39,040 nt of DNA from Chromatiales bacterium (GTDB lineage: Bacteria > Pseudomonadota > Gammaproteobacteria > Thiohalomonadales > Thiohalomonadaceae), in NCBI GenBank assembly GCA_029879245.1, contig JAOUQQ010000012.1, positions 1 through 39,040 on the forward strand, in the 5' to 3' direction. Below are positions 1 through 39,040 of the stretch, piece by piece. The translations under genes were made by a program, and so were the position numbers. The notes under the pieces were generated by a model, which saw only the letters and a list, made by a program, of their open reading frames with translations, was not told the origin of the DNA and searched no databases. The stretch's first letter is position 1, and each line of letters begins with the position of its first letter.

Positions 1-110
1 TGACCGTAAGCCTGATCGCACCTATCGCGATGGAAGAGGGTCTGCGTTTTGCTATCCGTGAGGGTGGTCGTACTGTTGGCGCCGGTGTTGTTTCCAAGAT
101 TATTGAGTAA
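1..110 (+). CDS. tuf: Elongation factor Tu, C-terminal end (partial)
   Basis: The 36 visible codons before the TAA at 108-110 encode the end of EF-Tu domain 3, including the family's closing pattern '[18 protein letters not shown]'. EF-Tu is the GTPase that delivers aminoacyl-tRNA to the ribosome. The 5' part lies outside the window. It sits 6 bp upstream of rpsJ, as in the str-S10 junction of many gammaproteobacteria, so fusA and rpsG/rpsL probably lie further upstream (inference). The first full codon starts at base 3. Confidence 0.95.
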
Positions 111-116
111 TTAATT

Positions 117-428
117 ATGGCAAATCAGCAAATTCGTATCCGTCTCAAGGCCTTTGATCATCGCCTGATCGATCAGTCAGCCCGTGAGATTGTAGAGACC
201 GCAAAGCGTACCGGTGCCCAGGTCAAGGGCCCGATCCCCCTTCCCACCAAGAAGGAGCGCTTTACCGTACTGATTTCACCGCACGTCAACAAGGACGCAC
301 GTGATCAGTATGAGCTGCGTACCCACAAGCGTCTGATGGACATCGTCGACCCGACTGACAAGACGGTCGATGCACTGATGAAACTGGATTTGGCCGCAGG
401 GGTCGACGTCCAGATTAAATTGCAGTAA
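117..428 (+). CDS. rpsJ: 30S ribosomal protein S10 (NusE)
   Basis: This 103-residue protein has the exact length of E. coli S10 and the typical start '[19 protein letters not shown]'. S10 is a head protein of the 30S subunit and, as NusE, links NusG/NusB to RNA polymerase in antitermination. The long loop with '[15 protein letters not shown]' and '[13 protein letters not shown]' is recognisable. The gene starts 6 bp after tuf, so it may be partly co-transcribed with it. It is followed by an unusual 103-bp gap holding a GC-rich hairpin before rplC. Confidence 0.97.
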
Positions 429-451
429 GATACGCGTCCTTTTTTATGGTG

Positions 452-488
452 ACCGCCCCGGCCGATCCGGTCGGGGCGGTTGATTTTT
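452..488 (+). terminator. GC-rich hairpin plus short T tract between rpsJ and rplC
   Basis: ACCGCCCCG (452-460) pairs with CGGGGCGGT (472-480), and the inner GCC/GGT bases can partly extend the stem. TGATTTTT follows. It has the form of a weak intrinsic terminator or attenuator placed after the first gene of the S10 operon. The U tract is imperfect, so partial read-through is expected (inference). It could reduce S10-operon transcription or set an mRNA processing end. Confidence 0.6.
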
Positions 489-531
489 AGCACCGGTCAA
501 TCGCAATCGGTGTGATATAGAGGTCAGAATA

Positions 532-1176
532 ATGGCAATAGGTGTTATTGGTCGCAAATGCGGCATGACACGCGTCTTCACTGAAGATGGTGTCTCTGTC
601 CCGGTGACTGTTGTAGAGGTTGAGCCAAATCGTGTTTCACAGGTAAAGACTGTGGACAGTGACGGCTACAACGCCCTGCAGGTGACTGTCGGCAGTCGTC
701 GTACGAACCGTGTCTCCAAACCGATGGCAGGTCATTTCGCCAAAGCGGGTGTAGAGGCAGGTCGGACTGTTATGGAGTTCCGTCTGGCAGATGGTGAAGG
801 CGAAGGTCTCGAGGCTGGTGCTGAGATCAAGGTCGACATCTTTGCAGATGGCCAGATCGTTGATGTGCGCGGTACGACTATCGGTAAGGGTTTTGCCGGT
901 GTTATAAAGCGCCACAACTTCCGCACTCAGGACGCCACCCACGGTAACTCACTCTCCCACCGCGCCCCCGGTTCAATTGGTCAGAACCAGACCCCCGGTC
1001 GTGTATTCAAGGGCAAGAAGATGGGTGGCCATATGGGTAACAAGCAACGTACCGCACAGAATCTTGAAGTCGTTCGCGTCGATGTCGAGCGCAATCTGCT
1101 CCTGATCAAGGGTGCAGTACCCGGCTCTAAGGGTAACGATGTTGTCGTTCTGCCCGCCGTGAAGAGCAAGAAGTAA
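532..1176 (+). CDS. rplC: 50S ribosomal protein L3
   Basis: The protein has 214 residues and starts '[16 protein letters not shown]', as L3 does. L3 is an early assembly protein whose long loop reaches towards the peptidyl transferase centre. The loop motif '[20 protein letters not shown]' is intact; its Gln corresponds to the residue methylated by PrmB in E. coli. It is followed after 12 bp by rplD. A start at 532 after AGAGGTCAG (weak ribosome binding site) is supported by the conserved N-terminus. It is the first gene after the rpsJ-rplC hairpin. Confidence 0.97.
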
Positions 1177-1188
1177 GGGGGTATGACG

Positions 1189-1809
1189 ATGGAATTAAAG
1201 CTGACAACTGCGACAGGTCGTGCCTCCAAGAGTAGCGTAGAGCTCTCTGACGGCAACTTCGGTCGTGACTTTAACGAGACGCTGGTACACCAGGTGGTTA
1301 CCGCATATATGGCGGCCGCTCGTGCCGGTACCAAGGCGCAGAAGAGTCGCTCTGCCGTAAGCGGTGGCGGTGCCAAGCCGTTCCGCCAGAAGGGCACCGG
1401 CCGCGCGCGTGCCGGTACCATCCGTAGCCCACTGTGGCGTTCAGGTGGTAAGACCTTTGCTGCCGAGCCACGTAGCTATGAGCAGAAGGTGAACAAGAAG
1501 ATGTATCGTGCGGCTATCCGCTCGATTCTCTCTGAGCTGGTGCGCCAGGAGCGTCTGATGGTAGTCGACAAATTTGCCGTCGATGCGCCCAAAACCAAAC
1601 AACTGGCAGAGAAGCTCAAGGCGATGGGTAGCACCAATGCGCTGATCGTCACTGGCAGTGTCGATGACAATCTGTTCCTCTCTGCTCGCAATCTGCCGCA
1701 CGTTGATGTGGTCGAGGCGAAGCGCGTTGACCCGGTTAGCCTGGTGCGTTTCGAGAAGGTCATCATGACCGTTGAAGCGGTTTCTGCTCTGGAGGAGATG
1801 CTGGCATGA
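1189..1809 (+). CDS. rplD: 50S ribosomal protein L4
   Basis: I chose the ATG at 1189 (206 residues, '[10 protein letters not shown]') over the in-frame ATG at 1183. The purine run AAGGGGG at 1175-1181 is well spaced only for the second ATG, and L4 proteins usually begin MEL. L4 binds domain I of 23S rRNA and, in E. coli, represses its own S10 operon. The conserved central stretch '[19 protein letters not shown]' and '[10 protein letters not shown]' are present. The stop overlaps the rplW start (ATGA), indicating translational coupling. Confidence 0.96.
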
Positions 1810-2105
1810 ATGAAGAGCGCCTGATGAAGGTTCTGGTTGCCCCGCTGATCTCCGAGAAGAGCAGCGTAGCGGCCGAAATGAACAACCAGTATGTATTCAA
1901 GGTAACCACCGATGCCACCAAGCCTGAGATTAAGGCTGCCGTTGAGCTGCTGTTCAACGTCAAGGTGGATGCGGTGAACGTTGCCAATATGAAGGGCAAG
2001 ACCAAGCGCTTCGGCCAGAAGATGGGCCGTCGTAGCGATTGGAAGAAGGCTTATATCTCACTGCAGGCAGGTCAGGAAATTGACCTCCTCGGTGGTGCAG
2101 AATAA
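1806..2105 (+). CDS. rplW: 50S ribosomal protein L23
   Basis: This 99-residue protein has the L23 pattern '[14 protein letters not shown]' and '[20 protein letters not shown]'. L23 sits at the exit of the polypeptide tunnel and docks trigger factor and SRP. Its ATG overlaps the TGA of rplD by four bases, so it is likely translated by re-initiation. rplB follows after 11 bp. Length and context are ordinary. Confidence 0.97.
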
Positions 2106-2116
2106 GGGAACGACCG

Positions 2117-2944
2117 ATGCCAGTAGTTAAACTGAAACCGACGTCTCCAGGTCGCCGCTTTGTTGTCAGAGTGGTCAACCCCGAGCTTCACAAGGGTGCC
2201 CCGCACGCTCCTCTGGTAGAGAAGAAGAGCAAGAGCGGTGGTCGTAATAACAACGGTCGTATCACCACCCGTCACAAGGGCGGTGGTCACAAGCAGCACT
2301 ACCGTGTGATCGACTTCAAACGTAATAAGGACGGTATCACCGGTATCGTTGAGCGTCTGGAATATGATCCGAACCGCACAGCCAACATCGCCCTGATCAA
2401 GTACCTGGACGGTGAGCGCCGCTACATCATCGCCCCCAAGGGTATCTCCGCTGGCGATGAGGTGATGAGTGGCTCCGGTTCTGCAATCAAAGCCGGTAAC
2501 TGCATGTCGCTGCGTGATGTTCCGGTGGGTAGCACCGTTCACTGTATCGAGCTGAAGCCCGGTAAGGGTGCGCAGCTGGCGCGTAGTGCTGGTGCCTCCG
2601 CGCAGCTGGTGGCCCGCGAAGGTGCGCACGCTACCCTGCGTCTGCGCTCTGGTGAGATGCGTAAGGTGCTCTCAGACTGCCGTGCCGTGATCGGTGAGGT
2701 GAGCAACTCTGAGCACAATCTGACCAAGCTGGGTAAGGCCGGTGCACAACGCTGGCGTGGTGTGCGTCCTACCGTACGTGGTGTGGCGATGAACCCGGTT
2801 GATCACCCGCACGGTGGTGGTGAGGGCCGTACCTCCGGTGGTCGTCACCCGGTCAGCCCATGGGGTGTCCCGACCAAGGGTCACAAGACTCGTAAAAACA
2901 AGCGTACCGACGGCATGATCGTTCGTCGTCGTAAACAGAAGTAA
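2117..2944 (+). CDS. rplB: 50S ribosomal protein L2
   Basis: At 275 residues it matches E. coli L2 (273). L2 stabilises 23S rRNA near the peptidyl transferase centre and bridges the subunits. The signature '[20 protein letters not shown]' near residue 220-240, with the functionally important His, is intact, as is the N-terminal KPTSPGRR. The start has AAGGGA upstream (2104-2109). The C-terminal tail is rich in Lys/Arg, as usual. Confidence 0.97.
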
Positions 2945-2959
2945 GAGAGGGCGAAATAG

Positions 2960-3232
2960 ATGCCACGCTCAATTAAGAAAGGGCCGTTTATCGACCACCA
3001 TCTGGCGAAAAAGGTTACGGCTGCCGTTGAGGCCAATGACCGTCGCCCGATCAAGACCTGGTCGCGTCGTTCCATGATCATGCCTGAAATGGTAGGGCTC
3101 ACCATCGCTGTTCATAATGGCCGTCAGCATGTACCTGTGCTGGTCAATGAGCAGATGGTAGGTCACAAGCTGGGTGAGTTCGCTCCCACCCGCACCTATA
3201 AGGGTCACGTTGCCGACAAGAAGGCAAGGTAA
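2960..3232 (+). CDS. rpsS: 30S ribosomal protein S19
   Basis: The 90-residue protein begins '[19 protein letters not shown]' and carries '[20 protein letters not shown]' and '[16 protein letters not shown]', all typical of S19. S19 forms a dimer with S13 in the 30S head and contacts the A-site finger. It lies 15 bp after rplB and 12 bp before rplV in the normal S10-operon order. Confidence 0.97.
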
Positions 3233-3244
3233 GGGGATAAGAAT

Positions 3245-3577
3245 ATGGAAACTACAGCCAAACTGTCATATGCCCGTATCTCTGCGCAGAAGTGTCGTCT
3301 GGTCGCTGATCAGGTGCGCGGTCTGCCGGTAGAGCAAGCCCTGCAGATCCTCGCCTTCAGCCCTAAGAAGGCCGCCGCGCTGGTGAAGAAGGTGCTGGAG
3401 TCGGCCATCGCCAACGCTGAACACAACGATGGCGCCGACATCGACGAGTTGAAGGTCTCCCGGATCTATGTCGACCAGGGCCCAACCCTGAAGCGTATGC
3501 GTGCCCGTGCCAAGGGTCGCGGTACCCGTATTCTCAAGCGTACCAGCCACATCACTGTGGCCGTTGCCGAAAAGTAA
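3245..3577 (+). CDS. rplV: 50S ribosomal protein L22
   Basis: The 110-residue length equals E. coli L22. '[20 protein letters not shown]' opens the protein, and the beta-hairpin that lines the exit tunnel is visible as '[20 protein letters not shown]'. Changes in that loop give macrolide resistance in other bacteria; none is obvious here. The next gene, rpsC, starts 13 bp downstream. Confidence 0.97.
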
Positions 3578-3590
3578 GAGAGAGGCCGAA

Positions 3591-4265
3591 ATGGGACAGA
3601 AAGTTCATCCAACAGGTATCCGTCTTGGTATTACCAAAGACTGGACCTCAAAGTGGTACGCCGACTCCAGGAATTACGGGGAGTATCTGCACACCGATCT
3701 GAAGGTGCGTGAGTATCTGCAGAAGAAACTGGCAGCAGCCTCTATCAGCCGTATTCAGATCGAGCGCCCGGCCAACAATGCCCGTATTACCATCCACAGT
3801 GCCCGCCCCGGCCTGGTGATCGGAAAGAAGGGTGAGGATATCGAGCGTCTGCGCAACGATGTATCCAAGATGATGGGTGTGCCGGTGCACATCAACATCG
3901 AGGAGATCCGTAAGCCCGAGCTCGACGCCACTCTGGTAGCGCAGAGCATTGCCCAGCAGCTGGAGAAGCGCATTATGTTCCGCCGCGCTATCAAGCGTGC
4001 GGTTCAGAACGCCATGCGTCTGGGGGCACAGGGCGTGAAGATTAATGCGGGTGGTCGACTTAACGGTGCAGAGATTGCACGTAACGAGTGGGTTCGTGAA
4101 GGCCGCGTGCCGCTGCACACCCTGCGTGCCGATATCGATTATGGCGTCGCCGAAGCGAACACAACCTACGGCATCATCGGTGTCAAGGTGTGGATCTTCA
4201 AGGGCGAGGTATTCGATCAAGCTGATGCCGCGGCTACTGCCGAAGGCGACAAGCCTGCGAAGTAA
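3591..4265 (+). CDS. rpsC: 30S ribosomal protein S3
   Basis: The real start is the ATG at 3591 (224 residues, '[18 protein letters not shown]'); the frame stays open upstream inside rplV but without homology. AGAGAGG (3578-3584) is the ribosome binding site. S3 forms part of the mRNA entry tunnel and has helicase-like activity there with S4 and S5. The KH domain motif '[17 protein letters not shown]' lies near residue 65-82. The C-terminus ends in a short Ala/Lys-rich tail. Confidence 0.96.
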
Positions 4266-4280
4266 TGGAGTAAATGAGAC

Positions 4281-4694
4281 ATGCTTCAGCCAAAACGTAC
4301 AAAATTCCGCAAGGTGCAGAAGGGTCGCAACCGCGGCCTGGCGCAGACCGGCAACAAGGTAAGCTTCGGCGAGTACGGACTTAAGTCCCTAGAACGCGGT
4401 CGTATTACCTCTCGTCAGATCGAGGCTGCACGTCGTGCCATGACCCGTCACGTCAAGCGTGGCGGTAAGATCTGGATTCGTATCTTCCCCGATAAGCCGA
4501 TCACTGAGAAGCCTCTTGAGGTTCGTCAGGGTAAGGGTAAGGGTAACGTGGAGTACTGGGTAGCCCAGATTCAGCCCGGTCGTATGCTCTATGAGATGCA
4601 GGGCGTACCGGAAGAACTGGCGCGCGAAGCGTTCAAGCTTGCAGCAGCTAAGCTACCGGTTAAAACCACCTTCGTAACTCGGACGGTGCTGTGA
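4281..4694 (+). CDS. rplP: 50S ribosomal protein L16
   Basis: This 137-residue protein starts '[19 protein letters not shown]' and contains '[20 protein letters not shown]', as L16 does. L16 binds 23S rRNA helices at the A site and is needed late in 50S assembly. The Arg in 'PLEVRQGKG' corresponds to the one hydroxylated by RoxA (YcfD) in E. coli. The stop TGA shares its last base with the ATG of rpmC, so translation is probably coupled. Confidence 0.97.
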
Positions 4695-4885
4695 TGAAAG
4701 CTAGTGAACTTAAAGATAAGAGCGTCGAAGAGCTGAACAATGAGCTCAAGGCTAAACTGCGTGAGCAGTTCAATCTTCGTATGCAGAAGGGGACTGGCCA
4801 GCTGGCTCAGCCCCATCGTGTTAGTCAGGTCCGTCGTGACATTGCACGCATTAAGACCGTTTTGAACCAGAAGGCTGAAAAATGA
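4694..4885 (+). CDS. rpmC: 50S ribosomal protein L29
   Basis: I take the ATG at 4694 (63 residues, '[14 protein letters not shown]') rather than the GTG just before it at 4691, because L29 homologues begin MKA and the ATG overlaps the rplP stop (TGATG). L29 is a helical hairpin near the tunnel exit, beside L23. The motif '[16 protein letters not shown]' is typical. The end overlaps the rpsQ start by ATGA. Confidence 0.96.
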
Positions 4886-5142
4886 GCGAGCAAGGCACAA
4901 ATACTCGTACCGTTATCGGTCGTGTGATCAGCGACAAGATGGACAAGACCATCACTGTCCTGGTTGAGCGCAAAGTGGCGCACCCGATCTATGGTAAGTA
5001 TGTAAAACGTTCCACCAAGCTGCACGCACACGACGAGCAGAACGAGTGCAACATGGGTGATACGGTCTCCATTGAGGAGTGCCGTCCTATTTCTAAATCC
5101 AAGTCTTGGCGTCTGGTCAAGGTTCTGGAGAAGGCCAGCTAA
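4882..5142 (+). CDS. rpsQ: 30S ribosomal protein S17
   Basis: The protein has 86 residues with the S17 signature '[19 protein letters not shown]' and '[20 protein letters not shown]'. S17 is an early-binding OB-fold protein of the 30S body. It is the last gene of the S10 operon here: a hairpin and a candidate promoter follow before rplN. The ATG overlaps the rpmC stop. Confidence 0.97.
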
Positions 5143-5173
5143 CTAGCTGACTTTATCTTGCTGGAAACAGCGT

Positions 5174-5201
5174 AAAGCCCAGGACAAAAGGCTTGGGCTT
5201 T
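5174..5201 (+). terminator. Hairpin after rpsQ (end of S10 operon)
   Basis: AAAGCCCA (5174-5181) pairs perfectly with TGGGCTTT (5194-5201) around a 12-base loop. Only CCGTCGTTT follows, so it is a weak intrinsic terminator at best. Its position at the S10/spc operon boundary makes a partial terminator plausible. The 3' arm overlaps the -35 element of the candidate spc promoter. Confidence 0.5.
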
Positions 5202-5221
5202 CCGTCGTTTAGTGGTATTAT
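5193..5221 (+). promoter_or_regulatory. Candidate spc operon promoter upstream of rplN
   Basis: TTGGGC (5193-5198), a 17-bp spacer, then TATTAT (5216-5221, five of six matches to the -10 consensus). The predicted start lies near 5228, about 50 bp before the rplN ATG. E. coli also has a promoter (Pspc) directly upstream of rplN. The -35 is poor and lies in the 3' arm of the preceding hairpin. Confidence 0.45.
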
Positions 5222-5278
5222 CTCGCGCCCTTGAGATGGCGCTGTTGCCAGTTAATTGATTGTGCGGAGAGTTTTTCC

Positions 5279-5647
5279 ATGATTCAGATGCAGACACGAC
5301 TGGATGTGGCTGATAACAGCGGAGCCCGCGTTGTCCAGTGCATCAAGGTGCTTGGCGGTTCACATCGCCGTTACGCCGGTATTGGTGACATTATTAAGGT
5401 TAGCGTAAAAGAGGCTATCCCACGCGGTAAGGTCAAAAAAGGTGATGTCTACAACGCCGTTGTAGTTCGCACCCGTAAGGGTGTACGCCGCGCCGATGGT
5501 TCGCTGATCCGTTTTGACGGTAATGCGGCAGTGCTGTTGAACAATAAGCTGGAGCCGATCGGTACCCGTATCTTTGGTCCTGTGACCCGTGAGCTGCGTG
5601 GTGATCGCTTCATGAAGATCATTTCTCTGGCACCTGAAGTGCTGTAA
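5279..5647 (+). CDS. rplN: 50S ribosomal protein L14
   Basis: The true start is ATG 5279 (122 residues, '[17 protein letters not shown]'), preceded by CGGAGAG; upstream in-frame residues have no L14 homology. L14 lies at the subunit interface, contacts 16S helix 14 and is the docking site of the silencing factor RsfS. '[20 protein letters not shown]' is the family signature. It is the first gene of the spc operon. Confidence 0.97.
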
Positions 5648-5664
5648 GGCGAAGAGAGACTAAG

Positions 5665-5985
5665 ATGCGTAAGTTAAAGAAAGGTGACGAGGTAATCGTC
5701 CTTACCGGTAAAGATAAAGGTAAGCGTGGCACTATTAATCAGGTCATCATTGAGAATGATCGCGTGATTGTTGGTGGCATTAACATGGTGAAGAAGCACC
5801 AGAAGCCCAACCCAGCAATGGGTGCGCCTGGCGGTATCGTCGAGAAGGAGATGCCACTGCATCTCTCCAACGTTGCCATCTTTAACGCCGCTACTGGTAA
5901 GGCCGATCGTGTCGGTATCAAGACGCTTGAAGATGGACGCAAGGTGCGTATCTTCAAGTCCAATAACGAAGCAATTGATGCTTAA
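5665..5985 (+). CDS. rplX: 50S ribosomal protein L24
   Basis: The 106-residue protein begins with the KOW motif '[20 protein letters not shown]'. L24 is one of the first proteins to bind 23S rRNA and initiates 50S assembly. '[20 protein letters not shown]' and '[12 protein letters not shown]' are typical. It stands 17 bp after rplN and 14 bp before rplE. In E. coli the rplX-rplE region holds the S8 repressor site; I could not confirm one here by eye. Confidence 0.97.
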
Positions 5986-5999
5986 GTTGGGTTAAGAAG

Positions 6000-6539
6000 A
6001 TGGCTAGACTGCAAGATTTCTACCGCGATGAAGTGGTAAACAAGCTGAAAGAAGAGTTGAAGCTTGAGAACGTAATGGAGGTGCCGCGCATCACCAAGAT
6101 CACCCTGAATATGGGTGTGGGTGAGGCCGCCGCCGACAAGAAGGTGCTGGAGCACGCTGTGGCGGATCTGACCAAGATCGCCGGTCAGAAGCCGATCATC
6201 ACCAAGGCTCGCAAGTCGGTAGCTGGTTTCAAGATACGTGAGGGTTGGCCGATTGGTTGTAAGGTGACCCTGCGTCGTGAGCGTATGTATGAGTTTCTCG
6301 ATCGCCTGGTCAATGTTTCGATCCCGCGTATCCGTGATTTCCGTGGTTTGAGTGCCAAGTCTTTTGATGGTCGTGGTAACTACAGCATGGGCGTGAAGGA
6401 GCAGATCATCTTCCCCGAGATTGACTACGACAAGATCGACAAGCTGCGTGGACTGGATATTACCATTACCACCACCGCGAAGAATGATGACGAGGCCCGT
6501 GCACTGCTCCGGGCTTTCAACTTCCCGCTCAAAGGTTAA
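6000..6539 (+). CDS. rplE: 50S ribosomal protein L5
   Basis: At 179 residues it equals E. coli L5. '[19 protein letters not shown]' and '[20 protein letters not shown]' are family motifs. L5 binds 5S rRNA with L18 and L25 in the central protuberance and contacts S13 across the bridge. AAGAAG precedes the ATG. Confidence 0.97.
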
Positions 6540-6548
6540 GGAGTAGTC

Positions 6549-6854
6549 ATGGCTAAGGTATCTATGGTTGAGCGTGAGAAAAAGCGCGCCAAACTGGTCA
6601 AGAAGTATGCTGCCAAGCGCGCAGCTATTAAGACCCAGATGAAGAATCCTGAGTTGAGCATGGATGAACTTGAGGCACTGGTGGTTCAGCTGCAAAAGCT
6701 GCCACGTGACTCCAGTCCGGTACGCAAGCGTAACCGCTGTAACCTGACCGGTCGTCCTCACGGCTTTTATCGTAAATTCGGCCTTGGCCGTAACAAGCTG
6801 CGCGAAGCTGCAATGCGTGGTGATGTACCCGGCCTGCGTAAGGCAAGCTGGTAG
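6549..6854 (+). CDS. rpsN: 30S ribosomal protein S14 (zinc-independent type)
   Basis: The 101-residue length and '[20 protein letters not shown]' with '[19 protein letters not shown]' show the long, zinc-free (C-) S14 type. There is no CxxC pair; only one Cys is present. S14 completes the 30S head near S3 and S10. This contrasts with the zinc-ribbon S4 and L36 in the same window. Confidence 0.96.
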
Positions 6855-6900
6855 TAAGCGTCGGCAACGACATTATTTAATAGTTTAGGAGCATAACCGC

Positions 6901-7296
6901 ATGAGCATGACTGATCCTGTTGCAGATATGCTTACCCGTATTCGTAACGGGTTATCTGCAAACAAGACAGAGGTAACCATGCCTCTGTCTAAGGTGAAGG
7001 TGTCGATCGCCCAGGTCCTGAAGGACGAGGGTTATATCGGTGACTTCACTTCTGGGGATATCGATGGCAAGCCGGCGCTCACCATTACCCTTAAGTACTA
7101 CCAGGGCAAGCCCGTGATCGAGACGATCAAGCGTGTGAGCCGCCCTGGTTTGCGTGTCTATAAGGGTAAGGATGAGCTGCCCAAGGTACTTGGTGGCCTC
7201 GGTATCGCAATTGTTTCTACCTCCGCTGGTGTAATGACCGACCGTGCTGCGCGCAAGGGTGGTCACGGTGGTGAAGTTATCTGCACCGTAGCCTAA
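6901..7296 (+). CDS. rpsH: 30S ribosomal protein S8
   Basis: The 131-residue protein starts '[20 protein letters not shown]' and ends with '[15 protein letters not shown]', both S8 signatures. S8 binds the central domain of 16S rRNA and in E. coli represses the spc operon. TTAGGAG at 6884-6890 is the ribosome binding site. The 46-bp gap from rpsN is the longest inside this operon segment and may be an mRNA structure or processing site (inference). Confidence 0.97.
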
Positions 7297-7309
7297 GGGG
7301 TAGTGAGAG

Positions 7310-7840
7310 ATGTCTAGAGTACTGAAAGAGATTGCGATCCCCTCTGGTGTAACCGTTGCGGTTAGTGGCCAGAATATCGATGTTAAAGGTCCCAAGGGTA
7401 ACCTCAGTCATGAGGTGCATGCACTGGTAGAGATCAAGCAGGAGGGCGATGCGGTAGCGTTTGCTCCCCGTGAAGCAGGCAAGCCTGCGCTGGCTTTGAC
7501 CGGTACCACACGTGCGATGATGAATAACCTGATCACTGGTGTTACCGCAGGCTTTGAGAAGAAGCTGGAGCTGGTAGGTGTTGGTTATCGTGCGCAGGCC
7601 CAGGGTAATGTGCTGAACCTGACACTGGGCTTTTCGCACCCGGTCAGTCATCAGATGCCCGAGGGTGTTACTTGTGAGACCCCAAGTCAGACCGAGATAT
7701 TGATCAGGGGTATCGACAAGCAGAAAGTTGGGCAGGTTGCCGCCGATGTTCGCGGTTATCGTCCGCCGGAACCTTACAAGGGCAAAGGTGTGCGCTACTC
7801 AGGTGAGCGCATTGTCCGTAAGGAAGCGAAGAAGAAATAG
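7310..7840 (+). CDS. rplF: 50S ribosomal protein L6
   Basis: This 176-residue protein has the two L6 domains: the N-terminal '[20 protein letters not shown]' and the C-terminal '[20 protein letters not shown]'. L6 lies at the base of the L7/L12 stalk near the sarcin-ricin loop. Length is the same as in E. coli (177). It follows rpsH after 13 bp. Confidence 0.97.
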
Positions 7841-7851
7841 GGTTATCACCG

Positions 7852-8211
7852 ATGATGAAATCGAAAAAAGTAAGTCGTTTGCGTCGCGCCGCCCGTGGTC
7901 GTGCAAAGATTCGTTCGCTAGGTGTACACCGTCTGTGTATCAATCGTACCCCGCGTCACATCTATGCACAGCTGATCGCCCCTACCGGTTCACAAGTATT
8001 GGCTAGCGCCTCTACCGTCGAGGCAGGCGTCAAGTCGGGTGTAAAGTACACCGGAAACGCCGAGGCCGCTGCTGCTGTCGGTAAACTAATCGCCGAGAAG
8101 GCAAAGGCCGCTGGTATCACCAAGGTGGCGTTTGACCGTTCAGGTTACAAATATCATGGTCGTGTGAAGGCTCTTGCTGATGCCGCTCGCGAGAATGGTC
8201 TGGAATTCTAA
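7852..8211 (+). CDS. rplR: 50S ribosomal protein L18
   Basis: The 119-residue protein carries '[19 protein letters not shown]' and the ending '[20 protein letters not shown]', which identify L18. L18 carries 5S rRNA into the central protuberance. Two adjacent ATG codons (7852 and 7855) could serve as start; the product differs by one Met. Homology does not decide between them. Confidence 0.96.
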
Positions 8212-8222
8212 GGGTTAAGGTT

Positions 8223-8732
8223 ATGGCTGGATTTGATAATTCACAGAGCACCGATGGCTTGATCGAGAAGCTGGTTGGTGTAAATCGTGTTGCCAAGACC
8301 GTAAAGGGTGGCCGCATCTTCTCCTTCTCTGCCCTGACTGTAGTGGGTGATGGTGAGGGTAACGTCGGTTTTGGTACCGGTAAAGCCCGCGAGGTTCCTG
8401 CCGCGATTCAGAAGGCGATGGAAGAGGCGCGTCGTAACATGCGCAAGGTACACATTACCAAGACTGGTTCGCTGCAATATGCGGTAACCGCACGTCACGG
8501 TGCTGCCAAGGTTTACATGCAGCCCGCCTCTGAGGGTACTGGTGTAATCGCCGGTGGCGCGATGCGTGCAGTGCTTGAAGCGGCTGGCGTACATAACGTA
8601 CTGGCAAAGTGTATCGGTAGCAGCAATCCGATTAACGTAGTTCGTGCCACCATGAATGGCCTGACCTCACTCTCCTCTCCTGAGGAAGTGGCGGCCAAGC
8701 GTGGTAAGAGCGTAGAAGAGATTCTGGACTAA
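8223..8732 (+). CDS. rpsE: 30S ribosomal protein S5
   Basis: The 169-residue protein has the S5 N-terminal double-stranded RNA-binding fold ('[20 protein letters not shown]') and the C-terminal '[20 protein letters not shown]'. S5 helps decode accurately and lines the mRNA entry with S3 and S4. The loop around '[10 protein letters not shown]', where spectinomycin resistance changes occur in E. coli, looks wild type. rpmD begins 3 bp after its stop. Confidence 0.97.
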
Positions 8733-8735
8733 GCC

Positions 8736-8924
8736 ATGGCTGAGAAGAAGATGATCAAGGTAAAGCTGGTGCGAAGCGTCAATGGACGCCTCGCCTCGCA
8801 CAAGGCCTGTGTTTCAGGTCTTGGGCTGCGTCGTATGCACCAGACTGTCGAAGTTGAGGATACCCCATGCACTCGCGGCATGATCAATAAGGTGTCCTAC
8901 ATGGTTAAGGTTTTGGAGGACTGA
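8736..8924 (+). CDS. rpmD: 50S ribosomal protein L30
   Basis: The small 62-residue protein has '[19 protein letters not shown]' and '[21 protein letters not shown]', the L30 pattern. L30 binds 23S rRNA domain II. It lies between rpsE (3 bp) and rplO (1 bp), so translation is probably coupled on both sides. Confidence 0.96.
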
Positions 8925-8925
8925 C

Positions 8926-9360
8926 ATGCGTCTCAATACTCTCAAGTCTGCACCCGGTGCTCGCAAGAGCGGTAAACGCGTAGGACGTGGTATTGGCTCT
9001 GGCCTGGGCAAGACCGCTGGCCGTGGACACAAGGGTCAGAAATCTCGTTCCGGTGGTTTTCACAAGGTCGGTTTCGAGGGCGGTCAGATGCCGCTGCAGC
9101 GCCGCCTGCCGAAGGTGGGTTTCACTTCGCGCGTAGGCCGTACTACTGATCAGATTCGCCTCCACGAACTGGCACTGTGCGAGGGAGATGTGATTGATCT
9201 GGTAGCATTGAAGGCGGCCAACTTGATCCGTCAGGACATCAAGCGTGTGAAAGTTATCGCCTCAGGTAAGATCGAGAAGGCTGTTACCGTGCGTGGTCTC
9301 GGTGTTACCGCCGGTGCTAAGAGTGCCATTGAAGCGGCTGGCGGCAAGGTAGAAGAGTAA
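8926..9360 (+). CDS. rplO: 50S ribosomal protein L15
   Basis: This 144-residue protein starts '[20 protein letters not shown]', and its Gly/Arg-rich tail '[20 protein letters not shown]' is the L15 hallmark. L15 threads through 23S rRNA and acts late in assembly. GGAGGA at 8915-8920 is a strong ribosome binding site lying inside the end of rpmD. secY follows after one base. Confidence 0.97.
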
Positions 9361-9361
9361 A

Positions 9362-10702
9362 ATGGGTGCATCTGCTTCAGATATGGCCCGCTCCCTGGCG
9401 GGTGGTGGGAAACTAACTGAACTGAAGCAACGTTTACTGTTCCTGTTGGGTGCCTTTCTGGTATTTCGTATCGGTGCTCATATCCCGGTGCCTGGGATCG
9501 ACCCGGTCGCACTGGCTAAACTGTTCGATTCGCAGAAGGGTACCATCATTGACATGTTTAACATGTTCTCTGGTGGCGCGCTGGAGCGCTTTTCGGTCTT
9601 TGCCCTCGGTATCATGCCCTATATTTCGGCATCGATTATCGTACAGCTTCTGACCAAGGTATCGCCCACCCTAGAACAGCTGAACAAGGAGGGGGCTGCA
9701 GGTAAGCGCAAGATTACGCAGTACACTCGGTATGGAACGTTAGCGCTGGCGACATTTCAGGCGTTTGGTGTAGCTGTGATGCTGCTTAAACAGCAGGGCG
9801 GAGTGGTAATCATGCAGGAGAACCTGTTTGTCTTTACCACAGTCGTAACGCTGGTGACAGGCACTATGTTCCTGATGTGGCTGGGTGAGCAGGTGACAGA
9901 GCGCGGAATCGGTAATGGTATATCGATGATTATTTTTGCAGGCATCGTTGCCGGACTGCCCTCTGCGATCGGTGGAACTCTGGAGTTGGCCTCCAGTGGG
10001 CAAATGAACGGCGCGCTGGTGGTGGTGCTGTTCCTCTTTGCCATTCTGGTGACGGCGGCGGTTGTCTATGTAGAGCGTGGCCAGCGGCGTATAACCGTCA
10101 ACTACGCCAAACGTCAGCAGGGTCGCAAGATGTTTGCGGCACAGTCGAGCCATCTGCCGCTTAAGGTGAATATGGCCGGTGTGATTCCGCCGATCTTTGC
10201 ATCGAGTATTATCCTCTTCCCGGCGACATTGGGTGGGTGGTTTGGCAGTGCAGATGGTATGGGTTGGTTACAGGATATCTCGGCCAGTCTCTCACCGGGC
10301 CAACCACTGTATGTAATGATGTATGCGTTGGCGATAATCTTTTTCTGCTTCTTCTATACGGCGTTGATGTTCAACCCCAAGGAGACGGCAGATAATTTGA
10401 AGAAATCGGGTGCTTTTATCCCGGGAATTCGCCCAGGTGAGCAGACTGCCAGATATATCGATAAAATTCTGGGCCGTTTGACACTTGCTGGAGCGGTCTA
10501 TGTGACAGCAATCTGTCTTATTCCAGAGTTTCTAATTCTTTATTGGAATGTGCCGTTTTATTTCGGTGGGACTTCGTTGCTGATTATCGTAGTGGTGGTG
10601 ATGGACTTTATGGCGCAGATTCAGGCCCATCTGATGTCACATCAGTATGATAGCCTGATGAAGAAGGCAAATTTAAAGGGTTACGGTCGTTCAGGTCTAT
10701 AA
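9362..10702 (+). CDS. secY: Protein translocase subunit SecY
   Basis: The 446-residue protein is the channel subunit of the SecYEG translocon in the inner membrane. About ten membrane segments are visible. The motifs '[13 protein letters not shown]' (TM1 region), '[20 protein letters not shown]' (plug), '[20 protein letters not shown]' (loop between TM6 and TM7) and '[20 protein letters not shown]' are intact. It belongs to the spc operon, one base after rplO, followed by rpmJ. Codon use looks less ribosomal-protein-like than its neighbours, as expected for a membrane protein. Confidence 0.97.
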
Positions 10703-10740
10703 CCTGAGGTTGTAACAGCTATTTTTCGGAGAGTAAGAGA

Positions 10741-10857
10741 ATGAAAGTTCGTGCCTCAGTAAAGAAGATTTGCAGAAACTGCAAAATCATCCGCCGCAAT
10801 GGTAGCGTGCGTGTGATCTGTTCTTCTGACGCTCGCCATAAGCAGCGTCAGGGTTAA
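10741..10857 (+). CDS. rpmJ: 50S ribosomal protein L36 (zinc-binding type)
   Basis: A 38-codon gene beginning '[20 protein letters not shown]' with Cys11, Cys14, Cys27 and His33, the zinc ligands of C+ type L36. L36 binds 23S rRNA near the L16/A-site region. CGGAGAG (10728-10734) precedes the ATG. It closes the spc operon after secY, as in E. coli. Confidence 0.96.
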
Positions 10858-10871
10858 TTTAGTGTCCGGGT

Positions 10872-10891
10872 TTTTCGGTTGCGGCCGAAAA
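10872..10891 (+). terminator. Hairpin between rpmJ and rpsM
   Basis: TTTTCGG (10872-10878) pairs with CCGAAAA (10885-10891) around a six-base loop. No T run follows on the plus strand, so it is not a standard intrinsic terminator. It lies just after rpmJ, at the spc/alpha operon boundary and upstream of a candidate alpha promoter. Confidence 0.35.
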
Positions 10892-10898
10892 TCTGGGC

Positions 10899-10927
10899 TT
10901 GATCAATTCATCGTTTGGCTATAGTAT
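10899..10927 (+). promoter_or_regulatory. Candidate alpha operon promoter upstream of rpsM
   Basis: TTGATC (10899-10904) is followed 17 bp later by TAGTAT (10922-10927); a better -10, TATAGT (10920-10925), overlaps with 15-bp spacing. The predicted start leaves a ~50-nt leader before rpsM. In E. coli this leader holds the S4 repressor-binding pseudoknot; an equivalent fold was not established here. Confidence 0.4.
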
Positions 10928-10984
10928 GGCGCGTTTTCACAGCGCGTCATGCGTTTGTGCTGTTGTGAATTAGGGAGTGGCTAC

Positions 10985-11341
10985 ATGGCCCGTATTGCTG
11001 GTATCAACATTCCGGTGAACAAGCATACCGTTATCGCCCTGCAGGCAATTTACGGTATCGGTTCTACCCGTGCAAAGCAGATCTGCACTGCATCAGGTAT
11101 TAAACCTGATGTGGCAGTTAAGGCTCTGTCTGAGGCTGAGGTAGAGGCACTTCGTACCGAAGTGGCCAAGTTCACCGTTGAGGGTGACCTCCGTCGTGAA
11201 GTCTCCATGAATATTAAACGTCTGATGGATCTGGGTTGCTATCGCGGCATTCGTCACCGCCGTGGTCTGCCACTTCGTGGTCAGCGTACTAAAACTAATG
11301 CGCGTACCCGTAAAGGTCCGCGTCGTCCGATCAAGAAATAA
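10985..11341 (+). CDS. rpsM: 30S ribosomal protein S13
   Basis: The start at ATG 10985 gives 118 residues beginning '[20 protein letters not shown]', the S13 N-terminus; the longer in-frame ORF from 10949 is not supported. TAGGGAGTG precedes it. S13 sits in the 30S head and contacts the P-site tRNA through its basic tail '[17 protein letters not shown]'. It opens the alpha operon. Confidence 0.97.
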
Positions 11342-11378
11342 ACGCTTGATTTAAAAGCAGTTATTTAGGAAGCAGGTT

Positions 11379-11768
11379 ATGGCAAAAGCGAGCACTCGCA
11401 CCCGTAAGAAGGTGAAAAAGAATGTTGTAGACGGTGTAGCACACGTCCACGCCTCTTTTAACAACACCATCATCACTATCACCGACCGTCAGGGTAATGC
11501 CCTGTGCTGGGCGACTGCGGGTGGCTCCGGCTTCCGCGGCTCACGCAAGAGCACCCCGTTTGCTGCTCAGGTTGCCGCCGAGAAGGCTGGCGCTGTAGCG
11601 CAGGAGTTCGGCATGAAGAATGTGGAAGTCTGCGTTAAGGGTCCTGGCCCGGGTCGCGAGTCTGCCGTACGTGCCCTGAACAATCTGGGGTTCAAGATCA
11701 CCAATATCACCGACGTGACACCGATTCCGCATAACGGCTGTCGTCCCCCCAAGAAGCGTCGCGTTTAA
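11379..11768 (+). CDS. rpsK: 30S ribosomal protein S11
   Basis: The 129-residue length equals E. coli S11. '[20 protein letters not shown]' and the C-terminal '[17 protein letters not shown]' are the family motifs. S11 lies on the platform near the mRNA exit and the Shine-Dalgarno helix. TTAGGAAG precedes the ATG. rpsD follows after 17 bp. Confidence 0.97.
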
Positions 11769-11785
11769 GTAACAGGGCATAGAAA

Positions 11786-12412
11786 ATGGCAAGGTATATC
11801 GGATCAAAGTGTCGTCTCTGCCGTCGTGAGGGCCAGAAGCTGTTCCTCAAGGGCGAGAAGTGTTACACCGCCAAGTGTGCGATTGAGAACCGTCCGTTCC
11901 CTCCGGGGCAGCACGGACAGCGTCGTACCCGCCTCTCCGATTACGCAGGTCAGCTGCGTGAGAAGCAGAAGGTGCGTCGTATCTACGGCGTTCTGGAGGG
12001 TCAGTTCCGCAGTTACTATAAAGAAGCGGACCGTCGTAAGGGCTCCACCGGTGAGAACCTGCTGCAACTGCTGGAGGCGCGTCTTGATAACGTCGTTTTC
12101 CGCATGGGTTTCGGCGTCTCTCGTACCGAGGCGCGTCAGCTGGTTCGTCACAACGGCATCACTGTAAATGGCCAGAAGGTAAATATCCCTTCATATCAGG
12201 TTAAGGCCGGTGATGTTGTAGCCGTAGCGGACAAGGCAAAAGAGCAACTGCGCGTTAAGGCTGCAGTAGACTTCTCCCAGCAGCACGGCGTTGCCGAGTG
12301 GCTGGATGTAGATGCGAAGAAATTTTCAGGCACCTTCAAGGCGGTTCCTGAGCGCAGTGAGCTCTCAAGTGATATCAACGAGCAGCTCATCGTCGAACTG
12401 TACTCCAAGTAA
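11786..12412 (+). CDS. rpsD: 30S ribosomal protein S4 with four-cysteine zinc motif
   Basis: The 208-residue protein aligns with S4 throughout, with the S4 RNA-binding domain around '[20 protein letters not shown]'. S4 nucleates 30S assembly and in E. coli represses the alpha operon. Unlike E. coli S4, the N-terminus has Cys9, Cys12, Cys26 and Cys31 ('[12 protein letters not shown]' and 'KCYTAKC'), the spacing of the zinc-binding site known from Thermus S4. It ends '[12 protein letters not shown]' as in E. coli. Confidence 0.97.
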
Positions 12413-12419
12413 TCGAATA

Positions 12420-12439
12420 TGCGCAGCTGATGCTGCGCA
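12420..12439 (+). promoter_or_regulatory. Perfect 8-bp hairpin between rpsD and rpoA
   Basis: TGCGCAGC (12420-12427) and GCTGCGCA (12432-12439) form a perfect stem with a TGAT loop. No T run follows, so a standard terminator is unlikely. It may be an mRNA stability or processing element, or a protein-binding site controlling rpoA dosage (inference). Confidence 0.45.
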
Positions 12440-12478
12440 GATTGTCGGTGTGAACCGATAGTGTAGAGAGGAATTTTC

Positions 12479-13483
12479 ATGCAAGGCACAGGTTTGGAAC
12501 TGCTTAAGCCTCGATTGGTAGGTGTCCAGAAGATTAGCGACACCTGCGCCAGGGTGACCCTTGAGCCGCTGGAGCGTGGCTTTGGTCATACCCTTGGCAA
12601 TGCGTTGCGTCGCATTCTGCTCTCCTCTATGGTGGGTAGCGCGATCACCGAGGTATCTATCGACGGCGTACTCCACGAGTACACTGCGATGGAGGGTGTG
12701 CAGGAGGATATTATCGATATCCTGCTAAACCTCAAGGGTGTATCGATTCGTATGAATGAGCGCTCTTCCAGTACTCTGCAGCTGAGTAAGAAGGGGCCGG
12801 GCCCAGTTACAGCAGGTGACATCACTCTGGATCACGATGTTGAGATCATGAACCCAGATCACGTGATCGCCAATCTCACCAAAGATGGTGAGTTGAACAT
12901 GACGCTGAAGATCGAGTCGGGCCGTGGTTATCAGCCGGCCAATACCCGCTTTAACGCGGATGAAGAGACTCGGTCGATTGGTACCCTGCAGATCGATGCC
13001 TCTTTCAGCCCGGTAAGCCGTGTGGCCTATTCTGTAGAGAGTGCCCGTGTTGAGCAGCGCACCGACCTTGATAAGCTGGTGATCGAGATCGACACCAACG
13101 GCACTATAGAACCCGATGATGCGATTCGTCGTGCCGCTACCATTCTGCAGGATCAGCTCTCAACCTTCGTTGATCTGCAAGGCAAAGAGCAGTCTGTACA
13201 GAAGAGCGCAGAGCCGGAGATCGACCCGATCCTGCTCCGCCCGGTCGATGACCTGGAGCTGACCGTTCGATCGGCCAACTGCCTCAAGGCGGAAAACATC
13301 TACTACATTGGTGACCTGATTCAGCGTACCGAGGTAGAGCTGCTGAAGACCCCGAACCTGGGTAAGAAGTCGCTAACTGAAATTAAAGACGTGCTAGCAT
13401 CACGCGGCCTCTCTCTGGGTATGCGCCTGGAGAACTGGCCACCTGCCAGCCTGAAATCGGATGACGCCTCGGCCATTGCCTAG
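12479..13483 (+). CDS. rpoA: DNA-directed RNA polymerase subunit alpha
   Basis: The 334-residue protein has the dimerising N-terminal domain ('[18 protein letters not shown]' near residues 36-53), a flexible linker, and the C-terminal domain from about residue 250. There '[18 protein letters not shown]' includes the Arg that contacts UP elements and activators. Alpha scaffolds assembly of RNA polymerase. The C-terminal tail is a few residues longer than in E. coli (329). AGAGAGGA gives a good ribosome binding site. It sits in the alpha operon between rpsD and rplQ. Confidence 0.98.
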
Positions 13484-13529
13484 GCTCTCCTGGTAACATG
13501 TACTAACGGTATTTTTAAGGAACACTCCC

Positions 13530-13931
13530 ATGCGTCATCGTCAATCCGGTCGCCAACTGAACCGTAACAGCAGCAGCCGCAAGGCCATGTTCCGTAACAT
13601 GGCCTCCTCGCTGTTTCGTCATGAGCTGATCAAGACCACCCTGCCTAAGGCCAAGGAGCTGCGTCGCGTTGCCGAGCCGCTCATCACAATGGCGAAAAAG
13701 GACAGCGTAGCCAACCGTCGTCTCGCCTTTGCCCGTGTGCGCGACCGCGAGATGGTTACCAAGCTGTTCAACGAGCTGGGTCCGCGTTACCAGGAGCGTC
13801 AGGGCGGTTATCTGCGTATCCTCAAGTGCGGTTTCCGTGCCGGCGACAACGCACCGATGGCCTATGTTGAGCTGGTAGACCGTCCGGTCGAGGCCGAAGA
13901 GGTGATCGAAGAGGCCGCTACCGAGGAGTAA
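13530..13931 (+). CDS. rplQ: 50S ribosomal protein L17
   Basis: The 133-residue protein starts '[20 protein letters not shown]' and contains '[20 protein letters not shown]', typical of L17. L17 lies near the tunnel exit. Its C-terminus is acidic ([14 protein letters not shown]), a variable part of the family. It ends the alpha operon and is followed by a strong terminator. Confidence 0.97.
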
Positions 13932-13951
13932 GCAACGCGCTTATTCATCAT

Positions 13952-13975
13952 AAAAGCCGGGCTTGCCCGGCTTTT
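13952..13975 (+). terminator. Strong intrinsic terminator after rplQ
   Basis: AAAAGCCGGG (13952-13961) pairs with CCCGGCTTTT (13966-13975) around a short CTTG loop, and the run of T continues to TTTTTGTGTTTT. It marks the end of the S10-spc-alpha block. The A run on the left would allow function on the minus strand also. Confidence 0.85.
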
Positions 13976-13994
13976 TGTGTTTTGAGGAGTTGGC

Positions 13995-14708
13995 ATGATT
14001 GTACTGTTTACCGATTTTGGCTTGAGCGGCCCCTATGTGGGACAGTTGAAGGCGGTGCTTTACAAAAGAGCCCCCGGCCTTCCCGTTATCGACCTCTTCG
14101 CCGACGCCCCAGTGCACAATATTCGCGCCAATGCTTACCTGCTCGCTGCCTATAGCGAGGGACTTACTGAAGGCACGGTCTTTCTCGGGGTAGTCGACCC
14201 CGGGGTTGGCAGCCAGCAGCGACAACCGGTTGCGCTAAAGGCCGATGGCAGGTGGTTCGTCGGCCCCGATAACGGTCTGTTCGATATCGTTTGCCGTCGT
14301 GCCGAGCGGGCGGAGTTGTGGCGTATCGACTGGCGACCAGAGCGACTCTCCAGCAGTTTCCACGGGCGTGACCTCTTTGCCCCGGTGGCGGCGATGATCG
14401 CAATGGGTGATCTCTCCGCCCTCACCGCAATTACGCCAGCCTATGACAGACTGGGGCAGTGGCCAGAGGAGCTGTCCGAGATCATCTACATCGATCATTT
14501 TGGCAACTTGCTCACCGGCATACGCGCGGCATCGATGCAGCTGGATGCCTGCCTCTACTATCGTGCAAAGCCAATCCCATGGGTGAACACCTTCTCTGAT
14601 GTCCCAACAGGTACGCCCCTTTGCTATGAAAACTCCAACGGTCTGCTGGAGATAGCGGTTAATCAGGGGCGCGCAGATGAGCACTTCAAGGCGAAAATCG
14701 GTGATGAG

Positions 14709-14726
<18 letters not shown>
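13995..14726 (+). CDS. SAM hydroxide adenosyltransferase (DUF62 family)
   Basis: This 243-residue protein belongs to the DUF62 / SAM chlorinase-fluorinase-like family. The standard members use water to cleave S-adenosylmethionine to adenosine and methionine. '[19 protein letters not shown]' opens the protein. The Asp-Arg-His triad of the hydrolases is visible as Asp68 ('GVVDPGVG'), Arg76 and His123 ('[10 protein letters not shown]'). The Arg/His set argues for hydrolase rather than halogenase activity. GAGGAG precedes the ATG. Its 3' end overlaps uvrA on the other strand by 18 bp. The physiological role is unclear for the family. Confidence 0.85.
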
Positions 14727-17534
<2,808 letters not shown>

Positions 17535-17566
17535 TTAGCTATGTGCGGCGGTAAATCGAACCTGCT

Positions 17567-17596
17567 ACTATACGGCCTTTCCCGACAACGACGCAA
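17567..17596 (-). promoter_or_regulatory. Candidate uvrA promoter
   Basis: On the minus strand TTGCGT (17591-17596) is followed by an 18-bp spacer and TATAGT (17567-17572). Transcription would start about 25 bp before the uvrA ATG. The same A/T core could serve a divergent plus-strand promoter for the MFS gene, but no good -35 was seen for that direction. Confidence 0.4.
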
Positions 17597-17644
17597 AGGT
17601 AATCCTGCCAGCTGCAGGGTCTCTTTTCCCGGAATAAAGAACAG

Positions 17645-19021
17645 ATGTCACCAGTTAAGATGACGCCCATTGAGCGTCGTGCCGCCCTCTCTTTGGCCTC
17701 AATCTTTGCCCTGCGCATGCTGGGTCTCTTTATGATCCTGCCGGTGTTTGCCCTCTATGCAGAGCATCTGGATGGGGTGACACCACTACTGGTCGGTATT
17801 GCCATCGGTGTCTATGGCCTGACCCAGGCGATGCTGCAGATCCCGTTTGGTATGGCATCAGACCGTATTGGCCGCAAGCCGGTGATTGCGGTCGGGCTTT
17901 TGATCTTTGCCGTCGGTAGTGTGGTGGCGGCGCAGGCCGATACCATTCATGGGGTGATCATCGGTCGAGCTTTGCAGGGGGCAGGTGCGGTGGCGGCGGC
18001 GGTGATGGCTCTAGTGGCGGATCTGACCCGTGAGGACCACCGTAGCAAGGCGATGGCGGTGATCGGCATGACCATCGGTTTCTCCTTCCTTGGTGCGATG
18101 GTGGCCGGACCGCTGCTTGCTCACATGATTGGCCTCTCCGGTATCTTCTGGCTCACCGCGCTGCTGGCCCTACTAGGCATCGTCATCCTCTTCGCCGTGG
18201 TGCCCAACCCGAAAAAGATCTCCCTGCACCGCGAGACCGAGCCGGTGCCTGCCAAGTTCTCCGAGGTGTTGCGCGACGGTGAGCTGCTACGATTGGACCT
18301 CGGCATCTTCGTGCTCCACCTCATTCTTACCTCCAGCTTTGTCGTGCTACCGCTGGCGTTACGCGATGCAGGGTTAGACCCTGCAGACCACTTGTTTGTT
18401 TACCTGCCAGTAATGGTGGTGGCGATGGGACTGGCAGTGCCCTTTATCATCATCGCCGAGGCCAGGCGCAAGATGAAGCAGGTCTTTGTCGGTGCGGTCG
18501 CAGCACTGCTGGTGGGACAGTTACTGCTTGTCTCAGCTCACGCCACGGTGCTCTCCATTGGCCTGCTGATGCTACTCTTCTTCACGGCCTTCAACCTGCT
18601 GGAGGCGACCCTCCCATCACTGGTGAGCAAGGTGGCCCACGCAGACAGCAAGGGTACCGCGATGGGGGTCTACTCCAGTTCCCAGTTCACTGGCGCCTTT
18701 GCCGGTGGCCTATTAGGTGGTGGTATTTATGGCATTTGGGATGGCACAGGTGTCTTCCTGCTAAATGCCCTGATGTTATTGATATGGCTCATGGCCGCAG
18801 CCACTATGCGTCAGCCACGCTACCTTGCCAGCGAACTTATTCAGGTTGGCGATCAGGACGAGCAGAGTGCCCGTGCGCTGGCCCAGAAGCTGCTGGCGAT
18901 CGACGGGGTGGAAGAGGCCTATGTCTGTACCGATGACGGTGTTGCTTACATGAAGGTCGACAGGAAGGTGATTGATATGGAGGTTCTTGAATGCTACATG
19001 GTGAGTGAAAATCAGGCCTAG
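17645..19021 (+). CDS. MFS transporter, YajR-like with C-terminal YAM-type domain
   Basis: This 458-residue protein has about twelve membrane segments and the MFS motif A 'GMASDRIGRKPVI' after TM2. After the last membrane segment (about residue 395) a soluble tail follows: 'SARALAQKLLAIDGVEEAYV' and 'DGVAYMKVDRKVIDME'. This looks like the ferredoxin-like YAM domain of E. coli YajR (454 residues). The substrate is unknown for the family. It lies between uvrA (divergent) and ssb, an arrangement I recall from pseudomonads. Orthology to yajR is probable, not proven. Confidence 0.85.
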   Translation: MSPVKMTPIERRAALSLASIFALRMLGLFMILPVFALYAEHLDGVTPLLVGIAIGVYGLTQAMLQIPFGMASDRIGRKPVIAVGLLIFAVGSVVAAQADTIHGVIIGRALQGAGAVAAAVMALVADLTREDHRSKAMAVIGMTIGFSFLGAMVAGPLLAHMIGLSGIFWLTALLALLGIVILFAVVPNPKKISLHRETEPVPAKFSEVLRDGELLRLDLGIFVLHLILTSSFVVLPLALRDAGLDPADHLFVYLPVMVVAMGLAVPFIIIAEARRKMKQVFVGAVAALLVGQLLLVSAHATVLSIGLLMLLFFTAFNLLEATLPSLVSKVAHADSKGTAMGVYSSSQFTGAFAGGLLGGGIYGIWDGTGVFLLNALMLLIWLMAAATMRQPRYLASELIQVGDQDEQSARALAQKLLAIDGVEEAYVCTDDGVAYMKVDRKVIDMEVLECYMVSENQA

Positions 19022-19109
19022 ATCGGTATAGAATGGCGCTAGCAGGGAGAGGCTGCGATTTGAATATTAGTGGCTAAAGACAGAAGAGTAGAGGGTAGGG
19101 GAAGAGACA

Positions 19110-19586
19110 ATGGCAAGAGGAATTAACAAGGTCATTCTGGTGGGCAATCTTGGTAAAGACCCCGAGGTGCGCTACAGCGCCAGCGGCGGTGCTATCGCCA
19201 ACATCACCATCGCCACCAGCGAACAGTGGACCGACAAGCAGAGTGGGCAGAAGCAGGAGAAGACCGAATGGCATCGCGTGGTGCTGTTCAACCGCCTCGG
19301 CGAGATCGCCGGCGAGTACCTGAAGAAGGGCAGCCAGGTCTACATCGAAGGCAAGCTACAGACCCGCAAGTGGCAGGATAATAATGGTCAGGATCGCTAC
19401 ACCACCGAGATCGTCGCCAACGAGATGCAGATGCTCGGTGGCCGTGGTGGTAGCGCCGATTTTGCACCGAGTCAGGGCGGAAGCTTTGGTGGTCAGCAGT
19501 CTGCGCCTCAGGGTGGTGGAGCACCAGCCGCTGCACCGGCAGGGGGGAGCAATTTTGATGACTTTGATGACGATATTCCCTTCTAG
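19110..19586 (+). CDS. ssb: Single-stranded DNA-binding protein
   Basis: The 158-residue protein has the OB fold in residues 1-110 ('[19 protein letters not shown]', '[20 protein letters not shown]'), a Gly/Gln/Pro-rich linker, and the acidic tip 'DDFDDDIPF' that binds partner repair and replication proteins. SSB coats single-stranded DNA in replication, recombination and repair. AGGGGAAGAG gives a strong ribosome binding site. It is adjacent to the uvrA/MFS pair and followed by a long hairpin. Confidence 0.97.
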
Positions 19587-19613
19587 CGGGGGATGGTCAA
19601 AGTGTGGTGATGA

Positions 19614-19638
19614 GAAGGGGGCGATGTACGCCCCCTTC
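19614..19638 (+). terminator. Ten-base-pair GC-rich hairpin after ssb
   Basis: GAAGGGGGCG (19614-19623) and CGCCCCCTTC (19629-19638) form a perfect 10-bp stem around ATGTA. Only CTAATTCTA follows, so it lacks a strong U tract, but its position 28 bp after the ssb stop fits transcription termination. Confidence 0.65.
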
Positions 19639-19660
19639 CTAATTCTAATGCGCATCCTTT

Positions 19661-19676
19661 TGTGCATTGATGCACA
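19661..19676. repeat. Inverted repeat upstream of the PA2779-like gene
   Basis: TGTGCA (19661-19666), spacer TTGA, TGCACA (19671-19676): a perfect 6-bp inverted repeat about 115 bp before the next start. It could be an operator for the small membrane protein gene or a chance short palindrome. The rest of the gap (19587-19789) shows only the ssb hairpin and no clear -10/-35 pair. Confidence 0.3.
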
Positions 19677-19789
19677 CCAACACCTTTGTCAGTGCAGAGA
19701 GGATCGGGTATCTTTCAGTGACGCAGCGTGTCAGTCCGGCGGTAATTCCATATACAAAGCGACTGGCTTTATTTATTGAGGAGTTGGCT

Positions 19790-20122
19790 ATGACAATAGT
19801 AAAAAAGATGGGGTGGTTGCTCTCTATGCTGGGGATGGTGTTTTTGGCCTTGTCGCCTGTTCAGGCTGCGATGGTGAGCACCGATGACGCAATGGCAGGA
19901 CCACAGCGTCAGCAACTGGTTGAGATGCTGGAGCGACAGGACGTTCAGCAACAACTGGTAGCGATGGGGGTAGACCCTGCCAATGCTCTGGCTCGTGTCG
20001 ACCAGATGACGGTGGAGGAGCTGGTACAGCTCAATGGTCAGATCGAGCAGTTACCCGCTGGTGCCGGGGTTGGCACGCTTGAGCTGCTGCTGATCATCAT
20101 TATTCTGATTCTTATTCTCTAA
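19790..20122 (+). CDS. Small exported membrane protein, PA2779-like
   Basis: I start this at ATG 19790 (110 residues) because GAGGAG lies 8 bp upstream and the N-terminus '[18 protein letters not shown]' to 'VQAA' is a good signal peptide; the longer frame upstream lacks support. The mature part has helical '[20 protein letters not shown]' and '[20 protein letters not shown]', then a very hydrophobic end '[14 protein letters not shown]'. This matches my memory of the PA2779 family of unknown function. In other genomes PA2779 sits with a PA2778-type gene; none is next to it here. Confidence 0.7.
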
Positions 20123-20133
20123 GGGAGGGAATT

Positions 20134-20210
20134 TGGTCGGCGTGAGAGGATTCGAACCTCCGACCCCTTCCTCCCGAAGGAAGTGCGCTACCAGGCTGCG
20201 CTACACGCCG
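20134..20210 (-). tRNA. tRNA-Pro (anticodon CGG)
   Basis: The minus strand folds as a complete 77-nt tRNA. The acceptor stem is CGGCGTG (20204-20210) with CACGCCG (20138-20144); the D-arm ends are GCGC/GCGC; the anticodon arm is CTTCC-TTCGGGA-GGAAG with anticodon CGG at 20174-20176; the T arm is GGAGG-TTCGAAT-CCTCT. CCA is encoded (20134-20136). It closely resembles E. coli proK and reads CCG proline codons. It lies 11 bp downstream of the ispB stop on the same strand, so co-transcription is possible. Confidence 0.96.
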
Positions 20211-20221
20211 ATGAGAAAGTC

Positions 20222-21190
20222 CTAGAAACTGCGATCTACTGAGTAGTTGGCCAGGGTGATGAGGGCCTCTTTGTAGGGTGAATCCTCGATCACCGACAGT
20301 GCCGCGATAGCCCTGTCGGCCTCCTCCCGAGCAGAGCGCGCAGTGTACGCGATGGCCCCAACGGATTCAATGGCCTGTCGGATCTCCTCTATCCGGTCGA
20401 TCCCTCCCTGCTCAACCGCGTTACGTACCATTGCCGCCTGCTCTGGGCTGCCGTGGTTAATGGCATAGATGAGGGGAAGTGTCGGTTTTCCCTCGGCCAG
20501 GTCGTCGCCGATATTCTTTCCCAGCTCGTTACTGCTCGCCGAATAGTCGAGCACATCGTCTACCAGTTGAAATGCGGTTCCAAGGTGCATGCCGTAACGA
20601 GCCATCGCCATCTCTTCCTCAGGCGTGCGGTTAGTGATCACAGCCCCAAGTTGGGCCGCTGACTCAAATAGCTTGGCCGTCTTATAGCGGATCACCTCCA
20701 GATAACCCGCCTCGTCGAGATCGGCATTATGGACATTGAGCAGTTGCATCACCTCTCCTTCGGCGATGATGTTGGTCGCCTCGGAGATGATCTCCATTAC
20801 CTGCATGTTCTGTACGCCGACCATCATCTGGAAGGCGCGCGAATAGAGGAAATCTCCCACTAGCACGCTCGCAGCATTACCCCAGACGTTGTTGGCAGTC
20901 TCCTTTCCACGACGCATCTCGGAGTCATCTACCACATCGTCATGTAACAGGGTAGCGGTATGGATGAACTCCACCACCGCCGCCAGCTCGTGGTGGTGAC
21001 GGCCCTGATAGCCGAACGCCCCGGCACTGAGCAGCACCAGAATGGGGCGTAGTCGCTTGCCGCCACTATTGATGATGTATTCGCTGACCTGATTGATCAG
21101 CATCACATCGGAGTGGAGGCGCTGGCGAATAATCGCATCGACGGCCTCTCTCTCCTCGGCGACCAGATTGTAGAGTTGCTGGATATCCAT
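20222..21190 (-). CDS. ispB: Octaprenyl (polyprenyl) diphosphate synthase
   Basis: With the ATG at 21190 the protein has 322 residues, like E. coli IspB (323). It makes the long isoprenoid side chain of ubiquinone from farnesyl diphosphate and IPP. The two Asp-rich motifs are 'LLHDDVVDDSEMRRG' and 'QLVDDVLDYSASSNELGKN'; 'SGGKRLRPILV' binds substrate. A longer frame from TTG 21247 exists, but that codon lies between the -35 and -10 of a good promoter, so it cannot be translated from it. Chain length cannot be read with certainty. Confidence 0.95.
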   Translation of the reverse strand: MDIQQLYNLVAEEREAVDAIIRQRLHSDVMLINQVSEYIINSGGKRLRPILVLLSAGAFGYQGRHHHELAAVVEFIHTATLLHDDVVDDSEMRRGKETANNVWGNAASVLVGDFLYSRAFQMMVGVQNMQVMEIISEATNIIAEGEVMQLLNVHNADLDEAGYLEVIRYKTAKLFESAAQLGAVITNRTPEEEMAMARYGMHLGTAFQLVDDVLDYSASSNELGKNIGDDLAEGKPTLPLIYAINHGSPEQAAMVRNAVEQGGIDRIEEIRQAIESVGAIAYTARSAREEADRAIAALSVIEDSPYKEALITLANYSVDRSF

Positions 21191-21225
21191 GCGGTGATGG
21201 GCAGTATTAAGATCAAAGAGTCGGA

Positions 21226-21254
21226 ATGCTAGGTAGCGGGCGGGCAACTGTCAA
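21226..21254 (-). promoter_or_regulatory. Candidate ispB promoter
   Basis: On the minus strand a perfect TTGACA (21249-21254) is followed by a 17-bp spacer and TAGCAT (21226-21231). Transcription would start near 21219, about 30 bp before the chosen ispB ATG. This supports the shorter ispB protein. Confidence 0.6.
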
Positions 21255-21287
21255 GGTTGAAATGATAAATAATGGGGTGATAGGTGA

Positions 21288-21316
21288 TTGACCTGAGGGG
21301 GGCAAGCCGCTAAAAT
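21288..21316 (+). promoter_or_regulatory. Candidate rplU-rpmA promoter
   Basis: TTGACC (21288-21293), a 17-bp spacer and TAAAAT (21311-21316), each five of six to consensus. The predicted start, near 21323, leaves a ~45-nt leader before rplU. It is divergent from the ispB promoter, with the two -35 boxes 33 bp apart. Confidence 0.7.
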
Positions 21317-21367
21317 CGCCCGTCTTTCGTTCAACGAAACCCTGTATTTGTATTTGGAGAAGCGGCA

Positions 21368-21679
21368 ATGTACGCGGTAATCAAGACCGGTGGCAAACAG
21401 TATCGTGTAACCGAGGGCCAGACCCTGCGCGTTGAGAAGATCGAGGAAGAGGTGGGTGCGAGCCTGAATCTTTCTGATGTACTGATGGTTGCCAACGGCG
21501 AAGAGATCAAGATTGGTGCACCCTTTGTTGAGGGTGGCAAGGTAACGGCTACTGTCAAAAGCCATGGTCGTGACGACAAGGTGACCATCATCAAGTTCCG
21601 TCGTCGCAAGCATCACATGAAGCGCCAGGGGCACCGCCAGTACTATACTGAGCTGCAGATCACCGGTATCAGCGCTTAA
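21368..21679 (+). CDS. rplU: 50S ribosomal protein L21
   Basis: The 103-residue protein has exactly the E. coli length and the motifs '[20 protein letters not shown]' and '[20 protein letters not shown]'. L21 binds 23S rRNA with help from L20. TTGGAGA gives the ribosome binding site. It opens the rplU-rpmA pair conserved in bacteria, upstream of obgE. Confidence 0.97.
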
Positions 21680-21701
21680 TTCGGATTAGAGGTAGAGAAG
21701 A

Positions 21702-21959
21702 ATGGCTCATAAAAAAGCAGGCGGTAGTACACGTAACGGCCGCGATTCGGAAAGTAAACGCCTTGGTGTCAAGGTCTTCGGTGGCCAGACCGTGGTTGCC
21801 GGTAACATCATCGTGCGCCAGCGCGGTACCAAGATGCACGCCGGTAACAACGTTGGTTGTGGCCACGACCACACCCTGTTCGCCACCGCTGATGGCGTCG
21901 TTGTGTTCGAGATCAAGGGCCCCAGAAACCGCAAATTCGTAAGCGTTATCCCCGCTTAA
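21702..21959 (+). CDS. rpmA: 50S ribosomal protein L27
   Basis: The 85-residue protein starts '[20 protein letters not shown]', the classic L27 N-terminus that reaches the peptidyl transferase centre; no cleaved extension is present, unlike in Firmicutes. '[20 protein letters not shown]' is also typical. It follows rplU after 22 bp and is followed by a terminator. Confidence 0.97.
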
Positions 21960-21985
21960 GGATTGCGCCCTGAGGGCTTGAGCAG

Positions 21986-22012
21986 ACCCCGCCCCACAAG
22001 GCGGGGTTTTTG
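21986..22012 (+). terminator. Intrinsic terminator after rpmA
   Basis: ACCCCGCC (21986-21993) pairs with GGCGGGGT (22000-22007) around CCACAA, followed by a run of five T in total and a second TTTT four bases later. This should end the rplU-rpmA transcript, though obgE begins only 24 bp downstream, so some read-through into obgE is likely needed (inference). Confidence 0.8.
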
Positions 22013-22020
22013 CGTTTTAG

Positions 22021-23067
<1,047 letters not shown>

Positions 23068-23106
23068 TTCTTTTCTCCGCCCATCGTTTCCGCTATTTTT
23101 CGCCCC

Positions 23107-24231
23107 ATGACAACACGCCAACAGATCATCAGGAGTAGACGCTGGGTCGTTAAGATCGGCAGCGCCCTCTTAACCAACGACGGTCGAGGACTCAATCAGC
23201 AGGGTATCGCAAACTGGGTAGAGCAGCTCGCCGCACTGCGTCGACAGGGATATGAGCTGATCCTGGTCTCCTCCGGTGCGGTGGCTGAAGGGATGAGCCG
23301 ACTTGGCTGGGGCAAACGCCCCAGTGCCCTGCACGAGCTGCAGGCCGCGGCGGCCGTCGGCCAGATGGGGTTGGTACAGACCTATGAGAGCTGCTTTCAG
23401 CGACATGATATGCACACCGCCCAGGTGCTGTTAACCCACGACGACCTCTCCAATCGGGGCCGCTATCTTAATGCTCGCTCCACCCTGCGGACCCTGCTAG
23501 ACCTTGGGGTGGTACCGATCATCAATGAGAACGATACAGTGGTAACCGATGAGATCCGCTTCGGTGACAACGATACCCTCGGCGCTCTGGTGGCAAACCT
23601 GCTGGAGGCGGAACTGCTGGTGATCCTCACCGACCAGGCGGGGATGTGCGACAGGGATCCGCGGCAACACCCGGATGCAAAGCTTCTCCACGAGACCTCC
23701 GCCAATGCACCGGGACTTGAGGAGATGGCCGGTGGCAGCGGTGGTGCCCTGGGGCGCGGTGGCATGCTGACCAAGGTGCGAGCGGCACGCCTTGCCGCGC
23801 GCTCTGGCAGTGCCACGGTGATCGCCGCCGGCCGGGAGGATAACGTACTGTTACGCCTCGCCGCCGGCGAACAACTGGGCACTCTGTTCCTCCCTGACCA
23901 GCAGCCGATTGCCGCGCGCAAACAGTGGCTGGCCGGGCACCTGCAAGTCCGCGGTACACTTACCCTCGATGCCGGGGCGGTGCGGGTGTTACGCGAGTCG
24001 GGCAAGAGCCTGCTACCTGTTGGGGTGAAAGGGGTGAAGGGTAACTTCCTGCGTGGCGAGATGGTGACCTGTGTCGATGAGGCGGGTAAAGAGATAGCCC
24101 GTGGTCTGGTCAACTACAGCGCCCAGGAGACACAGCGGATTCTTGGAGAGCCCAGTAATCGCATCGAGGCGTTACTCGGCTATGTGGATGAGCCGGAGTT
24201 GATTAACCGGGATAATCTGATTCTTTGTTGA
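23107..24231 (+). CDS. proB: Glutamate 5-kinase
   Basis: The 374-residue protein phosphorylates glutamate in the first step of proline synthesis. The amino acid kinase domain (to about residue 260) shows '[18 protein letters not shown]', '[16 protein letters not shown]', '[20 protein letters not shown]' and '[19 protein letters not shown]'. A PUA domain follows ('[20 protein letters not shown]'), as in the longer ProB forms. There is no good ribosome binding site before ATG 23107, which may keep expression low. proA is not adjacent. A bidirectional terminator follows. Confidence 0.96.
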
Positions 24232-24253
24232 TTGCCGGTTTTCGCCGGGCAAT

Positions 24254-24281
24254 AAAAAAGCCGCTCAATGAGCGGCTTTTT
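24254..24281. terminator. Bidirectional terminator between proB and rpsT
   Basis: AAAAAGCCGCT (24255-24265) pairs with AGCGGCTTTTT (24271-24281) around CAATG. A on the left and T on the right give U tracts for both directions, so it can serve the convergent proB (plus) and rpsT (minus). Confidence 0.88.
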
Positions 24282-24300
24282 CATGCATCGCATCTGGCGC

Positions 24301-24564
24301 TTATGCCATGGCGCGGATGCGGGTGTTAAGGCGGCTCTTCTGACGGGCAGCGGCGTTCTTGTGTACCAGACCCTTGCCAGCACTGGAGTCGAGCTTTGAA
24401 ACGGCGCTCTTGTATGCGGCTTCGGCAGCGGCCTTGTCACCACCATTGATGGCAGCGGTAACCTTCTTCACGGCGCTACGCATGGTAGAACGCTGCGAGG
24501 CGTTGTTAAGACGACGCTTGTCCGCCTGGCGGGCGCGCTTTTTGGCTTGTGGTGAATTGGCCAA
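24301..24564 (-). CDS. rpsT: 30S ribosomal protein S20 (TTG start)
   Basis: The 87-residue protein begins 'MANSPQAKKRARQADKRRL', the S20 pattern, from a TTG codon (24562-24564). GGAG lies 9-10 bases upstream. S20 is a helical bundle bound to 16S helix 44 and the 5' domain. E. coli rpsT also starts with UUG and is controlled by S20 at translation; the same device may work here (inference). It has its own promoter and diverges from murJ. Confidence 0.96.
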   Translation of the reverse strand: MANSPQAKKRARQADKRRLNNASQRSTMRSAVKKVTAAINGGDKAAAEAAYKSAVSKLDSSAGKGLVHKNAAARQKSRLNTRIRAMA

Positions 24565-24605
24565 GGTTCTTACTCCAAAAAAATCCTAACGTTCAAGGGG
24601 CGCAT

Positions 24606-24634
24606 ACTATGCATGTTCGGCCCACGATTGTCAA
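24606..24634 (-). promoter_or_regulatory. Candidate rpsT promoter
   Basis: On the minus strand TTGACA (24629-24634, perfect) is followed by a 17-bp spacer and CATAGT (24606-24611); TAGTAT two bases further is an alternative -10. Transcription would start near 24600, about 35 nt before the TTG start codon. Confidence 0.6.
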
Positions 24635-24678
24635 CGGTTTTGCCTCGAATAGCCATAGCCATGGCTGCTCTCCGTCTG

Positions 24679-24696
24679 GCGCGCTATTATGCGCGC
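24679..24696 (+). promoter_or_regulatory. GCGCGC-TATTAT-GCGCGC palindrome upstream of murJ
   Basis: GCGCGC (24679-24684) and GCGCGC (24691-24696) flank TATTAT, which resembles a -10 box. It lies about 37 bp before the murJ ATG. No good -35 was seen at 17 bp. A regulated promoter or operator is possible; the rest of the rpsT-murJ gap shows only the rpsT promoter. Confidence 0.35.
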
Positions 24697-24732
24697 ACCA
24701 ATCCAGCGAAGCTACAGAAAATATAGACCTTC

Positions 24733-26298
24733 ATGAGTTTGCACCTTCTAAAATCGACGGCCACGGTGAGCGGCCTGACCATGGTCTCACGGGTGCTCGG
24801 CTTTTTGCGGGATATTGTCTTTGCCAACCTGTTTGGTGCAGGGGCGGCCACGGATGCCTTCTTCGTCGCCTTCAAGATCCCCAACTTCCTGCGTCGTCTC
24901 TTTGCCGAGGGGGCTTTCTCCCAGGCATTCGTGCCAATTCTCTCCGAGTATAAAACACGGCGTAGTGAGGCAGAGGTACGATTGCTGGTGGCTAGTGTCA
25001 GCGGCACACTGGGGGGAATTCTGTTGCTGCTGACACTGTTGGCGATGATTTTCTCGCCGCTGCTGACTACCCTGTTCGCACCCGGATGGCGCACAGAGAG
25101 CCCCGAGATATTCACCCTTGCCGCTGATATGTTACGTATCACCTTCCCCTATCTGCTACTGATCTCGCTGACTGCCCTGGCGGGGGGGATTCTCAACACC
25201 TATGGCCGATTTGCGATACCGGCGGTGACCCCGGTGTGGCTCAATATCTCGCTCATCGCTGCCGCCTTCTATCTCGGGCCACTGTTTGAGCCGGGGGTGA
25301 TCGGCCTGGCCTGGGGCGTTTTTATTGCAGGTTTCGTGCAGCTATTGTTCCAGTTCCCCTCGCTAAAGCGATTAGGTTTGCTGCCGATGCCACGCTGGGG
25401 CTGGCACGATGAGGGGGTACGCCGGATTATCAAATTAATGATTCCTGCCATCTTCGGCTCTTCGGTAGCGCAGATTAACCTGCTACTCGACACCATCATC
25501 GCCTCCTTTCTGGTCAGCGGTAGTGTCTCCTGGCTCTACTACTCGGACCGTCTGGTAGAGTTCCCGCTGGGGGTTTTTGGCATCGCCCTGGCCACTGTGA
25601 TCCTGCCAAACCTTTCCAAAAAGCACGCCGCAGCTGACCCGGAGGCCTTTAGCCGAACCCTCGATTGGGGATTGCGTTGGGTCTTTCTCATCGGCGCACC
25701 GGCGGCACTTGGGCTGATCCTCCTCGCCGCGCCGATACTCGCCACCTTGTTTCAATACGGTGAGTTCAGTGGGCACAGTGTGGAGATGGCGTCACTCAGC
25801 CTGATGGCCTACGGCCTGGGGCTGCTTGGCTTCATGCTGGTGAAGGTCCTCGCCCCCGGTTACTTCGCCCGCCAGGATACGAAAACTCCGGTGCGCATCG
25901 GTATTATCGCCATGGGGGCCAACATGGCGCTCAATCTCCTCTTCGTGGTGCCGATGGCGATGGCGGGCATAGAGGGGCCCCACGCGGGCCTCGCCCTGGC
26001 GACCGGTCTGGCCGCTTTTATTAACGCCGGCCTACTGTTCCGTGGACTGCTAAAACAGGGGGTCTTCATCGCCCAGCCCGGGTGGGTGGGCTTCACCCTG
26101 CGTCTGCTCTTCGCCAACCTGGTGATGTCTCTGCCGTTATGGTGGCTACGTGGCCCAATGCATGAGTGGCTCGCCTGGGGGGCGGTGGAGCGGGCCTGGC
26201 ATCTTGCTGCACTGGTCACCCTTGGTGGTGTGCTCTATTTTTCCGCCCTCTGGCTGGTGGGGGTGCGGCCGCGCATGTTGCTCGGAAGAGGCGGATAA
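24733..26298 (+). CDS. murJ: Lipid II flippase MurJ
   Basis: The 521-residue protein has about 14 membrane segments and moves lipid II across the inner membrane for peptidoglycan synthesis. The N-terminal 'TMVSRVLGFLRDIVFANLFG' and 'FFVAFKIPNFLRRLFAEGAF' with 'SQAFVPILSEYK' are MurJ (MviN) signatures, with the essential Arg residues in TM1 and loop 1-2. The ribosome binding site before ATG 24733 is weak. It leads the murJ-ribF-ileS-lspA-fkpB-ispH series, with rpsT divergent upstream, as in many gammaproteobacteria. Confidence 0.96.
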   Translation: MSLHLLKSTATVSGLTMVSRVLGFLRDIVFANLFGAGAATDAFFVAFKIPNFLRRLFAEGAFSQAFVPILSEYKTRRSEAEVRLLVASVSGTLGGILLLLTLLAMIFSPLLTTLFAPGWRTESPEIFTLAADMLRITFPYLLLISLTALAGGILNTYGRFAIPAVTPVWLNISLIAAAFYLGPLFEPGVIGLAWGVFIAGFVQLLFQFPSLKRLGLLPMPRWGWHDEGVRRIIKLMIPAIFGSSVAQINLLLDTIIASFLVSGSVSWLYYSDRLVEFPLGVFGIALATVILPNLSKKHAAADPEAFSRTLDWGLRWVFLIGAPAALGLILLAAPILATLFQYGEFSGHSVEMASLSLMAYGLGLLGFMLVKVLAPGYFARQDTKTPVRIGIIAMGANMALNLLFVVPMAMAGIEGPHAGLALATGLAAFINAGLLFRGLLKQGVFIAQPGWVGFTLRLLFANLVMSLPLWWLRGPMHEWLAWGAVERAWHLAALVTLGGVLYFSALWLVGVRPRMLLGRGG

Positions 26299-26326
26299 AT
26301 CGCTGAATATCATTGAATGATCGGGT

Positions 26327-26332
26327 TATAAT
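26327..26332 (+). promoter_or_regulatory. Candidate -10 element for ribF
   Basis: A perfect TATAAT lies 33 bp before the ribF ATG in the 66-bp murJ-ribF gap. The base set 17 bp upstream (TGAATA) is a poor -35, so the promoter is uncertain. It would allow ribF-ileS-lspA-fkpB-ispH to be expressed apart from murJ. Confidence 0.4.
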
Positions 26333-26364
26333 CCGCACTTTTTCGGACAACTGTTACTGCCTGC

Positions 26365-27303
26365 ATGGAACTAATCCGCGGTCTACACAATTTGCGCCCT
26401 CACCACCGGGGGTGTGTCGCCACCATCGGTAATTTTGATGGGGTGCACCTTGGCCATCAGGCAGTACTGGGTCAACTGGCGGAGAAGGCTGGCGAATTCG
26501 GCGTACCTGCGTTGGTACTCACCTTTGAGCCGCAGCCTCAGGAGTACTTTAACAGTGGCGATATCCCGCCGCGGCTGACCCGTTTTCGCGAGAAGCTGCG
26601 GGCGCTGCGCCGCTTTTCGGTGGACCGGGTACTGGCGCTGCAGTTTAACGACGCATTGGCCGAGCTGAGTGCCGAGGCGTTCATTCAGCGAGTGTTGCTC
26701 GATGGCCTCGGGATCCGCTACCTGGTGGTGGGTGATGACTTTCGCTTCGGCAGAGGTCGCGAGGGCGATTTTGCCATGCTACAGAGAACAGGGGTAGAAC
26801 ATGGTTTCGAGGTGGTCAATATGCACACCTTTAGCCAGGGGGGGGAGCGGGTGAGCAGCACCCGCATCCGTGAGGCGCTGCAGCGCGGTGAGCTGGCGCA
26901 GGCCGAGCAGATGCTGGGGCGCCCCTACCGCATGTGTGGCCGGGTGGCTCACGGCAACAAGCTGGGGCGTACCATCGGGTTCCCCACCGCCAACATCTTC
27001 CTGCACCGCAAGAAGACCCCGGTGGACGGGGTATTCGCGGTGGAGATGTGGGGCGTCGACGGCGAGCCGGTGGCCGGGGTGGCCAATGTGGGCACCCGTC
27101 CCACAGTGGATGAGAGCGGCACCCGCTCGCTGCTGGAGGTACACCTGTTCGACTTTAATGGCGACATCTACGGACGCTATGTCCATGTCGATTTTTTATA
27201 CCGCATCCGCGAGGAGCGCCGCTTTGAATCTTTTGATGCACTGAAGGCGCAGATCCTCAACGATGCGGACGAGGCGCGGGCCTTCTTCACCGCGCGAAGC
27301 TGA
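26365..27303 (+). CDS. ribF: Bifunctional riboflavin kinase / FAD synthetase
   Basis: This 312-residue protein makes FMN and then FAD from riboflavin. The N-terminal FMN adenylyltransferase domain shows 'VATIGNFDGVHLGHQAVL' (nucleotidyl transferase HxGH-like site) and 'SSTRIREALQRGELAQAEQM'. The C-terminal kinase domain, from about residue 185, shows 'GRTIGFPTANIFLHRKKTPV' and 'RSLLEVHLFDFNGDIYG'. Length is normal. It lies 32 bp upstream of ileS. No strong ribosome binding site precedes ATG 26365. Confidence 0.97.
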   Translation: MELIRGLHNLRPHHRGCVATIGNFDGVHLGHQAVLGQLAEKAGEFGVPALVLTFEPQPQEYFNSGDIPPRLTRFREKLRALRRFSVDRVLALQFNDALAELSAEAFIQRVLLDGLGIRYLVVGDDFRFGRGREGDFAMLQRTGVEHGFEVVNMHTFSQGGERVSSTRIREALQRGELAQAEQMLGRPYRMCGRVAHGNKLGRTIGFPTANIFLHRKKTPVDGVFAVEMWGVDGEPVAGVANVGTRPTVDESGTRSLLEVHLFDFNGDIYGRYVHVDFLYRIREERRFESFDALKAQILNDADEARAFFTARS

Positions 27304-27335
27304 AACGTTTTTTGACCTGATTGAGTGAGAGTACC

Positions 27336-30176
27336 GTGACGGACTATAAAGATACCCTGAACCTGCCGCAGACCGATTTTGCGATGCGCGGCAATCTGGC
27401 CCAGCGCGAGCCCGAGATGCTCAAGGCGTGGCAGGAGAAGGATATCTACCGCCAGATTCGCGAGGCGTGCGCCGGGCGTGACAAGTTCATCCTGCACGAT
27501 GGCCCCCCCTACGCCAACGGCGAGATCCATCTGGGTCACGCGGTGAACAAGGTGCTCAAGGATATTATCGTCAAGTCCAAGACCCTCAGCGGTTTCGACG
27601 CCCCCTACGTGCCGGGCTGGGACTGCCACGGCCTGCCTATCGAGCTGCAGGTGGAGAAGAAGATCGGCAAGGCAGGAGTAAAGGTGCCCGCTGACAAATT
27701 TCGCGCCGCCTGTCGTGAGTATGCCGCCAAACAGGTAGAGCTACAGCGCGAGGGCTTCAAGCGCATGATGGTGTTCGGCGAGTGGGAGAACCCCTACCTC
27801 ACCATGGACTTCAAGTTCGAGGCCGACATCATCCGCACCCTTGGCCAGATCATCGACGAGGGCCACCTGCACAAGGGGTCCAAGCCGGTACACTGGTGCG
27901 TCGACTGCGGCTCAGCGCTGGCCGAGGCGGAGGTGGAGTATGAGGATAAGAGCTCGCCCGCCATCGACGTGCGCTTCGAGGTGCTGGATGACGAGGCCTT
28001 TCTCTCCCGCGTGCAGAAGGCGGAGGCCCATCCGGGCGAGGGGCCCATTAATGCGGTGATCTGGACTACCACCCCCTGGACTCTGCCGGCCAACCAGGCG
28101 GTCGCCCTCAATCCGGAGATGGAGTACGCCCTGGTGCAGTGCGATGGCGTCGGCGAGCATGGCCCCGAGCGGTTACTGCTGGCCGAGGGGCTGGTGAAGG
28201 ATGTGATGGGTCGCTATGAGGTGGACGATTATCGCGTGATTGCCACCTGCAAAGGTTCCGACCTCGAGGGGCTGAAGCTGGCTCACCCCTTCTATGATCG
28301 TGAGGTACCGATCATCCTCGGCGACCACGTTACTCTGGATGCTGGTACTGGTGCGGTACACACTGCCCCCGGTCATGGTCAGGAGGACTACGTGGCTGGC
28401 TCCAAATATGGCCTTAAGGTCGACAATCCGGTGGGCGGCGACGGCAAGTTCCTCCCAGGAACCGAGTTATTTGAAGGCCAGCACGTCTTCAAGGCCAATG
28501 ACAGCGTGATGGATGTGCTGCGTGAGCGCGGCAAGCTGGTGCACGCCCAGGCGCTGCGCCACAGCTACCCACACTGCTGGCGCCACAAGACCCCGATCAT
28601 CTTCCGTGCCACGCCGCAGTGGTTTATCTCTATGGAGCAGAACGGCCTGCGCCCCAGTGCGCTGGAGGCGGTCAAGAACACCGAGTGGATGCCCGACTGG
28701 GGCCAGGCGCGTATTGAGGGGATGGTTAACAACCGTCCCGACTGGTGTATCTCGCGCCAGCGTACCTGGGGGGTGCCGATCGCCCTGTTTGTGCACAAGG
28801 TCTCGGGCAAACTCCACCCTGATACCCAAAACCTCATTGAGGAGGTGGCGAAGCGTGTGGAGGAGAAGGGCATCGACGCCTGGTTCGACCTCGACCCCGC
28901 CGAGTTGCTGGGCAGTGATGCGGCCGACTACGACAAGGTGGTCGACACCCTTGATGTCTGGTTCGACTCGGGCGTCACTCATGCCTGCGTGCTGGAGCGC
29001 CGCGAGCAGTTGCAGCGTCCCGCCGATCTGTACCTTGAGGGCTCCGACCAGCATCGCGGCTGGTTCCAGTCCTCCCTGCTCACGGGTGTCGCCACCACTG
29101 GCAAGGCCCCCTATAAGTCAGTGCTCACTCACGGTTTTACCGTCGACAAGAAAGGACACAAGATGTCCAAGTCGCAGGGCAACGGCGTTGACCCGGTGAA
29201 GGTGGCGAACAATTTGGGCGCCGATATCCTGCGCCTCTGGATCGCCTCCACCGACTATCGCTATGAGATGACCTATTCGGACGAGGTGTTGAAGCGTACC
29301 GCCGATGCCTACCGTCGCATCCGCAACACCTCGCGCTTCCTGCTGGCCAATCTGGCGGGCTTTGACCCGAAAGAGAATCTGGTTCCTTCCGATCAACTGC
29401 TGGCGCTAGACGCCTGGGCGGTGGCCCGTGCCGCAGAGCTGCAGCGCGAGTTGCAGGCTGCCTTTGATGAGTACGATTTCCACGTCGTCTACCAGAAGCT
29501 GCTCAAGTTCTGTTCTGTCGACATGGGCTCCTTCTATCTTGATGTGATCAAGGACCGCCAGTACACCACCCAGACCGACTCGCTGGCGCGCCGCTCGGCG
29601 CAGAGCGCCATCTTCCATGTGCTGGAGGCGATGGCCCGCTGGATGGCCCCGATCCTCAGCTTTACCGCCGAGGAGATCTGGCAGCAGATGCCGGGCGAGC
29701 GTGGCGACTCGGTCTTCCTCGAAACCTGGTATCAATTCCCCGCGTTGGACCTGGGCGAGCTGGATCTGGGCTACTGGAGCGAGGTGATGGCGGTACGCGA
29801 TGCGGTCAACCGCGAGCTAGAACAGCTGCGTAACGCCGGTGAGATCGGCGCCAACCTGCAGGCCGAGGTGACCCTGATCTGCGGCAGCGAGTTACACGCC
29901 AAACTGGCGCGCCTGGAGGACGAGCTACGCTTTGTCCTCATCACCTCCACCGCCGATATTCAGCTGGTAGCGCAGGAACCCCCTGCCGAGGCGCCCCACT
30001 ACAAACTGGAGTCGGGCGATGAGCTGTGGGTGATGGTAGCAGCCAGTGAGCATCAGAAGTGCGACCGATGCTGGCACTACCGCGAGGATGTGGGCAGCCA
30101 TAGCGATCACCCCGAGCTGTGTGGCCGTTGCGTGGAGAATGTGGACGGGGAGGGCGAGGCGCGCAGCTTCGCCTAG
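27336..30176 (+). CDS. ileS: Isoleucyl-tRNA synthetase
   Basis: I start at GTG 27336 (946 residues, '[19 protein letters not shown]'), matching the E. coli N-terminus and with GAGAG just upstream; an in-frame TTG at 27321 is less likely. The enzyme charges tRNA-Ile. Class I motifs are '[15 protein letters not shown]' and '[19 protein letters not shown]'. The editing domain contains '[20 protein letters not shown]'. A C-terminal zinc site '[10 protein letters not shown]...CGRCVENV' marks the bacterial, mupirocin-sensitive type. lspA follows after 13 bp. Confidence 0.97.
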
Positions 30177-30189
30177 TCAGGAGAACAGC

Positions 30190-30657
30190 ATGCTGAAGTG
30201 GACCTGGATCTCGGTCGTCGTGATTATTCTCGATCAGATCACCAAACAGCTGGCGACGGCCTATCTGGAATATCAGATTGCTGTACCGGTAATGCCATCG
30301 TTTAACCTCACCCTGGTACACAACACGGGGGCCGCCTTTAGCTTCCTCAGTTCCGCCGGAGGCTGGCAGCGCTGGTTCTTCGCGGTGATTGCCGTAGTGG
30401 TCAGTGCTGGCATCCTCTACTGGCTGAAGAAACTGGAGCAGGGTAAAGTCAGAGAGGCGTTGGGGCTGGTGCTGGTGTTGGGTGGTGCCGTTGGTAATCT
30501 GATTGATCGTGCAGTTTACGGATATGTTGTCGATTTTATTGACATCTATTACGGTACTCTTCCCCATTGGCCGGCCTTTAACATTGCCGATATCGCAATC
30601 AGCCTCGGTGCGGCCATATTGATTTTCGATGCACTGCGACCGCAGCGAAAATCCTGA
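30190..30657 (+). CDS. lspA: Lipoprotein signal peptidase (signal peptidase II)
   Basis: The true start is ATG 30190 (155 residues, 'MLKWTWISVVVIILDQITKQ') after CAGGAGAA; the frame upstream overlaps ileS and is not coding. LspA removes signal peptides from prolipoproteins in the inner membrane. Four membrane helices are visible. The catalytic Asp pair is Asp115 ('GYVVDFIDIYY') and Asp134 ('FNIADIAISLG'), with the family motif 'GGAVGNLIDR'. It forms a unit with ileS and fkpB. Confidence 0.96.
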   Translation: MLKWTWISVVVIILDQITKQLATAYLEYQIAVPVMPSFNLTLVHNTGAAFSFLSSAGGWQRWFFAVIAVVVSAGILYWLKKLEQGKVREALGLVLVLGGAVGNLIDRAVYGYVVDFIDIYYGTLPHWPAFNIADIAISLGAAILIFDALRPQRKS

Positions 30658-30703
30658 GTGTTATGGTAAACTTCCAGGTTCGAGTAGAGAGTGGGGATTC
30701 AAC

Positions 30704-31174
30704 TTGTCTGATGCTGAAAATCTGATCTCCCCCGGCAGCCGGGTGGTAATGCACTATCGCCTGGCGATGGAGGATGGCAGCGTGGTCGACTCTACCTGGG
30801 ATGATGATGAGCCGATCACCTTCGTCGTCGGTGATGGCACCATGGCCCCCGGTCTGGATGATGCCCTGCAGGGGTTGAAGGCAGGGGATCATGTCACCCT
30901 CCATCTCGCCCCTGACTTGGCCTTTGGTGAGAAGGATACCGCCAATATTCACACCATGCCGCGCGAGGAGTTTGATCCGCAGATGCCGCTGGAACAGGGG
31001 CTGGTGATCGGCTTTACCCTGCCCAATGGTGAGGAGCTGCCGGGGATGGTCCTGGAGGTGTCGGAGGAGTCGGTACTGGTCGACTTTAACCACCCCCTGT
31101 CCGGCCACAATATTATGTTCGAGGTGCTGATTCTCTCGGTGGAGAACATCAGCGCCGCCAATGATGAAGACTAA
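30704..31174 (+). CDS. fkpB: FKBP-type peptidyl-prolyl isomerase FkpB (SlpA-like)
   Basis: The frame has no early ATG; I choose TTG 30704 (156 residues, '[20 protein letters not shown]') because GGGGA lies 7 bases upstream and E. coli FkpB begins similarly (MSES). The protein has FKBP parts '[11 protein letters not shown]' and '[20 protein letters not shown]', an inserted IF (chaperone) domain around '[20 protein letters not shown]', and the SlyD-like '[16 protein letters not shown]'. It helps proline-limited folding in the cytoplasm. No His-rich metal tail is present. It nearly touches ispH. Confidence 0.9.
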
Positions 31175-31178
31175 ACCC

Positions 31179-32111
31179 ATGCAGATAGAGCTTGCCAATC
31201 CCCGTGGATTCTGTGCCGGTGTGGATCGCGCCATCGCTATCGTTGAGCGGGCTTTAGAGCTCTTCGGGGCCCCCATCTACGTGCGCCATGAGGTGGTGCA
31301 CAACCGTTTTGTGGTTGATTGTTTACGGGAGAAGGGGGCGGTTTTTGTAGAGGAGCTCGACGAGGTGCCGGATGGCGCGACCGTCATCTTCAGTGCCCAC
31401 GGTGTCTCTTTGGCGGTACAGTTGGAGGCAGAGCGTAGGGGACTGACGGTATTTGACGCCACCTGCCCGTTGGTAACCAAGGTCCATCTGGAGGTGGTAC
31501 GTCACGCCAAAGCCGGGCGTGAGGTGGTATTGATCGGCCACCGTGGACACCCCGAGGTGGAGGGCACCATGGGCCGCTATGACAGCAGCGTGGGTGGTGC
31601 AATCTACCGTGTCGACTCGTTGGAGGAGGTCAACGCCCTGGCGGTGAAAAACCCCGATGAACTCGCCTTTGTCACCCAGACCACCCTCTCGATGGATGAC
31701 GCCCGCATCATCATTGATGCCCTGAAACAGCGCTTTCCTGCCATTGTTGGCCCGAAGAAAGATGATATCTGCTACGCCACTCAAAATCGTCAGGATGCGG
31801 TGCGCAGCCTGGGCGAACAGTGTGACGTGGTGGTGGTGGTCGGCTCGCCCAACAGCTCCAACTCCAATCGTCTGCGCGAACTGGCTACCCGACTCGGCAA
31901 GGCGGCCTACCTGGTGGATAACGCCTCAGAGCTGCAGCAGCAGTGGTTCGATGGGGTAAACAGGGTAGGGATCACTGCCGGTGCATCGGCCCCAGAGGTA
32001 TTGGTGGAAGAGGTGGTCGCCCGCCTGCACGGGTGGGGGATAGAGGGTGAGGTAGAGGGCGATGGACAGCGGGAGGAGGTCACCTTCCCGCTGCCCAGAG
32101 AATTGCAGTAA
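31179..32111 (+). CDS. ispH: 4-hydroxy-3-methylbut-2-enyl diphosphate reductase
   Basis: IspH makes IPP and DMAPP in the last step of the MEP isoprenoid pathway with a [4Fe-4S] cluster. I favour ATG 31179 (310 residues, '[20 protein letters not shown]') with TGAAGA 8 bases upstream; ATGs at 31161 and 31164 are in frame and possible. The three cluster cysteines are in 'GFCAGVDRA' (Cys12), '[10 protein letters not shown]' and '[11 protein letters not shown]'. '[13 protein letters not shown]' and '[10 protein letters not shown]' are typical. It ends 6 bp from the convergent pilin gene. Confidence 0.97.
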
Positions 32112-32117
32112 AGGCCG

Positions 32118-32606
32118 TTACCAGCAGCCGCCGGTACTCGTTGTTTCAGTACCCCCAGCATCTACAGCGTCATAAGACTTCTTTGCTCCGTCAGGGGCAT
32201 TAGCGCCAACCTCGATAACGAGACTCTTACACTTAGTATCTCCCGTCTGCTTACCAGTGCTGACTACGCTAGCAATTAGGGTATAGCCGGTATTACTCGC
32301 ACCAGTGATAGTAAGGTTGTACCACCCTTCGGGGCTGGTGCTACTTCCATTCACCCGTGTTGTCGCGGCATTCCCACGAACACAGTTGTTACCGGTACCA
32401 ATAGTTTGGGCGTAGACATTGCAGTTACCACGCAGCTTCTCCTGGGCCTGCTGAAGCGAAAGCAGAGCCGTCTTAGCGTCAGTTCGGCGCGATTTCAACA
32501 CATGATCCATGTAGTTTGGGTACGCGATACCTGCCAGAATCCCGATAATGGCAACGACAATCATTATCTCCATCAGGGTGAAACCACCATTGTGTTTGAT
32601 ATGCAT
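32118..32606 (-). CDS. Type IV pilin-like protein, PilE family
   Basis: With ATG 32606 this is a 162-residue prepilin: a short basic leader 'MHIKHNGG', cleavage before Phe9, Glu at mature position 5, and the hydrophobic helix 'FTLMEIMIVVAIIGILAGIA'. AGGAGG precedes the start. The C-terminal head has four Cys, two spaced in 'GNCNVYAQTIGTGNNC' and two in 'TKCKSL' and 'GGCW', so one or two disulfides are likely. It resembles PilE-type minor pilins next to fimT-pilW-pilX clusters. It is transcribed away from fimT. Confidence 0.88.
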   Translation of the reverse strand: MHIKHNGGFTLMEIMIVVAIIGILAGIAYPNYMDHVLKSRRTDAKTALLSLQQAQEKLRGNCNVYAQTIGTGNNCVRGNAATTRVNGSSTSPEGWYNLTITGASNTGYTLIASVVSTGKQTGDTKCKSLVIEVGANAPDGAKKSYDAVDAGGTETTSTGGCW

Positions 32607-32744
32607 TTTCGTGCGAGCCTCCTCTTTATGATTTTCGCTAGTTTGCATCATGATGTGCAGCAGGTCGAGGTGATATTTATCATTTCTAGAATTTAGGGCT
32701 GATGATGGTTCAATTCCGACAAATGGTTGAATCTGGGTAATGAG

Positions 32745-32756
32745 TGGTAATTACCA
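32745..32756. promoter_or_regulatory. 12-bp perfect palindrome in the pilin intergenic region
   Basis: TGGTAATTACCA is a perfect palindrome in the 213-bp gap between the divergent pilE-like and fimT genes. A second, weaker inverted repeat, AGTTA-N6-TAACT, lies at 32780-32795, with TATACT (32783-32788) as a possible -10 for fimT. No sigma-54 pattern (TGGC-N7-TTGC) was seen. It may be an operator shared by both directions. Confidence 0.35.
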
Positions 32757-32819
32757 GGCTGTCACACTTGAAAATAGCTAGTTATACTTCTAACTGTAGG
32801 AAACTTTAAGGGGTGTGTT

Positions 32820-33371
32820 GTGCATAAGGTGAATGGTTTTACAATTATGGAACTGATGATTGCCGTATCTATTATCGGCATCATCGCTATGATTGCGGTG
32901 CCTAATATGCGCGCCTATATGGACAAGCATCGGGTCATCAGTGCAGCAGAGGCGATTTATCAACAGCTCATCTACGCTCGATCTGAGGCGATATCTCGCT
33001 CACAGAATGTCGTGGTGAGGGGCGCGGTTGGGGCTGACACCTCAAACTGGGCGGTTGGCGTTAGCACCAACACGAGCTGTAATCCGACACTAACAGATGC
33101 CTCTACTGCAAGCGCCTGTGTGCTGGATGTTGGGGGCACTAACGTATTAAAACGCATTGCCAGTACGGAGTACCCCGGTGTAACGCTCAATGATGCCCCC
33201 GGTCTCTTTACCGTTACCTTTGACCCTACCCGCGGCACGATTGCAGTGGGCGAGAATGGCACCGCCTACGTACGCTATGGCAACTATGAATTGCGGGTCA
33301 TAGTTAGTGTTATTGGGCGGGCAAGGATCTGCGCCGGAGGTAGTGGTGTAAGGGGGTATTCACCGTGCTAA
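32820..33371 (+). CDS. fimT: Minor pilin FimT/GspH family
   Basis: This 183-residue prepilin starts with GTG 32820 after AAGGGG. The leader is only six residues ('MHKVNG'), cleavage is before Phe7, Glu lies at mature +5, and the helix is 'FTIMELMIAVSIIGIIAMIA'. 'AAEAIYQQLIYARSEAISRS' is the FimT/GspH signature after the helix. The C-terminal beta region ends 'GRARICAGGSGVRGYSPC'. FimT-type minor pilins prime type IV pilus assembly and can bind DNA in some species. Its stop overlaps the pilW start. Confidence 0.9.
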   Translation: MHKVNGFTIMELMIAVSIIGIIAMIAVPNMRAYMDKHRVISAAEAIYQQLIYARSEAISRSQNVVVRGAVGADTSNWAVGVSTNTSCNPTLTDASTASACVLDVGGTNVLKRIASTEYPGVTLNDAPGLFTVTFDPTRGTIAVGENGTAYVRYGNYELRVIVSVIGRARICAGGSGVRGYSPC

Positions 33372-34276
33372 TTCAACCCATAAAGCTGCAGCGAGGGGTG
33401 ACACTCGTTGAATTGATGATCGGTCTGGCGGTCGGCCTTATTGTCGTTGGTGCGGTGCTAAGCGTCTATTTGACTACCGTTAACACAAGTGGTGAAACCC
33501 TCAAATCCAGCCGCCTTAATCAGCAGGTTTCGGCCATTATGAACGTCATATCCAATGACATACGACGCGCAGGGTATGCCGAAGCTACCCCCTCTTTTGG
33601 TGGGTATGACTGGGATGATCCTGGTGACCTGGATGTCAATGACCTGGACAATATTGAGGAGCCCTCCACCAATCCCTTCAATCAGCCGGGTAGTACGGCG
33701 CTGGAGGTACACGATACGATGGCCTCCGACAGCGACGTGGGATCTTTGGGCTGGGGTGAGTGCATCCTCTATGCCTATGACGCCAGCAAGGGTGATGCGG
33801 ATGATGATGGGACTCCCGGCCCAGACGGTGACGTTAATACTGATGGTTTTCGCATAATGGAAAACAACGAATATTTTGGTTTTCGCAAGAACGGCACCAA
33901 CATTGATATGCGTAAGAGTATCGATTATGCCGCGGGTGATACACCAAATTCATGCGCCTCTGCCGGCAGTGGTAGTTGGGAGGCGATGAACGATCCGACG
34001 ATTGAGATCACCACTCTGGAGTTTAATCTGCGAGGCTCCAGCTGCGTCAATACTCAGGAGCCCGACAAGCTCGATAGCGATGGTGATGGCACTATTGATG
34101 ACCTGGATGAGAGCGACTGTTATACGCATGTGCCAGCAGTAGGTAGCGGCATCAACACGGTAGAGAGGCGGGATGTGGAGATTACCATCGGGGCCAGACT
34201 AGCCGGTGATCCCGAGGTAAAGATATCAGTGACTCAACATGTTTCGGTACGTAACGATCTGGTACGTCTGCGTTGA
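33365..34276 (+). CDS. pilW: Minor pilin PilW family
   Basis: The 303-residue protein starts at GTG 33365, overlapping fimT by 7 bp. The leader ends 'LQRG', cleavage is before Val12, Glu16 is the +5 Glu, and the helix 'VTLVELMIGLAVGLIVVGAV' follows. 'LNQQVSAIMNVISNDIRRAG' is the PilW signature. The head domain carries three DxD/NxDG loops (residues 144-152, 156-164 and 237-248, 'DSDGDGTIDDLD'), which look like calcium sites. PilW forms part of the pilus-tip priming complex with PilV and PilX. Confidence 0.88.
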   Translation: MLIQPIKLQRGVTLVELMIGLAVGLIVVGAVLSVYLTTVNTSGETLKSSRLNQQVSAIMNVISNDIRRAGYAEATPSFGGYDWDDPGDLDVNDLDNIEEPSTNPFNQPGSTALEVHDTMASDSDVGSLGWGECILYAYDASKGDADDDGTPGPDGDVNTDGFRIMENNEYFGFRKNGTNIDMRKSIDYAAGDTPNSCASAGSGSWEAMNDPTIEITTLEFNLRGSSCVNTQEPDKLDSDGDGTIDDLDESDCYTHVPAVGSGINTVERRDVEITIGARLAGDPEVKISVTQHVSVRNDLVRLR

Positions 34277-34302
34277 TATGAACGGGGAGAGGTTTTAGCG
34301 CC

Positions 34303-35511
34303 ATGAATAGAGAAAGAATAGGTGCCTGGCAGCGGCAACGTGGTGTGGCGACGCTGCTGATCTCGCTGATCCTGCTGGTGGTTATCACCTTTGTAACCCT
34401 CTACACCTCACGTAGCGTGCTACTGGAACAGAAGATATCCACTAATGAGTTTCGCGGTCGTATGGCATTTGAGGCGGCTGAGGCGGGTTCAGACGCGGCC
34501 ATCGCAGCGATCTCTTCAGGCTGGACTATGGCGGATGACGATACAAGACTTCCGGCAGATCAAAATGTTTATCCAGATTGTCTGCCAACGGCCGAGTATA
34601 ACGTGATTTTTGATATTAATGGTGACGGTACTCCCGATGCCAACGCCAAGACACTGGATAATGGAAGTACGGTGGCGGTTACCATGACCTGTAGTGTCAA
34701 TCAGAGTCTGATTAGTTACGATATTACCTCGGTGGGTAACAGTGATGACAATACAGCGAAGAGAACTATTAATCAGACCCTGATAATTATCCCGCCACTG
34801 CCCAATACCCCGGATAACCCGCTACTTACCCGCGGTGGTGTAGTTATAGGCGGTTCGGCCACGGTGTCTAATCCCGAAGGGAACTCAACTATCTGGTCGG
34901 GGGGAGACGTGAATGTAGGTTCCAATAACTCTACCTCTACTCAAATTGCCAACCCCACACATCCCAACTATCCGAACTGTCTGGGGGGCTCTGTTCAGTG
35001 TCTGGAGAATATGGTTCCCTCATCATCTCGTGATGTAACTGGCGTTGATGTTATTGAAAATGACACCTCACTGGGAAACCTGACTACGGATCAGTTTTTC
35101 TTCAACTTCTTTGGCACGACACCGGAGATTTACCGCGAGAGTCGCGTCACTCTGGAGACGACAGGGGGGCAGCTCGACACATTATCTGGCACAACCGGCG
35201 AGGTAATGTGGGTAGATGGCACTGTTAACATTTCTGGTAACAACACCTTCGGTAGCCCCACCAAGCCCGTAATTATGGTTATTGATGGTGACTTTGACGC
35301 CTCGGGAAATATCACCATTTACGGCCTGTTGTTTGTGATCGGTTCAATAACCGGTACCGGTTCGGTGGATATCACAGGATCAGCGGTTGTCAACGGTATT
35401 AATAGTGGTGGTGGTGGTAGTCTCGACGTGGTCTATAACAGCCGGGTTCTTAAATCGACTTTTTCCTATGGACGCCCCGCTGCCGGTTCGGGTACGTGGC
35501 GTGACTTTTGA
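34303..35511 (+). CDS. pilX: PilX-like minor pilin with beta-solenoid C-terminus
   Basis: The 402-residue protein begins 'MNRERIGAWQRQRGVATLLI'; cleavage would be after Gly14, and there is no Glu at +5, as in GspK/PilX-type pilins. 'EFRGRMAFEAAEAGSDAAIA' is the PilX signature. Usual PilX proteins are about half this length. The extra part (about 175-370) has Gly/Val/Asn repeats such as 'VDGTVNISGNNTFGSP' and 'DASGNITIYGLLFVIGSITG', suggestive of a parallel beta-helix. 'DINGDGTPD' (104-112) is a calcium-loop candidate. GGGGAGAGG lies upstream. Confidence 0.85.
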   Translation: MNRERIGAWQRQRGVATLLISLILLVVITFVTLYTSRSVLLEQKISTNEFRGRMAFEAAEAGSDAAIAAISSGWTMADDDTRLPADQNVYPDCLPTAEYNVIFDINGDGTPDANAKTLDNGSTVAVTMTCSVNQSLISYDITSVGNSDDNTAKRTINQTLIIIPPLPNTPDNPLLTRGGVVIGGSATVSNPEGNSTIWSGGDVNVGSNNSTSTQIANPTHPNYPNCLGGSVQCLENMVPSSSRDVTGVDVIENDTSLGNLTTDQFFFNFFGTTPEIYRESRVTLETTGGQLDTLSGTTGEVMWVDGTVNISGNNTFGSPTKPVIMVIDGDFDASGNITIYGLLFVIGSITGTGSVDITGSAVVNGINSGGGGSLDVVYNSRVLKSTFSYGRPAAGSGTWRDF

Positions 35512-35546
35512 CCTGATGCGAGAAAACGTGCATCAAGGAGTGTGGT

Positions 35547-38500
35547 ATGTATAAGCGAAGCGTAGTTTATTCTAGTGAACAACGTGGTTTTACCCTGATT
35601 GAGGCGCTGATAGCCGTGCTCGTGCTTTCGTTCGGGTTACTGGCAATTGGTACCTTCCAGGCCAAGCTGGTTGCCGGTAGCGCCTATAACAAGGCGCGGG
35701 CCGAGGCAGTGGCGTTGGCACAGGATAAGCTGGATGAGATACGCAGTTATACCACCGAACACGGTATCGTTGAGAAGCTGACCAATACGTCGGTAGCCGA
35801 TCCGGCACTGGGTGCTGAATATACCTACCCTGCCGATGTCCCCGCCGGTCTGACTGATTATCCGGTTACGCCAGAAACTATTGAGGGCACTAATGCCAGC
35901 TTCCAGCGTGTGTGGAGTATTAACCATGTTGGTGAGACAAACATAGCGGTAGTGACCGTTAGCTGGACTGATCGTGAGGGTACGCAGAATGTCTCTTTAG
36001 AGACGCAGATTGCATGGCGTAATCCCCGCGGTTCGGCAGATTTGTCGGCAAGTACCAAACCACTGGTGGAGTCACCTACTGGTAAGGCCTATCTGGGTGA
36101 TGGCAGCCTTGATCAGACGGCAATGGATCAGTTCAAGGCCGATAATCCCAATAGCAACAATAACGATGGCACGTATACGGGTGACCACGATAAGGATGGC
36201 GATCTTGAGCTGATTGTGGAGACTAGTACAGGTGGTGAGGTTGTGCTGACTCTGCCAAAGGCGTGCAAGCTAGTAGATAAATTTGGTAATCCAATCTGTA
36301 CCGATTTTGTAAAAATTAGCGGGACAGTCTATTTCGACAGAACCGGTGGCTCCACCTTGAAGGGCAAGGATATCTGGGTTCTCGCCTCTGATGCGGCCTA
36401 TTGCTCACGTTGGGCTCCGGTCTCGGCCACCCCTGCCAAACTGACCACTACGTTGGATCTTACTACCTTGCCCGGAACGGATGGTAAGATTTGGCGTGAC
36501 AACAATGCTGTGGTTGACTTTGTCGGCAACGAGAATAATATCTCTGATTACGACTACTTTAACTATACCTGCTATCTGGGTGGTGGCTGGTACGGTAATA
36601 TCGGTCTGGTTATGCTTGGCGCCAACAATCAGGATTTTGCCTGCGTGGGCGACCCCAATGCAGGTACCCTTGAGGCATGGAAGCATGTTGAACTGGCCAA
36701 GCGCCGTGGCTATCGTGGGGCTTTGCATCAGTACACTGTTGATGCGAATGGTGATCATGTTGAGGTACAGGTAGGTGGCCAGACGGTTTACTACTCCATC
36801 GGGGTTAAGGATGCCATCAAGCTGCCGGATGTAAACTGGGCAGAGCGTAAGTATGGCCACGACTTTGTTATCTCCCGCGGTAATAACCCGACCACCACTG
36901 ACTGTCTAACAGTGCTTTCCCGCCCTGATAGCGATCCCGATGCCAGCACTGTGACGGCAAATCTATTTCACAGTGTGCCGGGCGACTTTATTTGCCTTAA
37001 TGAAGATGCGAATGACCCGCCTGAGGGAACCGCTCCGCGGGTCGGTGCCTATGCCAAATTTGTCAGTTATCCCTGGGACTATCTTAACCAGTTTGATGAG
37101 ACGATTTACGATGTAAAAAGCGGTTGTGACTATGATCCATCGGATCCCCCCTCATTCCGTTACACCATTACCGGTATACTGGATATGGATTCGGCCACCG
37201 AACACACCTGGGGTAGTGCGAATCCTGCTAACGGTACCTTTGGTGGGAACATCAATACCTCAGATGGCTTTGACAACTGCTCTATTCTCAGTACCACTGC
37301 AGGTGATGGTAACGACATCTCCTACAGCTGCAACTACTTTGTCTGGGAGGATCAGAAGCAGGTACAAACGCCGTGGAACGGTAGTGTTGTAGTCAATGCG
37401 CCGTATGATGTGGTCTGTGTCCCGAGCACGCCAGACTACACCTATGTACAGGCGAACCTGAGCGCCGAGGCTGTGTACGACATTACTTCAGCACTGGGTG
37501 CGCAAACGGCTAACTTTACCTGCCATGACCTGACCAAGTTCAATGTTACCGGCAATATCACCGTCGATGCGGGCAATGATTTGAAAACAGTAGGCGGGCT
37601 GGATATCAGGGCTTACGATCAGAATGGTGACCCAATTGGCCTATGTGTTGCGACGCCCTCTCCGCTGAGTGCGACATACAAGTGTAGTGGTTTGATGGAG
37701 GACACCTTTACCTCGGGCTTTACCGGCCGGGTAGAGCTGCTTGTGCCCACTGATTATCGGTGTACCAGTGCCACCACCATTAATGCCACCTCGGCTACCT
37801 GTGGTACAAGTGTGGTGACCTGGAGCTTTACCAACCTCGTGGTTGACCCAAACACCAGTAGTAACAATAACGTGGTCTTTGATGGTCCGAAGGATGTCTA
37901 CACCATTGCGGGTACCGTAAGAAATGCTACCAGCCCGGCGCAGGACATTCTCACCGGTATGGTGATCTCAACGTCAGATGGCGGGTGTAGCTCCATGGGG
38001 CTTGCAGCAAACGGTATCGATGTTGAATACACCTGTCAGGTCACCCATGACACCACACTAACTGCCAGCTGGGTAGGTTCGGTGATTGTTAACCCGCCCA
38101 CTGGATTCTGGTGTGGCGTCGATTCAAAGGGAACAGAGATCTCGCTGTCAATCCCTGCTGACACCACAGCTACGGTAACAGCCGCCTCCGCGACATGTGT
38201 GGTCGATACCAGTGGCCCGGTTGTTGTCGATGGCAGTGTCTATGTGCCAACGCCATACCGCAATATCGTAAAATATGACGAGACGGTGGGTGCAGGTAAC
38301 GGCGATTATGCCGATATCTATACCCTTCTGGGTTATACCAGTGCCGACTTCACGGGTGACTACGTGATGAAGTTTAACTCTACCCCGGGAACGGGTGATT
38401 ACACTGCAGTCGACTTTGAGTTTGTCGGGCTGGGTAGCGGTGATTACCGGGACAAATATACCCTGATCGGCCACACCAGTGCCGACTACACGGGCGACTA

Positions 38501-39040
38501 CGTGATGCAGTTTAACTCTACCCCGGGTACCGGTAACTACGACGGGGTCGACTTTGAGTTTGTCGGGCTGGGTAAGGGTGACTACAGGGATCTCTACACC
38601 CTGATCGGCAACACCAGTGCCGACTACACGGGCGACTACGTGATGAAGTTTACCTCCACCCCGGCTGCGGGTGATTATGATGCGGTCGACTTTGAGTTTG
38701 TCGGGCTGGGTAGCGGTGATTACCGGGACATATACACCCTGATCGGCAACACCAGTGCCGACTACACGGGCGACTACGTGATGAAGTTTAACTCCACCCC
38801 GGGTACCGGTGACTATGATGGGGTCGACTTTGAGTTTGTCGGGATGGGTACCGGTGATTACCGGGACAAATACACCCTGATCGGCAACACCAGTGCCGAC
38901 TACACGGGCGACTACGTGATGAAGTTTACCTCCACCCCGGCTGCGGGTGATTATGATGCGGTCGACTTTGAGTTTGTCGGGCTGGGTAGCGGTGATTACC
39001 GGGACATATACACCCTGATCGGCAACACCAGTGGCGACTA
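35547..39040 (+). CDS. Giant PilV-like minor pilin with C-terminal tandem repeats (partial)
   Basis: The frame is open from ATG 35547 (AAGGAG upstream) to the window edge: at least 1164 codons, no stop. The N-terminus is a prepilin ('QRGFTLIEALIAVLVLSFGL', Glu at +5) followed by a PilV-like 'ALAQDKLDEIRSY'. PilV proteins are normally under about 250 residues. 'DHDKDGDLE' (213-221) is a calcium-loop candidate. Residues about 255-900 hold divergent beta-rich segments with paired Cys, the clearest starting near 537, 664 and 783. From residue 919 an exact 46-residue tandem array runs to the edge. It is the fourth gene of the fimT-pilW-pilX series. Likely role: pilus-tip adhesin (inference). Confidence 0.85.
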   Translation, partial: MYKRSVVYSSEQRGFTLIEALIAVLVLSFGLLAIGTFQAKLVAGSAYNKARAEAVALAQDKLDEIRSYTTEHGIVEKLTNTSVADPALGAEYTYPADVPAGLTDYPVTPETIEGTNASFQRVWSINHVGETNIAVVTVSWTDREGTQNVSLETQIAWRNPRGSADLSASTKPLVESPTGKAYLGDGSLDQTAMDQFKADNPNSNNNDGTYTGDHDKDGDLELIVETSTGGEVVLTLPKACKLVDKFGNPICTDFVKISGTVYFDRTGGSTLKGKDIWVLASDAAYCSRWAPVSATPAKLTTTLDLTTLPGTDGKIWRDNNAVVDFVGNENNISDYDYFNYTCYLGGGWYGNIGLVMLGANNQDFACVGDPNAGTLEAWKHVELAKRRGYRGALHQYTVDANGDHVEVQVGGQTVYYSIGVKDAIKLPDVNWAERKYGHDFVISRGNNPTTTDCLTVLSRPDSDPDASTVTANLFHSVPGDFICLNEDANDPPEGTAPRVGAYAKFVSYPWDYLNQFDETIYDVKSGCDYDPSDPPSFRYTITGILDMDSATEHTWGSANPANGTFGGNINTSDGFDNCSILSTTAGDGNDISYSCNYFVWEDQKQVQTPWNGSVVVNAPYDVVCVPSTPDYTYVQANLSAEAVYDITSALGAQTANFTCHDLTKFNVTGNITVDAGNDLKTVGGLDIRAYDQNGDPIGLCVATPSPLSATYKCSGLMEDTFTSGFTGRVELLVPTDYRCTSATTINATSATCGTSVVTWSFTNLVVDPNTSSNNNVVFDGPKDVYTIAGTVRNATSPAQDILTGMVISTSDGGCSSMGLAANGIDVEYTCQVTHDTTLTASWVGSVIVNPPTGFWCGVDSKGTEISLSIPADTTATVTAASATCVVDTSGPVVVDGSVYVPTPYRNIVKYDETVGAGNGDYADIYTLLGYTSADFTGDYVMKFNSTPGTGDYTAVDFEFVGLGSGDYRDKYTLIGHTSADYTGDYVMQFNSTPGTGNYDGVDFEFVGLGKGDYRDLYTLIGNTSADYTGDYVMKFTSTPAAGDYDAVDFEFVGLGSGDYRDIYTLIGNTSADYTGDYVMKFNSTPGTGDYDGVDFEFVGMGTGDYRDKYTLIGNTSADYTGDYVMKFTSTPAAGDYDAVDFEFVGLGSGDYRDIYTLIGNTSGD
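38301..39040 (+). repeat. In-frame 138-bp tandem repeats in the giant pilin gene
   Basis: Copies begin at 38301, 38439, 38577, 38715, 38853 and 38991 (last cut at the edge), every 138 bp exactly, giving 46-residue units. A typical unit runs from 'GDYRDKYTLIGNTSADYTGD' through 'YVMKFNSTPGTGDYDGVDFE' to 'FVGLGS'. The first copy is most diverged. Copies 3 and 5 share 'FTSTPAAGDYDAVDFEF', copies 2 and 4 share 'FNSTPGTG', so the recent unit of expansion is 276 bp. Units have no Cys and are rich in Asp and Tyr. Confidence 0.97.

Follow-up and report, generated by a model that had tools for sequence, protein, structure and literature searches.

The window analyzed here, a 39040-base stretch that is the entire contig C103 and whose end is also the contig end, closes with the gene of a very large pilin at the end of a minor-pilin operon. 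The encoded protein, referred to here as giant PilV, is rather likely a type IVa tip-complex PilV (I-subunit) that has been enlarged into a modular pilin and takes the place of PilY1 as tip adhesin. It belongs to an uncharacterised, conserved family; the grafting of modules onto pilins is itself established. The source genome is a 2.7-Mb assembly of 197 contigs, 98% complete. The features of the operon and of the giant protein are as follows (evidence in brackets).

32118..32651, minus strand: divergent type IV pilin, PilE/ComP-like, 177 aa (Pfam ComP_DUS 9.5e-19 and N_methyl)
32820..33371, plus strand: FimT/FimU (H-subunit) minor pilin, 183 aa (Pfam GspH 1.6e-10)
33365..34276, plus strand: PilW (J-subunit) minor pilin, 303 aa (N_methyl)
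34303..35511, plus strand: PilX (K-subunit) minor pilin, 402 aa (Pfam PilX_N 4.6e-9)
35547..39040, plus strand: giant modular pilin in the PilV slot, open at its 3' end at the contig end
35547..35588, plus strand: class III leader peptide, 14 aa, predicted cleavage after Gly14 (leader sequence; N_methyl over cut-off)
35589..36014, plus strand: pilin module, residues 15-156, alpha1 helix and four-stranded sheet (AlphaFold model; TIGR02523)
36072..37016, plus strand: conserved core ectodomain, residues 176-490, about 300 aa (alignment A4; AlphaFold model)
37155..38261, plus strand: three predicted Ig-like cysteine modules, residues about 510/537-905, 12 cysteines (colinearity with a relative; cysteine positions; predicted strands)
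38301..39038, plus strand: 46-aa (138-bp) tandem repeats, cysteine-free and acidic, residues 919-1164 (repeat finding)

The giant frame starts with ATG and continues for 1164 codons without a stop (35547..39038), with a chance of about 1e-23 for such a stop-free run, estimated at the local base composition. Its N-terminus, MYKRSVVYSSEQRG followed by FTLIEA, is a canonical class III prepilin leader with G-1, F1, and E5, and the sequence across the predicted cleavage site reads MYKRSVVYSSEQRG/FTLIEALIAVLVLSFGLLAIG. The Pfam N_methyl domain scores 26 bits (cut-off 21.2). A preliminary description of this DNA had claimed a prepilin signal at the start of a frame of at least 1164 codons that runs past the window, and both elements were confirmed. 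No Rfam match was found in the region.

The pilin module is followed by a large ectodomain. In an AlphaFold model (28 sequences), a helix (residues 13-72) and sheet strands (residues 110-156) are connected by a low-confidence linker (residues 158-175) to a well-predicted beta-rich core, which precedes the Ig-like modules. The mean pLDDT is 63 over 918 residues and the far modules are therefore not reliable. Modelled alone, the core reached a pLDDT of 81 and a pTM of 0.82. Its fold had no significant match in the PDB and viral structure libraries (best E-values 0.17 and 0.2), no Pfam family covers it, and no relatives were found in viral contigs. By these structure comparisons, the core domain is possibly a new fold. 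Only N_methyl reaches its Pfam cut-off in the giant pilin and no known adhesin domain was found in that search. The predicted fold suggests that the subsequent modules are Ig-like. Foldseek matches of the 918-aa model to antibody chains (best E-value 2e-3) had a query-normalised TM-score below 0.1 and were not significant, and a geopilin match in a PDB profile search (E-value 0.06) covered the generic pilin helix only. The preliminary description spoke of a very large repeat ectodomain; it is indeed large but mostly non-repetitive, with repeats only in residues 919-1164.

The genes for FimT, PilW, and PilX lie co-directionally 5' of the giant pilin gene, spaced by an overlap (PilW with FimT) or by gaps of at most 35 bases. 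PilW matches the PpdB model with an E-value of 1.5e-8, which is under the cut-off of that model. In the resulting order FimT-PilW-PilX-PilV, the position of the I-subunit gene is held by the giant pilin, in agreement with the earlier comparison to PilV-type minor pilins. The best family for its pilin part is TIGR02523 PilV (E-value 2.7e-11, residues 12-84 only), the equivalog threshold of which is missed (44.1 bits versus the curated 52.2). The protein thus occupies the PilV slot without formally passing as a PilV equivalog; compared to the 139 positions of the family model, the giant ectodomain is added. The same gene order (fimT-pilW-pilX-pilV) occurs in the core tip-complex operon of the Vibrio cholerae competence pilus, for which models stack PilX above PilV, PilW, and FimT, with PilV directly under PilX (PMC13249403; PMC12040237). 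Like the giant PilV, V. cholerae PilV (VC0861) is the last of these four genes and a core tip-complex subunit, and it is accompanied by a PilX without Glu5. The window PilX (RGVATLLI) lacks Glu5, a residue present in FimT, PilW, and the giant PilV, and PilX is therefore likely the cap subunit. The C-terminal half of PilX resembles a beta-solenoid of short repeats.

We propose that a prepilin peptidase would cleave the class III leader and that the giant protein would enter the priming complex as its PilV subunit, which would bring it to the pilus tip. By analogy with the V. cholerae and Myxococcus xanthus models, the pilin helix would pack against FimT and PilW immediately beneath the PilX cap, so that the ectodomain would project from the tip. 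The core or a terminal domain may be the binding part, the acidic repeats would act as a spacer of variable length, and the giant PilV would replace PilY1 as tip adhesin in the source genome, in which no PilY1 was found. Adhesion and pilus assembly are proposed here from knowledge of the family, and the tip position from published models of other species.

The shared operon order with V. cholerae (PMC13249403) also suits a competence pilus, in which the giant PilV would belong to a tip that captures DNA and would not be an adhesin, and the window FimT carries GRAR (residues 166-169), corresponding to the DNA-binding motif G-[RK]-x-[RK]. However, among 24 FimT proteins from related operons only 4 have this motif, which was thus rejected as a feature of giant-PilV operons. 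In addition, the ectodomain is strongly acidic (net charge of -18 for the core, -24 for the Ig-like modules, and -29 for the repeats), which makes DNA binding by the ectodomain itself unlikely. We regard a competence function as improbable, though it is the best placed of the alternatives to an adhesive PilV.

The preliminary description presented an adhesive part built onto the pilin as an unusual design. This does not hold as a novelty, since modular pilins with grafted adhesive modules have been published, namely PilB and PilC of Streptococcus sanguinis (PMC8179133; PMC9934059). These tip-located minor pilins share with the giant PilV a class III leader and a pilin module followed by extra modules, and PilC also has an Ig-like module. 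Their extra modules are vWA or lectin domains in proteins of about 450-500 aa in all (PMC8179133; PMC9934059), whereas the giant PilV combines a core of unrecognised fold, several cysteine modules, and repeat arrays, and is encoded in the FimT-PilW-PilX-PilV operon of a diderm bacterium. A 2021 survey covered more than 1200 proteins, the most extreme multi-domain example having 860 residues, and its authors expected further modular pilins with undefined modules (PMC8179133). With a length of at least 1164 residues, and probably of 1597 or more, the giant PilV exceeds the largest modular pilin of that survey, and because of its new modules, its core-complex PilV slot, and this exceptional length the family represents such an expected case. 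PilY1/PilC adhesins resemble it in the proposed role, as large tip-exposed proteins displayed by a minor-pilin complex, but PilY1 is not a pilin and contains PF05567, while the giant PilV is a pilin.

CofB and TcpB of type IVb pili and ComZ of Thermus thermophilus are likewise large minor pilins with additional beta domains that are thought to be tip-located, although they belong to different pilus classes or have different insertion sites and gave no sequence match to the giant PilV. Since CofB and TcpB have secreted partners (PMC8179133), the giant PilV could similarly present a separate secreted protein as an adaptor at the tip, in the style of CofB-CofJ, without being the adhesin itself; at one related locus (L090), the gene is adjoined by a gene for a secreted-looking protein of 1106 aa. 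Yet there is no conserved secreted neighbour: a PilE-like pilin gene comes next at about half of the loci, and elsewhere the following gene is unrelated. A PDB search of the giant pilin gave no sequence match to CofB or TcpB. An adaptor appears slightly less probable still than a competence tip.

The source genome encodes type IV pilus motor ATPases (five PF00437 matches), as well as PilS-, PilR-, and PilA-like genes recognised by inspection on another contig (C100). After the PilS- and PilR-like genes (locus L092, G000:C100, about 5618-6560), we observed a short helix-only pilin (MKKMQKGFTLIELM..., less than 65 aa) together with another short pilin and a secreted globular protein bearing a Sec-type signal. 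This set is an apparent split major pilin in a gammaproteobacterium, with stick and head as separate proteins. Split major pilins occur in Geobacter. At a further locus of the same genome (L063, G000:C8, 6307-12284), the genes of an MSHA-like pilin cluster flank one for a secreted-looking protein of 1071 aa. GspI and PilV have a common fold and position, and one relative has a weak GspI match, both of which would fit a gene serving a type II secretion-like pseudopilus. We consider this very unlikely, as contig C97 has its own cluster of four pseudopilin genes together with a GspE-type ATPase, and the window operon has PilX_N, pilin-type neighbours, and an adjoining pilE-like gene.

The window ends within the repeat array, of which it holds about 5.1-5.3 copies of 138 bp with 89% matches. 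Assemblies often break in tandem repeats. A search of 369 gammaproteobacterial genomes revealed the 46-aa repeat in none besides the source genome, and a relative of the same genus lacks it; by these sequence comparisons, the very long repeats are particular to the source genome. The repeat unit had no convincing relative in PDB, Pfam, PHROGs, phages, plasmids, and viral contigs, and PHROGs matches were discarded because they were whole-sequence sums with no single stretch passing. Opposite the repeats lies a 296-aa open frame (38148-39038, minus strand), a by-product of a repeat period (138 bp) that is divisible by three.

Contig C100 ends in a 433-aa frame that is open at its 5' end and very probably continues the giant pilin. 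This frame contains five 54-aa repeats, similar in style to the 46-aa repeats (BLASTP 1e-7), and a terminal domain with four cysteines. Its residues 321-398 match residues 832-898 of the closest relative (G001), the C-terminus of a complete protein, with an E-value of 9e-8, and residues 14-903 of the window protein match residues 13-795 of the same relative colinearly and in one piece (34% identity). The C100 frame is followed by ThiO and then Fur; Fur (66% identity) also directly follows the giant-pilin gene in G001, and ThiO and Fur adjoin the operon in four other genomes (G016, G002, G011, and G053). The 54-aa repeats, the C-terminal match, and the ThiO/Fur neighbourhood together argue for the continuation, from which we infer the C103-C100 join. 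The stop codon and next genes sought beyond the window are thus very probably found, with the join itself deduced. On this comparison, the repeats were very probably inserted after the third and before the last Ig-like module, and the joined protein would probably comprise 1597 aa or more, a stretch between C103 and C100 being unassembled.

A core-domain scan (one genome per species) retrieved 28 loci. Cultured isolates, among them Thalassotalea, Colwellia, Microbulbifer, Marinobacterium, and Cupriavidus, account for many of these, and metagenome-assembled genomes for others. All 28 encode the pilin, the core of about 300 aa, and the Ig-like modules in a single frame of 526-962 aa, most with 16 cysteines, which suits a secreted, disulfide-bonded protein. 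A PilX gene, nearly always encoding 383-447 aa, is directly upstream in all of them, so that this PilX is always paired with the giant PilV, and the order FimT-PilW-PilX was recognised in 21. An InlB-like repeat domain is present in three. This one-frame fusion, taken with further loci from the family of the window, excludes an assembly join and upholds the view of pilin and ectodomain as one protein. That close homologues might have separate pilin and repeat proteins was borne out in part at one locus: whereas the relatives are fused, the gene in a finished genome (G053, L055, 4852-7571) is interrupted between core and Ig-like modules by about 230 bp of foreign-looking sequence carrying a stop. 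Directly behind this interrupted gene lies another minor-pilin operon, which is complete and includes PilY1. The contig break within the repeat and the repeat-free relative of the same genus might suggest that faulty assembly or binning fused a pilin to an unrelated repeat protein, but this is the least probable of all readings given the 28 fused loci, the unbroken G001 alignment, and the start of the repeats in frame after the third Ig-like module inside the contig.

Other loci show variation in this operon. Thalassotalea (L066 and L068) has a tandem duplication of the FimT-PilW-PilX-giant PilV operon. Three loci (L058, L060, and L061) encode, in the giant-PilV slot, PilV proteins whose ectodomains differ (276, 630, and 704 aa); a cysteine-rich C-terminal module common to L058 and L060, seen by eye, suggests module swapping.

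No PilY1 (PF05567) was found in the source genome assembly (G000) or in three other genomes (G007, G016, and G006), and the giant pilin itself has no PF05567 match. The giant PilV may thus be the only tip adhesin of the source genome as judged by domain searches, although an assembly gap could account for the absence of PilY1 among 197 contigs. Six genomes (G001, G002, G005, G009, G053, and G055) have PilY1 alongside the giant PilV or one of its relatives. Because several relatives hold both, the giant PilV is not simply or generally a PilY1 substitute, and mutual exclusion was ruled out, as most holders also have PilY1. At the genus level, the core domain is present in 6 and PilY1 in 163 of 271 gammaproteobacterial genera. 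It is conceivable, if doubtful, that long PilX proteins (about 400 aa) and giant PilV proteins with a core of new fold define a distinct PilY1-independent class of type IVa pilus tip, in which an adhesive fibre is grown on the core PilV by insertion of modules and repeats.

The core PilV is normally regarded as a small assembly-priming subunit. A conserved PilV with hundreds to more than 1000 extra residues would mean that the priming complex itself could be an adhesin without PilY1, and that tandem repeats could lengthen a tip protein within a single genus. No Pfam model exists for the family; its presence in the culturable marine genera Microbulbifer, Thalassotalea, Colwellia, and Marinobacterium makes it directly testable.
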